Assembly: GCA_000720535.1 (NCBI GenBank)
Contig: JOAZ01000002.1
Coordinates: 186,001 to 250,000 of the forward strand
Length of the DNA: 64,000 nucleotides
DNA from: Streptomyces halstedii
GTDB lineage: Bacteria > Actinomycetota > Actinomycetes > Streptomycetales > Streptomycetaceae
Reading direction: 5' to 3'
The translations under genes and the position numbers were made by a program. Every line of letters starts with the position of its first letter. Within the stretch, counting starts at the first letter, position 1. Shown piece by piece: positions 1 to 64,000 of the stretch. The notes under the pieces were generated by a model. It was not told where the DNA came from. It was given only the letters and a program-made list of their open reading frames with translations, and ran no database searches.

Positions 1-1570
1 GGCGGGCCGCCGGGCCGAGCAGCGCGCCGATCAGCATCGTCACCGCCAGACAGAGGAACGGCACGAACACGACCGCGTAGAAGAGGAAGATCGTCCGCTC
101 CTGGTAGAGGAACCAGGGCACCCAGCCCGCCGCGACCGCGCAGGCGATCGCGCCGGCCCGCCAGTCGCGCCGGAAGAACCAGCGCCACAGCACGTACAGC
201 AGCGCCACACAGGCCGCCCACCACAGCAGCGGGGTGCCGATCGCCAGGACCTCGCGGGCGCACTTGCCGGTCTCCGACGCGGCACAGCCCGGCTCCTCCT
301 CGTAGAAGTACGAGACCGGGCGGCCCAGCACGATCCAGCTCCACGGATTGGACTGGTAGGTGTGGCCGGAGGTCAGGCCGACGTGGAAGTCGTACACCTG
401 GTTCTCGTAGTGCCACAGGCTGCGCAGCCAGTCCGGCAGCCAGGTCCAGTTGCCGCCCTTGCCCTCGGTGGCCGCCCAGTCGCGGTAGTAGCCCTTGTCC
501 GAGAGGATCCAGCCGGTCCACGAGAGGAGGTACGTGCCGATCGCGACCGGCACCGTGGAGGCGAACGCGGGCAGCAGGTCCCGCAGCAGCACCGCGCGGT
601 AGGGCCGCACCGCACCCGCCGTACGGCGCGCGCCGACGTCCCAGAGCACCGCCATCACCCCGAACGCGGCCAGGATGTACAGCCCGTTCCACTTGGTGGC
701 GAAGGCCAGCCCGAGCATCAGGCCCGCGGCGATACGCCAGGGGCGCCACCCCAGCCGCAGCGTCTCGGCGGTCCGGGCGTCCGGGCGCAGCCCCCCGTCC
801 TCGCCGGCCGGCAGCGCGGCGGCCAGCTTGCGGCGGGACCAGTCGCGGTCGATCAGGAGGCAGCCGAAGGCCGCGAGCACGAAGAACATCAGGACGAGGT
901 CGAGCAGGGCGGTCCGGCTCATCACGAAGTGCAGGCCGTCCACCGCCAGCAGGGTGCCCGCCAGACAGCCGAGGAACGTGGAGCGGAACAGCCGCCGGCC
1001 GATCCGGCACAGCATCAGGACCGAGACGGTGCCCAGCAGGGCCACCATGAAGCGCCAGCCGAACGGGGTGAACCCGAAGAGCTGCTCACCGAGGCCGATG
1101 ATCCACTTGCCGACCGGCGGGTGCACGACGTACCCGGGATCGGTCGGGATCTCCACCGCCGACGGGTTGCTCAGGATCAGCTTGTCGACGTCCTTGGGCC
1201 ACGCGCCCTCGTATCCCTGGTTGACCAGCGCCCAGGCGTCCTTGGCGTAGTACGTCTCGTCGAATATCACCGCCTTCGGGCTGCCCAGGTTCCAGAACCG
1301 CAGCACCCCGGCGACCAGCGCCACCAGCAGCGGCCCGCCCCAGGCGGACCAGCGCACCAGGCGGTCGGCCGCCGCCGGCGGCACGGCGAGCACCTCCCAG
1401 AACTGCCGTCCGGGCCGGGTGTACGGCGGCACCAGGCGCTCGCGCAGCCCCGTCTCCGGCCGTGCGGAACGGCCGAAGCGGCGCAGCCGCCGCTGCCAGG
1501 AGGGCGGCTGGTCGCGGGCGGGATCCCCGGCGTCGTTGCCCTGATGGGCCTCGGGCGCAGTACTCGTCAC
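1..1570 (-). CDS. pmt: Dolichyl-phosphate-mannose-protein mannosyltransferase (Pmt), 3' end beyond window
   Basis: Multi-pass membrane glycosyltransferase of the GT-C PMT family, which moves mannose from polyprenyl-phosphate-mannose onto Ser/Thr of exported proteins. The N-terminus is a cytosolic stretch of about 70 residues rich in Arg and Pro. It is followed by the first membrane helix and the extracytoplasmic loop containing FDETYYAKDAWALVNQGYEG, where the Asp-Glu pair is the family's catalytic/metal motif, then VHPPVGKWIIGLGE, also typical. Further helices alternate with loops down to the window edge, where the frame is still open (about 523 residues visible). The start is GTG at 1570, because an ATCGTA (TACGAT on the coding strand) hexamer ends 6 nt before it, suggesting a leaderless message; the ATG at 1578 runs into a stop. 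It is divergent from rsmI. Family assignment is confident; the glycoprotein targets are unknown. Confidence 0.93.
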   Translation of the reverse strand, partial: MTSTAPEAHQGNDAGDPARDQPPSWQRRLRRFGRSARPETGLRERLVPPYTRPGRQFWEVLAVPPAAADRLVRWSAWGGPLLVALVAGVLRFWNLGSPKAVIFDETYYAKDAWALVNQGYEGAWPKDVDKLILSNPSAVEIPTDPGYVVHPPVGKWIIGLGEQLFGFTPFGWRFMVALLGTVSVLMLCRIGRRLFRSTFLGCLAGTLLAVDGLHFVMSRTALLDLVLMFFVLAAFGCLLIDRDWSRRKLAAALPAGEDGGLRPDARTAETLRLGWRPWRIAAGLMLGLAFATKWNGLYILAAFGVMAVLWDVGARRTAGAVRPYRAVLLRDLLPAFASTVPVAIGTYLLSWTGWILSDKGYYRDWAATEGKGGNWTWLPDWLRSLWHYENQVYDFHVGLTSGHTYQSNPWSWIVLGRPVSYFYEEEPGCAASETGKCAREVLAIGTPLLWWAACVALLYVLWRWFFRRDWRAGAIACAVAAGWVPWFLYQERTIFLFYAVVFVPFLCLAVTMLIGALLGPAAR

Positions 1571-1576
1571 CGCGCC

Positions 1577-1582
1577 ATCGTA
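1577..1582 (-). promoter_or_regulatory. -10 element of pmt, leaderless
   Basis: On the minus strand this reads TACGAT, followed by six bases and then the GTG at 1570. This fits the actinobacterial TANNNT -10 with transcription starting at or next to the start codon. No Shine-Dalgarno sequence fits in the gap. No clear -35 is visible. Confidence 0.45.
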
Positions 1583-1632
1583 GGGAACGCGTCTGTGCGA
1601 GGGGCGCCGCCCGTGCTGGGAGGATGGCCGAT

Positions 1633-2520
1633 GTGACTGGAACGACTGGAACGCTCGTACTCGCAGGGACCCCCATCGGCGACGTGGCGGACGCCCCGCC
1701 GAGGCTCGCCGCCGAACTGGAGACGGCCGACGTGGTGGCCGCCGAGGACACCCGGCGGCTGCGCCGTCTCACCCAGGCGCTGGGCGTCCGCACGACCGGC
1801 CGGGTCGTCTCCTACTTCGAGGGCAACGAGGCCGCGCGGACGCCCGAGCTGGTGGAGGCGCTGGCCGACGGGGCACGGGTCCTGCTGGTCACGGACGCCG
1901 GGATGCCGTCCGTCTCCGACCCGGGCTACCGGCTCGTCGCGGCGGCCGTCGAGCGGGACATCAGGGTCACCGCCCTGCCGGGGCCCTCGGCCGTGCTGAC
2001 CGCCCTCGCGCTGTCCGCGCTGCCCGTGGACCGCTTCTGCTTCGAGGGCTTCCTGCCGCGCAAGGCGGGCGAGCGGCTGGGCAAGCTGCGCGAGGTCGCC
2101 GACGAGCGGCGCACGATGGTCTTCTTCGAGGCGCCGCACCGGCTGGACGACACCCTGGCCGCGATGGCCGAGGTGTTCGGCGCGGACCGCCGGGCGGCGG
2201 TCTGCCGGGAGCTGACGAAGACGTACGAGGAAGTGCGGCGCGGACCCCTGGGTGAGCTGGCCGCCTGGGCCGCAGAAGGCGTACGGGGCGAGATCACCGT
2301 CGTCGTCGAGGGCGCGGCGGACACCACCGGCGAGCGGCCGGACGCCGCCGAGCTGGTGCGCAGGGTGCGGGTGCGCGAGGAGGCGGGGGAGCGGCGCAAG
2401 GAGGCCATCGCGGCCGTCGCCGCCGACGCCCACCTGCCCAAACGCGAGGTCTTCGACGCGGTCGTCGCGGCGAAGAACGCGGCCGGGACCACCCCGTCGG
2501 ACGGCAAAGACCCGGCCTGA
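1633..2520 (+). CDS. rsmI: 16S rRNA (cytidine1402-2'-O)-methyltransferase RsmI
   Basis: SAM-dependent methyltransferase that 2'-O-methylates C1402 of 16S rRNA in the decoding centre. The fold is the tetrapyrrole-methylase type. Family motifs are LAGTPIGD near the N-terminus, AAEDTRR, a long stretch around VLLVTDAGMPSVSDPGYRLV, ALPGPSAVLTAL, and FEGFLPRK followed by FFEAPHR. Length is 295 residues against about 285 for the family. The start is set at GTG 1633 rather than ATG 1624: GGGAGGA at 1618-1624 overlaps the ATG but sits eight bases before the GTG. The C-terminal tail has the usual helical region ending in KREVFDAVVAAKN. It is divergent from pmt, 62 bases away. Confidence 0.95.
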   Translation: MTGTTGTLVLAGTPIGDVADAPPRLAAELETADVVAAEDTRRLRRLTQALGVRTTGRVVSYFEGNEAARTPELVEALADGARVLLVTDAGMPSVSDPGYRLVAAAVERDIRVTALPGPSAVLTALALSALPVDRFCFEGFLPRKAGERLGKLREVADERRTMVFFEAPHRLDDTLAAMAEVFGADRRAAVCRELTKTYEEVRRGPLGELAAWAAEGVRGEITVVVEGAADTTGERPDAAELVRRVRVREEAGERRKEAIAAVAADAHLPKREVFDAVVAAKNAAGTTPSDGKDPA

Positions 2521-2544
2521 AACGTAAAGCGGGCACCGGGTGGA

Positions 2545-2562
2545 AGGCCCTGTTCCGGGCCT
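2545..2562 (+). terminator. Possible hairpin terminator after rsmI
   Basis: A six-base inverted repeat, AGGCCC and GGGCCT, separated by six bases, lies 25 nt after the rsmI stop. There is no T-tract, which is common in Streptomyces. The stem is short, so this is a weak call. The rest of 2521-2724 shows no gene. Confidence 0.35.
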
Positions 2563-2724
2563 CCGGCCACAGAAGGGCCAAGACCTCTCCAACACTCGGC
2601 AGAGCTGGTGCGCCGCCGCCCGGGAAGGCGTCCACTGGAACGTGGAACGCATGTCCGGGGCACGGCCGGAGCACGGGGCCGGAGCGCCTGCCGGAGTGCT
2701 TGTCCACGGACAGGAGGAACAGGC

Positions 2725-3159
2725 ATGAGCGAGAGCGCGGCAACCACGGTCCACGAGGCGTACGCCTTCGCGTGCATGAGGTGCGGACACGGCTGGGAAC
2801 AGGCCTACGAGATAGAACACCACGTCGACGGCTCGGGACACGCCTACGTCGTCTACCGGGCGGACGGGGAGCGGGTGCCCTCCCCGCTGTCCACCCCCAC
2901 CTGCGCCAACTGCGGCGGGCACGTGGTCCGGATCATGCGGTCCGGCCGGGTCTCCGGCGCCCAGGCCCTGCTCCGGCCCGCGAAGGGCGCGCGGTCGTCG
3001 CGGGCCAAGGACGCGGAGAGCCGGGAGGGCCAGGAGGGCCCCGGGGTCCCCGAGGGGGCCGTGGACGGGGGACCCGTGCCCGCGGCCGCCCTGGCCCCGG
3101 CGTCCGCGACGCACCACTGGCACCTCTCCGACCTGCTGCGCCCCTTCCACCGCGGGTGA
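2725..3159 (+). CDS. Small protein with two CxxC zinc-ribbon knuckles
   Basis: Unknown function. The 144-residue product has CMRCGHGW near residue 13 and CANCGGH near residue 56, two CxxC pairs that would bind one zinc. Between them lies a short beta-rich stretch. The C-terminal half is low complexity (Gly, Pro, Ala, Glu) and ends in HHWHLSDLLRPFH. The start is firm: GGAGGAA at 2713 sits a few bases before the ATG. The gene stands alone between rsmI and tatD. Proteins of this type are widespread in Streptomyces and usually annotated as hypothetical. A zinc ribbon suggests contact with nucleic acid or protein; nothing here says which. Confidence 0.8.
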   Translation: MSESAATTVHEAYAFACMRCGHGWEQAYEIEHHVDGSGHAYVVYRADGERVPSPLSTPTCANCGGHVVRIMRSGRVSGAQALLRPAKGARSSRAKDAESREGQEGPGVPEGAVDGGPVPAAALAPASATHHWHLSDLLRPFHRG

Positions 3160-3209
3160 TCCCGCCGCCCCGGACGGCCTGCGGGTGCCTGCGCGCGGGG
3201 GACCTTTCG

Positions 3210-3215
3210 TAGAGT
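3210..3215 (+). promoter_or_regulatory. -10 element of tatD, leaderless
   Basis: TAGAGT is followed by six bases and the ATG at 3222. The gap has no room for a ribosome binding site, so the message is probably leaderless. The -35 is not recognisable. Confidence 0.45.
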
Positions 3216-3221
3216 CGGGGC

Positions 3222-4088
3222 ATGAGCCGTACCGAAGCCCCGCCGCTGCCCGAACCCCTGCGCGTCCCGGTCGCCGACTCGCACACCCACCTGGACATGC
3301 AGGACGCCACCGTCGAGGAGGGCCTCGCCCGCGCCGAGGCGGTCAACGTGACCGCCGTCGTCCAGGTCGGCTGCGACGTGAAGGGCTCGTACTGGGCCGC
3401 CGAGACGGCCGCCGCCCACCCCTCCGTGCACGCCTCCGTCGCCCTGCACCCCAACGAGGCGCCCCGGATCGTGCACGGGGACCCGGACGGCGGCGCGCGC
3501 CAGGGGGCCAGGGAGCCGGGCGGGACGGCGGCCCTGCACGAGGCGCTCGCCGAGATCGACGCCCTGGCCGCCCTCGACCACGTACGCGGCGTCGGCGAGA
3601 CCGGCCTCGACCACTTCCGTACGGGCCCCGAGGGCATCGCCGCCCAGGAGGAGTCCTTCCGGGCCCACATCGAGATCGCCAAGCGGCACGGCAAGGCCCT
3701 GGTCATCCACGACCGGGACGCCCACGCGGACGTGCTGCGCATCCTCGCCGAGGAGGGCGCGCCCGAGCGGACCGTCTTCCACTGCTACTCCGGGGACGCC
3801 GAGATGGCCCGGATCTGCGCGGCGGCCGGGTACTTCATGTCGTTCGCCGGCAACGTCACCTTCAAGAACGCCCAACCGCTGCGTGACGCGCTGGCCGTGG
3901 CGCCGGTGGAGCTGGTCCTCGTGGAGACGGACGCCCCCTTCCTCACCCCCGCCCCGTACCGGGGGCGGCCCAACGCGCCCTATCTCGTCCCCGTCACGCT
4001 CCGGGCCATGGCCGAGGTGCGGGGCACCGACGAGGACACCCTGGCCGCCGCGGTCTACGACAACACCGCGCGCGCCTTCGACTTCTGA
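3222..4088 (+). CDS. TatD family metal-dependent hydrolase/DNase
   Basis: Cytosolic TIM-barrel metallohydrolase of the TatD family, with 3'-5' exonuclease activity in studied members. Metal and active-site motifs appear in order: DSHTHLDM (HxH), GETGLDHF (Glu), HDRDAHAD, HCYSGD, and ETDAPFLTP near the C-terminus. Length is 288 residues, slightly longer than the usual 260, mainly from a Gly/Arg-rich insertion near residues 85-105 after the VALHPNEA motif. The start is the ATG at 3222, preceded by a -10-like hexamer and no Shine-Dalgarno. In many actinobacteria the order is tatD-rpfB-rsmA-ispE; here rsmA follows directly. Confidence 0.93.
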   Translation: MSRTEAPPLPEPLRVPVADSHTHLDMQDATVEEGLARAEAVNVTAVVQVGCDVKGSYWAAETAAAHPSVHASVALHPNEAPRIVHGDPDGGARQGAREPGGTAALHEALAEIDALAALDHVRGVGETGLDHFRTGPEGIAAQEESFRAHIEIAKRHGKALVIHDRDAHADVLRILAEEGAPERTVFHCYSGDAEMARICAAAGYFMSFAGNVTFKNAQPLRDALAVAPVELVLVETDAPFLTPAPYRGRPNAPYLVPVTLRAMAEVRGTDEDTLAAAVYDNTARAFDF

Positions 4089-4170
4089 GCCCTCCTGAGC
4101 GGCCGCCGGAGCCGGCGGGCGGTTCCGGACGGCGTCCGCGCCACCCGGCGGGCGTCCGGCGTACGAGGCG

Positions 4171-4195
4171 GGCGGGGGCCGGCGCGGCCCCCGCC
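4171..4195 (+). terminator. Strong hairpin between tatD and rsmA
   Basis: A perfect ten-base stem, GGCGGGGGCC and GGCCCCCGCC, closes a five-base loop. There is no T-tract. It ends 26 bases before the rsmA -10 hexamer and probably insulates rsmA from tatD. The 4089-4233 interval holds only this hairpin and the rsmA promoter; no rpfB remnant is visible. Confidence 0.65.
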
Positions 4196-4221
4196 GGGCG
4201 GGCCGGGCCCCGCCGCCGCCG

Positions 4222-4227
4222 TACGCT
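4222..4227 (+). promoter_or_regulatory. -10 element of rsmA, leaderless
   Basis: TACGCT is followed by six bases and the GTG at 4234. The sequence between them is not purine-rich, so translation probably starts on a leaderless transcript. Confidence 0.5.
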
Positions 4228-4233
4228 TACCGG

Positions 4234-5121
4234 GTGAGCACCACAGAGCCCGACGCCCTCCTGGGCCCCGCAGACATCCGCGAACTGGCGGCGGCGCTGG
4301 GCGTACGCCCCACCAAGCAGCGCGGCCAGAACTTCGTCATCGACGCCAACACGGTCCGCCGCATCGTCCGGACCGCCGAGGTGCGGCCCGACGACGTGGT
4401 GGTCGAGGTCGGCCCCGGGCTCGGCTCGCTGACCCTGGCCCTGCTGGAGGCGGCCGACCGGGTCGTCGCCGTGGAGATCGACGACGTACTCGCGGGCGCC
4501 CTGCCCGCCACCGTCGCCGCCCGGCTCCCGGAGCGCGCGGACCGCTTCTCCCTGGTGCACTCCGACGCGATGCTGGTGACGGAGCTCCCCGGCCCGGCGC
4601 CGACCGCGCTGGTCGCCAACCTCCCGTACAACGTCGCGGTGCCGGTGCTGCTCACCATGCTGGAACGCTTCCCGTCCATCGAGCGGACGCTCGTGATGGT
4701 GCAGGCCGAGGTCGCCGACCGGCTGGCCGCCCGGCCCGGGAACAAGGTCTACGGCGTCCCCTCGGTCAAGGCCGCGTGGTACGCCCACGTCAAGCGCGCC
4801 GGGTCGATCGGGCGCACGGTGTTCTGGCCCGCCCCGAACGTCGACTCCGGGCTGGTGTCCCTGGTGCGCCGCACCGAGCCGGTCCGCACCACCGCGAGCC
4901 GCGCCGAGGTGTTCGCCGTCGTGGACGCCGCGTTCGCCCAGCGCCGCAAGACGCTGCGCGCCGCACTGGCCGGCTGGGCGGGTTCCGCCGCCGCCGCCGA
5001 GACCGCCCTCGTCGCGGCGGGTGTCTCCCCACAGGCGCGGGGCGAGTCGCTGACGGTCGAGGAGTTCGCCGCCGTCGCCGAGAACAAGCCGGTGCACCAG
5101 ACGTCCGGGAGCAGCGCATGA
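4234..5121 (+). CDS. rsmA: 16S rRNA (adenine1518/1519-N6)-dimethyltransferase RsmA/KsgA
   Basis: Dimethylates two adjacent adenines in helix 45 of 16S rRNA, a late checkpoint of 30S assembly. The 295-residue protein has the Rossmann methyltransferase core: GQNFVID, then the SAM-binding [21 protein letters not shown], and the catalytic [11 protein letters not shown] motif (NLPY). The C-terminal domain has [14 protein letters not shown] and [11 protein letters not shown], typical of KsgA. The start is GTG 4234 with a -10 hexamer immediately upstream. Its stop overlaps the ispE start (ATGA), so the two are translationally coupled, as across actinobacteria. Confidence 0.97.
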
Positions 5122-6017
5122 GTGTCACCGTCCGTGTCCCCGCCAAGGTCAACGTGCGGCTGGCCGTGGGTGCCGCGCGCCCCGACGGCTTCCACGACCT
5201 GGCCAACGTCTTCCTCGCGGTCGGCCTGTACGACGAGGTCACCGTCACCCCCGCCGAGACCCTGCGGATCACCTGCTCCGGGCCGGACGCCGCACAGGTC
5301 CCGCTGGACACCACCAACCTCGCGGCCCGCGCCGCGACCGCGCTGGCCGAGCGGCACGGCATCAGCCCCGACGTCCACATCCACATCGCCAAGGACATCC
5401 CCGTCGCGGGCGGCATGGCGGGCGGCAGCGCGGACGGGGCCGCCGCCCTGGTGGCCTGCGACGCGCTGTGGTCCACCCACGCCTCCCGCGACGAACTGCT
5501 CGCCATCTGCGCCGAGCTGGGCAGCGATGTGCCGTTCAGCCTGACCGGCGGTGCGGCGCTGGGCGTCGGCCGTGGGGAGCGGCTGACCCCGATCGAGGTC
5601 GGCGGCACCTTCCACTGGGTCTTCGCGGTCGCCGACGGCGGGCTGTCCACCCCGGCCGTGTACGCGGAGTTCGACCGGCTCACCGCGGGCACCCCGGTCC
5701 CCGCCCCCACCGCGCCGCCCGCGCTCCTGGACGCCCTGCGCAAGGGCGACACCGCCGGGCTCGCGGACGCCCTCGGCAACGACCTCCAACCCGCCGCGCT
5801 CTCCCTGCGCCCCTCGCTGGCCGACACCCTCGCCGCCGGTACGGCGGCCGGTGCCCTGGCCGCGCTGGTCTCGGGGTCCGGGCCGACCACGGCGTTCCTG
5901 GTGGCCGACGCGGAGGCGGCCCGGAAGGTGGCCGACGCCCTGGCGGCCTCGGGCACCTGCCGCGGCGTCCGCACGGCGGTCTCCCCGGCACCGGGGGCGA
6001 CGGTCCGGGAGCCGTAG
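5118..6017 (+). CDS. ispE: 4-diphosphocytidyl-2-C-methyl-D-erythritol kinase IspE
   Basis: GHMP-family kinase of the MEP isoprenoid pathway. It phosphorylates CDP-methylerythritol at O2 using ATP. Motifs: [14 protein letters not shown] at the N-terminus, the glycine-rich ATP loop [17 protein letters not shown] near residues 95-111, and the C-terminal [11 protein letters not shown]. At 299 residues it is of normal length. The ATG at 5118 overlaps the rsmA stop by four bases, and no separate promoter is seen. IspE supplies precursors for undecaprenyl-phosphate and for secondary terpenoids. Confidence 0.96.
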
Positions 6018-6128
6018 GCGTCCCGGGGGCGGCGGGGGCCACCGCACCCCGCACGCCGTACTCCGCGCGGCGACTACCCTGGGACGTCGAGCGGTCCCCG
6101 ACTCCGGGACCCCCGAGGCAGGAGTGAA

Positions 6129-7940
<1,812 letters not shown>

Positions 7941-7982
7941 GGCCAGGACCTTTTCGGCCGGGTGTTACGGCGGGCGTGCGGT

Positions 7983-8011
7983 GGGCGGCCGTACCGGCGG
8001 TACGGCCGCCC
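7983..8011 (+). terminator. Hairpin terminator after the ABC-F gene
   Basis: A perfect thirteen-base inverted repeat, GGGCGGCCGTACC and GGTACGGCCGCCC, with a three-base loop, lies 42 nt after the stop codon. There is no T-tract. It is the main structure in the first half of the 401-base gap 7941-8341. Confidence 0.75.
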
Positions 8012-8072
8012 GGCGGGGGATCCGCGGGGGCCGGAGGGTTTGCCATGGTGAAGTGGGCGCCCTGCGCGGCAT

Positions 8073-8103
8073 GGTGACGCCCCGTCACCCGAGAGTGGTG
8101 ACG
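8073..8103 (+). promoter_or_regulatory. Repeated GGTGACG half-sites in the propeller-gene promoter region
   Basis: GGTGACG at 8073-8079 and CGTCACC at 8083-8089 form a seven-base inverted repeat with a three-base spacer; a third GGTGACG lies at 8097-8103. They sit about 240 nt before the start at 8342, in a gap that otherwise shows no gene. This may be a regulator site or a hairpin; the regulator is not known. Confidence 0.35.
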
Positions 8104-8341
8104 GGCGCCCGGCGGAACCGGGTAACGAGGGCATCACGGCCCGGTCCTCCCTTGGGAACAGGGCATGGCCCGAACCGGTGGCCGAAGTGATACGGGTGGT
8201 ACAAAGAAGCCCCGCTCGACTGTCGTAACGCCGCGCCATCCGTGCCCGATTCGCTCCTTTCCGAGGGGAATTCCGCCCCACGGAATCGCGGGGGAGAACG
8301 AACCGGGCAACGGACCGCACCGCACGAAGGGGGACGTGCTG

Positions 8342-10261
8342 ATGACCCAGCCGCCCAGCCAGCAACCGCCGCCGGGAGGCTTCGGGGCTCCGCAGGAGCC
8401 GCCGCAGGGAACTCCTCAGCCGCCGCCCCAGCCGCAGACCCCGCCCCCGGCCGGTCCGCCGCAGACCCCGCCGCCCGCCGGTCCGCCCCCGGCCGGCCCG
8501 CCCCCGGCACCGGGGCAGCCGCCCGCCGCCCCGCCGGTGCCTCCGGGCGCCCCGGCCGGCCAGCAGCCGCCCACCCAGCCCGGGTACGGCTACCCGCAGC
8601 CCCCGGCCGGACAGCCCGGATACGGCTACCCACAGGCCCCCGGCCCGTACGCCCAGCAGCCGGGCCCGTACAACCAGGCCCCCGGTCCGTACGGCCAGCA
8701 GCCGGGCCCGTACAACCAGGCCCCCGGACCGTACGGGCAGCAGGTCCCGCCCGGCGGCTACGGCTATCCGCAGCAGCAGTACCCCGGGGCGCCCGCACCG
8801 GCCGGCGGTCCGAAGCGCGGCCTGTTCACGGGCAAGCCCGCCGTCCTCATAGGCGCGGCTGTCGCCGCGCTGCTCGTCGTCGGCGGTGGCGTCTACTTCG
8901 CCCTCGGCACCGACGGTGACCCGGAGAAGCCCGTCGCCAAGGAGAGCACCGACACCGAACCGCCGAGCGCCTCCCCCTCCGTGGACGAGGGCGACGGCAA
9001 GGGCGGCGGCCGGGAGGCGAACGACGACCTCAACGCCGGGCGCAAGGAGGGCGAGGCGAAGGTCCTCTGGCTGACGACGAACGACATCGACGTCCCCCGC
9101 AACGGCGCCGACGTGTACGGCCCGTGGATCGTCGGCGACACCCTCGTCAAGGGCATGTACCGCTCGGTCGTCGGTTATTCGGTGACCGACGGCAAGCCGA
9201 AGTGGACCGTCCCGCTGCCCGCCGACATGTGCGCGGCCCCGAACAACCCCACCGAGGACGGCAAGATCGTCATCGGCGTGATGAACGGCACCAGCGAGAA
9301 GGCGAACTGCGCCGATCTCCAGATGATCGACCTCACCACCGGCAAGGCCGGCTGGAAGAAGTCGGTCAAGAAGAACGGCACCTGGGACATGCTGTCCGAC
9401 ATCCAGCTGGCGATCAGCGGGGACACCGTGACCGTCGGCCGGACCGGCAACTCCAACGCCTACCGGGTCAGCGACGGCAAGGACCTGTTCGCGAACCCCT
9501 CGGGCACCTGCCAGCCGTTCGCGTTCGCCGGCGGCCCCAAGCTCATCGCCGCGGTCAACTGCCGCACCGACGACGTGGACAACCCCCAGCACCAGATCCA
9601 GGAGCTCGACCCGGTCACCGGGAAGGCCAGGTGGACGTACGTGCCCAAGCGCGGCTGGGAGATCGACAAGGTCTACTCGGTGAACCCGCTGGTCGTCTCG
9701 CTGACCAAGGACAAGGAATGGTCCATCCTCGCCCTCAACGGCAACGGCACCAACCGTTCCGGGCTGGTCAGTGACAAGGGGGACGGCTTCTCGGTCGACT
9801 GCGGCCACGACTTCTCGGTCTTCGGCCAGGAGCTCGAAGGCTGCACGGGTGTCGCGGCCGACGCCGACACCTTCTACATGGCGACCAAGGACGACACCAG
9901 CGGCGAGAGCCGCACCAACAAGGTCGTCGCGTTCGACCTGGACACCGGCAAGACCAAGTGGAAGGCCCCGGCTCCGGACGGACGCGTCGTGAAGCCGATC
10001 GGCATGGAGGGCGGCAAGGTGCTGCTCTACATGGAGCCCACGTACGACAAGGGCGGGGCGATCGCCACGCTCGCGCCCACCGGCGGCGCCCCGTCCGTCG
10101 TGCTCCAGCACCCGGACTCCACGAACCGGATCGAGGGCGGCTTCTTCACGTCCAAGACCGCCTACGCCGGTGGCCGTTCCTTCGTCGTCAGCGGACGCGT
10201 CAGCGCCTCCAACGACGCGGAGGAACTGGAGCAGACGACCATGATGGCCTTCGGCGAGTGA
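8342..10261 (+). CDS. Membrane-anchored PQQ-type beta-propeller protein, copy A
   Basis: Function unknown. Residues 1 to about 158 are a Pro/Gly/Gln-rich cytosolic tail with repeated YGYPQ and GPYNQAPGPYGQQ units. One membrane helix (PAVLIGAAVAALLVVGGG, about residues 166-189) follows a basic KRGLFTGK. A Glu/Asp/Ser-rich spacer leads to an extracytoplasmic domain of about 400 residues made of PQQ-like blades, with recurring units such as DLTTGKAGWKK, DPVTGKARWTY and DLDTGKTKWKA. At least six cysteines lie in the outer domain and could form disulfides. No enzyme residues are evident, so it may be a sensor or scaffold. The ATG at 8342 has AAGGGGG eight bases upstream. It is followed 58 bases later by a paralogue, so the pair is likely an operon. 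Length is 639 residues. Confidence 0.85.
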   Translation: MTQPPSQQPPPGGFGAPQEPPQGTPQPPPQPQTPPPAGPPQTPPPAGPPPAGPPPAPGQPPAAPPVPPGAPAGQQPPTQPGYGYPQPPAGQPGYGYPQAPGPYAQQPGPYNQAPGPYGQQPGPYNQAPGPYGQQVPPGGYGYPQQQYPGAPAPAGGPKRGLFTGKPAVLIGAAVAALLVVGGGVYFALGTDGDPEKPVAKESTDTEPPSASPSVDEGDGKGGGREANDDLNAGRKEGEAKVLWLTTNDIDVPRNGADVYGPWIVGDTLVKGMYRSVVGYSVTDGKPKWTVPLPADMCAAPNNPTEDGKIVIGVMNGTSEKANCADLQMIDLTTGKAGWKKSVKKNGTWDMLSDIQLAISGDTVTVGRTGNSNAYRVSDGKDLFANPSGTCQPFAFAGGPKLIAAVNCRTDDVDNPQHQIQELDPVTGKARWTYVPKRGWEIDKVYSVNPLVVSLTKDKEWSILALNGNGTNRSGLVSDKGDGFSVDCGHDFSVFGQELEGCTGVAADADTFYMATKDDTSGESRTNKVVAFDLDTGKTKWKAPAPDGRVVKPIGMEGGKVLLYMEPTYDKGGAIATLAPTGGAPSVVLQHPDSTNRIEGGFFTSKTAYAGGRSFVVSGRVSASNDAEELEQTTMMAFGE

Positions 10262-10319
10262 CGGCCCACCGCGTCACCCACCGCCCCTTCTCTTCGCACC
10301 CCCCAGAGGTACGCACGCC

Positions 10320-12230
10320 ATGACGCAGCCGAACGACGAATCGCCCCAGGGCGGTTTCGGCGCCCCGCAGGACCCGCCCCCCGGCGGCTTCGGCGCGCCG
10401 TCCACCCCGCCGCCGCCCCCCGCCGACCCGCTCGGCAAGCAGCCCCCGGCCCAGCCCCCGGCCGCCCCGGCGGGCCCGCCCACACCTCCCGCCGGCGGCT
10501 TCGGCGCCCCGCAGGACCCGCCCCCCGGTGGATACGGCACCCCGCCGCCCCCCGGGCAGACCCCTCCGCCGCCGCCCGCTGGTTACGGCTACCCGCAGGC
10601 ACCCCCGCCGGGACAGCCGGGTTACGGCTACCCGCAGCAGCCCCCGCCCGGCCAGCCCGGCTACGGCTACCCGCAGCAGCCCGGACAGCCCGGCGCCTAT
10701 CCGCCGCAGGCCCACGGATACCCGACCGCGCCGATGCAGCCGCAGTACGCGGCCCCGCAGCCGGGCGGCGGCAAGAAGATCGGCACCCAGACGAAGATCA
10801 TCATCGCGGCGGTGGTCGCCGTGGCACTGATCGTCGGCGGTGGCGTCATCTACGCGGCGGGCGGTGACGACGGGGGCTCCAAGAAGAACGAGGCGTCCTC
10901 CGCCGGTACCACCGGCGGCGAGGGCAAGGACGGCAAGGGCGACGGCCTCGCCGGCGGCAAGGAGAAGGCACCAACGAACACCGCGTCGAAGGTCGGCTTC
11001 CAGCTGGAGCAGCCGAAGGTGGACGACCGGATGACGGTCGTCGGTTCCTGGATCACCGACAAGGCGTACGTCAAGCCCGGCGTGTACGAGATCACCGGCT
11101 TCGACATCGACAAGGGCACCAAGCTCTGGTCCGTCCCGCTCAAGGGCCAGATCTGCGCGGCCTCCCGGCACATGAGCGAGGACTACAAGACGGCCGTCGT
11201 CTTCGAGGAGGCCAAGCCCACCAAGGAGGCCAAGTACCCGTCGTGCAACCAGGTCGGCGCGCTGGACATGAACACCGGCAAGCTCCTGTGGAGCAAGTCG
11301 GTCACCTCCTCCAGCAGCGGTGACAAGCCGGTCAGGTTCGACGAGGTCACACTGAGCGGCACCACGGTCGCCGCAGGCGGTACCGGCGGCGGCGCCGCGT
11401 TCGACCTGGACACCGGAGCCGAGCTGTGGAAGCCGAAGACCGACGCCCAGGGCTGCTACGACCGCGGCTACGGCGGCGGTGAGGCCCTGGTCGCCGTCCG
11501 CGCCTGCGGTTCGTACGACGACCCCCAGGTCACCATCCAGCCGCTGGACGCGACCACGGGCGCGCCGGTGTCCTCGTACACCATGCCGGCCGGGGTGGAC
11601 TACGCCCACATCGTGTCCACGAAGCCGCTCGTCGTGGCGGCCGACGTCGGCGACACCGCCGGGGACGGCAGCAGCATCTCCGACTTCTTCTCGATCGACG
11701 CGGAGACCGGCAAGCTGATCGTCAGGATCTCCGCGGACGCCGACAAGTACGCCGGTGACTGCGGGTCCACCGAGGTCGAGAAGTGCACGGCCCTCGCGGT
11801 CGGCAACAACCGGATCTACGTACCGACCGAGGAGCACGAGGGCGGCGGCGAGTACGGCCGGACCAACGAGATCGTCGCGTTCGACCTGACCACCGGGAAG
11901 CTCGTGGGCGGCAAGGCGGACGCGGGCGACCGCCACCATCTCGTCCCGCTGCGCATGGACGGCACCAACGTGATCGCGTACAAGGCGCCCCCGTACGACG
12001 AGGGCGGGCAGATCGTGTCCGTCGACGGCTCCACCTTCAAGGAGACCGTGCTGATGAAGAACCCGGGCGACGAGACGGTCCGCAAGACGGAGAGCAGCTT
12101 CTCCGCGTACTTCGAGGACATCCTCTACGGCGAGGGCCGGATGTTCCTCTCACCCAGGTCGCTCTCCAAGCCCAGCTCCGCGTTCCCCGACGAGAAGCAG
12201 TACCTCGCGGTGTCCTTCACCACCCGCTGA
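10320..12230 (+). CDS. Membrane-anchored PQQ-type beta-propeller protein, copy B
   Basis: Paralogue of the preceding gene with the same plan: a Pro/Gly-rich tail (residues 1 to about 155) with GFGAPQDPPPGG and several YGYPQ units, one membrane helix (TKIIIAAVVAVALIVGGGVI, about 158-181), and an outer PQQ-like propeller with blade motifs DIDKGTKLWSVPL, DMNTGKLLWSK, DLDTGAELWKP and DLTTGKLVGG. Six cysteines in the outer domain partly match copy A in position (for example ICAA against MCAA). The repeats in the tail resemble those of other Streptomyces membrane proteins where they are thought to be disordered. Length is 636 residues. A T-rich hairpin terminator follows directly, so the two-gene unit ends here. 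Confidence 0.85.
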   Translation: MTQPNDESPQGGFGAPQDPPPGGFGAPSTPPPPPADPLGKQPPAQPPAAPAGPPTPPAGGFGAPQDPPPGGYGTPPPPGQTPPPPPAGYGYPQAPPPGQPGYGYPQQPPPGQPGYGYPQQPGQPGAYPPQAHGYPTAPMQPQYAAPQPGGGKKIGTQTKIIIAAVVAVALIVGGGVIYAAGGDDGGSKKNEASSAGTTGGEGKDGKGDGLAGGKEKAPTNTASKVGFQLEQPKVDDRMTVVGSWITDKAYVKPGVYEITGFDIDKGTKLWSVPLKGQICAASRHMSEDYKTAVVFEEAKPTKEAKYPSCNQVGALDMNTGKLLWSKSVTSSSSGDKPVRFDEVTLSGTTVAAGGTGGGAAFDLDTGAELWKPKTDAQGCYDRGYGGGEALVAVRACGSYDDPQVTIQPLDATTGAPVSSYTMPAGVDYAHIVSTKPLVVAADVGDTAGDGSSISDFFSIDAETGKLIVRISADADKYAGDCGSTEVEKCTALAVGNNRIYVPTEEHEGGGEYGRTNEIVAFDLTTGKLVGGKADAGDRHHLVPLRMDGTNVIAYKAPPYDEGGQIVSVDGSTFKETVLMKNPGDETVRKTESSFSAYFEDILYGEGRMFLSPRSLSKPSSAFPDEKQYLAVSFTTR

Positions 12231-12250
12231 CCCGTCCCACGGCTGAGCGG

Positions 12251-12294
12251 CGGCCCTGCCGGGCGATCGGCAGACCGGCAGGGCCGATCGTTTT
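12251..12294 (+). terminator. Rho-independent terminator after the propeller pair
   Basis: A perfect twelve-base stem, CGGCCCTGCCGG and CCGGCAGGGCCG, with a twelve-base loop, is followed by ATCG and TTTT. This is one of the clearest intrinsic terminators in the window. Confidence 0.9.
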
Positions 12295-12455
12295 CCGCCC
12301 GTCAAGTAACCCTGAACACAGCAGAATTCGGCATTCTGGGGGCTCCTGGCCGGTAGAGGGCACATCGCGTCGAACAAGCGTGTAACTTGCCGGGTCCAGG
12401 GGGGCGGCCGGGGGGCCTGTTCCAGGACACACAACAGCACAGGGGGGTTGCTCGC

Positions 12456-13148
12456 ATGGGTGTGCGGCTCATGGTGGTCGATGACCACCGTCTGCTCGCC
12501 GAGGCGCTCGCCTCGGCACTGAAACTGCGCGGGCACCGGGTACTGGCGGCGGCCGCGCCGACGGCAGGGGCCGCCGAACTCGTGGTCAGCCGGGCGCCGG
12601 AGGTCTGCCTCTTCGGGACGGCGACGCCGGCCGAACCGGGCGCCTTCGACCCGATCGTGCGGATCGGGCGCGAGCGCCCCCAGGTGGCCGTCGTGGTGCT
12701 CGGCCCGGTCCCGAGCCCGCGCGGGATCGCCGCGGCCTTCGCCGCCGGGGCGGCCGGATACGTCCGCCACGACGAACGGATCGAGGGCGTCGAGCGGGCC
12801 ATGGCCAAGGCCCGCGCGGGCGAGGCCGCCATCGCCCCCCAACTGCTGCGGGGCGCCTTCGCCGACCTCCTCCACCCACCGGTCCAGCCCGACGACGAGG
12901 GCCAACGGCTGCTGCGGATGCTCACCCCGCGCGAGGTCGAGGTGCTGTTACGGGTCGCGGAGGGCGACGACACCCGGCTGATCGCGGCCGGGATGGGCAT
13001 CGCACCGAGCACCGCGCGCACCCATGTGCAGCGGGTCCTGATGAAGCTGGGAGTGGGCTCCCGGCTGGAGGCGGCGGCCCTGGCCGCCCGCACGGGGCTG
13101 CTGGACCGGGCCGCCGCAACGCGGAAGGGGCCGGGCCGCCCCGCGTGA
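12456..13148 (+). CDS. LuxR-family regulator with degenerate receiver domain
   Basis: NarL/FixJ-like architecture: a receiver-like domain (about 1-125) and a LuxR helix-turn-helix (LTPREVEVLLRVAEGDD to HVQRVLMKLGV, about 152-210). The receiver keeps the acidic pair VVDDHR at residues 9-10. The residue aligned with the phospho-accepting Asp is Gly54 (PEVCLFG in place of the usual PDVVLMD), and the conserved Lys is replaced (GYVRHDE where GYLLKD is expected). Classical phosphorylation is therefore unlikely; control may be by ligand, dimerisation or level. GGGGGG about seven bases before the ATG supports the start. No kinase lies beside it. It is about 230 residues long and is followed by a hairpin terminator. 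Confidence 0.88.
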   Translation: MGVRLMVVDDHRLLAEALASALKLRGHRVLAAAAPTAGAAELVVSRAPEVCLFGTATPAEPGAFDPIVRIGRERPQVAVVVLGPVPSPRGIAAAFAAGAAGYVRHDERIEGVERAMAKARAGEAAIAPQLLRGAFADLLHPPVQPDDEGQRLLRMLTPREVEVLLRVAEGDDTRLIAAGMGIAPSTARTHVQRVLMKLGVGSRLEAAALAARTGLLDRAAATRKGPGRPA

Positions 13149-13164
13149 GAACGGCGACGGCCCC

Positions 13165-13184
13165 GGCCTCGCGCGGGCGAGGCC
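13165..13184 (+). terminator. Hairpin between converging regulator and methyltransferase genes
   Basis: GGCCTCGC and GCGAGGCC form a perfect eight-base stem with a GCGG tetraloop, 17 bases after the regulator stop. It probably serves the converging transcripts from both sides. Confidence 0.6.
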
Positions 13185-13274
13185 TGACCCGTGCGGACCG
13201 GGCCCGCCCGCGCCGCGGAGCGGGGCCCGTACCAGCGCCCCGACCTCGCGCGGACCGGCCCGTGGGCCGACCGG

Positions 13275-14447
13275 CTACAGGGGCCGGCCCGGCTCGTCGA
13301 GCCAGGCGTACTCCCCGGCGGCACCGACCGTGAGGCCGAACCGGGGCCACTTTGGGCGGCCTTGGGCGCACCACCACGCGTGAGCGGCGCGCACCTCGTC
13401 CCAGAGCCTCCGTGGACCGTGCTGCCAGACCCTCGCGTTCTCTCCTTCCCGCAGGAAGACGCAGGCCCACGAATGGTCGTCGCGGCTGTAGAACCAGAGC
13501 GGCTGAGCGCCGTCCCGTGCCTCGGCCGGATTGAAGGTGCAGTCCGGCACCCGGAGGCCGAGAGCGAAGTTCAGCGGACTGAACCGACCACCCGACGCGA
13601 TCTCCGAGGCGACCTCCGGGGACTCCTCGACTGCCGGGAAGTCCGTGTGAGGGGCGTACGCCTCGTGGGAGACCGGCGTGATCCGGTGGGAACGCAGCTT
13701 CATGAACTCGACGGGGCCGACGAAATTGCCCTGCGCGATCTGCCCGTTCGGCTGGACCTGAAGACGTACGAGCGCGTCGTCATGGGTGAAGCCGGTCCCC
13801 CACGGGGCCACGATCACCCCCAGGGGTCGGGTCTGGGCGACCCAGTCGAAGGGGATCTTCCGGACTCCGCAGGTGGCGAGGGTCCGGTCGTAGGGCGCGT
13901 GGCCGGGCACTCCCCGGGATCCGTCTCCGTGCACGACCTCCACGAGCGCGCCGAACCGGTCCAGGGCTCTTTTCGCCTGGTCGGCGACGGACCGGTCCAC
14001 TTCCACACTGACGACGTTCTCCTCACCGGCGCGGTGAGCCAGCAGGGCGGCGTTCCACCCCGTCCCCGTGCCGATCTCCAGGACCTTGGAACCCTCGTCC
14101 ACGGTCAGGAGGTCGAGCATCTGGAACACGAGACTCGGCATGGAAGCCGAGGAGGTGGGGAGACGGCCCGGCTGATGGCCCTCGTGCTCTCCGTCGTCCC
14201 ACTGGGTCACGATCGGGAGGTCCGCGTCGGCGTACTCCTGCCAGCGCTTCTCGTCGTCGGCCCGCGAGACGTGAACGACCTGTCCCGTCTTCATGTCGAA
14301 GGGCCAGATGCCGTCGGGAAGGAACGCCCGGCGTGGCACCAGGGCGTAGGCGTTGAGCCATTCCGAGGTGAGGACACCGGCGGACACGAGGGCGAACCCC
14401 ACCTCTTTACGGGTGGGGCAGGCCTTTTCCTCTTCTGTTTCCTTCAT
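13275..14447 (-). CDS. PIMT-like (PCMT family) methyltransferase, RiPP-type candidate
   Basis: SAM-dependent methyltransferase of the protein-L-isoaspartate O-methyltransferase family. SAM motif I is VLEIGTGTGWNAALLA (residues 122-137), the acidic post-I motif VSVEVDRSVA follows, then VVHGDGSRGVPGHAPYDRTL, and finally IPFDWVAQTRPLGVIVAPWG. The substrate-serine region reads PTSSASMPSLVFQMLD (97-112); I recall similar Ser-rich versions in methyltransferases tied to modified peptides. Length is 390 residues against about 210 for the repair enzyme; the extra 170 C-terminal residues resemble the extended RiPP enzymes in plan. It starts 10 bases after the stop of a 44-residue ORF and has no good ribosome binding site of its own, suggesting coupling. 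Inference: it modifies Asp in that peptide. An orphan repair or stress methyltransferase is the alternative. Confidence 0.82.
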   Translation of the reverse strand: MKETEEEKACPTRKEVGFALVSAGVLTSEWLNAYALVPRRAFLPDGIWPFDMKTGQVVHVSRADDEKRWQEYADADLPIVTQWDDGEHEGHQPGRLPTSSASMPSLVFQMLDLLTVDEGSKVLEIGTGTGWNAALLAHRAGEENVVSVEVDRSVADQAKRALDRFGALVEVVHGDGSRGVPGHAPYDRTLATCGVRKIPFDWVAQTRPLGVIVAPWGTGFTHDDALVRLQVQPNGQIAQGNFVGPVEFMKLRSHRITPVSHEAYAPHTDFPAVEESPEVASEIASGGRFSPLNFALGLRVPDCTFNPAEARDGAQPLWFYSRDDHSWACVFLREGENARVWQHGPRRLWDEVRAAHAWWCAQGRPKWPRFGLTVGAAGEYAWLDEPGRPL

Positions 14448-14457
14448 CTGGCTGTGA

Positions 14458-14592
14458 CTACTCCTGCGGAGGGTTGGGGACTCCCGGACCGCCGTCCGGT
14501 GATGGCGGGGTGGAAGGGCCGGGCCACGGGGTGCCGGGCAACTTGTCCTCGCCGTCCCCGCCGTGCGCGTTCGTGTACACGAAGGTGTTCAT
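14458..14592 (-). CDS. 44-residue peptide, candidate precursor for the PIMT-like enzyme
   Basis: Short ORF starting MNTFVYTNAHGGDGEDKLPG and ending in GVPNPPQE. It has two Asp-Gly pairs (Asp13-Gly14 and Asp33-Gly34), a further Asp16, one Trp23, no Cys, and a Pro/Gly-rich second half. GAGG lies eight bases before the ATG, and the ATG overlaps the stop of the upstream small ORF (ATGA). The methyltransferase gene starts ten bases downstream. Asp-Gly is the sequence most prone to succinimide (aspartimide) formation, so this peptide could be the enzyme's substrate. That is inference from context; the ORF is short and could be non-functional. Confidence 0.6.
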   Translation of the reverse strand: MNTFVYTNAHGGDGEDKLPGTPWPGPSTPPSPDGGPGVPNPPQE

Positions 14593-14765
14593 GTTCTCTT
14601 CCTCTCGATCTGGGCTTCCTCGGCCTCCCCGTGCTCGGGACCCATGCCACCGGGCGCGGGGGAAGTCTGGGGGTTCGTGTTCTCCTCGGGGCGGTCTGGG
14701 CAGACCTTCGCTCCACAGGCGCAGGGCGGGAACAGGGACGGGGACGCGTAGTGAGACGTGTCCAC
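14589..14765 (-). CDS. Small Cys-containing protein, first gene of the methyltransferase unit
   Basis: A 58-residue frame from GTG 14765 (VDTSHYASPSLFPP), with a CACGAKVC motif giving three cysteines (spacing C-x-C-x4-C), then a Glu/Pro-rich tail ending IERKRT. GGAAG lies just before the GTG. The frame stays open upstream to another GTG at 14867 (92 residues), so the start is uncertain. Its TGA overlaps the ATG of the 44-residue ORF by four bases, pointing to translational coupling. No family is recognised. It could bind metal, act as a chaperone for the peptide, or be a leader ORF for coupling. Confidence 0.5.
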   Translation of the reverse strand: MDTSHYASPSLFPPCACGAKVCPDRPEENTNPQTSPAPGGMGPEHGEAEEAQIERKRT

Positions 14766-14964
14766 GCGCTTCCGGAACCAGAGGCTTTCGGCGGCGGGCT
14801 CCGTCCCCCTGCCGGGCCGGAGATGGATGGATGTGCCCGGTGGGGGCCTTCGAGGGTCGTCAGGCACGCACCCGCTCCTCTGTGTAGCTGTTTCACTACC
14901 AAGGGTGCTCAGCGTGGCCTAGGCTGAAGGTGTCTGCAACGTGGCATATAGGGAGGGCACGTTG

Positions 14965-15786
14965 GTAAACCGCAAGGAGTTGAACCCGGACAGCTCGCCA
15001 CAGGCGGCCTTCGGTGCCCGTCTGCGCAGGCTGCGAGAGGAGCGTGGCTGGATCCAGGACCACCTCGCCGGACTGGTCGGCTGTACGGGGAGGCATGTCT
15101 CCGCAATCGAAACTGGGCGCAAGCCGCCAACCCTGCCGTTTTCGCGCCGGGCTGACGTCGCGTTAGGTCTCGCGGGATCCCCTGCGTCGTTCGAGCGCGA
15201 ATGGCGGGAGATGAGGCACGGCAGCCCGCTGGAGGGCTTTCCCGAGTACGTGGGCTATGAGGGTCGTGCCGTAGAGATCAGGCTGTTCGAGATCGGGCTT
15301 GTTCCTGGCTTGCTACAGACGCCGGAGTACGCGCGGACTCTGGCCGACGGTGATGTGCGGCGAGGGGCCATCACCCCTGAACAGGCTGAGGAACGCGTCT
15401 CGTTCCTGATGGAACGGCAAGCGGCGCTGGTGCGGCCACGGCCCCCCATGGTGCTCGTCGTCATGGATGAGAGCTGCCTCCATCAGGCTGTCGGCGGTCC
15501 GGAGATCATGAAGGCTCAGCTTCAAGGTCTGGTGGAGGTGGCCTCGCTCCCCAACTGGATTATTCAGGTTGCCCCGTTCGGCATCGGCGCGCGGCGAGCG
15601 TTCAACCTGCCGGTCAACTTGCTGACCCTGGCCGATCGGTCCGTCGTCGCGTACGCCGAATCGCAGGCGCAGGGGCACGTTGAGCGGGAAATGTCGTCCG
15701 TCGTGCCCATGCTCACGGCCTACCATCAACTACAGGGCGAGTCGCTGTCGCAGGCAGCGTCAGTGGCCAAGATCAGCCAGTTGTGA
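14965..15786 (+). CDS. XRE/Scr1-family transcriptional regulator (HTH plus DUF5753)
   Basis: Helix-turn-helix (about residues 15-65: FGARLRRLREERGW, LAGLVGCTGRHVSAIETG) followed by the DUF5753 domain (about 85-270), with EIGLVPGLLQTPEYAR, VVMDESCLHQAVGG, NWIIQVAPFG and the C-terminal LSQAASVAKI. This two-domain protein is the regulator half of the Streptomyces WhiJ/Scr1-type pairs, usually partnered by a DUF397 protein, as here. The start is taken as GTG 14965, eight bases after GGGAGG at 14951; the GTG at 14941 lies upstream of that site. Codons use more A/T in third position (CTT, GTT, TTC/TCG mixes) than the surrounding core genes, consistent with transfer. It is divergent from the methyltransferase unit across about 200 bases. 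Confidence 0.9.
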   Translation, partial: VNRKELNPDSSPQAAFGARLRRLREERGWIQDHLAGLVGCTGRHVSAIETGRKPPTLPFSRRADVALGLAGSPASFEREWREMRHGSPLEGFPEYVGYEGRAVEIRLFEIGLVPGLLQTPEYARTLADGDVRRGAITPEQAEERVSFLMERQAALVRPRPPMVLVVMDESCLHQAVGGPEIMKAQLQGLVEVASLPNWIIQVAPFGIGARRAFNLPVNLLTLADRSVVAYAESQAQGHVEREMSSVVPMLTAYHQLQGESLSQAASVAKISQL

Positions 15787-15797
15787 AAGGGCATCCC

Positions 15798-16007
15798 GTG
15801 ACGACCGAATCCCTCCGTTGGTTCAAGTCCTCGTACAGCTCGAACGGCGGCAACTGTGTCGAGGTCGCCGCCGGCTTCGCCGCCACGCGCGGGGTCGTTC
15901 CCGTCCGTGACTCCAAGCAGGTGAGCGGCCCGGTTCTCAACGTCTCCGCCGATGCGTTCTCCTCGTTCGTGGCGGGCGTCCGGGCGGGAGACCTCGGCAC
16001 CGTCTGA
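15798..16007 (+). CDS. DUF397 protein, partner of the XRE regulator
   Basis: A 69-residue protein with the DUF397 hallmarks: WFKSSYSSNGGNCVEVA at the N-terminus, VPVRDSKQ in the middle, and SADAFSSFVAGVRAG at the C-terminus. DUF397 proteins are encoded next to Scr1/WhiJ-type regulators and are thought to counteract or tune them. The start is GTG 15798, with AAAGGG seven bases upstream; a GTG at 15783 overlapping the regulator stop is also possible. A T-rich terminator follows, closing the pair. Confidence 0.88.
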   Translation: MTTESLRWFKSSYSSNGGNCVEVAAGFAATRGVVPVRDSKQVSGPVLNVSADAFSSFVAGVRAGDLGTV

Positions 16008-16024
16008 CCGGACGTTCCGGCCTC

Positions 16025-16057
16025 GCCCCACCGTGCCCCGCGCGCGGTGGGGCTTTT
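16025..16057 (+). terminator. Rho-independent terminator after the DUF397 gene
   Basis: GCCCCACCG and CGGTGGGGC form a nine-base stem with an eleven-base loop, followed by TTTT. It separates the regulator pair from the gal operon. Confidence 0.88.
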
Positions 16058-16090
16058 CGTTGCCCGTGAGGCGTCCCGGACCAGGCGTCG

Positions 16091-16118
16091 TTGACGCTCA
16101 TGTTGAGTTGTGATTAAT
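16091..16118 (+). promoter_or_regulatory. Putative gal operon promoter
   Basis: TTGACG (16091-16096), a 16-base spacer, then ATTAAT (16113-16118), about 44 bases before the galT start. The 16090-16140 stretch is the most A/T-rich part of the locus. In S. lividans the operon is read from a galactose-controlled promoter upstream of galT; this would be its equivalent. Confidence 0.5.
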
Positions 16119-16161
16119 TGTGTGCGGTTATGTTCGGAGGGCGGTTTCATGGAGGACCCTG

Positions 16162-17205
16162 GTGAAGAAGACGGTTACGACCCTCGCGGACGGCCGTGAG
16201 CTGATCTACTACGACCGCGTGGACGACACCGTCCGGGACGCGGTCGACAAGCGGCCGCTGGACGCCGTCTCGACCTCCTCCGAGATCCGCCGCGACCCGC
16301 TGCTCGGTGACAGCGTGGCCATCGCCTCGCACCGGCAGGCGCGCACCTACCACCCGCCGGCCGACGAGTGCCCGCTCTGCCCGTCCCGGGACGGACGGTT
16401 CAGCGAGATCCCCGACGCGGAGTACGACGTCGCCGTCTTCGAGAACCGCTTTCCCTCGCTCGCCGGTGACTCCGGGCGCTGCGAGGTCGTCTGCTTCACC
16501 TCCGACCACGACGTGTCCTTCGCCGGGCTCACCGAGGAGCAGGCCGCGCTCGTCCTCGCGGCCTGGACGGACAGGACCGCCGACCTCGCTGCGCTCCCGC
16601 AGGTCGAGCAGGTCTTCTGCTTCGAGAACCGGGGCGCCGAGATCGGTGTCACCCTCGGCCACCCGCACGGGCAGATCTACGGCTACCCCTTCGTCACCCC
16701 GCGCACCGAGCGGATGCTGCGCTCGGCCGCGGCCCACCGTGCGGAGACCGGCGGCAACCTCTTCGACGCCGTCGTGGCCCGCGAGCTGTCCGACGGCGAC
16801 CGGATCGTCCTGGAGGGCGAGCACTGGGTCGCCTTCGTGCCGTACGCCGCGCACTGGCCCTACGAGGTGCACCTCTACCCGCGCCGCCGGGTCGCCGACC
16901 TGCGGGAGCTGGACGAGGCGGCACGCACGGAGTTCCCACAGGTCTATCTGGAACTCTTGAGGCGATTCGACCGGATCTTCGGCCCCGGCGAGCCGCCGAC
17001 CCCGTACATCTCCGCCTGGCACCAGGCGCCCTTCCGGGCACCCGGGCGGGAGGAGTTCGGGCTCCATCTGGAGCTTTTCACCATCCGGCGCACCTCCGGC
17101 AAGCTGAAGTTCCTCGCGGGCTCCGAGTCCGGCATGGACGTGTTCATCAACGACGTGCCGCCGGAGGCCGCGGCCCAGCGACTGCGAGAGGTAGCGAGCA
17201 AGTGA
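16162..17205 (+). CDS. galT: Galactose-1-phosphate uridylyltransferase GalT
   Basis: Transfers UMP from UDP-glucose to galactose-1-phosphate in the Leloir pathway, via a uridylylated histidine. The active-site triad HPH lies at residues 167-169 within [13 protein letters not shown] zinc site is suggested by [16 protein letters not shown] near residue 72. Later motifs such as [21 protein letters not shown] and FHAS-like SAWHQAPF are also present. Length is 347 residues, normal. The start is GTG 16162, with GGAGG six bases upstream. First gene of galTEK; its stop overlaps the galE start. Confidence 0.96.
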
Positions 17206-18182
17206 GCAACCCGGGGAAGAAGTACCTGGTGACGGGCGGCGCGGGATACGTCGGCAGTGTCGTCGCCGCGCACCTGCTGGAAGCCGGTCACACCGTGACC
17301 GTGCTGGACGACCTGTCCACCGGTTTCCGTGAGGGCGTCCCGGCCGGGGCGGAGTTCGTCGAGGGCCGCGTCCAGGACGCCGCGAAGTGGCTGGACGCCT
17401 CCTACGACGGGGTCCTGCACTTCGCCGCGTACTCCCAGGTCGGTGAGTCCGTCACCGACCCCGAGAAGTACTGGGTGAACAACGTCGGCGGCACCACCGC
17501 CCTGCTCGCCGCCATGCGGGACGCCGGGGTGCGCACCCTGGTCTTCTCGTCCACCGCGGCGACCTACGGCGAGCCGGTGTCCAGCCCCATCACCGAGACC
17601 GACCCGACCGCGCCGACCAGCCCGTACGGCGCCTCCAAGCTCGCCGTCGACCACATGATCAGCGGCGAGGCCCGCGCCCACGGCCTGGCCGCCGTCTCCC
17701 TGCGCTACTTCAACGTCGCCGGGGCCTACGGCGCCTGCGGTGAACGCCACGACCCCGAGTCCCACCTCATCCCGCTGGTCCTCCAGGTCGCCCTCGGCCG
17801 CCGTGAGTCGATCTCGGTGTACGGCGACGACTACCCGACCCCCGACGGCACCTGTGTGCGTGACTACATCCATGTCGCGGACCTCGCCGACGCCCACCTG
17901 CTGGCACTGGACGCCGCCACCACGGGCGAGCACCTGATCTGCAACCTCGGCAACGGCAACGGCTTCTCCGTGCGCGAGGTCATCGAGACCGTCCGGCGGG
18001 TCACCGGGCACCCGGTCCCCGAGACCGCGGCCCCGCGCCGCGCCGGGGACCCCGCCGTCCTGGTCGCCTCCGCGGCCACCGCCCGGCAGCGGCTCGGCTG
18101 GCGGCCGTCGCGCGCCGACCTGTCCGCCATCGTCGCCGACGCCTGGACGTTCGCCCGCCGAGAGGAAACCGCCACCCCATGA
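17202..18182 (+). CDS. galE: UDP-glucose 4-epimerase GalE
   Basis: Extended short-chain dehydrogenase that interconverts UDP-galactose and UDP-glucose using bound NAD. The NAD motif [10 protein letters not shown] is at residues 9-18, the catalytic Ser/Thr region is [11 protein letters not shown], and the Tyr-x3-Lys pair is in [11 protein letters not shown]. Later GalE motifs YFNVAGA and [17 protein letters not shown] are present. The 326-residue length fits. GTG 17202 overlaps the galT stop, so the pair is coupled. Confidence 0.96.
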
Positions 18183-19378
18183 CCGACCACGCCGGAACCG
18201 GCCACGCCGAGCTGACCGCGTCGTTCACCGCGCTGTACGGACACGCCCCCGAGGGAGTCTGGGCAGCACCCGGACGAGTGAACCTGATCGGTGAGTACAC
18301 CGACTTCAACGACGGCTTCGTCATGCCGCTCGCCCTGCCGCACGCCGCGCGGGCGGCCGTGGCCCGCCGCACCGACGGCGAACTGCGCCTGCACTCCACC
18401 GACGTACCGGGCGGTGTCGTCTCCCTGCGCGTCGAGGAGCTGGCCCCGCGCTCCGGCCACGGCTGGGCCGCCTACCCGGCCGGAGTGGTGTGGGCGCTGC
18501 GCGAGGCCGGGCACCCGGTCACCGGCGCGGACATCGAGCTGACCTCGACCGTCCCGGTCGGCGCCGGGCTCTCCTCCTCCGCCGCCCTCGAAGTCGTCAC
18601 CGCCCTCGCTCTGAACGACCTCTTCGAACTGGGCCTGAGCGCCCCGGAGCTGGCCGTCCTCGGACAGCGCGCGGAGAACGACTTCGTCGGCGTGCCGTGC
18701 GGGGTCATGGACCAGATGGCCTCGGCCTGCTGCACCGAGGGCCACGCCCTGTACCTCGACACCCGCGACCTCACCCAGCGCCAGGTGCCCTTCGACCTGG
18801 CCGCGCACGGTCTGCGGCTGCTGGTCGTGGACACCCGCGTCAAGCACTCGCTGGGCGACGGCGCGTACGCGGAGCGGCGGGCCGGCTGCGAGGCGGGCGC
18901 GCGGGCGCTGGGCATACCCACCCTGCGTGATCTGCCGTACGACGGTCTGGGCGACGCGCTCGCCGCGCTGGAGGCGGCGGGCGTGGACGAGTCCGTCGTG
19001 CGCTACGTCCGCCATGTGGTGAGCGACAACCACCGGGTGGAGCGGGTCATCGAACTGCTCGACTCCGGTGACGTACGGGCGGCGGGCCCGGTGCTCGACG
19101 ACGGGCACCGCTCGCTCCGCGACGACCTGCGGGTCTCCTGCCCCGAGCTGGACCTGGTGGTCTCGGCGGCGGGCGCGGCCGGGGCGCTCGGTGCCCGGAT
19201 GACCGGCGGCGGCTTCGGCGGCTCCGCGATCGTACTGGTGGAGGACTCGGCGGCGGACACCGTCACCAAGGCCGTGACGGAGGCGTTCACCTCGGCCGGA
19301 CACGCCGCCCCAGGAGTCTTCCCCGCAGTCCCCTCGGCCGGTGCCCGGCGTCTGGTTCCGGCTGGTCCAGCCGCTTGA
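18179..19378 (+). CDS. galK: Galactokinase GalK
   Basis: GHMP kinase that phosphorylates galactose at C1. The galactokinase signature [19 protein letters not shown] is near residue 35, the ATP loop [15 protein letters not shown] near residue 125, and [16 protein letters not shown] in the C-terminal part. The ATG at 18179 overlaps the galE stop (ATGA), and GAGGAAA lies about a dozen bases upstream. The last 92 bases overlap a convergent acetyltransferase gene on the other strand. Length is 399 residues, close to other Streptomyces GalK proteins. Confidence 0.96.
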
Positions 19379-19805
19379 CCAGGGTGAACTCATGGACGCC
19401 CGGCGGGTAGTCCGCGACCTCGCCGGCCACCTCGTACCCGTGCTTCCGGTAGAAGGCGGGGGCCTGGAAGTCCCAGGTCTCCAGCCGGGAGCGGGTACAG
19501 GCCCGGTCCTCGCGGGCGGTCCGCTCCGCCTGGGCGAGGAGCCGGGCCCCATGGCCCTCGCCCCGGTGCCGGGCGTCCACCCACAGCAGGTCCACATGGA
19601 GCCAGTACGCCCAGGTGCGCCCGGCCAGTCCGCCGGCCAGGGCCCCGTCCTCGTCCAGGAGCCAGACGTCCAGGGGGAGTTCGTGCTCGGCGGAAGTGGA
19701 ATGCAGGGCCCGCAGGCCGGAGGATCCGTCCCAGTCCTCGTCGTGCAGCCGACGGCCCAGCAGAATACGACGTTCCTTGTCCACTTCTGTCTCAAGACGG
19801 AACAT
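19287..19805 (-). CDS. GNAT family N-acetyltransferase
   Basis: Acetyl-CoA-dependent acyltransferase of about 172 residues. The core acetyl-CoA motif A reads LWVDARHRGEGHGARLLAQAE (R/Q-x2-G-x-G/A as RGEGHG), followed by FQAPAFYRKHGYEVAG, a typical motif B. Substrate unknown. The ATG at 19805 is preceded by AGGG at suitable distance; a GTG at 19823 is the longer alternative. The final 35 residues, after the FTLVKRLDQ strand that normally ends such proteins, are Arg/Gly-rich and lie in the galK overlap, so this tail may be recent. Confidence 0.85.
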   Translation of the reverse strand: MFRLETEVDKERRILLGRRLHDEDWDGSSGLRALHSTSAEHELPLDVWLLDEDGALAGGLAGRTWAYWLHVDLLWVDARHRGEGHGARLLAQAERTAREDRACTRSRLETWDFQAPAFYRKHGYEVAGEVADYPPGVHEFTLVKRLDQPEPDAGHRPRGLRGRLLGRRVRPR

Positions 19806-20072
19806 GAGGCACACCCTAAACACGTCGGACGGTCAGTTCTGCGAATTGCTCTCCGCCGCCCCCTACCCGCCGTACGCTGATGCACAGCACCGGTGGGGGC
19901 CGGTGCCGATTCAGGGGACGAGACAGTCGGATGCGACGCCCGGGTGGGCGCCGGCCCGGCACGGCGGCGGCCGTGCGGACCGGTCGCCTCGAACGGTCCG
20001 GGCGTCGTATCCGCGGTGGTCCGTCCACCATCGGGGCCGACCGAGCAGAGGCGCCCCAGGAGCAAACGCAGC

Positions 20073-20819
20073 ATGGGGGTGCCTGTGGCTCGTATCCGGG
20101 TTCTCGTGGTCGACGACCACCGCATCTTCGCCGAGTCGCTGGCGGCGGCCCTCGCGGCCGAACCGGACGTGGACGTGGCCGCGGCGGGCAGCGGGCCCGC
20201 CGCCCTGCGGTGTCTGGAACGCGCGGCCGCCGAGAACCGGCACTACGACGTGATGCTGGTCGACGCGGATCTGGGCGCGGCCGCCCCCGGCGCGCGCGCC
20301 CCGGCCGCACCGGACCGCAACACCCCGGTGGACGGCATCTCGCTGGTGGCCGGGGTGCGGGTCAGCAGGCCCTCGGTCCGTACGGTGGTGCTCGCCGAGA
20401 AGGACGACCCGGCCCGCGCCGCGCTGGCGCTCCAGGCCGGCGCGTCGGGCTGGGTCGCCAAGGACTGCTCCCTGCAACGCCTGCTGGCGGTCATCCGGGG
20501 GGTGCTGCGCGACGAGACGCATCTGCCGCCCGCGCTGCTCACCGGGGTGCTGCGGGAGCTGACCACCGCGCGCCGGCACCGTACCGAGAGCGAGCAGCTG
20601 GTGGAGTCGCTGACCCCGCGTGAGCGAGAGGTGCTGCGCTGCATGGTCGCGGGGCTCGGCCGGAAGGCGGTCGCGGAGCGGCTCTTCCTCTCCCCGCACA
20701 CGGTGCGCACCCATATGCAGAACGTCCTGGGCAAGCTGGGGGTGCACTCGACGCTGGCCGCCGTGGCCCTGGCCCGCCGGGCGGGGGTCGGCCCGGTCGC
20801 CCTGGGGGCCGCCCCGTGA
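20073..20819 (+). CDS. LuxR-family (NarL-type) response regulator
   Basis: Receiver domain (about 8-140) and LuxR DNA-binding domain (about 180-245). The acidic pair is Asp14/Asp15 (LVVDDHR), the phospho-acceptor is Asp64 (YDVMLVDADLG), and the conserved Lys is in GWVAKD. An Ala/Pro-rich insertion (GAAAPGARAPAAPDRNTP) sits just after the acceptor, lengthening the loop. The HTH reads LTPREREVLRCMVAGLGRKAVAERLFLSPHTVRTH. AGGAG about ten bases before the ATG supports the start. No histidine kinase is adjacent. The first seven residues of the receiver resemble those of the degenerate regulator at 12.5 kb. Length is 248 residues. Confidence 0.9.
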   Translation: MGVPVARIRVLVVDDHRIFAESLAAALAAEPDVDVAAAGSGPAALRCLERAAAENRHYDVMLVDADLGAAAPGARAPAAPDRNTPVDGISLVAGVRVSRPSVRTVVLAEKDDPARAALALQAGASGWVAKDCSLQRLLAVIRGVLRDETHLPPALLTGVLRELTTARRHRTESEQLVESLTPREREVLRCMVAGLGRKAVAERLFLSPHTVRTHMQNVLGKLGVHSTLAAVALARRAGVGPVALGAAP

Positions 20820-20860
20820 TCCGTGGTGGATCGGCGCGCGGCGTCAGAGGGCGGCGGCAC

Positions 20861-20886
20861 CCCCCACGCCGTCCAGGCCGTGGGGG
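20861..20886. terminator. Bidirectional hairpin between regulator and tamR
   Basis: CCCCCACG and CGTGGGGG, an eight-base stem with a ten-base loop, lies between two converging genes. No T-tract is present. The rest of 20820-20990 shows no gene. Confidence 0.55.
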
Positions 20887-20990
20887 AGCGTCGCCCAGCG
20901 GACGTCCGCGTACGGGATGTGGTCGGGCGTTCCGGCAACGCGGAGAGCCGTAGCTGTCGTCGTGCGCCCGCCAGGGTTACGGGGCGGCCC

Positions 20991-21488
20991 TCAGCCGGGG
21001 ATGTTGTCGAACGGGGCGGTCAGCCGGCGTAGCAGACCGGCCAGTTCGGAGCGCTGCCGGCCGGAGAGCTCGCCCAGGATGGCGCGCTCCTGGTCGAGCA
21101 GGCCGGCCAACGACTGGTCGGCCTTGTCACGGCCCTCGGCGGTCAGCCGGACGAGCACCCCGCGGCGGTCGCTCGGATCGGGCAGCCGTTCGACCAGGTT
21201 CTTCTTGGTGAGCCGGTCGATGCGGTTGGTCATGGTGCCCGAGGTGACGAGCGTCTGCGTGAGGAGCTGGCCGGGGGAGAGCTGGTACGGCGCGCCGGCG
21301 CGGCGCAGCGACGTCAGGACGTCGAACTCCCAGGGCTCCAGTTCGTGCTCCGCGAAGGCGATCCTGCGGGCCCTGTCGAGGTGGCGGGCCAGGCGGGAGA
21401 CACGGCTGAGGACCTCAAGCGGTTCCACGTCGAGGTCCGGGCGCTCTCGGCGCCATGCAGCGACCAGCCGGTCGACCTCGTCCTCCAT
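20991..21488 (-). CDS. tamR: MarR-family regulator, TamR-like
   Basis: Winged-helix MarR regulator of 165 residues. The N-terminal helix is MEDEVDRLVAAWRRERPDLD, the recognition region is QTLVTSGTMTNRIDRLTKKNLVERLPDPSDRRGV (helix plus wing), and the C-terminal helices carry dimerisation. In S. coelicolor the protein at this position, divergent from a trans-aconitate methyltransferase gene, is TamR, which responds to citrate-type ligands. The same arrangement is present here. ATG 21488 has no Shine-Dalgarno; AGTGTA at 21496-21501 (TACACT on the coding strand) is seven bases upstream, suggesting a leaderless message. Confidence 0.88.
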   Translation of the reverse strand: MEDEVDRLVAAWRRERPDLDVEPLEVLSRVSRLARHLDRARRIAFAEHELEPWEFDVLTSLRRAGAPYQLSPGQLLTQTLVTSGTMTNRIDRLTKKNLVERLPDPSDRRGVLVRLTAEGRDKADQSLAGLLDQERAILGELSGRQRSELAGLLRRLTAPFDNIPG

Positions 21489-21495
21489 ACCGATC

Positions 21496-21501
21496 AGTGT
21501 A
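21496..21501 (-). promoter_or_regulatory. -10 element of tamR, leaderless
   Basis: Reads TACACT on the minus strand, seven bases before the ATG at 21488. It lies 24 bases from the first TamR-like operator, so bound TamR would cover the upstream promoter region. Confidence 0.4.
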
Positions 21502-21524
21502 GAGGGTCCCTCGACATGAAGTCT

Positions 21525-21552
21525 CTTGATTTCGAGTATCTTGACATCGAAA
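21525..21552. promoter_or_regulatory. Two TamR-like operators between tamR and tam
   Basis: CTTGATTTCGAG (21525-21536) and CTTGACATCGAAA (21540-21552) are near-palindromic copies of CTTGA-N2-TCGAR with start points 15 bases apart. A partial third copy (TCGACATGAA) is at 21511. The spacing and position in the divergent gap fit MarR-type autoregulation and control of tam. Confidence 0.6.
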
Positions 21553-21574
21553 CAAGGCTGGTGATGCTGGAACC

Positions 21575-22369
21575 ATGACCTCACCCGTCTGGGACCCTCA
21601 GCAGTATCTCCGCCACGCCGACCACCGCACCCGCCCTTTCCACGATCTGCTGGCCCGTGTCGGCCCCCTGCCGCACCCCGCCCCACGCATCGCGGACCTC
21701 GGCTGCGGCGCGGGCAACGCCACCACTCTCCTCGCCGCACGCTGGCCAGGTGCCCGCGTCACCGGCTACGACAACTCCCCCGGAATGCTGGAGCGGGCCC
21801 GCGCCCACACCGGACCCGGCCTCGACTTCGCCGAGGCCGACGCCTCGACCTGGACACCCGGCGAGACGTACGACCTGATCGTCTCCAACGCGCTGCTCCA
21901 GTGGGTGCCGGACCACACCGCGCTCTTCCCCCGCTGGCTGGACGCCCTCGCCCCCGGCGGCATCCTCGCCTTCCAGGTCCCCGGCAACTTCGACGCCCCC
22001 AGCCACACCCTGATGCGCGAGCTGGCCGCGTCACCCCTCTGGCGCGACCGGCTGGGCGGGGTGCTGCGCCACGGCGACGCGGTGGACACCCCTGCGGACT
22101 ACCTCGCCCACCTCACCGGCCTCGGCTGCGAGGCCGACGTCTGGGAGACCACCTATCTGCACCTCCTGACGGGCGAGGACCCCGTCCTGGACTGGGTGAA
22201 GGGAACCGGGCTGCGCCCCGTACTCACCGCCCTGGCCGACGACCCCGAAGCCCGCGACGCCTTCGTCGCCACCTACCGCGACCTGCTGCGCACCGCCTAC
22301 CCGCCGGGCCCGCACGGCACGGTGCTGCCCTTCCGCCGCGTCTTCGCGGTGGCCCGCACCCCCGAGTAG
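21575..22369 (+). CDS. tam: Trans-aconitate 2-methyltransferase Tam
   Basis: SAM-dependent methyltransferase of 264 residues that esterifies trans-aconitate, a spontaneous isomer that inhibits aconitase. SAM motif I is IADLGCGAGNATTLLAARWP (about 39-58), followed by VTGYDNSPGMLERA, then the Tam-type SNALLQWVPDH and GGILAFQVPGNFDAPSH. The C-terminal part includes DWVKGTGLRPVL and ends in LPFRRVFAVA, both typical. It is divergent from tamR with two candidate operators in between. The ATG is preceded only by a weak CTGGA, so the ribosome site is unusual. Confidence 0.92.
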   Translation: MTSPVWDPQQYLRHADHRTRPFHDLLARVGPLPHPAPRIADLGCGAGNATTLLAARWPGARVTGYDNSPGMLERARAHTGPGLDFAEADASTWTPGETYDLIVSNALLQWVPDHTALFPRWLDALAPGGILAFQVPGNFDAPSHTLMRELAASPLWRDRLGGVLRHGDAVDTPADYLAHLTGLGCEADVWETTYLHLLTGEDPVLDWVKGTGLRPVLTALADDPEARDAFVATYRDLLRTAYPPGPHGTVLPFRRVFAVARTPE

Positions 22370-22377
22370 TGCCCCGG

Positions 22378-22414
22378 CCCGGCGTCGCGCCGCGCGGGGA
22401 CGGCGGACGCCGGG
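22378..22414. terminator. Bidirectional hairpin between tam and the TetR gene
   Basis: CCCGGCGTC and GACGCCGGG form a nine-base stem around a nineteen-base loop, just after the tam stop and between convergent genes. Confidence 0.55.
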
Positions 22415-22479
22415 CGGCAACGGCGGGGCGGCGGGGCCGGTGAGCGGCCGGCGGGACACGGGAGCCGGTGGGCGGTCCG

Positions 22480-23166
22480 TCAGTTCTTGCGGTGGCCGAT
22501 CAGACGCGGCTTCGACTCCAGGTTCTCCAGACCGTGCCAGGCCAGATTCACCAGATGGGCCGCGACCTCCGCCTTCTTCGGCTTGCGGACGTCCAGCCAC
22601 CACTGCCCGGTCAGCGCCACCATCCCGACGAGGGCCTGCGCGTAGAGCGGCGCCAGCTTCGGGTCGAAGCCGCGGGCCTTGAACTCCAGGCCCAGGATGT
22701 CCTCCACCTGGGTGGCGATGTCGCTGATCAGCGACGCGAAGGTGCCCGTGGACTGGGCGACGGGGGAGTCCCGCACCAGGATGCGGAACCCGTCCGTGTA
22801 CGTCTCGATGTAGTCCAGCAGGGCGAACGCCGCCTGCTCCAGCAGCTCGCGCGGATGGCCCGCGGTCAGCGCGCCCGTCACCAGGTCGAGCAACTGGCGC
22901 ATCTCGCGGTCCACCACGACGGCGTACAGGCCCTCCTTGCCGCCGAAGTGCTCGTACACCACCGGCTTGGAGACCCCCGCGCGGGCCGCGATCTCCTCGA
23001 CCGAGGTGCCCTCGAAGCCCCGGTCCGCGAACAGGGTGCGACCGATGTCCAGCAGCTGCTCGCGGCGCTCCTTACCGGTCATCCGGACCCGCCGGGCCCG
23101 TCGGGTAGGGGAAGTCCTGCTCTTCTCGCCGTTGCTGCTTGAGTCGGTGACCACGTCCTCAATCAT
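22480..23166 (-). CDS. TetR-family regulator coupled to a fatty-acid desaturase
   Basis: TetR/AcrR regulator of about 228 residues. The DNA-binding helix-turn-helix is FEGTSVEEIAARAGVSKPVVYEHFGGKEGLY, about residues 53-82. The ligand domain contains LDYIETYTDGFRILVRDSP and VGMVALTGQWWLDV. The gene overlaps the desaturase stop by four bases (ATGA) and is read from the same promoter. Such regulators in actinobacteria sense acyl-CoA or fatty-acid state and repress the desaturase. A candidate operator lies upstream of the desaturase at 24200-24224. A GTG a few codons in is an alternative start. Confidence 0.9.
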   Translation of the reverse strand: MIEDVVTDSSSNGEKSRTSPTRRARRVRMTGKERREQLLDIGRTLFADRGFEGTSVEEIAARAGVSKPVVYEHFGGKEGLYAVVVDREMRQLLDLVTGALTAGHPRELLEQAAFALLDYIETYTDGFRILVRDSPVAQSTGTFASLISDIATQVEDILGLEFKARGFDPKLAPLYAQALVGMVALTGQWWLDVRKPKKAEVAAHLVNLAWHGLENLESKPRLIGHRKN

Positions 23167-24149
23167 GCCGGGTCGGCGCCCACGGGCTTGCGGCGGGAGG
23201 CCATACGCGAGGCGTCCGGCCAGCGCACGTCGCGCGCCCAGCCCGCCTGCTCGAACCAGCGGATCAGCCGGGCGCTGGAATCGATCTGGCCGCGCAGCAC
23301 CCCGTGCCGGGCGCACGTCGGGTCCGCGTGGTGCAGGTTGTGCCAGGACTCGCCGCACGAGAGGACCGCCAGCCACCACACGTTGCCCGAGCGGTCACGG
23401 GACTTGAAGGGGCGCTTGCCGACCGCGTGGCAGATGGAGTTGATCGACCAGGTCACGTGGTGCAGCAGGGCCACCCGGACCAGCGAACCCCAGAAGAACG
23501 CGGTGAACGCGCCCCACCAGGACATCGTCACCAGCCCGCCGACCAGCGGCGGGATCGCCAGCGAGAGGACCGTGAAGCTCACGAAGTGGCGGGAGATCGC
23601 GCGGATCGCGGGGTCCTTGACCAGGTCCGGCGCGTACTTCTGCTGCGGTGTCTGCTCCTCGTTGAACATCCAGCCGATGTGGGCCCACCACAGGCCCTTG
23701 AGGAGGGCCGGGAGGTCGTCGCCGAACCGCCACGGCGAGTGCGGGTCGCCCTCGGCGTCGGAGAAGCGGTGGTGCTTGCGGTGGTCGGCCACCCAGCGCA
23801 CCAGCGGGCCCTCCACCGCCATGGAGCCCGCGACCGCCAGGGCGAGGCGCAGCGGCCGTTTCGCCTTGAAGGAGCCGTGCGTGAAGTAGCGGTGGAAGCC
23901 GATCGTCACCCCGTGGCAGCCGAGGTAGTACATGAAGACCATCAGGGACAGGTCCAGCCAGCTCACACCGCGGCCCCAGGCCAGAGGCACCGCGGCGACC
24001 AGGGCCGCGAAGGGCACCACGATGAACAGCAGCAGCGCGATCTGCTCGATCGAACGCTTGTTGTCTCCGCCGAGTGTGCCGGAGGAGGGTGCGGGATCGG
24101 GGACGGCGGACGGCAGGCCGTCGTCGAGTACATCGGGGCTGGTGGTCAT
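23163..24149 (-). CDS. Acyl-CoA delta-9 type fatty-acid desaturase
   Basis: Membrane di-iron desaturase that puts a cis double bond into acyl chains for membrane fluidity. The three histidine boxes are HRYFTH (residues 86-91), HRKHH (123-127) and SWHNLHHADP (about 272-281). Four hydrophobic helices lie in the expected pairs (about 37-57, 67-85, 180-200, 205-225). The N-terminal 30 residues are Pro/Asp-rich. Length is 328 residues. GGGGGA lies about a dozen bases before the ATG. The gene heads a two-gene unit with its TetR regulator. Confidence 0.95.
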   Translation of the reverse strand: MTTSPDVLDDGLPSAVPDPAPSSGTLGGDNKRSIEQIALLLFIVVPFAALVAAVPLAWGRGVSWLDLSLMVFMYYLGCHGVTIGFHRYFTHGSFKAKRPLRLALAVAGSMAVEGPLVRWVADHRKHHRFSDAEGDPHSPWRFGDDLPALLKGLWWAHIGWMFNEEQTPQQKYAPDLVKDPAIRAISRHFVSFTVLSLAIPPLVGGLVTMSWWGAFTAFFWGSLVRVALLHHVTWSINSICHAVGKRPFKSRDRSGNVWWLAVLSCGESWHNLHHADPTCARHGVLRGQIDSSARLIRWFEQAGWARDVRWPDASRMASRRKPVGADPA

Positions 24150-24199
24150 AGGGGAGTCCCCCGTGAGGTGAGGAAATATGACGGTATGACCGGGCTACG

Positions 24200-24224
24200 C
24201 TTCCGTAACCTACGGCAACGTAAG
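24200..24224. promoter_or_regulatory. 25-bp imperfect palindrome, candidate TetR operator
   Basis: The sequence matches its own reverse complement at 16 of 25 positions in the pattern CTTNCGTNNCCNNNGGNNACGNAAG. It lies 51 bases upstream of the desaturase start, within the 370-base gap to ppc. It is the only extended palindrome in that gap and would fit autoregulation by the downstream TetR protein. Confidence 0.6.
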
Positions 24225-24519
24225 TATGGCAGCGAAACCACCCGCGACACGAGACCGCCCACGCCACCACCCCGGTGACACCCACCCCTGGCCCCACCGT
24301 GAACCACTCCCCAGGGCTGCCCACACGCCCGTCCCCCGGCCACCTATCCTGGGAGGGTCGGACAGCGCGGTCCGCACTCTGCGTTCACCCGGGGTGGCGT
24401 GAGTACCGCGACGACCCCGGACCCCTGTGACAGACGTGCTCACCGGTCTCCCGCCGCCACCTTCCAGGGAGACGCTTACGCGACGCACCTCTTCCCACCA
24501 CTGCAAGGAGCCGCACACT
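24225..24519 (+). other. Non-coding gap upstream of ppc
   Basis: No gene is seen. A TATCCT -10-like hexamer lies at 24345-24350, which would give a leader of about 160 bases before ppc. No strong hairpin or riboswitch-like structure is apparent. Confidence 0.4.
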
Positions 24520-27249
<2,730 letters not shown>

Positions 27250-27282
27250 CCCGCACCCGGAACACCCGCGGGCGCGGTCCTG

Positions 27283-27753
27283 TCACAGCGCGAAGAACGT
27301 CGCCGCCAGCAGGACCGCCCCCGCGGCCCCCGTGCCCCACGCCGTCCGCGTCAGCCGCAGACCCCCCGCGATCAGCAGCGACGCCAGCACCAGCGCACCG
27401 CCCAACGGCACCCAGGCGTGCAGGAACCCCGGCACCCCGGTCCGCACCACCTCTCCGGTCCCCGGCTTCACCACCACCGGGAAGCGGTCACCCTTGCGCA
27501 CCGCCACGGACCGCTCGATCGTCACCCCGGACCGCCGCTCCGACTGGGCGTCCGGCGCGAACGACCCCGTACACATGTCCTCGCCGCACCCCGTCACCGA
27601 CATCGTCCCGTGCTCACGGCCCTTGGCCAGCACGATGTGGTGCGCGGTCTCCCACGACGCCCACACCCCCGCCACGAGCAGCAACAGGACGACACAGCCG
27701 GCCGCGAACGTACGGCCGTGGTCCAACAGCCGGTGGGACGTGCTCCGCTTCAT
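27283..27753 (-). CDS. Small membrane protein with an outer loop domain
   Basis: 156 residues with three hydrophobic segments: about 16-33 (FAAGCVVLLLLVAGVW), about 113-128 (VPLGGALVLASLLIAG) and 137-156. Between the first and second lies a polar domain of about 80 residues, with two cysteines (GCGEDMCTG) and a beta-rich RKGDRFPVVVKPGTGEVV. This plan resembles DUF3592-type proteins, but I am not sure of the family. The ribosome site is not obvious. Function unknown; it stands between ppc and pth. Confidence 0.7.
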   Translation of the reverse strand: MKRSTSHRLLDHGRTFAAGCVVLLLLVAGVWASWETAHHIVLAKGREHGTMSVTGCGEDMCTGSFAPDAQSERRSGVTIERSVAVRKGDRFPVVVKPGTGEVVRTGVPGFLHAWVPLGGALVLASLLIAGGLRLTRTAWGTGAAGAVLLAATFFAL

Positions 27754-27828
27754 GGGGGCAGATCTTTGGCGAGAGCCGGACCCTTGGTCAACTCGTGGCC
27801 GGAAAACACCCAGGAAGCGACAGGAATG

Positions 27829-28422
27829 TCAGGAGTTGTACGCCGACTGCGCCCGCTCCAGCCCGTCCGCCACCAACGACTCCACCGCGTCCGCCGCCCG
27901 GTCCACCAGATAGGCCAGCTCCTTGCGCTCGGCGGACGAGAAATCCTTCAGCACGAAGTCCGCCACCTGCATCCGGCCCGGCGGCCGGCCGATCCCGAAC
28001 CGCACCCGGTGGTAGTCCGGACCCATCGCCTTCGTCATCGACTTCAGCCCGTTGTGCCCGTTGTCGCCGCCGCCCCGCTTCAACCGCAGCGTCCCGTAGT
28101 CGATGTCCAACTCGTCGTGCACCGCCAGCACATGATCCGTGGGCACCTTGTAGAAGTCCCGCAGCGCCGTCACCGGCCCACCTGACAGGTTCATGTACGA
28201 CATCGGCTTCACCAGGACCACCCGGCGGCTCAGCGGACCCGGCGGACCCATCCGCCCCTCCACCACCTGGGCCTGCGCCTTCTGCGCCCGTTTGAACGTC
28301 CCGCCGATCCGCGTCGCCAGCAGATCGGCGACCATGAACCCGACGTTGTGCCGGTTCGCCGCGTACTCGGGGCCGGGATTGCCGAGGCCCACGATCAGCC
28401 AGGGGTCGGTGGCGTCGGACAT
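27829..28422 (-). CDS. pth: Peptidyl-tRNA hydrolase Pth
   Basis: Releases peptides from tRNAs that fall off the ribosome. The N-terminal motif [21 protein letters not shown] contains the catalytic His25 (from RHNVG) and neighbouring Asn. [11 protein letters not shown] and the HDELDIDYG motif (catalytic Asp) follow, then GHNGLKSM. The 197-residue length is normal. AGGAGA lies eight bases before the ATG. It follows rplY on the same strand with a 178-base gap holding a short tandem repeat; the rplY-pth order is typical of Streptomyces. Confidence 0.96.
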
Positions 28423-28501
28423 CTGCGTTCGGTCTCCTCGCGCATGGGACGGACAAACAGCGGAACGGCTCGCACAGCGCACACGCGCGCACCGCGACAA
28501 C

Positions 28502-28539
28502 GGATCGGACAGCGGAAAACGGATCGGACAGCGAAAAAC
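28502..28539. repeat. 19-bp tandem repeat between rplY and pth
   Basis: Two adjacent copies of GGATCGGACAGCGGAAAAC, one mismatch apart, in the 178-base gap 28423-28600. No hairpin is formed. This could be a slippage duplication or a protein site. Confidence 0.7.
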
Positions 28540-28600
28540 GGGGCGGCGCAACCCCCGTGAGGGACACGCCACCCCGTCAGTCAAGCAGGTGCGGCGAGGC

Positions 28601-29179
28601 TCAGGCCTCTTCGCCCTCGCCGTCCTCGTCGGACGGCTCGGCCTGCGCGGTGACGACCGACAGCACGACGGCCTCCGGGTCGTCCACCAGCACCGAACCG
28701 GTGGGCAGCGGGATGTCCTTGGCGAAGACCGACTGACCGGCGTCCATGCCCTGGACGGAGACCGTCACGGACTCGGGGATGTTGGTCGCCTCGGCCTGCA
28801 CGCGCAGCGTGTTCATGACGTACTCAAGCAGGTTCGAACCCGGGGCCAGCGCGCCCTCGACGTGCACGGCGATCTCGACGTCCACCTTCTCGCCGCGCTT
28901 CACGGTGAGCAGGTCGACGTGCTCGATGTCACCGCGGAGCGGGTTGCGCTGCACGGCCTTCGGGATGACCAGCGCGTCCTTGCCGTCGATCTCCAGACCG
29001 ATCAGGACGTTCGCGGTACGCAGCGCCAGCAGCAGGTCGTGGCCCGGCAGCGTGATGTGGACCGGCTCGGCGCCGTGGCCGTAGACCACGCCGGGAACCT
29101 GGTTGGCACGACGGATACGGCGGGCGGCGCCCTTGCCGAACTCGGTACGGGCCTCGGTGGCGAGCTTGATCTCGGCCAT
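28601..29179 (-). CDS. rplY: 50S ribosomal protein L25/CTC
   Basis: 192-residue 5S-rRNA-binding protein of the long CTC type. The N-terminal L25 domain (about 1-95) starts [20 protein letters not shown] and includes [12 protein letters not shown] and [12 protein letters not shown]. The C-terminal TL5-like beta domain (about 96-180) includes [19 protein letters not shown]. The acidic tail is [17 protein letters not shown] seven bases before the ATG supports the start. It is downstream of prs on the same strand. Confidence 0.95.
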
Positions 29180-29361
29180 GGTGCACTCCTCGCAAGGTGA
29201 CGAACGTTCGATGGTCACCCGGCCTACGACAGGCCTGCTACGAAGAGCGCGTCGATAACGGACCGCCGGCCCCCATGATCACTCATGAGAACGGCCTCCC
29301 TCGCCGAGCAACTCGTTGAGTCTACCCGGCGGGGAGGCCGCGCCCCAAGTGGATCACCGGT

Positions 29362-29407
29362 CCCGGGGATCAGACCGGGACCAGCCCGGGGATCAGACCG
29401 GGATCAG
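29362..29407. repeat. 23-bp tandem duplication covering the prs stop codon
   Basis: Two adjacent copies of a 23-base unit starting CCCGGGGATCAGACCGGG differ at one base. The second copy contains the prs stop (29404-29406). The rest of 29180-29403 shows no gene. Confidence 0.7.
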
Positions 29408-30381
29408 CCCTGCTCCTCGAAGAGGCTCGTGACCGAACCGTCCTCGAACACCTCACGCACCGCACGCGCGATCGTCGGCGCGATCGACAGCACCGTGATC
29501 TTGTCGATCTCCAGCTCACCCGGCGTCGGCAGCGTGTCCGTGAACACGAACTCGCTCACCTTCGAATTCTTCAGACGGTCCGCCGCGGGGCCCGACAGCA
29601 CCCCGTGCGTCGCCGTCACTATGACGTCCTCCGCGCCGTGCGCGAACAGGGCGTCGGCGGCGGCACAGATCGTGCCACCCGTGTCGATCATGTCGTCGAC
29701 CAGCACACACACCCGGCCCTCGACATTGCCCACGACCTCGTGGACGCTGACCTGGTTCGGCACGTCCTTGTCACGGCGCTTGTGCACGATCGCCAGCGGC
29801 GCGTCCAGCCGGTCGCACCAGCGGTCCGCGACCCGCACCCGGCCCGCGTCCGGCGAGACGACCGTCAGCTTCGACCGGTCCACCTTCGCACCCACGTAGT
29901 CCGCCAGGATCGGCAGCGCGAACAGGTGGTCCACCGGACCGTCGAAGAAGCCCTGGATCTGGTCCGTGTGCAGATCCATCGTGAGGATGCGGTCCGCGCC
30001 CGCCGTCTTCATCAGATCCGCGATCAGCCGCGCCGAGATCGGCTCACGGCCGCGGTGCTTCTTGTCCTGGCGGGCGTACCCGTAGAACGGCACGATCACC
30101 GTGATCGACCGGGCGGACGCGCGCTTCAGCGCGTCCAGCATGATCAGCTGCTCCATGATCCACTTGTTGATCGGAGCGGTGTGGCTCTGCATCAGGAAGC
30201 AGTCGGCGCCACGCGCGGACTCCCGGAACCGCACGTAGATCTCACCGTTGGCGAAATCGAAGGCCTTCGTCGGCACGAGGCCCACACCCAGCTGGTGCGC
30301 GACCTCCTCGGCCAGCTCGGGGTGGGCGCGGCCGGAGAAGAGCATCAGTTTCTTCTCGCCGGTCGTCTTGATCCCGGTCAC
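29404..30381 (-). CDS. prs: Ribose-phosphate pyrophosphokinase (PRPP synthetase)
   Basis: Makes PRPP from ribose-5-phosphate and ATP for nucleotides, His, Trp and NAD. The start is GTG 30381, with GAGGAGA just upstream. Motifs: FSGRAHPELAEEV, FANGEIYVRF, RQDKKHRGREPISAR (catalytic flexible loop region), DLHTDQIQGFF, and the PRPP-binding loop CVLVDDMIDTGGTI (about 218-231). Length is 325 residues, normal for class I. It is read in the same direction as glmU, 119 bases downstream of it. Confidence 0.97.
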   Translation of the reverse strand: MTGIKTTGEKKLMLFSGRAHPELAEEVAHQLGVGLVPTKAFDFANGEIYVRFRESARGADCFLMQSHTAPINKWIMEQLIMLDALKRASARSITVIVPFYGYARQDKKHRGREPISARLIADLMKTAGADRILTMDLHTDQIQGFFDGPVDHLFALPILADYVGAKVDRSKLTVVSPDAGRVRVADRWCDRLDAPLAIVHKRRDKDVPNQVSVHEVVGNVEGRVCVLVDDMIDTGGTICAAADALFAHGAEDVIVTATHGVLSGPAADRLKNSKVSEFVFTDTLPTPGELEIDKITVLSIAPTIARAVREVFEDGSVTSLFEEQG

Positions 30382-30500
30382 AGCACAGTCTCCTCAGACG
30401 TGTATCTGGCACCGCGCGCATGTGTCCCGATGTGCGACGAGCCAGCCGAAATGGGTGAGCACCTATCACGGTACGCCGCCTGGGGCGCACCTGTTTCCGG

Positions 30501-31949
30501 TCAGCTTTCGCGGCCGGACTCCTGACCGGCCGCCTGGGCCGCCTGGGCTGCCGGGCTTCCGGGACGCTTCCGGGCCACCCAGCCCTCGATATTCCGCTGC
30601 TGGCCCCGCGCGACGGCCAGGGAGCCGGCCGGCACGTCCTTGGTGATGACCGAACCCGCGGCGGTGTAGACACCGTCCCCGACCGTGACGGGTGCCACAA
30701 ACATATTGTCCGAACCGGTCCGGCAGTGGGACCCGATCGTCGTGTGGTGCTTGGCCACACCGTCGTAGTTCACGAAGACGCTCGCCGCGCCGATGTTGGT
30801 GTGGTCACCGATGGTCGCGTCACCGACGTAGCTCAGGTGCGGGACCTTGCTGCCCTCGCCGATCGTGGCGTTCTTCATCTCCACGTACGTCCCGGCCTTG
30901 GCCTTCACGCCCAGCCGCGTCCCCGGACGCAGATAGGCGTACGGGCCCGCCGTCGCCCCCGCGCCGATCTCAGCGCCGTCGGCCGTGGTGGTGTCCAGCC
31001 GCGCCCCGGCGCCGACCGCGGTGTCCTTGATCCGCGAGTTCGGGCCGACCTCGCAGTCCTCCGCCAGATGCGTCGTGCCCAGCAGCTGGGTGCCCGGGTG
31101 CACGACCACGTCGCGCTCGTACGTCACCGTCGCGTCGATCAGCGTGGACGCGGGGTCCACGATCGTCACCCCGGCGAGCATCGCGCGCTCCAGCAGCCGC
31201 TCGTTGAGCAGCCGCCGGGCCTCGGCGAGCTGGAGGCGGTTGTTGATGCCCAGGATCTCCCGGTGGTCGTCCGCCACCGAAGCGCCCACCCGGTGGCCGT
31301 CCTCGCGCAGGATCGACAGCACGTCGGTGAGGTACTCCTCGCCCTGGCTGTTGTCCGTCCGCACCTTGCCGAGCGCCTGGTCCAGCAGCCGGCCGTCGAA
31401 CGCGAAGACGCCGGAGTTGATCTCACGGATCGCGCGCTGGGCGTCGGTGGCGTCCTTGTGCTCGACGATCTCGGTGACGGCGCCGGTGGCCGCGTCGCGG
31501 ACGATCCGGCCGTAACCGGTGGAGTCCGGGACCTCGGCGGTCAGCACGGTGACGGCGTTCGCGTCGGCGGTGTGGGTGGCGGCGAGCGCGGAGAGGGTCG
31601 CGCCGGAGAGCAGCGGGGTGTCGCCGCAGACGACGATCACGGTCCCCTCGACGGCCCCGCCCAGCTCGTCGAGCCCCATCCGGACGGCGTTCCCGGTGCC
31701 CTTGCGCTCGGCCTGGAAGGCGGTGCGTACGGGGGTCTCGTCGGCGGCCAGATGCGCGGTGACCTGCTCGCTCGCGTGCCCGACGACCACGACGAGGTGC
31801 CGCGGACCGAGCTCCCGGGCGGCGGCGACGACATGACCGACGAGCGAACGGCCGGAGATCTCGTGCAAAACCTTGGGAGTCTTCGACTTCATACGGGTGC
31901 CCTCACCCGCTGCGAGGACGACGACGGCTGCCGGGCTTGTGGTGCTCAC
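30501..31949 (-). CDS. glmU: Bifunctional UDP-GlcNAc pyrophosphorylase / glucosamine-1-P acetyltransferase GlmU
   Basis: Makes UDP-GlcNAc for peptidoglycan. The N-terminal pyrophosphorylase domain (about 1-235) starts with the nucleotide loop LAAGEGTRMKSKTPKVLH. CGDTPLL and GYGRIVRD follow, then EINSGVFAF. The C-terminal left-handed beta-helix (about 255-460) carries hexapeptide repeats and the acetyltransferase motifs KAGTYVEMKNATIGEGS and NYDGVAKHHTTIGSH. A 20-residue Ala/Gln/Ser tail extends past the usual end. The start is GTG 31949, with GAAGGG seven bases upstream. tRNA-Gln lies just upstream on the same strand, so both may share a transcript. Length is 482 residues. Confidence 0.97.
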   Translation of the reverse strand: MSTTSPAAVVVLAAGEGTRMKSKTPKVLHEISGRSLVGHVVAAARELGPRHLVVVVGHASEQVTAHLAADETPVRTAFQAERKGTGNAVRMGLDELGGAVEGTVIVVCGDTPLLSGATLSALAATHTADANAVTVLTAEVPDSTGYGRIVRDAATGAVTEIVEHKDATDAQRAIREINSGVFAFDGRLLDQALGKVRTDNSQGEEYLTDVLSILREDGHRVGASVADDHREILGINNRLQLAEARRLLNERLLERAMLAGVTIVDPASTLIDATVTYERDVVVHPGTQLLGTTHLAEDCEVGPNSRIKDTAVGAGARLDTTTADGAEIGAGATAGPYAYLRPGTRLGVKAKAGTYVEMKNATIGEGSKVPHLSYVGDATIGDHTNIGAASVFVNYDGVAKHHTTIGSHCRTGSDNMFVAPVTVGDGVYTAAGSVITKDVPAGSLAVARGQQRNIEGWVARKRPGSPAAQAAQAAGQESGRES

Positions 31950-32058
31950 GGATGTGCCCTTCGGCTTCGGGTGATGGACATCCGCAGGATACCGGGGGTG
32001 TTCGGGCCCGAAACGAGCGCGGGCCCCGACCGGTTGGGTCGGGGCCACGACACGTGGG

Positions 32059-32130
32059 CTCCGCCGGCTGGATTCGAACCAGCGTCTCAAGGCTCCAAAG
32101 GCCTGCGGGATGCCGCTACCCCACGGCGGA
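32059..32130 (-). tRNA. tRNA-Gln (anticodon TTG)
   Basis: A 72-base cloverleaf on the minus strand: acceptor TCCGCCG pairs with CGGCGGA, the D-arm is GGGTAGCGGCATCCC, the anticodon loop is CTTTGGA giving TTG (reads CAA), and the T-arm is GCTGGTTCGAATCCAGC. The anticodon stem has one C-T mismatch at its base. CCA is not encoded. It lies about 110 bases upstream of glmU. Confidence 0.95.
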
Positions 32131-32144
32131 TCACCCGTCAGACC

Positions 32145-33008
32145 CTACCTGAGGCGAAGTTGGGCCTGTTCCGCGATGCCGCTCCACCAGCCCTCGATTC
32201 GACGATACAACTCGGCGCCCTGCGGAACCCGGATGACGAGACAGCCCCGGTAGCCGCTGCCCACATTCTTACGGACGGTCTTCGGATTGTGTTTCTTCAG
32301 TGTGGTCTTCTGGAAGGTGGAAACGTCGATCCCGATCAGGTCGGCCCAGTACGACATGGCGGATTCGGCGTCCGCGGTTTCGTGAATCATGAGGCGGTAG
32401 CGCAGCTGTTCCCGGGGAAAGCCGAGGAGGGCCAGCCATGCGAGATACACCTCGACCATTCCGGGATCGCTGTTGATGAAGGTGACGCTCTCGCGGCGGT
32501 CGTAAGGCTTGTCCTTGGTGCCCTCCGACCAGTAGAGAGCGGTACCGACAAGGAAGAGGTCCCGGTCAGACATGGCGCCGATCTCCTTCTTGGCGACCGC
32601 CTTGGTGCGCTGTCGTTCGGTATCGCGCAGGGCCAGTTCGTGATCCCACCGCTTTCGCCCGGCGAGCCGCGCCTGCTCGACGGCCGTCCGGCTTCGTTCA
32701 GGCTTCGGCAGGTCCCGCACCCACAGCGAGATCGAACTCTTCGAGCACCCCAGCTCGACCTGGATCGCGTCGTACGTCAGTCCCCGGCGCCGCAGCTCCC
32801 GCGCCTTCGCCCGCAGGTCGTCCTTGGCGTTCGGCCGCTTCGTCCACTCCGGGGCGGGCTCGCCGTTCACGAGGCGCTGGAGGAGGTCGTTGTTGTGGAC
32901 GTGGAGCCGGTCGCGGATCTGGCGCAGGCTGAGCCCCTCGCGGCGCAGCGCCACCGCCTTCTCCCGTAGGCCCTCGAAGTCCGCGTACCTGGTGCCGGGC
33001 TGTGTCAT
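32145..33008 (-). CDS. Helix-turn-helix protein next to tRNA-Gln, function unknown
   Basis: 287 residues. The first 110 contain two helix-turn-helix-like units: EGLSLRQIRDRLHVHNNDLLQR and RGLTYDAIQVELGCSKSSISLWVRDL. A basic stretch with AVAKKEIGAMSDRDLF leads to a second part: VGTALYWSEGTKDKP, VTFINSDPGMVEVYLAWLALLGF and a conserved KKHNPKTVRKNVGSGYRG. The NSDP and ALYWSEG motifs recall phage or LAGLIDADG-like proteins, but I cannot confirm a nuclease. The stop is 14 bases from the tRNA 5' end, so the tRNA could be co-transcribed. Such proteins sit next to this tRNA in other Streptomyces, from memory. Confidence 0.8.
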   Translation of the reverse strand: MTQPGTRYADFEGLREKAVALRREGLSLRQIRDRLHVHNNDLLQRLVNGEPAPEWTKRPNAKDDLRAKARELRRRGLTYDAIQVELGCSKSSISLWVRDLPKPERSRTAVEQARLAGRKRWDHELALRDTERQRTKAVAKKEIGAMSDRDLFLVGTALYWSEGTKDKPYDRRESVTFINSDPGMVEVYLAWLALLGFPREQLRYRLMIHETADAESAMSYWADLIGIDVSTFQKTTLKKHNPKTVRKNVGSGYRGCLVIRVPQGAELYRRIEGWWSGIAEQAQLRLR

Positions 33009-33149
33009 ACGGACACGATCGTGCGGAATGCGGACGTCCGGTCGAGGAGGCGCGCGGTTCACCGGATCGGGGGGACCGGGTGCGTTCCTGTCCTGGGCGC
33101 TCCCTTCCTGTGCTGCCGGACTCTCCGGAAAAACGGATGCGGCCGCCCG

Positions 33150-33155
33150 TACGCT
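33150..33155 (+). promoter_or_regulatory. -10 element of the sensor kinase gene, leaderless
   Basis: TACGCT, then seven bases and the ATG at 33163. No ribosome binding site lies between them. Confidence 0.4.
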
Positions 33156-33162
33156 GGATGCC

Positions 33163-34488
33163 ATGACCGCAACGGGGGCAGACCAGGAAGCGCCGGGTGG
33201 GACCACCCGCGCGTACTGGTGGTGGGAGCGGCGGCGTGGTGTCGCCCTGGACGTGGGGCTGGCGCTGGTCTCGGCGCTGGAGTGCGCGCTGGAGGGGGTG
33301 GAGTTCGCCGGGGACGCCGGGCTGCCGGTGCCGCTGGGGGTGCTGTTCGGGCTGCTGGCCGGTTCGGTGCTGGTGGTGCGCCGCCGGTGGCCGATCGCGG
33401 TGGTCCTGGTGTCGATCGCCACGACGCCGGCTGAGATGGGCTTCCTGATGGGGCTCGTCGGCCTGTACACGCTGGCCGCCTCGGACGTGCCGCGCAGGAT
33501 CACGATCGTGCTGGCGGGGATGACCTTCGTCGGCTCGTTCGTCGTGGGGTACGTGCGGCTGCGGCAGAGCGTCAGCGCGCACGCCGACGTGGATTTCGGT
33601 CCGGGTGACTGGTACATCCCGCTGATGTCGTTGTTCATGGCGCTGGGGCTGACGGCGCCGGCGGTGCTGTTCGGGCTCTACATCGGGGCGAGGCGCCGGC
33701 TGATGGAGAGCCTGCGGGAGCGGGCGGACTCGCTGGAGCGGGAGCTGTCGCTGCTGGCGGACCGGGCCGAGGAGCGGGCCGAGTGGGCGCGTACGGAGGA
33801 GCGGACCCGGATCGCCCGGGAGATGCACGACGTGGTGGCGCACCGGGTGAGTCTGATGGTGGTGCACGCGGCGGCGTTGCAGGCGGTGGCGCCGAAGGAC
33901 CCGGCGAAGGCGGTGCGCAACGCGGCGTTGGTCGGTGACATGGGCCGGCAGGCGTTGACGGAGCTGCGGGAGATGCTGGGGGTGCTGCGGAGCGGGGACG
34001 CGCTGGTGGCCGGTCCGGTGGGCCGGGTGCCGTTGGCGTCGGTGGGCCGGGTGGCGGCCGAGGCGGTGGCGGTGGCTTCGGAGGACGGTCCCCGGCTGCG
34101 CGAGGTGGAGGCGTTGGTGGCGCAGTCCCGGGACGCGGGGATGGCGGTGGAGCTGTCGGTGGACGGTGAGACGCGTGCGTACGCGCCGGAGGTGGAACAG
34201 ACGGCGTACCGGGTGGTGCAGGAGGCGTTGACGAACGCGCACAAGCACGCGGCGGGGGCGAAGACGTGGGTCCGGCTGGCGCACCGGGGCGCGGAGGTGG
34301 CGATGCAGGTGGAGAACGGTCCGACGGACGGCGCGACGGCGGACGCGGGCCTGCCCAGTGGGGGGAACGGGCTGGTGGGGATGCGGGAGCGGGTGTTGGC
34401 GCTGGGGGGCGTGTTCGTGTCGGGGCCGACCGACGCGGGCGGGTTCCGGGTGTCCGCGGTGCTGCCGGAGGGCGGGACCGCGGTGTGA
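33163..34488 (+). CDS. Orphan sensor histidine kinase (HisKA_3, NarX/DesK type)
   Basis: 441 residues. Up to six membrane helices in the first 180 residues form the sensor; no large extracytoplasmic domain is seen. A coiled segment (LRERADSLERELSLLADRAEERAEWA) leads to the dimerisation helix with the phospho-acceptor His222 in REMHDVVAHRVSLMVVHAAAL. The ATPase domain has N-box QEALTNAHKHA and G-box GGNGLVGMRERVLALGG; the family G2 motif is short. No response regulator gene adjoins, although two LuxR-type regulators lie 13-21 kb away. The start ATG 33163 has a -10 hexamer seven bases upstream. Confidence 0.9.
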   Translation: MTATGADQEAPGGTTRAYWWWERRRGVALDVGLALVSALECALEGVEFAGDAGLPVPLGVLFGLLAGSVLVVRRRWPIAVVLVSIATTPAEMGFLMGLVGLYTLAASDVPRRITIVLAGMTFVGSFVVGYVRLRQSVSAHADVDFGPGDWYIPLMSLFMALGLTAPAVLFGLYIGARRRLMESLRERADSLERELSLLADRAEERAEWARTEERTRIAREMHDVVAHRVSLMVVHAAALQAVAPKDPAKAVRNAALVGDMGRQALTELREMLGVLRSGDALVAGPVGRVPLASVGRVAAEAVAVASEDGPRLREVEALVAQSRDAGMAVELSVDGETRAYAPEVEQTAYRVVQEALTNAHKHAAGAKTWVRLAHRGAEVAMQVENGPTDGATADAGLPSGGNGLVGMRERVLALGGVFVSGPTDAGGFRVSAVLPEGGTAV

Positions 34489-34527
34489 GTCCCGGGTGGT
34501 CCGGCGGTGGGGCCGCCGGTCTTCGTG

Positions 34528-35253
34528 TCACATGGTGTTGACGATGAGGCCGATGTGGGTGAAGTAGTTGAGGCCTCCGAAGAGGAGGAAGATCACTCCG
34601 GCCAGGGCCCAGACGGCGCCGACGACGAGGGTCAGGGGGCTCCTGGGGCGGTGGAGCGCGAAGGGGAAGAGCAGCGCTCCGATGCCGACGAGCACGTAGA
34701 GGCTGGACATGAAGCTGGCTTCGAGCATGGGCATGTCCGCGAACTCGCCGGAGATGGGTTCTTCGGGCGGTGCGGCGAAGAGGGTGTACTTCCAGCCGGC
34801 GGCGGCGATGCCGAAGCAGGCGAGTCCGAGTCCGAAGACCAGGACGGAGACGGGGGAGGCGATGTGTGCGATGCGGCGGGTGCGGTCGGGGGCGGCGAGG
34901 AGGGTGTCGCCGCGTTTCCAGAGGTAGAAGGCGGCGAAGGCGAGGAGTGTGCCGAAGCCGAGGGCGGGCTCGCCGAAGATGATGTTGTCGAAGGGGAAGC
35001 CCTGTCCGGCGAGTGGCCAGGTGAGGGTCATGTGGAGGCCGGTGGTGACGAGGATGAAGCCGAGTGCGCCGAAGGCGAGTACCCAGCCGTCGAGGTTGAC
35101 GGTGCCGGCGGGGCGCAGGAGCCGGTAGCCGAGGGCGACGACGAGGATGAGCCCGGCTCCGGCGGCCAGGGACATGATCGTGTTGTACGTGGGCATCTTG
35201 GTCCAGTCGATCTTGAGACCTGATGCCGCGAGGGGCAGGGTGTGGCTGATCAT
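34528..35253 (-). CDS. DUF981 family integral membrane protein
   Basis: 241 residues with about seven helices (for example MSLAAGAGLILVVALGY, WVLAFGALGFILVTTGLH and MSSLYVLVGIGALLFPFAL) and motifs typical of DUF981: LHMTLTWPL, NIIFGEPALGFG and a C-terminal LLFGGLNYFTHIG. Function unknown. Its start (ATG 35253) has no ribosome site, and AGCGTA at 35260-35265 (TACGCT on the coding strand) is six bases upstream. Confidence 0.88.
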   Translation of the reverse strand: MISHTLPLAASGLKIDWTKMPTYNTIMSLAAGAGLILVVALGYRLLRPAGTVNLDGWVLAFGALGFILVTTGLHMTLTWPLAGQGFPFDNIIFGEPALGFGTLLAFAAFYLWKRGDTLLAAPDRTRRIAHIASPVSVLVFGLGLACFGIAAAGWKYTLFAAPPEEPISGEFADMPMLEASFMSSLYVLVGIGALLFPFALHRPRSPLTLVVGAVWALAGVIFLLFGGLNYFTHIGLIVNTM

Positions 35254-35259
35254 GCGCGG

Positions 35260-35265
35260 AGCGTA
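35260..35265 (-). promoter_or_regulatory. -10 element of the DUF981 gene, leaderless
   Basis: Reads TACGCT on the minus strand with six bases to the ATG at 35253. Confidence 0.5.
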
Positions 35266-35388
35266 GGGGCGTACGGGGGTGAATCGGCGTAATGCGGTGC
35301 GCGTGCGGGCGTTTTGCGGCTGTTCGGGGGTCCCGGGGCGGGTGAACCGGGCGGGTGGGCGGACATCGGGGCCCGTCGGGTCCCGGCC

Positions 35389-35464
35389 GGGTCTCCCGGA
35401 CGTCAGGCGGTCTGGCTGAGGCGGGCGGGTCTCCCGGACGTCAGGCGGTCTGGCTGAGGCGGGT
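35389..35464. repeat. 38-bp tandem duplication covering the SUKH-3 gene's end
   Basis: Two adjacent 38-base copies (35389-35426 and 35427-35464) differ only at the last base. The second carries the last codons and the stop (LSQTA and TGA) of the SUKH-3 gene; the first repeats that end just after the stop. The period is not a multiple of three. Confidence 0.85.
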
Positions 35465-35962
35465 GGGCTGGACGCCGGTGATCAGGGTGCCCAGCGCCCG
35501 GTCGATGTCGGAGCCGAGGTACCAGTCGCCGGTGTGGTCGATGGAGTAGACCCGTCCTTCGTTGTCGATGGCGAGGACGGCCTGGCCGTCGCCCTCCTCG
35601 CCGAGGGGGGCGACCTCGGTCTCCAGCGCGCGGCCGAGGTCGCCGAGGGTGCGGGCGAGGTGGAGTCCGCGCAGGGGGTCGACGCGCAGGACGGCGGGGG
35701 CGATCTGCCGGCCGGGCGCGGAGGCCGTGATGCGGAGCCGGCCGAATTCGGCCCAGGCCTCGACGGCGGCCGGGAAGACGGCGTGCTGGTGTCCGGCGGG
35801 CGAGGTGTGCGAGCGCAGGGCGTCGGCCCATTCCTCGGCCTGGCGGATGTCCCAGCGCCCCGGTTCCCAGCCCGCCTCCCGCAGGGCGGCCTCGACGGGG
35901 CCCGGGAAGCGTGCCGAGGGGGCGTGGCCCTGCTGGGCGGGGATGTCGCTTCGTTCGCGCAT
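35441..35962 (-). CDS. SUKH-3 domain immunity-like protein
   Basis: 173 residues. The central region matches SUKH-3 features: ALREAGWEPGRWDIRQAEEWA, FPAAVEAWAEFGRLRI, a beta-rich middle, and the C-terminal YSIDHTGDWYLGSDIDRAL. SUKH proteins are immunity partners of nucleic-acid-targeting toxins in many bacteria. It starts ten bases after the stop of the deaminase-fold gene, so the two are one unit. The start is ATG 35962, though no strong ribosome site is seen; a longer frame goes to 36001. The last codons lie in a 38-base tandem duplication. Confidence 0.85.
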   Translation of the reverse strand: MRERSDIPAQQGHAPSARFPGPVEAALREAGWEPGRWDIRQAEEWADALRSHTSPAGHQHAVFPAAVEAWAEFGRLRITASAPGRQIAPAVLRVDPLRGLHLARTLGDLGRALETEVAPLGEEGDGQAVLAIDNEGRVYSIDHTGDWYLGSDIDRALGTLITGVQPTRLSQTA

Positions 35963-35972
35963 GGCTGGCGGC

Positions 35973-36494
35973 TCAGCTCTTCTCGGCGGCGGTCGCCGCA
36001 CCGGTGGTGAGGTCGACGGGGCGTACGCCGAAGTGGGCGAGCATCACGGCGCAGGAGCGGCAGGGGGGTGCGTAGCCGCCGTGGAGCGGGTCGCCGTCCT
36101 CGCGGATGTGCCGGGCCGTGATCCGGGCGTGCTTGAGGGCGCGGCGGGCCTCGCCGTTGGTGAGGGGCTTGCGCTGGGCCCGCTTGGAGCGGCTGCTGTC
36201 GGCGGCGGTGAGCTGACGGGAGAGCAGTATCGCCTCGGGGCAGCGCCCGGTGAAGCGTTCGCGCTGGTTGCTGGTGAGGGTGTCGAGGAAGTCCTGGACG
36301 AGCGGGTGCAGGACGGGTGGCTGGTCGCCCTTGCCGGCGGTGCAGGTGAGTGTCTCGCCACGTACGGACAGGGCTGCGGCCACGGCGGGCAGGATGCCGT
36401 CGCGGCGGTGGTGGAGCTGAGGTGTGCGGCTCGGTTCGGTGCTGCTCCAGCTGAGTCGCGGATCTCCGGACGTGACTGTTTGTGCAGGGTGCAT
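35973..36494 (-). CDS. YwqJ-type deaminase-fold protein
   Basis: 173 residues. The deaminase-like motifs are GRCPEAILLSRQL (Cys-x-Glu region, about 83-95) and PPCRSCAVMLAHFGV (PCxxC zinc site, about 145-159), placing it in the YwqJ-like group of the cytidine-deaminase superfamily found in polymorphic toxins. There is no signal peptide or toxin-delivery domain, so it may act inside the cell. It heads a unit with SUKH-3. GGGAGGGAAG before the ATG is a strong ribosome site. The substrate is unknown. Confidence 0.85.
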   Translation of the reverse strand: MHPAQTVTSGDPRLSWSSTEPSRTPQLHHRRDGILPAVAAALSVRGETLTCTAGKGDQPPVLHPLVQDFLDTLTSNQRERFTGRCPEAILLSRQLTAADSSRSKRAQRKPLTNGEARRALKHARITARHIREDGDPLHGGYAPPCRSCAVMLAHFGVRPVDLTTGAATAAEKS

Positions 36495-36731
36495 GTTGTG
36501 GACTTCCCTCCCGCAATCCCCCGAGTTGCGGGGGACAGCCTGCCAAATGTGCAGCGTGGTGGGAAAGCTGGGTGGGGGAAACGTGTCTGCGTGTCGCGGA
36601 TTTGTGGCGGTGGTGTGGTGCGGCCGTCACCTGATGGTGACGGTGCGTGACGAGTGGTTCCGGGGCGGGGGTGGCCGTCGTGCCACCGCATAGGCTGTGC
36701 GGAACACCAGACGCAGCAGGGGGCAACCGCC

Positions 36732-37709
36732 ATGACGACAGGTCGGCTCGGGCAGCAAGCCGCGCCACCGAACGCGGCCTATGCCGGGCAGGTCGTGCAC
36801 TTCCCGGACCCCGTCCGGGCGTCCCGTCACCCCAGGGGTGTGCGCGTGGACGAGAACGGCCGCCCGGACTTCTCGCCGTACGCGCGTGCGGTCGCGGAGA
36901 TCGCCGAGCCGCCGCCGGGGTTCGGCATCGACGAGCTGCGGCTGACGGACGTGGTGTCGGCGAACGCGGCGATGGCGGCGGCGGGTCACGAACTGTGGGA
37001 CACGATCGCCCCGGTGGCCACTCCGCACGGCTGGACCTGGCACCACGTGGCGGGTGGCCGCCGGATGGAGCTGGTCCCGGTCGAGGTGAAGGCGCTGCTG
37101 CGCCACCACGGTGGTCTGGCGACGGCGTCGGTGGACCAGACCCGGCGGGGTACGCGCCCGTTGCAGGAGACCCGGCCGGCGCACTTCGGGCTGCCGAAGG
37201 GTGCCGTGGCGGTGGCCGAGCAGCAGATCCTGGGCGTCGAGGAGGATCTGGGGTACCGGCTTCCGGGCGCCTACCGTTCCTTCCTCAAGGCGGCCGGCGG
37301 CTGTGCCCCGGTGGGTGTGGCGCTGGACGCGGAGCTGGGTCTGCTGGTGGACCAGCCGTTCTTCACGGTGCGCGAGGAGGCCGCCGTGAACGACCTGGTG
37401 TACGTCAACAAGTGTCTGCGGGACCACTTCACCAAGGACTATCTGGGCGTCGGTTTCGTCCAGGGCGGGATCGTCGCCGTGAAGGTGCGGGGCGGTGACG
37501 TGGGGTCGGTGTGGTTCTGCGCGTACGACGACGCCCGGGACCAGGACGGCTGGAGCGTGGGGGAGCGGGTGGAGCGGCTTCTGCTGCCGTGCGGTGCGGA
37601 CTTCGACGCCTTCCTCCAGCGACTGGCGGGCAACCCGCCGGAGTTGGAGACGGTGGCGAACCTGATGGTGGACGGCGGCTTCGCGCGGGCCGTCCCGGTG
37701 GAGGGGTGA
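36732..37709 (+). CDS. SMI1/KNR4 (SUKH-1) family protein
   Basis: 325 residues. The SUKH domain (about 155-310) has VAEQQILGVEEDLGYRLPGA and SFLKAAGGCAP, typical of SMI1/KNR4. The N-terminal 150 residues start with HFPDPVRASRHPRGVRVDENG and do not match a family I know. It is divergent from the deaminase/SUKH-3 unit and is followed after only seven bases by the large fused gene. A TAGGCT -10-like hexamer lies near 36691. Confidence 0.85.
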   Translation: MTTGRLGQQAAPPNAAYAGQVVHFPDPVRASRHPRGVRVDENGRPDFSPYARAVAEIAEPPPGFGIDELRLTDVVSANAAMAAAGHELWDTIAPVATPHGWTWHHVAGGRRMELVPVEVKALLRHHGGLATASVDQTRRGTRPLQETRPAHFGLPKGAVAVAEQQILGVEEDLGYRLPGAYRSFLKAAGGCAPVGVALDAELGLLVDQPFFTVREEAAVNDLVYVNKCLRDHFTKDYLGVGFVQGGIVAVKVRGGDVGSVWFCAYDDARDQDGWSVGERVERLLLPCGADFDAFLQRLAGNPPELETVANLMVDGGFARAVPVEG

Positions 37710-37716
37710 GCGCGGG

Positions 37717-40224
37717 ATGGTGACGTTCGCGCAGGCGCAGGAGCGGGCGGACGAGTGGGTCAACGGTGACGTGCCCGCGTATCAGCACCGTGAGGTGCGG
37801 GTCCGTGAGTTCGAACTCGGGTTCGTGGTGTGGGCCGAGGACCGGCCGGAGGGTCCGGTGTCGGACGGGGGCCGCCAGCGGCTGGTGATCGCCCGGGACA
37901 GCGGTGAGGCCACGCTGTGGCCGGGGCTGCCTGTGGGTGAGGTCATCCGGCGGTACGAGGAGGAGTACGGGGCGCGTGGCACGGCCCCGGCCGCTCCGGA
38001 GCCGCCGCGGCGCATCGATCTGAACCAGACGTCGTTCCTGCTGACTCCGCCGGAGTGGCTCCAGGAGGCGGCGGACAAGCTGGGCATCCCGGACCGGCGC
38101 GCCGAGTCGGAGCCCGAGGGAGCGCCGCCGGTGCCGGGCGGGGCGTCTTCGGGCGGCACCGGCGACGCCCCGTCGGGCGGCGTTCCCGCTCAGGGGGCCG
38201 CCCGCCCGGAGCCGTCCGACGCGGCGGCATCCGGTACGGCGGCGTCGGGCACAGGGGCGTCGTCGGGTGGTTGGCCGGCGGCCGGTGGCGAGGAGGACCA
38301 CGAGCCGACGGCGTCGGACGGGGTGCCGGCCGGGGCCACCCCGTGGGCGGGCACGGACACGAACGCGGGCTCGGACGAGGGCGAGGTGGGGCTGCCGGCG
38401 ACGGTGTTCGCACCGCCGCTGTCCGGGTCGGACGACGACGACACCCCGCCCCCCGGTGTGTCGGCGGAGGCGCCGACCGCGCTGATGTCGGGCGGGAGCC
38501 AGCTGCCCAGGACGGCGGTCGTCCCGGGGCTCGACCCGCAGCCCGGACCGGGCACCCCGTCCCCCGGGGCGCCCGCCGCTCCCGGGGCGCCGACGGGCCC
38601 GGCCTCGTCCGGGACGTCGGGTTCCTCGGCCGCGGACATCGCGGACGCGGCCACCAGCAAGGCGACCGTGTCGCCGCGTGGCGCGCGGGGGACGTGTCCG
38701 ACGACCCCGCCGCCACCGGGCGCGCCCGGTACGCCGGGTGGTGCCGTGCCCCCGCCGGGTGCTCCGGGGGTGCCCGGCGCTCCGGGGGGTTACGTACCGA
38801 CGCAGTTGGTGGCGCAGACGGGTCCGCCCGGCGGCACCCCGGCCCCGGGCGCGTCGACGCCTCCGGGTCCGCCCCCTGCCCCTGGAGCGACTCCGCCGCC
38901 CGGTCCGCCTGGTCCTTCTGGTCCTCCCGGCCCTCCTGGTGCGACGCCGCCTCCCGGTGGCGGGGTGCACCATGCCGCGACGGTGTTCGCGGACGCGAGT
39001 ATCGGCGGCCCGAACATGCCGCGTCCTCCGGGTCCGCCCGGTCCGCCGGGTGCGACCCCGCCGCCCGGTCCGCCGGCTCCGCCTGGCGCGACGCCGCCGG
39101 GTGGAGGGGTGCACCACGCCGCGACGGTGTTCGCCGACGCGAGCCTCGGTGGCCCGAACATGCCGCGTCCTCCGGGTCCGCCCGGGGCGCCGGCCGGTCC
39201 GCACACCCCGCCGCCCCCGGCGTACGGCTATCCGCAGCAGCCGGCCGGGCAGCCCACGGTGGGCCCCGGCTACCAGGCGGTGCTGAGGTTCCGCGCGCCC
39301 GACGGCAGCGAGCAGCGGTTGATCCGCCGCTCCGCGCCGGGTACCCCGCACCCGGAGTGGCAGATGCTGCACGAGCTGCGCGCGATGAACGTGCCGCCGC
39401 AGCAGGTCATCGAGCTGCACACGGAGCTGGAGTCGTGTGAGCTGCCGGGCGCGTACTGCGCGCGGATGATCCGGGAGATGTGGCCGCAGGTCCGGATCAC
39501 GAGCGTCGCTCCGTACGGCACGGACCACGCGAGCCGGCAGCAGGGCATGCGCGCTCTGCTGACGCATCAGGGCGAGCTGCACCAGGTGGCGGACGGTCCG
39601 GCGCGGCCGGCCCCGGTGCGGGCGCCGCTGCCGCAGGTGGCGCCCGCGCCGCCGCTGCCGCCGGAGGCGCTGGCCGAGGAGATGCTCGGCGCGTTCGGCC
39701 CGCAGGGCGTACTCCGTTTCGACCAGCGGGCGGTGTCGCGCCAGGGCGTGCCGGAGAGCGTGGCGCGGACCCTGGTGTGGGCGGGGCTGCCCGCCGATTT
39801 CGGGCCGTTCTTCTGGGGGCAGCCGGGGCAGCCGGTGGTGCCGACGCTGGGTGAGCTGGCCGCGCAGCGGCAGGTGCGGGCGGCGTCGGACGCGGGTTCG
39901 TATCTCGTGATGGGGTCGGACTTCGGCCGGGCGGTCTGTGTGCAGTACGGCACGGCGAACATCGTGGCCGTACCGGTCGAGGCGGGTCCCGGCGGGCAGC
40001 CGGTGCCGCCGCAGTTCGTCAACACCGGACTGGCCGAGTTCGTACGGTCGATGGCGTTGCTGGGCCGGATGTGGCGGCTGCGGTACGGGCTGAATCCGGA
40101 GCAGGCGGGCCGCTGGACCGTCGATTTCCAGGCGCAGTTGGCGGCGCTGGACCCGGCGGCGCTGGCGTCGCCGGAGAGCTGGTGGTCGGTGCTGCTGGAG
40201 CAGATGTGGGACGGGCTGTTGTGA
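37717..40224 (+). CDS. Imm35-like / deaminase-like / SUKH-4 fusion protein
   Basis: 835 residues with several modules. Residues 1-87 (FAQAQERADEWVNGDVPAYQ to EEEYG) resemble the Imm35/YrhB immunity domain. Residues 88 to about 510 are a Pro/Gly/Ala-rich linker containing two copies of GVHHAATVFADAS (about 416 and 464). Residues 515-605 form a nucleic-acid-deaminase-like domain: GSEQRLIRRS, HPEWQMLHELRAMNVPPQQV, ELHTELESCELPGAYCARMI. Residues 650-835 resemble SUKH-4: FDQRAVSRQGVPESVARTLV to WWSVLLEQMWDGLL. It carries both immunity-like and deaminase-like parts in one chain. GAGGGG ten bases before ATG 37717 supports the start. A strong terminator follows. Confidence 0.82.
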   Translation: MVTFAQAQERADEWVNGDVPAYQHREVRVREFELGFVVWAEDRPEGPVSDGGRQRLVIARDSGEATLWPGLPVGEVIRRYEEEYGARGTAPAAPEPPRRIDLNQTSFLLTPPEWLQEAADKLGIPDRRAESEPEGAPPVPGGASSGGTGDAPSGGVPAQGAARPEPSDAAASGTAASGTGASSGGWPAAGGEEDHEPTASDGVPAGATPWAGTDTNAGSDEGEVGLPATVFAPPLSGSDDDDTPPPGVSAEAPTALMSGGSQLPRTAVVPGLDPQPGPGTPSPGAPAAPGAPTGPASSGTSGSSAADIADAATSKATVSPRGARGTCPTTPPPPGAPGTPGGAVPPPGAPGVPGAPGGYVPTQLVAQTGPPGGTPAPGASTPPGPPPAPGATPPPGPPGPSGPPGPPGATPPPGGGVHHAATVFADASIGGPNMPRPPGPPGPPGATPPPGPPAPPGATPPGGGVHHAATVFADASLGGPNMPRPPGPPGAPAGPHTPPPPAYGYPQQPAGQPTVGPGYQAVLRFRAPDGSEQRLIRRSAPGTPHPEWQMLHELRAMNVPPQQVIELHTELESCELPGAYCARMIREMWPQVRITSVAPYGTDHASRQQGMRALLTHQGELHQVADGPARPAPVRAPLPQVAPAPPLPPEALAEEMLGAFGPQGVLRFDQRAVSRQGVPESVARTLVWAGLPADFGPFFWGQPGQPVVPTLGELAAQRQVRAASDAGSYLVMGSDFGRAVCVQYGTANIVAVPVEAGPGGQPVPPQFVNTGLAEFVRSMALLGRMWRLRYGLNPEQAGRWTVDFQAQLAALDPAALASPESWWSVLLEQMWDGLL

Positions 40225-40244
40225 TCTGACCCGTCGAAGGAGTG

Positions 40245-40282
40245 GCGCCCGGACCCGTCGAGGTCCGGGCGCTTTCCTTTTT
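40245..40282 (+). terminator. Rho-independent terminator of the SMI1/SUKH-4 unit
   Basis: GCGCCCGGAC and GTCCGGGCGC form a perfect ten-base stem with an eight-base loop, followed by TTTCCTTTTT. This is the best intrinsic terminator in the window. Confidence 0.93.
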
Positions 40283-40414
40283 GTGCGTTCTGTGATGCCG
40301 ATCGCTTCCGTCTTGAAAACAGCTGATCGATTCCGACTTCCGGCATCATTTGCCGCATCCTTGACGTATTGCTGGGTGACCGGGGCGTCGACGAGCGGGA
40401 ATGGGGCTTCAGGG

Positions 40415-41320
40415 ATGAGTGGTGGACCGGTGTCCGCGTTCGACGTCGTCGGTATGCGGGGGCGGGGTTACCGTCCGGAGCAGGTGGACCGGACCGTGGC
40501 CGCGCTCCTCGGTGAGCGGAACGGGGCTCTGGACCAGATGTCCCGGCTGACGGCCCTGGTGGAAGAGCGGTCGGCGGAGTCGGCGCGGCTGCGCGAGGTG
40601 GTCGCGTCGCTGGCACCCCAGACGTACGCGTCGCTGGGGGAGCGGGCCCAGCGGATCCTCGCGCTGGCGGAGGCCGAGACCGAGGCGGTCCGCGCCGCGG
40701 CGGCCGAGGAGGCGCAGGCGCTCCTGGACGGTGCCGAGGCGGCGGGCCGGGAGGTGAAGGAGGCGGCCCGCGCGGAGGCGCGGTCGGTGCGGGCCGCCGC
40801 CGAGGAAGCGGCCGGGACGCTGCTGGAAGCGGCCCGTGACGCGGCCGGGACGGTGGTGCGGGAGGCGCTGGAGGAGGCCGGCCGGATCCGTGGGGAGGCC
40901 GACGCGGACATGGCCGAGACCCGTCGTCGTACGGCGGGTGTGCTGGCGCATCAGGAGCGGGAGCACACGGAGCGGGGCAAGGCGGCCGAGGAGGAGACCG
41001 CCGCGGCGGAGGCCCTGGTCGTGGCCCGCGAGGCGGAGTTGGCGGAGCGGGGCGAGGCGCTGCTCGCCCGGGCGCGCCGGGAGCTGTCGGAGGCCGAGGA
41101 GGCCGCCCGGCACCGCCGTGAGGACACGGAGGCGCAGGCGGCGGGGATGCTCGCCGAGGCGCGGGTGGCCGAGGAGCGGGTCGGCCGGGAGACGGACCGG
41201 GTGCTGCGGGAGCACGAGGAGGCCCGCGAGGAGGTGCGCTCGCACATGGCGCACGTGCGGACGGCCCTGGCGGCGCTGACGGGCCGCACCCTGCCGGACC
41301 GGGAGCCGGCCGGGGGGTGA
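40415..41320 (+). CDS. Coiled-coil protein, DivIVA/cellulose-binding-like
   Basis: 301 residues, nearly all a single long coiled coil rich in Ala, Glu and Arg (AAGREVKEAARAEARSVRAAAEE and similar). The N-terminal GMRGRGYRPEQVDRTVAALL matches the DivIVA-type membrane-curvature motif. Streptomyces homologues are often annotated as cellulose-binding and may act in polar growth or cytoskeleton, by analogy with FilP/Scy. The ATG at 40415 has a weak upstream site (CAGGG), so the start is not firm; a GTG at 40431 is an alternative. Confidence 0.78.
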   Translation: MSGGPVSAFDVVGMRGRGYRPEQVDRTVAALLGERNGALDQMSRLTALVEERSAESARLREVVASLAPQTYASLGERAQRILALAEAETEAVRAAAAEEAQALLDGAEAAGREVKEAARAEARSVRAAAEEAAGTLLEAARDAAGTVVREALEEAGRIRGEADADMAETRRRTAGVLAHQEREHTERGKAAEEETAAAEALVVAREAELAERGEALLARARRELSEAEEAARHRREDTEAQAAGMLAEARVAEERVGRETDRVLREHEEAREEVRSHMAHVRTALAALTGRTLPDREPAGG

Positions 41321-41401
41321 CGGTGGCGTGCACCCGTCGGGCGGGCCGGGGCGTTCGGGGGAGACCGGTTCGGCCTCGTACGGTCCGCCGGGGCGGGCGG
41401 C

Positions 41402-43282
41402 TCACGTGCCGTCCGGGCGGCCCCGGGCGCCGTCGTCGAGGACCGGGAAGCGGCGCGGCGCCATGACGAGGAGCACCAGCAGGGCGAGTACGGCGGCGCC
41501 CGCCGCACCGACGAAGACATGGTCCGTGGCGGTGGCGACGGCGCGGCGCAGGTAGTCGGTCGCGGCGGACGAGAGGGCCGCAGGGGACTGGAGGGCGCGG
41601 GAGACGCCGTCGAGGTCGCCGGGCAGCCCCGGCATCGGGGCACCGGCCAGCCGGGAGGCGAGGGTCGCGTTGGCGACGGCACCGAACAGGGCCGCGCCGA
41701 GGCTCTGGCCGACCTGCCGGCAGAACAGTACGGAGGCCGTCGTCGTGCCCCGCTCGGACCAGCCGACGGTCGACTGGACGCCCACGATCAGGGGCAGTTG
41801 GAAGAGGCCGAGGGCCGCGCCCAGCAGCAGCATCAGCAGGGCGGGCTGCCAGGCGGCCCCCGGGAAGGGCAGCAGCGGGAAGGCGAGCAGGACCAGGAGC
41901 GCGGCGCTCATGCCGGTGATCGCGGTGTTCCGGAAACCGACACGGTTGTAGACGCGGTCGGAGAGCGCCGCCGCGACCGGCCAGCTGAGTGTCATGACGG
42001 AGAGGACCAGACCGGCGGCGACCGGGCCGAGTCCCAGGACCGACTGGGCGTAGGTCGGCAGGAAGACGGTGGGGGCGACCATCAGCAGCCCCATCGCTCC
42101 CAGGGCGAGGTTGACCGAGGCGATGGGGCGGCGCCGCCAGACCCAGCCGGGGATGACGGGTTCGGCCGCGCGCCGTTCGATGACGACGGTCAGGGCCGCG
42201 AGGGCGCCGCTCGCCCCGAGCAGGGTGAGGGAGGGGGCCGAGAGCCAGGGCCAGGCGACCCCGCCCTGGACGAGCGCCGTCAGCAGGAGCGCGCCGGTGG
42301 CGAACACGGTGAGGGCTCCCGCCCAGTCGACGCGCGGGCGGGTGGCGGGGCGGGGGCGGGCCGGTTCGTGGAGGTGCCGGACCACCAGCCACAGGGCGAC
42401 CGCGCCGACCGGAAGGTTGACGAGGAAGATCCAGCGCCAGTCGGCGTACGTGGCGAGCAGCCCGCCCAGCGCGGGCCCGGCCACCGAGGAGGTGGCCCAC
42501 ACGGTGGACAACTTGGCCTGGATCCTGGGGCGTTCCTTCAGCGGGTACAGGTCGGCGGCGATGGTCCGCACGGTGCCCTGGAGGGCGCCGCCGCCGAGGC
42601 CCTGGACGACGCGGAACGCGATCAGGGCGGCCATGTTCCAGGCGGTGGCGCAGAGCAGGGAGCCGGCCAGGAAGAGGATGATGCCCGCCACCAGGACGGG
42701 CTTGCGGCCGAAGGTGTCGGAGAGCTTTCCGTACACGGGCAGGGTGACGGTCACCGCGAGCAGATAGCCGGAGAACAGCCACGAGAACACGGCGAACCCG
42801 CCGAGGTCCCCGACGATCTGCGGGACGGCGGTGGCGACGACGGTGCCGTCGATGGCCGCCAGGCCCATGCCGAGCATGAGGGCGGCGACCACGGGGCGCC
42901 GGGCCCGGTCGGCCCGCGCCGCGGCCACCGCGTCGTCCTCGGCCCCGGCCCCGGCTCCGGGTGCCGGGGCGTCCGCGGCCCCGTCCCGGGCCCCGGCGCC
43001 GGAGGGGCCAGAGGTGCCAGAGGTGCCAGAGGTGTCCGGGGTGTCCGGCGCGGCCGCGCCACCCGAGCCGCCCGAGACCCCCGCGCCGCCCGCGCCGCCC
43101 GAGACCCCCGCGCCGCCCGAGACCCCCGCACCACCCTTGGCCACCGTTGCTTTTCGGCCGCTCGGTATGTCTCCGGTCCCTGACGCCTCACCGGTCTCCG
43201 CCGTGTCCGCGCCGCTCCCCGCGGGGGTGCGCTCCGCGGAGCCGGCCGTCCCCGCGGCCTTGGTGCCGTCCGCGCCGTCCAC
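41402..43282 (-). CDS. MFS drug exporter, DHA2 type (14 helices)
   Basis: 626 residues. Signature motifs: LGMGLAAIDGTVVATAVPQIV (helix 1), WLFSGYLLAVTVTLPVYGKLSDTFGRK (motif A) and RVVQGLGGGALQGT (motif B/C-like). Fourteen hydrophobic segments follow. The first 115 residues are a Gly/Ala/Ser/Pro low-complexity tail, unusual for the family and likely cytosolic. The start is taken as GTG 43282, with GGAAGGA six bases upstream; the ATG at 43303 lies 5' of that site. It likely exports an antibiotic or toxic cation. It is divergent from the ABC exporter genes across a 360-base gap. Confidence 0.92.
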   Translation of the reverse strand: MDGADGTKAAGTAGSAERTPAGSGADTAETGEASGTGDIPSGRKATVAKGGAGVSGGAGVSGGAGGAGVSGGSGGAAAPDTPDTSGTSGTSGPSGAGARDGAADAPAPGAGAGAEDDAVAAARADRARRPVVAALMLGMGLAAIDGTVVATAVPQIVGDLGGFAVFSWLFSGYLLAVTVTLPVYGKLSDTFGRKPVLVAGIILFLAGSLLCATAWNMAALIAFRVVQGLGGGALQGTVRTIAADLYPLKERPRIQAKLSTVWATSSVAGPALGGLLATYADWRWIFLVNLPVGAVALWLVVRHLHEPARPRPATRPRVDWAGALTVFATGALLLTALVQGGVAWPWLSAPSLTLLGASGALAALTVVIERRAAEPVIPGWVWRRRPIASVNLALGAMGLLMVAPTVFLPTYAQSVLGLGPVAAGLVLSVMTLSWPVAAALSDRVYNRVGFRNTAITGMSAALLVLLAFPLLPFPGAAWQPALLMLLLGAALGLFQLPLIVGVQSTVGWSERGTTTASVLFCRQVGQSLGAALFGAVANATLASRLAGAPMPGLPGDLDGVSRALQSPAALSSAATDYLRRAVATATDHVFVGAAGAAVLALLVLLVMAPRRFPVLDDGARGRPDGT

Positions 43283-43642
43283 CGTAATTCCTTCCCTACG
43301 CATGCGGTTTCCCGGTTCACTGTCCCACCGGGAGCCGCCGGGCGGGAGGCGGAGCCCGAAGACCGGGATCCCCTACGCGGGGCGGTCCGAAGGGGCCGCT
43401 TCCCCTAGGGGTGGCACCGCATTTCGGCCTGGGGCGCGTTCCTCCCGGCGGAGGACGTGCCGGGGCGGGCCCGTTCCTTAGCGTGTTCTCAACACCGCCG
43501 TTGCGGCTGCCCGCAGAGAACGGGGTGGGGAAAACCCCACCCGAAGACTGCGCCGGGCACCAGCGCGCCGGACCCCTCTTCGACCCGAGACTCGGAACGT
43601 ACACAGAGACGTCCGAGGATCGACCGACATAGGAGAATTACC
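43283..43642. other. Divergent gap between MFS and ABC exporter genes
   Basis: No gene is seen. A TAGCGT -10-like hexamer at 43479-43484 probably drives the ABC operon. A leader of about 150 bases follows and contains a GC hairpin (GGGTGGGG, AAAA loop, CCCCACCC at 43523-43542). Confidence 0.5.
43523..43542 (+). promoter_or_regulatory. Stable hairpin in the ABC exporter leader
   Basis: GGGTGGGG and CCCCACCC form an eight-base stem with an AAAA tetraloop, about 100 bases before the ATPase start. It could attenuate or protect the leader; no T-tract follows. Confidence 0.45.
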
Positions 43643-44431
43643 GTGACAACGGCTGTGACCATTCCCAGGCGCGGGGACACTGGAGGGCGTACGGCCGTAG
43701 CTGCGCGAGCGCGGCAGGTCGTCAAGGCGTACGGCGCGGGCGAGACCCGGGTCGTCGCCCTCGACCATGTCGACGTGGACATCGTTCGCGGGCAGTTCAC
43801 GGCGATCATGGGCCCGTCCGGCTCCGGCAAGTCCACCCTGATGCACTGCCTGGCCGGCCTGGACACGGTGACGTCCGGTCAGATCCACCTCGCCGACACC
43901 GAGATCACCGGGCTCAAGGACAAGAAGCTCACCCAGCTGCGCCGGGACCGGATCGGCTTCATCTTCCAGGCGTTCAACCTGCTCCCGACGCTCAACGCGC
44001 TGGAGAACATCACGCTGCCGATGGACATCGCGGGCCGTAAGCCGGACGCGGGCTGGCTGGACCAGGTCGTCGAGACCGTGGGCCTCGCCGGGCGGCTGAA
44101 GCACCGGCCCACCCAGCTCTCCGGCGGTCAGCAGCAGCGCGTCGCGGTGGCACGGGCGCTGGCCGCCCGCCCCGAGATCATCTTCGGTGACGAGCCCACC
44201 GGGAACCTCGACTCGCGGGCCGGGGCCGAGGTGCTGTCGTTCCTGCGCAGGTCGGTCGACGAGCTGGGCCAGACCATCGTCATGGTCACCCACGACCCCG
44301 TCGCCGCCTCCTACGCGGACCGGGTGCTCTACCTCGCGGACGGGTCCATCGTCGACGAGATGCGCGACCCGACCGCCGAGCAGGTCCTCGACCGCATGAA
44401 GGACTTCGACGCGCGCGGGCGGACGTCATGA
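43643..44431 (+). CDS. ABC transporter ATP-binding protein (MacB/LolD type)
   Basis: 262 residues. Walker A GPSGSGKST (about residue 57), Q-loop FQAFNLLP, signature LSGGQQQRVA, Walker B IIFGDEPTGNLD, and H-loop VTHD. The N-terminal 20 residues are an extension before VVKAYGAGETRVVALDHV, the usual start. Partner of the FtsX-like permease, overlapping it by four bases (ATGA). GTG 43643 has AGGAGA seven bases upstream. Such pairs release lipoproteins or export peptides and antibiotics. Confidence 0.95.
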   Translation: MTTAVTIPRRGDTGGRTAVAARARQVVKAYGAGETRVVALDHVDVDIVRGQFTAIMGPSGSGKSTLMHCLAGLDTVTSGQIHLADTEITGLKDKKLTQLRRDRIGFIFQAFNLLPTLNALENITLPMDIAGRKPDAGWLDQVVETVGLAGRLKHRPTQLSGGQQQRVAVARALAARPEIIFGDEPTGNLDSRAGAEVLSFLRRSVDELGQTIVMVTHDPVAASYADRVLYLADGSIVDEMRDPTAEQVLDRMKDFDARGRTS

Positions 44432-47010
44432 CCGTGTGGAAGACCTCGGTGCGCAACTTCCTCGCGCACAAGGGACGCATGGCGCTCTCCGCCGTCGCGG
44501 TCCTGCTCTCGGTGGCCTTTGTCTGCGGCACGCTCGTCTTCACCGACACGATGAACACCACCTTCGACAAGCTCTTCGCGGCGACCTCGGCCGACGTCAC
44601 CGTCGGCCCGAAGAGCGCCAAGGGTGCCGACGAGATGCCGGAGAACGGCCGGCCCGAGTCGCTGCCCGCCTCCGTCCTCGCCCAGGTGGAGAAGGCCGAC
44701 GGGGTGAAGGACGTCGAGGGCGCCGTCTCCAGCATGTCCGTCACGGTCGTGGACCGGAACAACACCAACATGGGCTCCGAGACCGGCGCCCCCACGATCG
44801 CCGCCAACTGGACGCGCAACGACCTGCGTTCCATGGAGATCAGCTCCGGTCACGCCCCGCGCGGCCCCACCGAGGTCATGGTCGACGCCGACACCGCCGA
44901 CAAGCACCACCTGAAGATCGGTGACGAGCTGCGGACCGTCGCGGTCACCGGTGACGTCAAGGCGAAGATCAGCGGCATCGCCTCCTTCACCGTCACCAAC
45001 CCGGGTGCGGCGGTCGTCTTCTTCGACACCGCCACCGCCCAGCGGACGCTGCTCGGCGCCCCCGACGTGTTCACCCACGTCAACGTGACGGCCCGGCCCG
45101 GCGTCGAGGACACCGAGCTGAAGAAGAACGTCGCCGCCGCCCTGGGCGACACGGGCGCGTACAAGCTCCAGACGCAGCAGGAGGCGGCCGACGCGAACAA
45201 GGACTCCATGGGCTCCTTCCTGGACGTCATGAAGTACGCCCTGCTCGGCTTCGCCGGGATCGCCTTCCTCGTCGGGATCTTCCTGATCGTCAACACCTTC
45301 TCGATGCTGGTCGCGCAGCGCACCCGGGAGATCGGCCTGATGCGGGCCATCGGGTCCAGCCGCAAGCAGGTCAACCGGTCCGTGCTGATCGAGGCGGTGC
45401 TCCTGGGCGTCGTCGGGTCGGTGCTCGGTGTGGCGGCCGGGATCGGGCTCGCGGTCGGGCTGATGAAGCTCATGGGCGCCGTCGGCATGGAGCTGTCCAC
45501 CGGGGACCTCACCATCGCCTGGACGACCCCGGTGACCGGGCTGGCACTCGGCGTCGTCGTGACCGTCCTCGCCGCGTACATCCCGGCGCGCCGGGCCGGC
45601 AAGGTGTCCCCGATGGCGGCCCTGCGGGACGCCGGGACCCCGGCCGACGCCAAGTCCGGCTGGGTGCGGGCCGGCCTCGGCCTGGTGCTCACCGGTGCCG
45701 GTGCCGCCGGGCTGTGGGCGACGACCCGGGTGGACAAGGCGAGCGAGGGCTCGCTCTACCTCGGCCTGGGCGTGGTCCTCACCCTGATCGGCTTCGTGGT
45801 GATCGGCCCGCTGCTCGCCGGAGTGGTCGTACGGGGGCTCGGCGTCGTCGTCCTCAGGCTGTTCGGCCCGGTCGGACGGCTCGCGGAGCGCAACGCGCTG
45901 CGCAACCCCCGCCGTACCGGAGCGACCGGCGCGGCCCTGATGATCGGCCTGGCCCTGGTGGCGTGCCTCTCCGTCGTCGGCTCGTCCATGGTCGCCTCGG
46001 CCACCGACGAGCTGGACAGGTCGGTCGGTACGGACTACATCGTGCAGTCGAACACCGGCCAGCCGGTGGTGCCGCAGGCCGCCGAGGCGGTCAAGAAGGT
46101 GCCCGGCATCGAGCGCGTCACCGAGTACAAGGTGCTCGCCGCGAAGCTCACCAACCCCGACGGTACGACGGAGGAGCGGCCCGTCACCGCCGCGGACCCG
46201 ACGTACCCGAAGGACCTGCGGCGCACCACCGTCGCCGGTGACCTGGCGAAGGCGTACGGCGAGAGGTCCATGTCGGTCGGCTCGGACTACGCCGCCCAGC
46301 ACGGGATCGAGGTCGGGGACGAGCTGACCGTCGCGTTCAAGGCGGGGAAGACGGCGAAGCTGACCGTCGAGGCGATCACCTCGGACGACACCAGCGTGGA
46401 CCAGGGCGCGATGTACACGAGCATCGCGACGGCCGGGACGTACGTCTCCGCCGACCGGATGCCCGGCAACATGATCATGTTCGCCATGGCGGAGGACGGC
46501 AAGGAGAAGGAGGCGTACGCCGACCTCAAGACCGCGCTGGCGCCGTACCCGCAGTACAAGGTCCAGAACCAGGCCGACTTCAAGCAGGACCTGAAGGACC
46601 AGATCGGCCAGCTGCTCAACATCGTGTACGGCCTGCTCGCCCTGGCGATCGTCGTCGCGGTGCTGGGTGTGGTGAACACCCTGGCCCTGTCGGTGGTCGA
46701 GCGGACCCGGGAGATCGGCCTGATGCGGGCGATCGGCCTCTCCCGCCGCCAGCTGCGCCGGATGATCCGGCTGGAGTCCGTGGTCATCGCCCTGTTCGGC
46801 GCGCTGCTCGGGCTCGGGCTGGGCATGGGCTGGGGCACCTCGGCCCAGAAGCTCCTGGCCCTGGAGGGTCTGGGGGTCCTGGAGATCCCGTGGCCGACGA
46901 TCGTCACCGTCTTCGTCGCCTCGGCCTTCGTCGGACTGTTCGCCGCGCTGGTCCCGGCCTTCCGGGCGGGCCGGATGAACGTCCTGAACGCGATCGCCAC
47001 CGACGGGTGA
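44428..47010 (+). CDS. ABC transporter permease, duplicated FtsX/MacB type
   Basis: 860 residues with an internal duplication. Each half has an N-terminal helix, an extracytoplasmic domain and a three-helix FtsX bundle. The first helix is ALSAVAVLLSVAFVCGTLVF (about 17-36). The repeated intracellular motif reads RTREIGLMRAIGSSRKQ at about residue 298 and RTREIGLMRAIGLSRRQ at about 760. The middle bundle (about 415-480) begins the second half. The plan is a MacB-like exporter with ATPase in trans. A hairpin terminator follows at 47057. Confidence 0.94.
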   Translation: MTVWKTSVRNFLAHKGRMALSAVAVLLSVAFVCGTLVFTDTMNTTFDKLFAATSADVTVGPKSAKGADEMPENGRPESLPASVLAQVEKADGVKDVEGAVSSMSVTVVDRNNTNMGSETGAPTIAANWTRNDLRSMEISSGHAPRGPTEVMVDADTADKHHLKIGDELRTVAVTGDVKAKISGIASFTVTNPGAAVVFFDTATAQRTLLGAPDVFTHVNVTARPGVEDTELKKNVAAALGDTGAYKLQTQQEAADANKDSMGSFLDVMKYALLGFAGIAFLVGIFLIVNTFSMLVAQRTREIGLMRAIGSSRKQVNRSVLIEAVLLGVVGSVLGVAAGIGLAVGLMKLMGAVGMELSTGDLTIAWTTPVTGLALGVVVTVLAAYIPARRAGKVSPMAALRDAGTPADAKSGWVRAGLGLVLTGAGAAGLWATTRVDKASEGSLYLGLGVVLTLIGFVVIGPLLAGVVVRGLGVVVLRLFGPVGRLAERNALRNPRRTGATGAALMIGLALVACLSVVGSSMVASATDELDRSVGTDYIVQSNTGQPVVPQAAEAVKKVPGIERVTEYKVLAAKLTNPDGTTEERPVTAADPTYPKDLRRTTVAGDLAKAYGERSMSVGSDYAAQHGIEVGDELTVAFKAGKTAKLTVEAITSDDTSVDQGAMYTSIATAGTYVSADRMPGNMIMFAMAEDGKEKEAYADLKTALAPYPQYKVQNQADFKQDLKDQIGQLLNIVYGLLALAIVVAVLGVVNTLALSVVERTREIGLMRAIGLSRRQLRRMIRLESVVIALFGALLGLGLGMGWGTSAQKLLALEGLGVLEIPWPTIVTVFVASAFVGLFAALVPAFRAGRMNVLNAIATDG

Positions 47011-47056
47011 GCGATCACCACGGGCGGGCGGGGGCGCGCGCCGTAGGATGACTGAT

Positions 47057-47094
47057 CCGGCCCCGGGACGTTCCTCCAAACGCCCCGGGGCCGG
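47057..47094 (+). terminator. Hairpin terminator after the ABC exporter
   Basis: CCGGCCCCGGGACG and CGCCCCGGGGCCGG form a fourteen-base stem with one mismatch and a ten-base loop, 46 bases after the permease stop. The rest of 47011-47283 carries the mfd promoter region and shows no gene. Confidence 0.8.
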
Positions 47095-47283
47095 TTCGCG
47101 TCGTCGCCGGCGGGCCCGTACCGCTGCCCGGTGGCCCCGTACCGCTGTCCGGGCATCGACGTTCCCTCGCGCGGGTGACAGACCGAAGTCGTACGCTGGA
47201 TACCCCGGCCCGTCCTACGTGTCGGGTCCTTCGCGTTGTTCCCCTGCCCGTTTACCCCTTGCCTTACCGGACGGAAGCCCTTC

Positions 47284-50200
47284 ATGAGCCTGCACGGTCT
47301 GCTGGATGTCGTCGTCACCGATCCGGCGCTCGCCGAAGCGGTGAAGGCCGCCGCCGACGGTCACCGCTCGCACGTGGACCTGGTCGGTCCACCCGCCGCC
47401 CGCCCCTTCGCGGTGGCCGCCCTGGCCCGTGACGCGGGGCGGACGGTCCTCGCCGTCACCGCCACCGGGCGCGAGGCGGAGGACCTGGCGGCCGGGCTGC
47501 GTACGCTGCTGCCGCCGGACACGATCGCCGAGTTCCCCTCCTGGGAGACCCTGCCGCACGAGCGGCTGTCGCCCCGCTCGGACACCGTGGGACGGCGCCT
47601 GGCGGTGCTGCGGCGCCTCGCGCACCCCCGCGAGGACGACCCGGAGACCGGACCGGTCAGTGTGGTCGTCGCCCCGATCCGCTCGGTGCTCCAGCCGCAG
47701 GTCAAGGGGCTCGGAGACCTGGAGCCCGTGGCGCTGAGCAGCGGGCAGACCGCTGATCTGGGCGAGGTCGTGGACGCCCTCGCGGCGGCCGCGTACGCCC
47801 GGGTGGAGCTGGTCGAGAAGCGCGGCGAGTTCGCCGTGCGCGGCGGCATCCTGGACGTCTTCCCGCCGACCGAGGAGCACCCCCTTCGAGTGGAGTTCTG
47901 GGGCGACGACGTCGAGGAGATCCGCTACTTCAAGATCGCCGACCAGCGGTCGCTGGAGGTCGCCGCCCACGGACTGTGGGCGCCGCCCTGCCGTGAGCTG
48001 CTGCTCACCGAGGACGTACGCCGGCGGGCCGCCGTCCTTGCCGAGGCCCACCCCGAGCTGGGCGAACTGCTGGGCAAGATCGCCGAGGGGATCGCGGTGG
48101 AGGGCATGGAGTCCCTGGCCCCGGTCCTCGTGGACGAGATGGAACTGCTCCTGGACGTCCTGCCGAAGGGCTCGATGGCGCTGGTCTGCGACCCGGAGCG
48201 GGTGCGGACCCGGGCGGCCGACCTGGTCGCCACCAGCCAGGAGTTCCTCCAGGCGTCCTGGGCGGCCACCGCGACCGGCGGTGACGCCCCGATCGACGTC
48301 GGCGCGGCCTCGCTCCGGGGCATCGCGGACGTCCGGGACCGGGCCCGTGAGCTGGGCATGATGTGGTGGTCCACGTCCCCGTTCACCGCCGACGAGGAGG
48401 TGGACGAGGACACCCTCAAGCTCGGGATGCGCGCCCCGGAGGCGTACCGGGGCGACACCGCGCGGGCCCTGGCCGACACCAAGGGCTGGCTGGCCGACGG
48501 CTGGCGCACGGTGTACGTCACGGAGGGGCACGGGACGGCGTCCCGTATCGCCGGGGTGCTGAGCGGGGAGGGCATCGCCGCCCGGGTCGAGACGGAGCTG
48601 GGGGAGATCGGGCCGTCGCTGGTGCACGTGGCGTGCGGGGCGGTGGACCACGGTTTCGTGGACCCGGGCCTGAAGCTCGCCGTACTGACCGAGACGGACC
48701 TGACCGGGCAGCGCACCGCCAGCAAGGACCTGGGGAGGATGCCGGCCCGCCGCCGCAAGTCGATCGACCCGCTGACCCTCCAGGCCGGCGACTACATCGT
48801 GCACGAGCAGCACGGGGTGGGCCGGTACATCGAGATGGTGCAGCGCACCGTGCAGGGGGCGACCCGCGAGTACCTGCTCGTGGAGTACGCCCCGGCCAAG
48901 CGCGGCCAGCCCGGTGACCGGCTGTACATCCCCACGGACCAGCTGGAGCAGGTCACCAAGTACGTCGGTGGCGAGGCCCCCACCCTGCACCGGCTGGGCG
49001 GCGCGGACTGGACGAAGACCAAGCAGCGCGCCAAGAAGGCGGTCAAGGAGATCGCCGCCGACCTGATCAAGCTGTACTCGGCGCGGATGGCGGCCCCGGG
49101 GCACACCTTCGGCCCGGACACCCCGTGGCAGCGGGAGCTGGAGGACGCCTTCCCGTACGCGGAGACGCCCGACCAGCTGTCCACGATCGCCGAGGTCAAG
49201 GAGGACATGGAGAAGTCGGTCCCGATGGACCGGCTGATCTGCGGTGACGTGGGGTACGGCAAGACGGAGATCGCGGTCCGCGCGGCGTTCAAGGCGGTGC
49301 AGGACGGCAAGCAGGTCGCGGTCCTGGTGCCGACGACCCTGCTGGTGCAGCAGCACCACGGCACGTTCACCGAGCGGTACGCCCAGTTCCCCGTCAACGT
49401 ACGGTCGCTGAGCCGCTTCCAGTCGGACACCGAGTCGAAGGCGACGCTGGAGGGGCTGCGGGACGGTTCGGTGGACCTGGTCATCGGCACGCACCGGCTG
49501 TTCTCGTCGGAGACGAAGTTCAAGGACCTCGGTCTGGTCATCGTGGACGAGGAGCAGCGCTTCGGCGTCGAGCACAAGGAGCAGCTGAAGAAGCTCCGGG
49601 CCAACGTGGACGTCCTGACCATGTCGGCGACGCCGATCCCGCGCACGCTGGAGATGGCGGTCACGGGTATCCGCGAGATGTCCACGATCACGACGCCCCC
49701 GGAGGAGCGGCACCCGGTCCTGACGTTCGTCGGGCCGTACGAGGAGAAGCAGATCGGTGCGGCGGTGCGGCGCGAACTCCTGCGTGAGGGCCAGGTGTTC
49801 TACATCCACAACCGGGTCGAGTCGATCGACCGGGCGGCGGCGCGGCTGCGGGAGATCGTGCCGGAGGCGCGGATCGCCACGGCGCACGGCCAGATGAGCG
49901 AGGGCGCGCTGGAGCAGGTCGTCGTGGACTTCTGGGAGAAGAAGTTCGACGTGCTGGTCTCCACGACGATCGTGGAGTCGGGCATCGACATCTCCAACGC
50001 CAACACGCTGATCGTGGAGCGCGGCGACAACTTCGGCCTCTCGCAGCTGCACCAGCTGCGTGGCCGGGTGGGCCGTGGCCGGGACCGGGGATACGCCTAC
50101 TTCCTGTACCCGCCGGAGAAGCCGCTCACCGAGACCGCGCACGAGCGCCTGGCGACGATCGCCCAGCACACCGAGATGGGCGCGGGTATGTACGTGGCGA

Positions 50201-50814
50201 TGAAGGACCTGGAGATCCGCGGCGCGGGCAACCTGCTCGGCGGCGAGCAGTCCGGGCACATCGCGGGCGTCGGCTTCGACCTGTACATCCGGATGGTCGG
50301 TGAGGCGGTCGCCGACTACCGGGCGGCCGTGGACGGCGGGGTGGAGGAGGAACCGCCGCTGGAGGTCAAGATCGAGCTGCCGGTCGACGCGCACGTCCCG
50401 CACGACTACGCCCCGGGTGAGCGGCTGCGCCTCCAGGCGTACCGGTCCATCGCCTCGGCGAACACGGAGGACGACATCCGGGCGGTGCGCGAGGAGCTGA
50501 CCGACCGCTACGGCAAGCTGCCGGAGCCGGTGGAGAACCTGCTGCTGGTGGCGGGCCTGCGGATGCTGGCACGGGCGTGCGGGGTGGGCGAGATCGTGCT
50601 CCAGGGGCCGAACATCCGGTTCGCCCCGGTGGAGCTGCGCGAGTCGCAGGAGCTCCGGCTGAAGCGGCTGCACCCGAAGACGGTGATCAAGCCGGCGGCC
50701 CATCAGATCCTCGTCCCCCGCCCGACGACGGGCCGCATCGGCGGCAAGCCGGTGGTGGGCCGGGAACTGCTGGCGTGGACGGGGGAGTTCCTGACGACGA
50801 TCCTGGGGTCGTAG
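47284..50814 (+). CDS. mfd: Transcription-repair coupling factor Mfd
   Basis: 1176-residue ATP-driven translocase that removes stalled RNA polymerase and recruits UvrA. Order of domains: UvrB-like N-terminus (FPSWETLPHERLSP at about 85), RNA-polymerase-interaction domain near 500-560 (GDYIVHEQHGVGRY), helicase motif I GDVGYGKTEIAVRAA (about 653-667), motif II VIVDEEQRFG, motif VI QLRGRVGRGRDRGYAYF, then the TRG/C-terminal part. All key motifs are intact. The ATG at 47284 is preceded by a GGAAG. A long hairpin follows at 50831. Confidence 0.97.
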   Translation: MSLHGLLDVVVTDPALAEAVKAAADGHRSHVDLVGPPAARPFAVAALARDAGRTVLAVTATGREAEDLAAGLRTLLPPDTIAEFPSWETLPHERLSPRSDTVGRRLAVLRRLAHPREDDPETGPVSVVVAPIRSVLQPQVKGLGDLEPVALSSGQTADLGEVVDALAAAAYARVELVEKRGEFAVRGGILDVFPPTEEHPLRVEFWGDDVEEIRYFKIADQRSLEVAAHGLWAPPCRELLLTEDVRRRAAVLAEAHPELGELLGKIAEGIAVEGMESLAPVLVDEMELLLDVLPKGSMALVCDPERVRTRAADLVATSQEFLQASWAATATGGDAPIDVGAASLRGIADVRDRARELGMMWWSTSPFTADEEVDEDTLKLGMRAPEAYRGDTARALADTKGWLADGWRTVYVTEGHGTASRIAGVLSGEGIAARVETELGEIGPSLVHVACGAVDHGFVDPGLKLAVLTETDLTGQRTASKDLGRMPARRRKSIDPLTLQAGDYIVHEQHGVGRYIEMVQRTVQGATREYLLVEYAPAKRGQPGDRLYIPTDQLEQVTKYVGGEAPTLHRLGGADWTKTKQRAKKAVKEIAADLIKLYSARMAAPGHTFGPDTPWQRELEDAFPYAETPDQLSTIAEVKEDMEKSVPMDRLICGDVGYGKTEIAVRAAFKAVQDGKQVAVLVPTTLLVQQHHGTFTERYAQFPVNVRSLSRFQSDTESKATLEGLRDGSVDLVIGTHRLFSSETKFKDLGLVIVDEEQRFGVEHKEQLKKLRANVDVLTMSATPIPRTLEMAVTGIREMSTITTPPEERHPVLTFVGPYEEKQIGAAVRRELLREGQVFYIHNRVESIDRAAARLREIVPEARIATAHGQMSEGALEQVVVDFWEKKFDVLVSTTIVESGIDISNANTLIVERGDNFGLSQLHQLRGRVGRGRDRGYAYFLYPPEKPLTETAHERLATIAQHTEMGAGMYVAMKDLEIRGAGNLLGGEQSGHIAGVGFDLYIRMVGEAVADYRAAVDGGVEEEPPLEVKIELPVDAHVPHDYAPGERLRLQAYRSIASANTEDDIRAVREELTDRYGKLPEPVENLLLVAGLRMLARACGVGEIVLQGPNIRFAPVELRESQELRLKRLHPKTVIKPAAHQILVPRPTTGRIGGKPVVGRELLAWTGEFLTTILGS

Positions 50815-50830
50815 CTCCCGGACCCCGTCG

Positions 50831-50870
50831 CGCGTCGGCCCCGCCGGTCCGTCCGGGCGGGGCCGACGCG
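50831..50870 (+). terminator. Strong hairpin terminator after mfd
   Basis: CGCGTCGGCCCCGCC and GGCGGGGCCGACGCG form a perfect fifteen-base stem with a ten-base loop, 16 bases after the mfd stop. There is no T-tract. Confidence 0.8.
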
Positions 50871-50939
50871 TGTGCGGTACGGGGGCAGTCCTTACCGTGG
50901 GCCCGGCAGGGTCCGCGGCGGCGACTTCGAGGAGGAACC

Positions 50940-51503
50940 ATGGCGGGAACCACGGCCGGGGAAGAGCCGGTCAGCACGTCCGCCCGCTACCTGGCGTCCG
51001 GGCCCGGAGCCGGTGACGTGTGGGCTGCCGAGGCGGCGGCCGACGGGCGCCACGGAACGCAGAAGATCGTGCGAGCGGGGGAGGCGGACGCTCCCGACCG
51101 GGTGGCCGCGACGCTCGGCCTGGGCCGGGGCGCACGGGTCGTCGAGCGGCGCAGGATCATGTACCTCGACGGTGTGCCCAGCGAGTTGACCGATACCTAC
51201 TATCCGCTGGAGATCGCACGGGGCACGGCGCTCGCCGGGACCGCCAAGATCCGTGGAGGGGCCGTGCGGCTGCTGGCCGAGCTGGGTCACGCGGGCGTCA
51301 GGGCCCAGGAGGACGTGGCCGCCCGGATGCCCACCGAGGGCGAGCGGGCGGCCCTGGCGCTGGACGAGGGCGAACCGGTCCTGGAGCTGTTCAGGCTCAC
51401 GCTGGGCGCGGACGGCAGGCCGGTGCAGGCTGACCTCATGGTCATGCCACCGCGCGCCCGGGGACTGCGCTACGAGATCGGGATCGGGCCCGGCACCGGG
51501 TGA
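50940..51503 (+). CDS. UTRA-domain protein lacking the GntR DNA-binding domain
   Basis: 187 residues matching only the ligand-binding UTRA part of GntR/HutC regulators: RVAATLGLGRGARVVERRRI, VPSELTDTYYPLEIARGTAL, KIRGGAVRLLAELGH, AARMPTEGERAALAL and the end LMVMPPRARGLRYEI. The usual 70-residue winged helix is missing. The N-terminal 30 residues (STSARYLASGPGAGDVWAAE) resemble the linker between the domains. GGAGGAA just before the ATG supports this start, so it is not simply cut by wrong annotation. It may bind a ligand or compete with a full regulator. Confidence 0.85.
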   Translation: MAGTTAGEEPVSTSARYLASGPGAGDVWAAEAAADGRHGTQKIVRAGEADAPDRVAATLGLGRGARVVERRRIMYLDGVPSELTDTYYPLEIARGTALAGTAKIRGGAVRLLAELGHAGVRAQEDVAARMPTEGERAALALDEGEPVLELFRLTLGADGRPVQADLMVMPPRARGLRYEIGIGPGTG

Positions 51504-51592
51504 CCGTGTCCGGACCCGAGGGGGAAGCGCCAGGCGCCGTACGCGTGCGCCTCCGGGCCTGACCGACGGTCACGCTGTCGCGCTCCTTCCCG

Positions 51593-52174
51593 TCACGGCT
51601 CCTCGGCGGCCCCCGGTGCGAAGACCAGCCCGGCGAGTGCGCGGAAGGCGTCTTCCGGGGCGCGGCCTTCCAGGGCGTCCGAGAGGTTGCCCGTCAGGAG
51701 CAGGGTGGCGAAGCCGTGGGCGAGGGACCAGGCGGCGACGCCGGTGAGCCGGGGGTCCTCGCCGTGGGCCGCGTCGGGCAGGGTGCTGATTCCGGCGCGG
51801 AGGGTTTCGGTGGCGCGGGCCTTGGCGGTGAGCAGGGCGGGGTCGTCGGCGCGGTACAGCTCGGGGCGGAACATCACCTGGAAGTGCGCCGGGTGCCGGG
51901 TGGCGAACCGTACGTAGGCGACGCCCCGTTCGCGGAGGTCGGGGGCGTCGGCCAGGGTGTCCGCGAAGAGCGCGTACCCCTCGGCGGCGACGGCGGTGAG
52001 CAGGCCGGCACGGTCCTTGAAGTGGTGGGCGGGCGCGGCGTGCGAGACGCCCGCGCGGCGGGCCAGGTCGCGGAGGGACAGGGCGTCGGGGCCGTCCGCC
52101 GCGACGACGTCGAGGGCGGCGGTGAGCAGGGCCCGCCGCAGGTCGCCGTGGTGGTAGGTGCGCTCGCTGGTCAT
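51593..52174 (-). CDS. TetR-family regulator divergent from an SCO6745-like gene
   Basis: 193 residues. The HTH is ALSLRDLARRAGVSHAAPAHHFKDRAGLLTAV (about 27-56), with a WHG-type C-terminal domain (PAHFQVMFRPELY, AWSLAHGFATLLLTGNL). The start is ATG 52174; a GTG at 52183 is upstream. Two matching 19-base palindromes occupy the gap to the divergent gene and are the likely operators for both. Confidence 0.9.
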   Translation of the reverse strand: MTSERTYHHGDLRRALLTAALDVVAADGPDALSLRDLARRAGVSHAAPAHHFKDRAGLLTAVAAEGYALFADTLADAPDLRERGVAYVRFATRHPAHFQVMFRPELYRADDPALLTAKARATETLRAGISTLPDAAHGEDPRLTGVAAWSLAHGFATLLLTGNLSDALEGRAPEDAFRALAGLVFAPGAAEEP

Positions 52175-52193
52175 GGGCCCCACCGTACGCCGG

Positions 52194-52254
52194 ATCTAGC
52201 CATTGACAAGATACCGGGCGAGGTGCACCCTGGGAATCTAGTCAGCGTCAAGAT
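52194..52254. promoter_or_regulatory. Two 19-bp operators, ATCTNGNCNNNGNCNAGAT
   Basis: ATCTAGCCATTGACAAGAT (52194-52212) and ATCTAGTCAGCGTCAAGAT (52236-52254) both fit the inverted repeat ATCT-N-G-N-C-N3-G-N-C-N-AGAT exactly. Start points are 42 bases apart, four helical turns. A TTGACA hexamer is inside the first site. They lie in the 101-base gap between the TetR gene and its divergent neighbour. Confidence 0.75.
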
Positions 52255-52275
52255 GGTGCGACGAGGGAGACCGGG

Positions 52276-53142
52276 ATGTCCGACGAACTGGGGCAGGTGC
52301 GCCGGATGTGGCACCTGCTGGAGCCGCTGCACGCCGTCTTCTACTACGCGCCGGAGGTGTTCGAGGAGGCCGCCGCCCTGGGGTACGCCACGGACGAGCG
52401 GTGGCCGAGCTACTTCGCGTGGCGCGCGGCGCCGCTCGGGCCGGTGGGGGCGGAGGAGGTGACCGCCGTCTTCCACAGCTTCAGCCCCGCGACGGTCGGC
52501 GGGCACGTTCCGTCCGCCTGGGAGGTGGCCGGGCCACCGGCGGTGCTCGACGCCCGGACGCGGGCGGTCGACCGGGCGTACCGGGCGCTGTTCGGGGACC
52601 GCGTGGACGGCCCGGAGCTGGCCGAGGCCGCCGCGCTCGCCCGGCGCGCCGCCGAGGCCGCCGACGTCACCGGGCGCCCGCTGGCCGGGGCCAACGCGGC
52701 CCTGCCGTGGCCCGAGGCGCCGCATCTGGTGCTCTGGCAGGCCGCCACGGTCCTGCGCGAACACCGGGGCGACGGTCACATCGCGGCGCTGACCGGGGCG
52801 GGCCTCGACCCGGTGGAGTCCCTGGTGTCGTTCGCGGCGATCGGCGCGGCCCGCCCGGGGGTGTTCGCGAGCCGGGGGTGGAGCTCGGCCGAGTGGGGCG
52901 CCGCCCGCGAACGCCTCGCCGCGCGGGGGCTGCTGGAGGCGGACGGGACGGCCACGGACGCCGGACGGGCGCTGCGCGCGGAGGTGGAGCGGCGTACGGA
53001 CGAGAGCGCGGCGGGCCCCTGGGAGGCGCTGGGCGACACGGACCGGGAGCGGCTCGCGGAGTTGCTCGGACCGCTCTGGGTGGCGGCGATCGGCTCGGGG
53101 CTTCTGCCGGGCGAGACGACGCTGGGCATCGGGAAGGTGTAA
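52276..53142 (+). CDS. SCO6745-family protein
   Basis: 288 residues with the family's plan: an N-terminal helix (VRRMWHLLEPLHAVFYYAPEVFEEA), WPSYFAWRAAPLGPVGAEEVTAVFHSFSP, a central ALPWPEAPHLVLWQAATVLREHRGDGHIAAL, and a C-terminal winged-helix-like region (WSSAEWGAARERLAARGLLEAD). No enzyme motifs are known for this family. It is divergent from a TetR gene and probably controlled by it. ATG 52276 is preceded by GAGGGAGACC. Confidence 0.9.
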   Translation: MSDELGQVRRMWHLLEPLHAVFYYAPEVFEEAAALGYATDERWPSYFAWRAAPLGPVGAEEVTAVFHSFSPATVGGHVPSAWEVAGPPAVLDARTRAVDRAYRALFGDRVDGPELAEAAALARRAAEAADVTGRPLAGANAALPWPEAPHLVLWQAATVLREHRGDGHIAALTGAGLDPVESLVSFAAIGAARPGVFASRGWSSAEWGAARERLAARGLLEADGTATDAGRALRAEVERRTDESAAGPWEALGDTDRERLAELLGPLWVAAIGSGLLPGETTLGIGKV

Positions 53143-53155
53143 CGGCCCGGGTGGG

Positions 53156-53189
53156 GCGGGTGGTTGGTCCCAGCGGGTGGTTGGCCCCA
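53156..53189. repeat. 17-bp tandem repeat upstream of the HNH lipoprotein gene
   Basis: Two adjacent copies of GCGGGTGGTTGGTCCCA, one mismatch apart. No known function. The rest of 53143-53355 holds the promoter of the next gene. Confidence 0.65.
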
Positions 53190-53341
53190 AGTCAGGGCGG
53201 CCGGTCCGGGCAGGGCGTCCCGTCCCGGGCGGTCCTGGCGTACGGGTGGGCCGTGCGCCCTGACGCCCCGTACCGGGCGGCGCGCCCGGCGTTCCCGCGT
53301 GCGCCGGTAACACCCCCTGTACGGCCGGATTTCGGGCCGTT

Positions 53342-53347
53342 TACGCT
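53342..53347 (+). promoter_or_regulatory. -10 element of the HNH gene, leaderless
   Basis: TACGCT is followed by eight bases and the GTG at 53356. No ribosome site is present between them. Confidence 0.45.
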
Positions 53348-53355
53348 GGTCGGCT

Positions 53356-54111
53356 GTGACGCCACCTCAAGCCGTACGCCGCCGCGCCCCGTTGAGCCCC
53401 CGACGCCGCGCTCTTCCGTTTCTGACACTGGCCCTCGCGGGCACGCTCGCCCTGACCGGGTGCGACGAGCTGGGCAGTGCGCTGGAGTCCACGCCGTCCC
53501 CGGCCGGTCCCGCGGCGTCCGGCTCCGCGTTGCGGGCCGCCGAGGGCCTGCCCGTGAAGGGCGCCGCGTCCAAGGAGGGTTACGAGCGGAACGCGTTCGG
53601 GTCCGCCTGGCTGGACACCGACCGCAACGGCTGCGGCACCCGCGACGACATACTCGCCGCCCAGCTCGACGACCTCGACAGGGACGCCGACGGCTGCAAG
53701 GTGCTCAGCGGCGTCCTGGACCCCGACCCGTACACCGGGACCCGCATACCGTTCCAGCGCGGGCGCAGCAAGATAGACATAGACCACCTCGTCGCCCTGT
53801 CCGACGCCTGGCAGAAGGGCGCGCAGAAGTGGAATGACGCCAAGCGCCGGGCCTTCGCGAACGACCCGCTCAACCTGGTGGCGGCCGACGCGTCCGCCAA
53901 CCGCCGCAAGGGCGACGGGGACACCTCGACCTGGCTGCCGCCGAACGAGGCGTACCACTGCACGTATGTGGCGGGGCAGGTCGCCGTCAAGCAGAAGTAC
54001 GAGCTGTGGGTGACGCGCGCCGAGCGGAAGGCGATGACGGACGTCCTGGCGGGCTGCCCCGACCAGGAGCTTCCCACCGGCGGCAACCCCACGGAGGCGC
54101 CCACCCGTTGA
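53356..54111 (+). CDS. Secreted HNH (DUF1524) nuclease-like lipoprotein
   Basis: 251 residues. The N-terminus (RRRALPFLTLALAGTLALTGCDEL) is a lipoprotein signal with lipobox LTGC, so it should be anchored outside the membrane. The C-terminal GmrSD/DUF1524-type HNH domain has IDIDHLVALSDAWQKGAQ (His of HNH) and NDPLNLVAADASANRRKGDG, with WLPPNEAYHCTYVAGQVAVKQKY at the end. The HNH residues look intact. It could be an extracellular nuclease. The GTG start has no ribosome site, and a -10 hexamer lies eight bases upstream. Confidence 0.9.
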   Translation: MTPPQAVRRRAPLSPRRRALPFLTLALAGTLALTGCDELGSALESTPSPAGPAASGSALRAAEGLPVKGAASKEGYERNAFGSAWLDTDRNGCGTRDDILAAQLDDLDRDADGCKVLSGVLDPDPYTGTRIPFQRGRSKIDIDHLVALSDAWQKGAQKWNDAKRRAFANDPLNLVAADASANRRKGDGDTSTWLPPNEAYHCTYVAGQVAVKQKYELWVTRAERKAMTDVLAGCPDQELPTGGNPTEAPTR

Positions 54112-54166
54112 GCGACGGGCTGCCCGCCCGCACGTCCGGTCCCTCGCGCGGGGATGTGCACGACGA

Positions 54167-54200
54167 GGCGGGGCATGGGAGGGACATCCCATGCCCCGCC
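54167..54200. terminator. Bidirectional hairpin between convergent genes
   Basis: GGCGGGGCATGGGA and TCCCATGCCCCGCC form a perfect fourteen-base stem with a six-base loop. It lies between the convergent HNH and membrane-protein genes. Confidence 0.8.
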
Positions 54201-54221
54201 CCGACCACCGGGATGTCGGTG

Positions 54222-54770
54222 CTACATGGGGACGATGCCTGACAGCGGCAGTAGCCCGACCAGTGGAAGCTGGAAGAGGAGAAGATCGGCGGGAATGAAT
54301 TCCCACTTCTTCTCGGTCACTTCTCTGTCCCGGAGGGATTCCGGTGTCGCGTTCTCGCGTCCCTCCCGAAGAGCCGCAGCGGCTTCGAGGACGCGGCCGC
54401 GTCCTTTGCGCCGCAGAAAACCCTCGATGAGCGAGTCGCCGAGAGCTGACGGCGAGTACACCTTGTCACCCCGGACGGTGAGGGTGATCCCCTCTCCGGA
54501 ACTCACCATCACATAGGCACCCCAGGGGACCCAGGTCCGGCTCCACCAGTCGACCATGTCTACGCCACTGGCACGGACTTCCACGCGGGACCGGCCGATA
54601 CGGATCAGGGCCCAGCCGATGGCCAGCCCCACCGACGACACCATCAGGGTGTCGCCCGTGGGGTCGTCTCCGCCGATCAGCCATACGCCGACTGACAGGG
54701 CGAATGAACCACAGGTGGCCAGTACGCAGAAGATCCACAGACTGGGCCGCCTCAGTACGCGCGGTTTCAT
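54222..54770 (-). CDS. Membrane protein with a PH-like domain, function unknown
   Basis: About 182 residues from the ATG at 54770. Two helices at the N-terminus (SLWIFCVLATCGSFALSVGVWLI and DTLMVSSVGLAIGWALIRIG) precede a beta-rich domain with VEVRASGVDMVDWWSR, WVPWGAYVMV and ITLTVRGDKVYSPSALGDS, resembling small PH-like domains (DUF-type). The C-terminus has a third hydrophobic stretch, LLLFQLPLVGLLPLSG. The start is uncertain: GTG 54779 and ATG 54818 are in frame, and the GGAG adjacent to the ATG is too close to serve it. Function unknown. Confidence 0.7.
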   Translation of the reverse strand: MKPRVLRRPSLWIFCVLATCGSFALSVGVWLIGGDDPTGDTLMVSSVGLAIGWALIRIGRSRVEVRASGVDMVDWWSRTWVPWGAYVMVSSGEGITLTVRGDKVYSPSALGDSLIEGFLRRKGRGRVLEAAAALREGRENATPESLRDREVTEKKWEFIPADLLLFQLPLVGLLPLSGIVPM

Positions 54771-54972
54771 CTCCTTCACGCCCTTTCGTCCGGTCCCGTC
54801 CGGGGACCACCGAATCATGGATCAGCGGGATACGGCTTTCCTCAGGCTCCCCTTGCCGCATCCGGCCTCGATCAGGCCGGCCCCGCTCTTCGCGGTCCCG
54901 CCGACGAAGCCGCGTGCCGGGCCAGGGGACCGCGACGGCCGTATCTCGGTTGGCAGGCGGCTACGGCCTCCC

Positions 54973-54978
54973 TAGCGT
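54973..54978 (+). promoter_or_regulatory. Promoter of GNAT gene: -35 TTGGCA, -10 TAGCGT, leaderless
   Basis: TTGGCA (54949-54954), 18 bases, then TAGCGT, then six bases to the ATG at 54985. No Shine-Dalgarno lies between them. This is the clearest -35/-10 pair among the leaderless genes. Confidence 0.6.
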
Positions 54979-54984
54979 GGCGGC

Positions 54985-55728
54985 ATGGAACTGGAGATCA
55001 CCACGCTCGCCGAACGTCCGGAACTGGCCGAAGCGATGGGAGCCATGCCGGACACCTGGCCCGCCTTCGTGCTCGAAGATCTGGTCGGCTGGGCGAACTT
55101 CCCCCGTATCACCGTGGAGTTCCCCGAGTACGTGCTCGTCGCGACCGACTCCGAGGGCACCGTCGTGGCTCGGGCGTACAGCGTGCCGTTCGCGCTCGGC
55201 GGGCCGGGGCGCGGGGCGTTGCCCGAGGGCGGGTGGGACCAGGTGCTCCTGTGGGCGTTCTCCGACCTCCGCCACGGGCGCACCCCGGACACGGTCAGCG
55301 CGATGGAGATCACCGTCGCGACCGGACGGCAGGGGCGGGGGATCTCCGGGCGGATGCTGGCCGCGCTGCGGGACAACGCCCGGCGCCTCGGGTTCCAGGA
55401 GGTCGTCGCCCCGGTCCGGCCGAGCGGCAAGCACCGGGAGGCGGCCGCCCCGATGGAGGAGTACGCCCGGCGGACCCGGGAGGACGGACTGCCCGTGGAC
55501 CCGTGGCTGCGCGTCCACGTCCGGGCGGGCGGGGTCGTCGAGTCGGTGGCACCGGCGTCCATGACGGTGACCGGTTCGCTCGCCCGGTGGCGGGCGTGGA
55601 CCGGGCTGCCGTTCGACACGGAGGGGCCGGTGGAGGTGCCCGGCGCACTGGTCCCGGTGCACTGCTCGGTCCGGCACGGCTATGCCGCGTACGTCGAGCC
55701 CAACGTCTGGGTGCGGCACCGGACGTGA
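54985..55728 (+). CDS. GNAT-like acetyltransferase
   Basis: 247 residues. The N-terminal half has a motif-A-like stretch near residue 112: MEITVATGRQGRGISGRMLAALRDNARRLGF, with the R-x2-G-x-G/S core RQGRGIS. The second half reads VAPVRPSGKHREAAAPMEEYA and then a long C-terminal part (VPVHCSVRHGYAAYVEPNVWV). Family membership is likely; the substrate is unknown. It starts with ATG 54985 on a leaderless-type promoter. Confidence 0.82.
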   Translation: MELEITTLAERPELAEAMGAMPDTWPAFVLEDLVGWANFPRITVEFPEYVLVATDSEGTVVARAYSVPFALGGPGRGALPEGGWDQVLLWAFSDLRHGRTPDTVSAMEITVATGRQGRGISGRMLAALRDNARRLGFQEVVAPVRPSGKHREAAAPMEEYARRTREDGLPVDPWLRVHVRAGGVVESVAPASMTVTGSLARWRAWTGLPFDTEGPVEVPGALVPVHCSVRHGYAAYVEPNVWVRHRT

Positions 55729-55804
55729 CGGCACGGACGAGGCGCCCCGCTCCGGTGGCCCGGTGGGGCGGTGGGAAGGGGCCGGTGGGGCGGCCCCCCG
55801 GCCG

Positions 55805-56629
55805 TCAGAGCTTCAGGTCCCACTGGCTGGCGTCCCAGTCGAAGCCGGGGCTGACCTCGACGGTCAGGTTCTTCGCGTCGGCCGGGGCGTCGAAGGCGTA
55901 CTGCACGGTGACCTTCTTGCCCGGCAGGACCGTGCCCGTGAACCCTTCGCCGACCGTGCCGTCGAAGATCTGCTCGGCGTTCACCCCGTCCGCGCCGGCT
56001 CGCGCGTCGACACTGGCGAGCACGCTGTCGTACTTCTTCTTCGTCTTGTTCTCGATGACGACGGAGACCTTGTAGGCGCGATTGCCCTTGGTGTGCCCCG
56101 CCGCGTAGGCGTCGGGTGTGTACGCGGCGGCGTTGCTGACCGTGACCTCCAGGCCGTCGTCGTACGCGGCGGTGTCCCGCCCCTCCAGGGTGCCGGAGTC
56201 CGCGCCGCCCTTACCGGAGTCCTTCGGGGAGTCCTCGGAGCCGCCCCCCGGCTTCGCCGAGGCCGAACTGCCCGACAGCTCCTTGTCGATGTCCTTCACG
56301 ACGTCGTCCACGGCCTTGAACATGATCACCGCGCCGACCACCGACAGGATCAGCGCGACCAGCCCCAGCACGGCGCCGAAGGTGGTCACCCCCTTGTTCG
56401 TCGCCTCGCCGCGCTTGACGCGGCCCCGGCCCGACAGACCCAGGATCAGGGCGATGAGGCCGAGGATGCCGGCGAGCCAGAAGAGGAGCGGGACCAGCCC
56501 CGAGAGCGTCCCGATGATGCCGAGGACGAGGGCGGCGATGCCGAGGCCGTTGCGGGCGGGGCGCGTCCCCGGGGCGTGCGGCGGGGCGTAGGGCTGCTGG
56601 GGCTGCGGCGGCTGCGTGTACTGGGACAT
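55805..56629 (-). CDS. DUF4190/DUF4352-type membrane protein
   Basis: 274 residues. A Gln/Pro-rich N-terminus (MSQYTQPPQPQQPYAPPH) leads to two helices (LGIAALVLGIIGTLSGLVPLLF and GLIALILGLSG, then TTFGAVLGLVALILSVVGAVI). The basic RGRVKRGEA lies between them. The outer domain (about 150-274) has a beta-sandwich of the DUF4352 type, with LEVTVSNAAAY, VSVVIENKTKKKYDSVLAS and the end DWDASQWDLKL. Possibly a lipid- or partner-binding extracytoplasmic protein. GGAGGG before the ATG supports the start. Confidence 0.82.
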   Translation of the reverse strand: MSQYTQPPQPQQPYAPPHAPGTRPARNGLGIAALVLGIIGTLSGLVPLLFWLAGILGLIALILGLSGRGRVKRGEATNKGVTTFGAVLGLVALILSVVGAVIMFKAVDDVVKDIDKELSGSSASAKPGGGSEDSPKDSGKGGADSGTLEGRDTAAYDDGLEVTVSNAAAYTPDAYAAGHTKGNRAYKVSVVIENKTKKKYDSVLASVDARAGADGVNAEQIFDGTVGEGFTGTVLPGKKVTVQYAFDAPADAKNLTVEVSPGFDWDASQWDLKL

Positions 56630-56715
56630 GGGTGTGCCCTCCGAAGAGCAACGGGGAACTGTGAGCGGTGAGATGCACCGAGTGCTGCGGTGACGGGTCA
56701 ATCACAGCAGAGCTT

Positions 56716-56769
56716 GTGAATCGAGTCAACACGGTTCACGCGAAAGTCGATGCATGCGAGTGTGAACCG
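56716..56769. promoter_or_regulatory. GTGAAYCG/CGGTTCAC half-sites upstream of the methylase-like gene
   Basis: GTGAATCG (56716-56723), CGGTTCAC (56732-56739) and GTGAACCG (56762-56769) lie in the gap before the methylase-like gene. The second and third form a perfect eight-base inverted repeat with a 22-base spacer. The gap 56630-56840 otherwise shows no gene. Confidence 0.5.
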
Positions 56770-56840
56770 GTGTCGCCGTGTCAGTCGGTATGCTCACCGG
56801 CACGACGGATCTCACGACGGATCTACTGGGGAGACAGTCA

Positions 56841-59036
56841 GTGCCGGAGAACTCGACCGAGGTGACCGCCGCCGGGATCGCCCGCCTCGCGGGCGTGGGG
56901 CGCGCGGCCGTCAGCAACTGGCGCCGGCGCCACCCCGACTTCCCCCGCCCCGTCGGCGGTACCGACACCAGCCCGTCCTTCGCCCTGCCCGAGGTCGAAC
57001 AGTGGCTCCGCGACCAGGGAAAACTGGCCGAGGTGCCCCTCCGCGAGCGGATCTGGCAGCAGGTGGCCGGCCATCCGGCCGGAGCCGTCACCGCGCTGAT
57101 CCACGCGGGCTGCGCGCTGCTGCTGATCCGGGACCGGCCCACCGCGTGGCTGGAGATCACCGCCGTGTCGGACGCGCGGATGGCCGAGGTCCTGCCGGCC
57201 GCCCTGGACGAGGTGCTCACCGCGCGCCTGGGCCCCGAGCGCGCGGTTCACACCCCGGCCGGCCCGGAGCTGCTGCCCTCCGTCCCGCTGCTGCGCGCCA
57301 CCGCCGAGCTGGCGGCGGAGACGGGAGCCCGCAGGGCCTTCGAGTTCCTGTTCGTCCGCCGGCTCGACGCCAACCCGCGCCAGTACACGCTGACCCCGCC
57401 GGACCTCGCCGCCCTGATGACCGCCCTGGCCGAGCCGGACGCCCCGCGGGCGGGCGGAACGGGCGCGGGGCGGCCCGCCGTCCGCACCGTCCTGGACCCC
57501 GCCGCCGGGACGGGCGCCCTGCTGCGCGCGGTCGGCGGCCCCGCGGCCCTGTACGCCCAGGAAGCCGATCCCGACCTCGCCGCCCTCGCCGCGCTCCGCC
57601 TCGCACTGCACGCGGAGAACCCGGCCGGCGAGTCCGCGACGCCCCCCGCCGACGGCCCGGCCCGGGGCGCGATCACGGTGCGGGCCGGGGACACCCTGCG
57701 TACCGACGCCTTCCCCCGGCTCGCCGTGGACACCGTGCTCTGCCACCCGCCGTTCAACGAGCGCAACTGGGGCCACGACGAGCTGGCCTACGACACGCGC
57801 TGGGAGTACGGGGTCCCGGCCCGCACCGAGTCCGAACTCGCCTGGGTCCAGCACGCGCTGGCCCGTCTGCGGGAGGGCGGCACCGCCGTCCTGCTGATGC
57901 CGCCGGCCGCCGCCTCCCGCCGCTCCGGCCGCCGGATCAGGGCCGACCTGCTGCGCCGGGGCGCCCTGCGTGCCGTGATCGCGCTCCCGGCCGGTGCCGC
58001 GCCCCCGTACGGCATCCCGCTCCACCTCTGGGTGCTGCGCAGGCCCGGGGCAGGCCGGCGCCCCGCGCCCGAACTCCTCGTCGTGGACACCGCCGAGTCC
58101 CCCGAGACCTCACCGGCGGCGGGCGGCCGCGACCGGATCGACTGGACGGCCGTACGGGCCACCGCGCTCGACGCCTGGCACGCCTTCGACCGGGCCGGCG
58201 GCCCCGACGGCGAGGACGCCGCCCAGGCGCTCCGCGCCCCCGGCACGGACCCGGCGGAGGCGCCCGTGGACCGGCCCGGCGTCAGCCGCGCCGTCCCCGT
58301 CATCGAACTGCTCGACGACGACGTGGACCTGGCCCCCGCCCGCCACCTGCCGTCCCCCGCCACGGGAGGCGGCGCCGCGGAACTCGCCGACGTACGGGAG
58401 AGGCTGGACGACACCCTCAAGCTGACCGCCCGCCTCACCCCGCCGCCCGCCGCCCCCCGGGAACCCTCCCGGCGCACCCTGACCACGGTCGGCGAGCTGG
58501 CCCGTTCCGGGGCGCTGCGGCTGCGTACCGGCTCCGGGGCGGGCGGCGGGTCCGCCCCCGTCCTCACCGAGCACGACGTCCTGGCCGGCACCGCGCCCAG
58601 CGGCGCGCCGGCCGGCGCGCCCGCCCCGGGGGAGGAGGCGCTCCTGCTGGAACCCGGCGACGTCGTCGTGCCCGTACTCGGCGGGGTGACCGTCACCCGG
58701 GTCGTGGACGACACCACCGCCGGTGCCGTGCTCGGCCGCAACCTCCAGCTGCTGCGCCCGGACCCGGCCGCCCTGGACCCGTGGTTCCTCGCCGGGTTCC
58801 TGCGCGGCACCGCCAACAACCGGCAGGCCAGCAGCTACGCCTCGACCGCGACCCGGCTGGACGCCCGCCGGCTCCAGCTGCCCCGGCTGCCCCTGGACGA
58901 ACAGCGGGGCTACGGGGAGCGGTTCAGGGCCCTGGCGGAGTTCGAGGACGCGCTGCGCACGGCCGGGCGGCTCGGGGGACAGCTGGTCCAGGGCCTGCAC
59001 GACGGGCTCACGGACGGGACCGTCGCCCCGAAGTGA
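56841..59036 (+). CDS. N6-adenine DNA-methylase-like protein fused to an HsdS-like tail
   Basis: 731 residues. An N-terminal helix-turn-helix (VTAAGIARLAGVGRAAVSNWRRRHPDFP) is followed by a type I HsdM-like methyltransferase core: motif I LDPAAGTGALLRAV (about 218-231), and the motif IV site at residues 301-305, which reads CHPPF where active enzymes have NPPY/F or DPPY/F. A C-terminal tail (about 550-731) resembles a single HsdS target-recognition half (LEPGDVVVPVLGG, WFLAGFLRGTANNRQASSYASTATRL, LPLDEQRGYGERFRALAEFE). No restriction subunit adjoins. GGGGAG seven bases before GTG 56841 fixes the start. It may be a regulator rather than a methylase. Confidence 0.85.
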   Translation: MPENSTEVTAAGIARLAGVGRAAVSNWRRRHPDFPRPVGGTDTSPSFALPEVEQWLRDQGKLAEVPLRERIWQQVAGHPAGAVTALIHAGCALLLIRDRPTAWLEITAVSDARMAEVLPAALDEVLTARLGPERAVHTPAGPELLPSVPLLRATAELAAETGARRAFEFLFVRRLDANPRQYTLTPPDLAALMTALAEPDAPRAGGTGAGRPAVRTVLDPAAGTGALLRAVGGPAALYAQEADPDLAALAALRLALHAENPAGESATPPADGPARGAITVRAGDTLRTDAFPRLAVDTVLCHPPFNERNWGHDELAYDTRWEYGVPARTESELAWVQHALARLREGGTAVLLMPPAAASRRSGRRIRADLLRRGALRAVIALPAGAAPPYGIPLHLWVLRRPGAGRRPAPELLVVDTAESPETSPAAGGRDRIDWTAVRATALDAWHAFDRAGGPDGEDAAQALRAPGTDPAEAPVDRPGVSRAVPVIELLDDDVDLAPARHLPSPATGGGAAELADVRERLDDTLKLTARLTPPPAAPREPSRRTLTTVGELARSGALRLRTGSGAGGGSAPVLTEHDVLAGTAPSGAPAGAPAPGEEALLLEPGDVVVPVLGGVTVTRVVDDTTAGAVLGRNLQLLRPDPAALDPWFLAGFLRGTANNRQASSYASTATRLDARRLQLPRLPLDEQRGYGERFRALAEFEDALRTAGRLGGQLVQGLHDGLTDGTVAPK

Positions 59037-59042
59037 CGGGTG

Positions 59043-59101
59043 GCACAACGGTTGTGCACGGGGTGGCGCAACGGTTGTGCACAAGGGGGGAACGGTTGTC
59101 C
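59043..59101. promoter_or_regulatory. Three palindromes repeated every 23 bp upstream of the membrane/kinase operon
   Basis: GCACAACGGTTGTGC (59043-59057), GCGCAACGGTTGTGC (59066-59080) and GGAACGGTTGTCC (59089-59101) share a central AACGGTT core and start 23 bases apart, close to two helical turns. They begin seven bases after the methylase-like gene's stop. A TATACG/TACGCT -10-like hexamer follows at 59110-59117, so bound protein would overlap the promoter. Confidence 0.65.
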
Positions 59102-59163
59102 GCGCGGGTGTATACGCTCACAGCACACATCCGGCCCCCCCACGCCATCCCCAGGAGCAGCAC

Positions 59164-59769
59164 ATGCACGGCTACGGCTACCCGCCGCAGCGGCAACCGA
59201 CGGGTCGCCCGTCCCCCACGACCCTCATTCTTCTGCGCGTGCTCTTCGCGGCGTTGACCGTGCTGAGCTGCGGTTTCCTCTCCTGGGCCGCGCTGTTGCG
59301 GCTGGCCGTCGTCACCCGCGAGGTGCGGGACTGGGTCCTGCTGGCGGTGGCCTTCGTGGCCAGCGGGGCGATGTTCGCCTACATCATCAGCACGCCCGAC
59401 GACCAGGCGGAGCTGACGGACGGGCAGGCGATCGTCTTCCTCGTCTGGATGGTCTGCTCGCTCGCGGGCGCGACCGCCTACTACCTGTGGGCGGAGATCC
59501 GGCACTTCGGCCGGGGTCCGGGGGCTCCAGGACCGGTGCCGTACGCCGGGCAGGTGCCACCGGCCGCGACCCCCGCCCCCCGGTACGGCTACCCGCCCGG
59601 CCCGGCCCCCTCGGCCGCCCGGCCCCACACACCCGCCCCCTCGCCCGCGCCCACCGGCCCGGCGGTTCCGGCGCCCCCGCAGCCCGCCTCCTCGCAACGC
59701 CTGGACGAGGTGCGGGCCGAGCTGGACGAGCTGAGCGACTACCTCCGCAAGGAGGGCGGTGACCGGTGA
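59164..59769 (+). CDS. Small membrane protein coupled to a Ser/Thr kinase
   Basis: 201 residues. Three helices lie in residues 18-110 (LILLRVLFAALTVLSCGFLSW, WVLLAVAFVASGAMFAYII and AIVFLVWMVCSLAGATAYYLW). The C-terminal 85 residues are Pro/Ala-rich and end in a short amphipathic stretch (QRLDEVRAELDELSDYLRKE). AGGAG before ATG 59164 supports the start. Its stop overlaps the kinase GTG by four bases, so they are coupled; it may anchor or regulate the soluble kinase. Confidence 0.82.
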   Translation: MHGYGYPPQRQPTGRPSPTTLILLRVLFAALTVLSCGFLSWAALLRLAVVTREVRDWVLLAVAFVASGAMFAYIISTPDDQAELTDGQAIVFLVWMVCSLAGATAYYLWAEIRHFGRGPGAPGPVPYAGQVPPAATPAPRYGYPPGPAPSAARPHTPAPSPAPTGPAVPAPPQPASSQRLDEVRAELDELSDYLRKEGGDR

Positions 59770-61331
59770 ACGGGCGGGTCATCGCCGAGCGGTACGAGCT
59801 GGCGACCATCCTCGGCCAGGGCGGCATGGGGCAGGTCTGGACGGCGTACGACCGGCGGCTGGACCGGCGGGTCGCGGTGAAGCTCCTGCGGCCCGACCGG
59901 GTCGCGGGCCCCACCGGCAGCGACGCCGCCGAGGAGCTGCGCCGCAGGTTCGTCCGGGAGTGCCGGGTCACCGCCCAGGTCGACCACCCGGGCCTGGTCA
60001 CCGTCCACGACGCGGGCGGTGACGGCGACGACCTCTACCTCGTCATGCAGTACGTCGAGGGCGCCGACCTCGCCGACCACCTCGCCGAACACATCCCCTA
60101 CCCCTGGCCCTGGGCCGTCGCGATCGCCGCCCAGCTCTGTGCCGTGCTCTCCGCCGTGCACGCGGTGCCGATCGTCCACCGCGACCTGAAGCCGCGCAAC
60201 GCCATGGTCCGGCCCGACGGCACGGTCACCGTGCTCGACCTGGGCGTCGCCTCCGTCCTCGACTCCGACACCACCCGGCTCACCCACACCGGCTCACCGA
60301 TCGGCTCCCCGGCGTACATGGCCCCCGAGCAGGCGATGGGCGGTGCGGTCGGCCCGTACACCGACCTGTACGCGCTCGGCGTGCTGCTGCACGAACTGCT
60401 CAGCGGCGACGTGCCGTTCGCCGGGTCCACCGCGCTCGGCGTCCTGCACCGCCACCTCTACGAACCGCCCATCCCGGTCCGCCACCTCAGGCCGGAGGTC
60501 CCCGAGGCGCTCGAAGCGCTCGTGCTGCGGCTGCTCGCCAAGGACCCGCAGCACCGCCCGGCCTCCGCCCAGGAGGTGTACGAGGCGCTGCGCCCCCTGC
60601 TGCCCGCCCAGGGGGATCCGGCCGGGCCCCTCGACCCGACCCGCCCCTTCCTGCGCCCGCAGGCACCCTGGCCGGACCGGGCGAGCGCGCCCCACCCCGG
60701 CCCGCCGGTGCCCGCGCCGCGCGCCGACGAGAGCCGGCAGACCTCCGCGCCGCCCGCCAAGCCCGATGTCGCGAAGGCGGTCGACGAGGTCAAACGGCTC
60801 CTGAGCGAGGGCCGGATCACCCAGGCCGTGGACATCCTGGGCGGCATCCTCCCGGCGGCCGCCGCCGAGCACGGTGAGCGCTCCCCGGTCGTGCGGATCC
60901 TGCGCAAGCAGTACGCCGCCACGCTGATGGACGACGGCCAGTACCGCCGGGCGCTGCCCGAGCTGCGCCGCCTCGCCGACGACCGCGCCGCCGAGGCCGG
61001 GCCCGCCGACACCCAGACCCTGCGCTTCCGCTACGACGCCGCGCAGTGCCTTGAGCAACTGGGCGAGGCGGCCGCCGCGCTCGCCGAGTACCGCGCGGTC
61101 CTCCCCTTCTACGAGAACGCCTACGCGGCCCCGGCGAACGACCCCCAGCGCGCCTTCGACATCCGCCACCGCATCGGCCACCTGCTGCTCGCGGTCGGGG
61201 ACCACGCGGCGGGCCGCGCCCAGTTGCAGGCCCTGCTGTACGACACGGAGCGGGCCTACGGGCCGCACCACCCGCTGCCGGTGGAGCTGCGCAGGCAGCT
61301 CAGCCACCAGCAGGTCGTCCGGGGCGGATGA
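59766..61331 (+). CDS. Ser/Thr protein kinase, soluble, with TPR-like tail
   Basis: 521 residues. Kinase domain about 8-275: glycine loop GQGGMGQVWTA, Lys39 in VAVKLL, HRDLKPRN with catalytic Asp140, and DLG (Asp158) in place of the usual DFG. The activation loop has several Thr/Ser (TTRLTHTGSPIGSPAYMAPE). A Pro-rich linker (about 275-330) leads to repeated helix pairs (VKRLLSEGRITQAVDILGG, LMDDGQYRRALPELRRLADD, LEQLGEAAAALAEYRAVLP), a TPR-like domain to the end. No membrane helix is present. GTG 59766 overlaps the upstream membrane gene's stop. Confidence 0.92.
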   Translation: MNGRVIAERYELATILGQGGMGQVWTAYDRRLDRRVAVKLLRPDRVAGPTGSDAAEELRRRFVRECRVTAQVDHPGLVTVHDAGGDGDDLYLVMQYVEGADLADHLAEHIPYPWPWAVAIAAQLCAVLSAVHAVPIVHRDLKPRNAMVRPDGTVTVLDLGVASVLDSDTTRLTHTGSPIGSPAYMAPEQAMGGAVGPYTDLYALGVLLHELLSGDVPFAGSTALGVLHRHLYEPPIPVRHLRPEVPEALEALVLRLLAKDPQHRPASAQEVYEALRPLLPAQGDPAGPLDPTRPFLRPQAPWPDRASAPHPGPPVPAPRADESRQTSAPPAKPDVAKAVDEVKRLLSEGRITQAVDILGGILPAAAAEHGERSPVVRILRKQYAATLMDDGQYRRALPELRRLADDRAAEAGPADTQTLRFRYDAAQCLEQLGEAAAALAEYRAVLPFYENAYAAPANDPQRAFDIRHRIGHLLLAVGDHAAGRAQLQALLYDTERAYGPHHPLPVELRRQLSHQQVVRGG

Positions 61332-61454
61332 CCCGGGTCCCGGGGCGTCCGGTACCGGGTGTCCGGGGCCCCGCATCCCCAACTCCTCCCGAATCGTTGG
61401 TCGAATCGGTGGCCCCAGCCACCTCCACTGCCTAACATCGATCAACGCAAGGCC

Positions 61455-61472
61455 TTGTGCACCGATGCACAA
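61455..61472. promoter_or_regulatory. 18-bp palindrome upstream of the SurA-like gene
   Basis: TTGTGCA (61455-61461) and TGCACAA (61466-61472), with a four-base spacer, form a perfect palindrome 20 bases before the TTG start. Its half-site TTGTGC/GCACAA also occurs in the three repeats at 59043-59101, so one regulator may bind both. Confidence 0.55.
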
Positions 61473-61492
61473 TCTCTTTCCGGGAGGCTCCT

Positions 61493-62149
61493 TTGCACCG
61501 CCGCCGTCGTACCGCGCTCGCCGTCACCGCCGTATCGCTCGTCGCGGCGCCGCTCCTGACCGCCTGCGGCGGTGAGGCGCATCCAGGGGCCGCGGCCGTG
61601 GTCGGCGGTGAGCGGATCGAGGTCTCGACCGTCCAGGCGCAGACGGCGGACGTGCGGAGCGCCCAGCGGGACTCCGAGCACTCCGAGGAGCTGGTGAAGA
61701 AGTCCGGCCAGCTCACCCGGGCCAAGCTGCACAGTCTGATCTTCGGGCAGGTCCTGGACCGGGCGGCGAAGGACGCCGGGGTGAGCGTCAGCCGCAAGGA
61801 GGTCCAGCAGGTCCGCACGGCCGCCACCGCGCAGTCCGGCGGCGACGAGGGGCTGCGGACCGTGATGCTGGAGCAGCGCTGGGTCGCCCCCGGCCAGATC
61901 GAGGAGGACCTGCGCAAGGAGGTCCAGCTGCCCAAGCTGGCCCAGGCGCTCGGCGCGGACCTCCAGAGCCCCGAGGGCCAGCAGGTCGTGGGGGACGCGC
62001 TCACCAAGGCGTCGAAGGCCCTGCACATCGACGTCAATCCGCGCTACGGCACCTGGGACGACGCGAAGGTGCAGCTCAGCACCTACCAGGCGCCGTGGAT
62101 CAGCCAGGTCACCGCGGTGCGGCCCGAAGAGGCCGAGGCGGGCGCCTGA
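61493..62149 (+). CDS. SurA-N-like lipoprotein
   Basis: 218 residues from TTG 61493, with GGGAGG five bases upstream. The N-terminus (RRRRTALAVTAVSLVAAPLLTACGGEA) is a lipoprotein signal with lipobox LTAC. The rest matches the SurA/trigger-factor-like chaperone N-domain: AAVVGGERIEVSTVQAQ, a long helical stretch with LHSLIFGQVLDRAAKDAGV, and ALHIDVNPRYGTWDD near the end. No PpiC (peptidyl-prolyl isomerase) domain is present, so it probably acts only as a chaperone for exported proteins. A GTG at 61457 is an alternative start. Confidence 0.88.
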   Translation: MHRRRRTALAVTAVSLVAAPLLTACGGEAHPGAAAVVGGERIEVSTVQAQTADVRSAQRDSEHSEELVKKSGQLTRAKLHSLIFGQVLDRAAKDAGVSVSRKEVQQVRTAATAQSGGDEGLRTVMLEQRWVAPGQIEEDLRKEVQLPKLAQALGADLQSPEGQQVVGDALTKASKALHIDVNPRYGTWDDAKVQLSTYQAPWISQVTAVRPEEAEAGA

Positions 62150-62190
62150 GTCCGGTCCGGGAGGCACGGCGGCGACCGGGCCGGTCGCGG

Positions 62191-62196
62191 TAGGTT
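62191..62196 (+). promoter_or_regulatory. -10 element of mazG, leaderless
   Basis: TAGGTT, then six bases to the GTG at 62203. No ribosome binding site lies between them. Confidence 0.45.
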
Positions 62197-62202
62197 CGGT
62201 GT

Positions 62203-63189
62203 GTGAACGCTGAAGATCCCGGCCGTGTCGTCCTGCTCACCGCGAGCCACCGGGTCGCGCCCGGCCTGCTGTCCTGGCCCGCCTGGCAGACGCTGCACGC
62301 GGCCGACCGGGTGCTGTGCGCCGAGCTGGACCATCCGCAGCTGCCGTACCTGCGGGAGGCGGGCGTCGCGGTCGAGCACACCGCGCCGACGGCCGAGGAG
62401 CTGGTGGACGACTGCGCGGGCGGCCGGACCGTGGTGGTGCTGGTCGGCGGCGAGGGCAACAGGCCGCTCACCGACGGACTGTCCCGGCTCGGCGGGTCCG
62501 GCCGGGTGCGGATGCCGGATCTGGAGCTGCTGCCCGGTTCGTACGACCTGCCGGGCGCCCGGTTCCTGGACCTGGTCCAGGTCATGGACCGGGTCCGCAC
62601 GGAATGCCCGTGGACCTCGGGCAAGACGCACCAGGGTCTCGCGAAGTACGCCATCGAGGAGGCGTACGAGCTGGTCGAGGCCATCGAGGCCGGGGACCGC
62701 GAGGAACTGCGGGAAGAGCTGGGGGACGTCCTGCTCCAGGTGGTCTTCCACGCCCGGATCGCCGAGGAGGACCCGGACGAGCCCTTCGCCGTGGACGACG
62801 TCGTGGCCACCATCGTGGACAAGCTGATCCGCCGCCACCCTCATGTCTTCGGTGACGAGACCGCCGCGACCCCGGAGGACGTCCACGCGCACTGGCTGCG
62901 CACCAAGGCCGTCGAGAAGCGGCGTGATTCGGCCACCGACGGGGTGCCGCTGGGACAGCCGGCGCTGGCCCTGGCGGCGAAGCTCGGCAGCCGGGCCCGG
63001 CAGGCCGGGGTGGACGTGCCGCTCCCGGCCGGTGACTCCCTCGGCCACCGGCTGCTCGCCCTGGCCGTACGCGCGGAGGCGGACGGCACCGACCCGGAGG
63101 CCGCGCTGCGCGCCGCCGCCCGCGCCTACCGGAACGCGATCCGGGCGGCGGAGGGCCTCGACACCGCTCCGGATACCGTCGAGGGGTGA
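62203..63189 (+). CDS. mazG: Nucleoside triphosphate pyrophosphohydrolase MazG
   Basis: 328 residues. The MazG NTP-PPase domain (about 118-250) has VMDRVRTECPWTSGKTHQGL, the EExxD-type metal motif AIEEAYELVEAIEAGDREELREELGD, and VVFHARIAEED. HVFGDE and WLRTKAVEKRRD follow, and the C-terminal part has a second, degenerate copy (ALAAKLGSRARQAG). The first 110 residues are a diverged extension. It cleaves NTPs, including damaged ones. GTG 62203 follows a leaderless-type hexamer. Its stop overlaps the P450 start. Confidence 0.93.
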   Translation: MNAEDPGRVVLLTASHRVAPGLLSWPAWQTLHAADRVLCAELDHPQLPYLREAGVAVEHTAPTAEELVDDCAGGRTVVVLVGGEGNRPLTDGLSRLGGSGRVRMPDLELLPGSYDLPGARFLDLVQVMDRVRTECPWTSGKTHQGLAKYAIEEAYELVEAIEAGDREELREELGDVLLQVVFHARIAEEDPDEPFAVDDVVATIVDKLIRRHPHVFGDETAATPEDVHAHWLRTKAVEKRRDSATDGVPLGQPALALAAKLGSRARQAGVDVPLPAGDSLGHRLLALAVRAEADGTDPEAALRAAARAYRNAIRAAEGLDTAPDTVEG

Positions 63190-64000
63190 ACGACTGCCCC
63201 GCCCACCCCTCAGCCGGGGGCGACAGCCCCGCCCGCCCCGCAGCCGACGCCACGAGCGCAGGCGGCTCCCCGGGCCCCGCCCCGGACGGAACCGGCGGAA
63301 CCGGAGGAACCGGAGGGAGCGCTTCCGGCCACCGCGCCGCTGAGGCGGACCCCGAAGCCGCCCCCGGAACGAACCCCGGAGCCGCCGAGCCCGGCGCCGC
63401 CCCGGCCGCGGAGGCGGGACCCGCCCCCGACGCCGCCCCCGCGCTCTTCACCTGGGAGTTCGCCACCGACCCGTACCCCGCGTACGCCTGGCTCCGCGCG
63501 CACAGCCCCGTGCACCGCACCACGCTGCCCAGCGGGGTCGAGGCCTGGCTGGTGACCCGGTACGAGGACGCCCGGCAGGCGCTCGCCGACGCCAGGCTCT
63601 CCAAGGACCCGGCGCACCACGCCGGTCCGTCCGACGCCAAGGGGAAGACGGGCATCCCGGGGGAGCGCAAGGCGGAGCTGACGACCCATCTGCTGAACAT
63701 CGACCCGCCCGACCACACCCGGCTGCGCCGGCTCGTGTCGAAGGCGTTCACCCCGCGCCGGGTCGCCGCGTTCGCGCCCCGGGTCCAGGAGTTGACGGAC
63801 CGCCTCATCGACGGCTTCGCCGACCGGGGGCAGGCCGACCTCATCCACGACTTCGCCTTCCCGCTCCCCATCTACGCCATCTGCGACCTGCTCGGGGTGC
63901 CGGAGGAGGACCAGGACGACTTCCGGGACTGGGCCGGGATGATGATCCGGCACGGCGGCGGCCCGCGCGGCGGGGTGGCCCGGTCGGTGAAGAAGATGCG
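63186..64000 (+). CDS. Cytochrome P450, 3' end beyond window
   Basis: The visible 271 residues start with an 85-residue Pro/Ala/Gly/Glu-rich extension (for example GGTGGTGGSASG) not usual for bacterial P450s. The P450 fold then starts: FTWEFATDPYPAYAWLRAHSPVH, WLVTRYEDARQALAD, and the conserved DPPDHTRLRRLVSKAFTPRRV (about 175-197), then ELTDRLIDGF and PLPIYAICDLLGVPEEDQDDF. The heme-binding Cys is beyond the window. GTG 63186 overlaps the mazG stop. From memory, the S. coelicolor gene at this position is CYP159A1; the substrate is unknown. Confidence 0.93.
   Translation, partial: MNDCPAHPSAGGDSPARPAADATSAGGSPGPAPDGTGGTGGTGGSASGHRAAEADPEAAPGTNPGAAEPGAAPAAEAGPAPDAAPALFTWEFATDPYPAYAWLRAHSPVHRTTLPSGVEAWLVTRYEDARQALADARLSKDPAHHAGPSDAKGKTGIPGERKAELTTHLLNIDPPDHTRLRRLVSKAFTPRRVAAFAPRVQELTDRLIDGFADRGQADLIHDFAFPLPIYAICDLLGVPEEDQDDFRDWAGMMIRHGGGPRGGVARSVKKM

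Follow-up and report, generated by a model that had tools for sequence, protein, structure and literature searches.

A probable type I pamtide (imiditide) operon with a divergent XRE-DUF397 pair in Streptomyces halstedii

More than 1,500 two-gene clusters, each pairing a PIMT homologue with a precursor peptide, have been described as pamtides (Lee et al. 2023, PMC10787088). Published type I precursors are about 45 aa long and contain 17.3% Gly, 16.8% Pro and 10.2% Asp (PMC10787088); a review names this class imiditides (Zhu and Link 2026, PMC13001092). Most type I precursors have conserved acidic and basic ends, of which the C-terminal one is important to SpaM and NmaM (PMC10787088, PMC13001092). 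The WxxxGxP motif has been described in lasso, graspetide and imiditide PIMTs, and no biological role has yet been assigned to the aspartimide RiPPs (Zhu and Link 2026, PMC13001092). Type II pamtides, or cysimiditides, also consist only of a short precursor and a PIMT homologue, and are defined by a conserved Asp flanked by two CxxCxGxG motifs. Group 13 graspetides (graspimiditides; tgmABC, TIGR04188) have a related methyltransferase and an ATP-grasp synthetase beside precursor and PIMT. DUF397-DUF5753 pairs occur near some of them and near group 11 graspetides (Carter et al. 2026, PMC13097080).

Here we describe a locus in a 64,000-nucleotide stretch of the Streptomyces halstedii genome (the window). 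The operon is real and conserved, and the locus is a new member of the published imiditide/type I pamtide class. Like the SpaA-SpaM and NmaA-NmaM systems, it pairs a roughly 45-aa Gly/Pro/Asp-rich precursor with a PIMT homologue whose C-terminal extension carries WxxxGxP, and it has no cyclase. Unlike them, it adds a Cys-rich ORF and a divergent XRE-DUF397 pair with a sequence dyad.

Operon layout and enzyme family

ORF calls place three genes on the minus strand: a methyltransferase, a 44-aa peptide ORF and a small upstream Cys-rich ORF (Table 1). The original prediction had described two tiny ORFs joined by a 4-base overlap and followed by a 10-base gap. Both spacings stand (overlap at 14589-14592; gap between the peptide ORF and the methyltransferase start), but the upstream limit of 14765 does not, as it would remove conserved residues of the Cys-rich ORF. 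The start is most likely the GTG at 14867, preferred because it is preceded, at a distance of 7 nt, by a GAGGAG box and because the alignment with relatives begins there. A search for consensus sigma-70 promoters and terminators returned none. Beyond the divergent regulator genes lie galT, galE and galK. The order response regulator, methyltransferase, peptide, Cys-rich ORF, XRE, DUF397, galTEK is common to Streptomyces sp. SirexAA-E (locus L004). Elsewhere in the window (37717-40224, plus strand), an 835-aa ORF has a polymorphic-toxin-like arrangement, with an XOO_2897-like deaminase domain ahead of a SUKH-4 immunity domain.

Table 1. Features of the locus, in positions of the window.
Feature	Positions	Strand	Description
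PIMT-family peptide aspartyl O-methyltransferase (PAMT), predicted	13275..14447	-	390 aa; SAM motif EIGTGTG; C-terminal WxxxGxP (WCAQGRP)
Putative precursor peptide	14458..14592	-	44 aa, MNTFVYTNAHGGDGEDKLPGTPWPGPSTPPSPDGGPGVPNPPQE; likely modified residue Asp33 (Asp33-Gly34)
Small Cys-rich ORF	14589..14867	-	92 aa from GTG; motif PPCxCGxxxCPD; ATGA overlap with peptide start
Putative operator	14884..14899	.	dyad GTAGCTGTTTCACTAC (GTAG-N8-CTAC), between divergent genes
Divergent XRE-DUF5753 regulator	14941..15786	+	Pfam scan
DUF397 (BldB-type), partner of XRE regulator	15783..16007	+	Pfam scan

The predicted PIMT-family enzyme is present, and its nearest curated model is the PIMT family of ATP-grasp peptide (graspetide) clusters, TIGR04188. 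This top NCBIfam match covers residues 20-378, nearly the full length, and scores 293.7 bits, below the cut-off of 380. Identity to two plasmid tgmC genes is 34.9% and 34.5%. The Pfam PCMT match ends at residue 250, and the remainder forms a C-terminal extension of more than 100 aa with WCAQGRP at 359, the combination (the motif usually, not always, present) that characterizes type I enzymes. The Ser-rich segment SSASMPS of the original prediction lies at residues 99-105, and EIGTGTG at 124. Among 127 related enzymes, described below, the patterns EIGTGTG, SSASMPS and WxxxGxP match 93, 69 and 109, respectively. Between the window and L004, the enzyme has a pN/pS of 0.35.

A protein-repair PIMT (Pcm) accompanied by small ORFs that arose by chance or serve regulation would also contain a PCMT domain. 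A PDB sequence search returned 10 distinct sequences, of which nine are named PIMT and one O-methyltransferase, although the best (1dl5) matches residues 53-217 only. We consider this reading very improbable. The enzyme is nearly twice the length of a repair enzyme, as originally noted: repair-PIMT models span 215-217 positions (one has 322), and all score below their equivalog cut-offs (NF001453, 101.3 against 188 bits; TIGR00080, 78.2 against 159.05 bits). The conserved short ORF found at most related loci also argues against it.

No ATP-grasp, LanB/C or radical SAM gene had been seen nearby, and a Pfam scan of 30 window ORFs likewise contained none. The genome encodes no tgmB-type ATP-grasp enzyme, and one LanM-type (DUF4135) gene is located on a different contig. 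Across the 127 related loci, none had a tgmB-like ATP-grasp gene within the fetched flanks of about 3 kb; both positive controls were recovered. The locus thus lacks the ATP-grasp synthetase that group 13 graspetides have beside precursor and PIMT, and the scans revealed no primary enzyme from any other RiPP class in the cluster. A graspetide cluster that has decayed, or whose ATP-grasp enzyme is encoded elsewhere, is hardly credible. The affinity to TIGR04188 would fit it, and tgmB-like genes occur in 314 of the 392 genus genomes, but no such gene is present in the S. halstedii genome or in the fetched flanks of the 127 loci, and the only two tgmC sequences used in the enzyme tree together form a single, separate starred branch (the tree is rooted on them). 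The proposed minimal, methyltransferase-only system is real. It is also of a known kind, since it matches the published type I pamtides/imiditides, a class defined by that trait.

Precursor peptides at related loci

Related enzymes (E<=1e-60) were found in 112 of 392 genus genomes, that of S. halstedii included. The set of 127 loci comprises 120 listed places, four named loci, the window and two second hits; about 3 kb was fetched on each side of the 120 places, with some flanks shortened by contig ends. A short ORF of about 46 aa, rich in Gly, Pro and Asp and with a conserved Asp that is usually Asp-Gly, lies directly upstream of the methyltransferase in 111 loci and is absent in 16. The suggested check, whether short ORFs always precede the homologues, thus comes out mostly in favour. 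Peptides fall into class A (20 loci, with PDGGPGVPN, window included), A2 (8), B (36), C (40) and D (7). The peptide patterns were written after viewing the sequences, so reverse-strand and downstream controls were run. With the class C pattern tightened after it misfiled locus L049, the patterns matched 0 of 127 loci in each of three controls: the opposite strand of the upstream region, the downstream region, and the opposite strand of the latter. A pattern scan of viral contigs found no relative.

The 111 peptides average 45.9 aa, with starts chosen by a scripted rule, and contain 23.7% Gly, 15.1% Pro and 10.3% Asp. The window peptide has 25% Pro, 18.2% Gly, 6.8% Asp and no Cys, and the conserved PDGG places an Asp next to Pro and Gly, as expected of a type I precursor. 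Between the window and L004 its pN/pS is 0.47 in frame, compared with 1.36 and 1.63 in the shifted frames; by this measure, which rests on only 14 changes, the frame is under purifying selection. Together with the 111 of 127 loci, these values make the upstream short ORF more than chance.

Peptide type follows the enzyme tree. Precursor type requires 16 changes on the tree, compared with 74.3 when shuffled; class C forms one clade, but 4 changes are required for class A and 6 for class B, on a quick tree with some long branches. A second methyltransferase on another contig of the S. halstedii genome (G000 C17:504798-505925, locus L135) is 44% identical to the window enzyme; its locus is imiditide-type, with a class C peptide ending in SSDGQGPADGR. 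Locus L086 (genome G090) has two precursors before one methyltransferase, one class A-like and one class B.

Across the 11 codons of the class A block PDGGPGVPNPP, each codon varies and does so solely at the third position; the block's identity at the protein level reflects how the peptides were selected, because the block served as the anchor. The enzymes compared were recruited by their own sequence and not by that of the peptide. In class A, A2 and B peptides, the PD site holds Asp in 63 of 64 and Asn in one; matching accepted the first hit within the final 27 residues, so one or two of these may be another Asp. Gly follows the site in 56 of the 64, and 105 of 111 peptides have Asp-Gly within the last 35 residues. 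From this conservation, the modified residue in the window peptide is most likely Asp33, in the context PSPDGGPG. Asp13, which is also followed by Gly, and Asp16 are further candidates.

The window peptide departs from typical type I precursors at its C-terminus, PNPPQE, which is acidic rather than basic. The acidic N-terminal and basic C-terminal residues are typical of the class but do not define it. The last 12 residues have a net charge of -2, compared with a class A mean of +0.65. Tail charge and enzyme charge showed no correlation over the 111 pairs (rho -0.04 for the last 150 enzyme residues and -0.07 for the whole enzyme), so charge co-variation was dropped as an argument.

We judge it highly probable that the locus is a type I pamtide/imiditide operon in which the 44-aa ORF is the precursor and the PIMT homologue methylates one Asp. 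The original prediction of an aspartimide-forming RiPP agrees with the size and composition of the precursor and with an architecture matching type I pamtides/imiditides (PMC10787088, PMC13001092); we infer the chemistry. The enzyme would bind SAM and methylate one Asp side chain, most likely that of Asp33. The Gly34 amide would then attack the methylated Asp33 to form an aspartimide (-18 Da), whose hydrolysis would yield mainly isoaspartate. The pathway would require neither a cyclase nor any other primary RiPP enzyme.

The upstream Cys-rich ORF

The motif PPCxCGxxxCPD occurs upstream of five of the 127 enzymes (the window, L004, L043, L044 and L062) and in none of three controls. All five loci have an XRE gene scoring 250 bits or more. 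A profile of the Cys-rich ORF matched 4 of 392 genomes: three matches lie beside an enzyme, and the fourth is in a decayed copy (L181, G155 C68 about 116800) with a damaged enzyme, XRE and Cys-rich ORF. We rejected mere chance as the origin of the ORF, which is conserved in relatives. Comparing the Cys-rich small ORFs with Pfam and NCBIfam gave no match above cut-off.

The ORF could be a partner, a leader or a second substrate. If it were a substrate of this branch, alone or as the second of two, a metal-held turn could display the Asp that follows CP, loosely resembling the arrangement in type II pamtides. That Asp is present in all five loci, and in L004 the Cys-rich ORF forms an in-frame fusion with the precursor. 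L043 and L044 (enzymes 62% and 60% identical), which come next after L004 in nearness to the window, have no precursor recognisable by the peptide patterns and keep the Cys-rich ORF together with the enzyme, XRE and DUF397. The lack of a precursor at these two loci, and at 16 of the 127 in all, also weighs against the imiditide reading. However, the window precursor has no Cys, and the Cys-rich ORF has three Cys only, in PPCACGAKVCPD, and lacks the CxxCxGxG pair by which type II is defined. It also stands at five enzyme loci compared with 111 for the precursor, and since it goes with a strong XRE it may belong to the regulator. We regard a substrate role as unlikely.

Other small Cys-containing proteins occur in the set. 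The L061 and L113 precursors are in-frame fusions to an upstream one of CxxC...HPx type, and L054, L062, L063 and L144 encode small proteins upstream of the precursor with an EPVPVxxCDVCGA...HPH-like motif. The CxxC..HPx pattern was found upstream in 7 of 20 class A, 2 of 8 A2 and 5 of 40 class C loci and in 2 of 16 without a peptide; the controls gave 3, 0 and 2 of 127.

The divergent XRE-DUF397 pair and its dyad

WhiJ-type proteins carry DUF5753. As in WhiJ-BldB (XRE-DUF397) pairs, an XRE regulator is followed here by DUF397; the window pair differs in being divergent from a RiPP operon, with a candidate DNA-binding site between them. Using the window's own XRE as query, a divergent XRE was found upstream in 13 of 20 class A, 3 of 8 A2, 0 of 36 B, 3 of 40 C and 0 of 7 D loci, and in 4 of 16 without a peptide. 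The enrichment in class A (13/20 compared with 6/91) has a Fisher p of 4.6e-8, not corrected for relatedness.

The dyad GTAG-N8-CTAC matches once in the window, where 0.10 is expected, and 10 of 100 shuffles also hold one. It is associated with this XRE subfamily. Of 12 rows with an XRE of at least 250 bits, 10 have a dyad upstream of that gene, which corresponds to 9 of 11 loci because L043 was counted twice, compared with 1 of 42 rows with a weaker XRE. The remainder of the 396 kb examined at these loci contains none. The strong-XRE rows without a dyad are L181 and L107.

A stricter pattern, GTAGY-N6-RCTAC, has five sites in the S. halstedii genome. Three are at XRE-DUF397 pairs of the window type, the window included, and the other two have none of the tested genes nearby. 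The dyad is rare, and not enriched, in this genome, as the reversed control pattern has 151 sites. Eleven other genomes have 1-7 sites each, and in seven of them one is at this kind of locus. The two further XRE-DUF397 pairs marked by the dyad in the S. halstedii genome (at position 1501 of L186 and L188) have XREs 61% and 63% identical, and each is divergent from a small ORF with VVDTxRGxLVGEFRGVAGPYWSLRPxRGG.

The divergent pair probably controls the operon through the dyad. In the parts of the literature covered (main texts on imiditides/pamtides, aspartimide RiPPs and DUF397), no statement on an XRE-DUF397 pair, a dyad or a Cys-rich ORF was found for imiditides. It would be a long shot that, in the branch formed by the window, L004, L043 and L044, the enzyme acts additionally, or even chiefly, on the Asp of PPCxCGxxxCPD in the Cys-rich ORF, which would be a metal-held substrate or partner, with the WhiJ/BldB-like pair switching the unit through GTAG-N8-CTAC. 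If true, this would be a regulator-controlled imiditide with two coupled peptides.

For the type I pamtide/imiditide operon itself, the acidic-tailed precursor offers a test of the generality of the charge-based recognition model. The regulatory arrangement is worth testing: a candidate operator and a regulator of known type beside an imiditide operon would give a direct handle on the role of aspartimide RiPPs.
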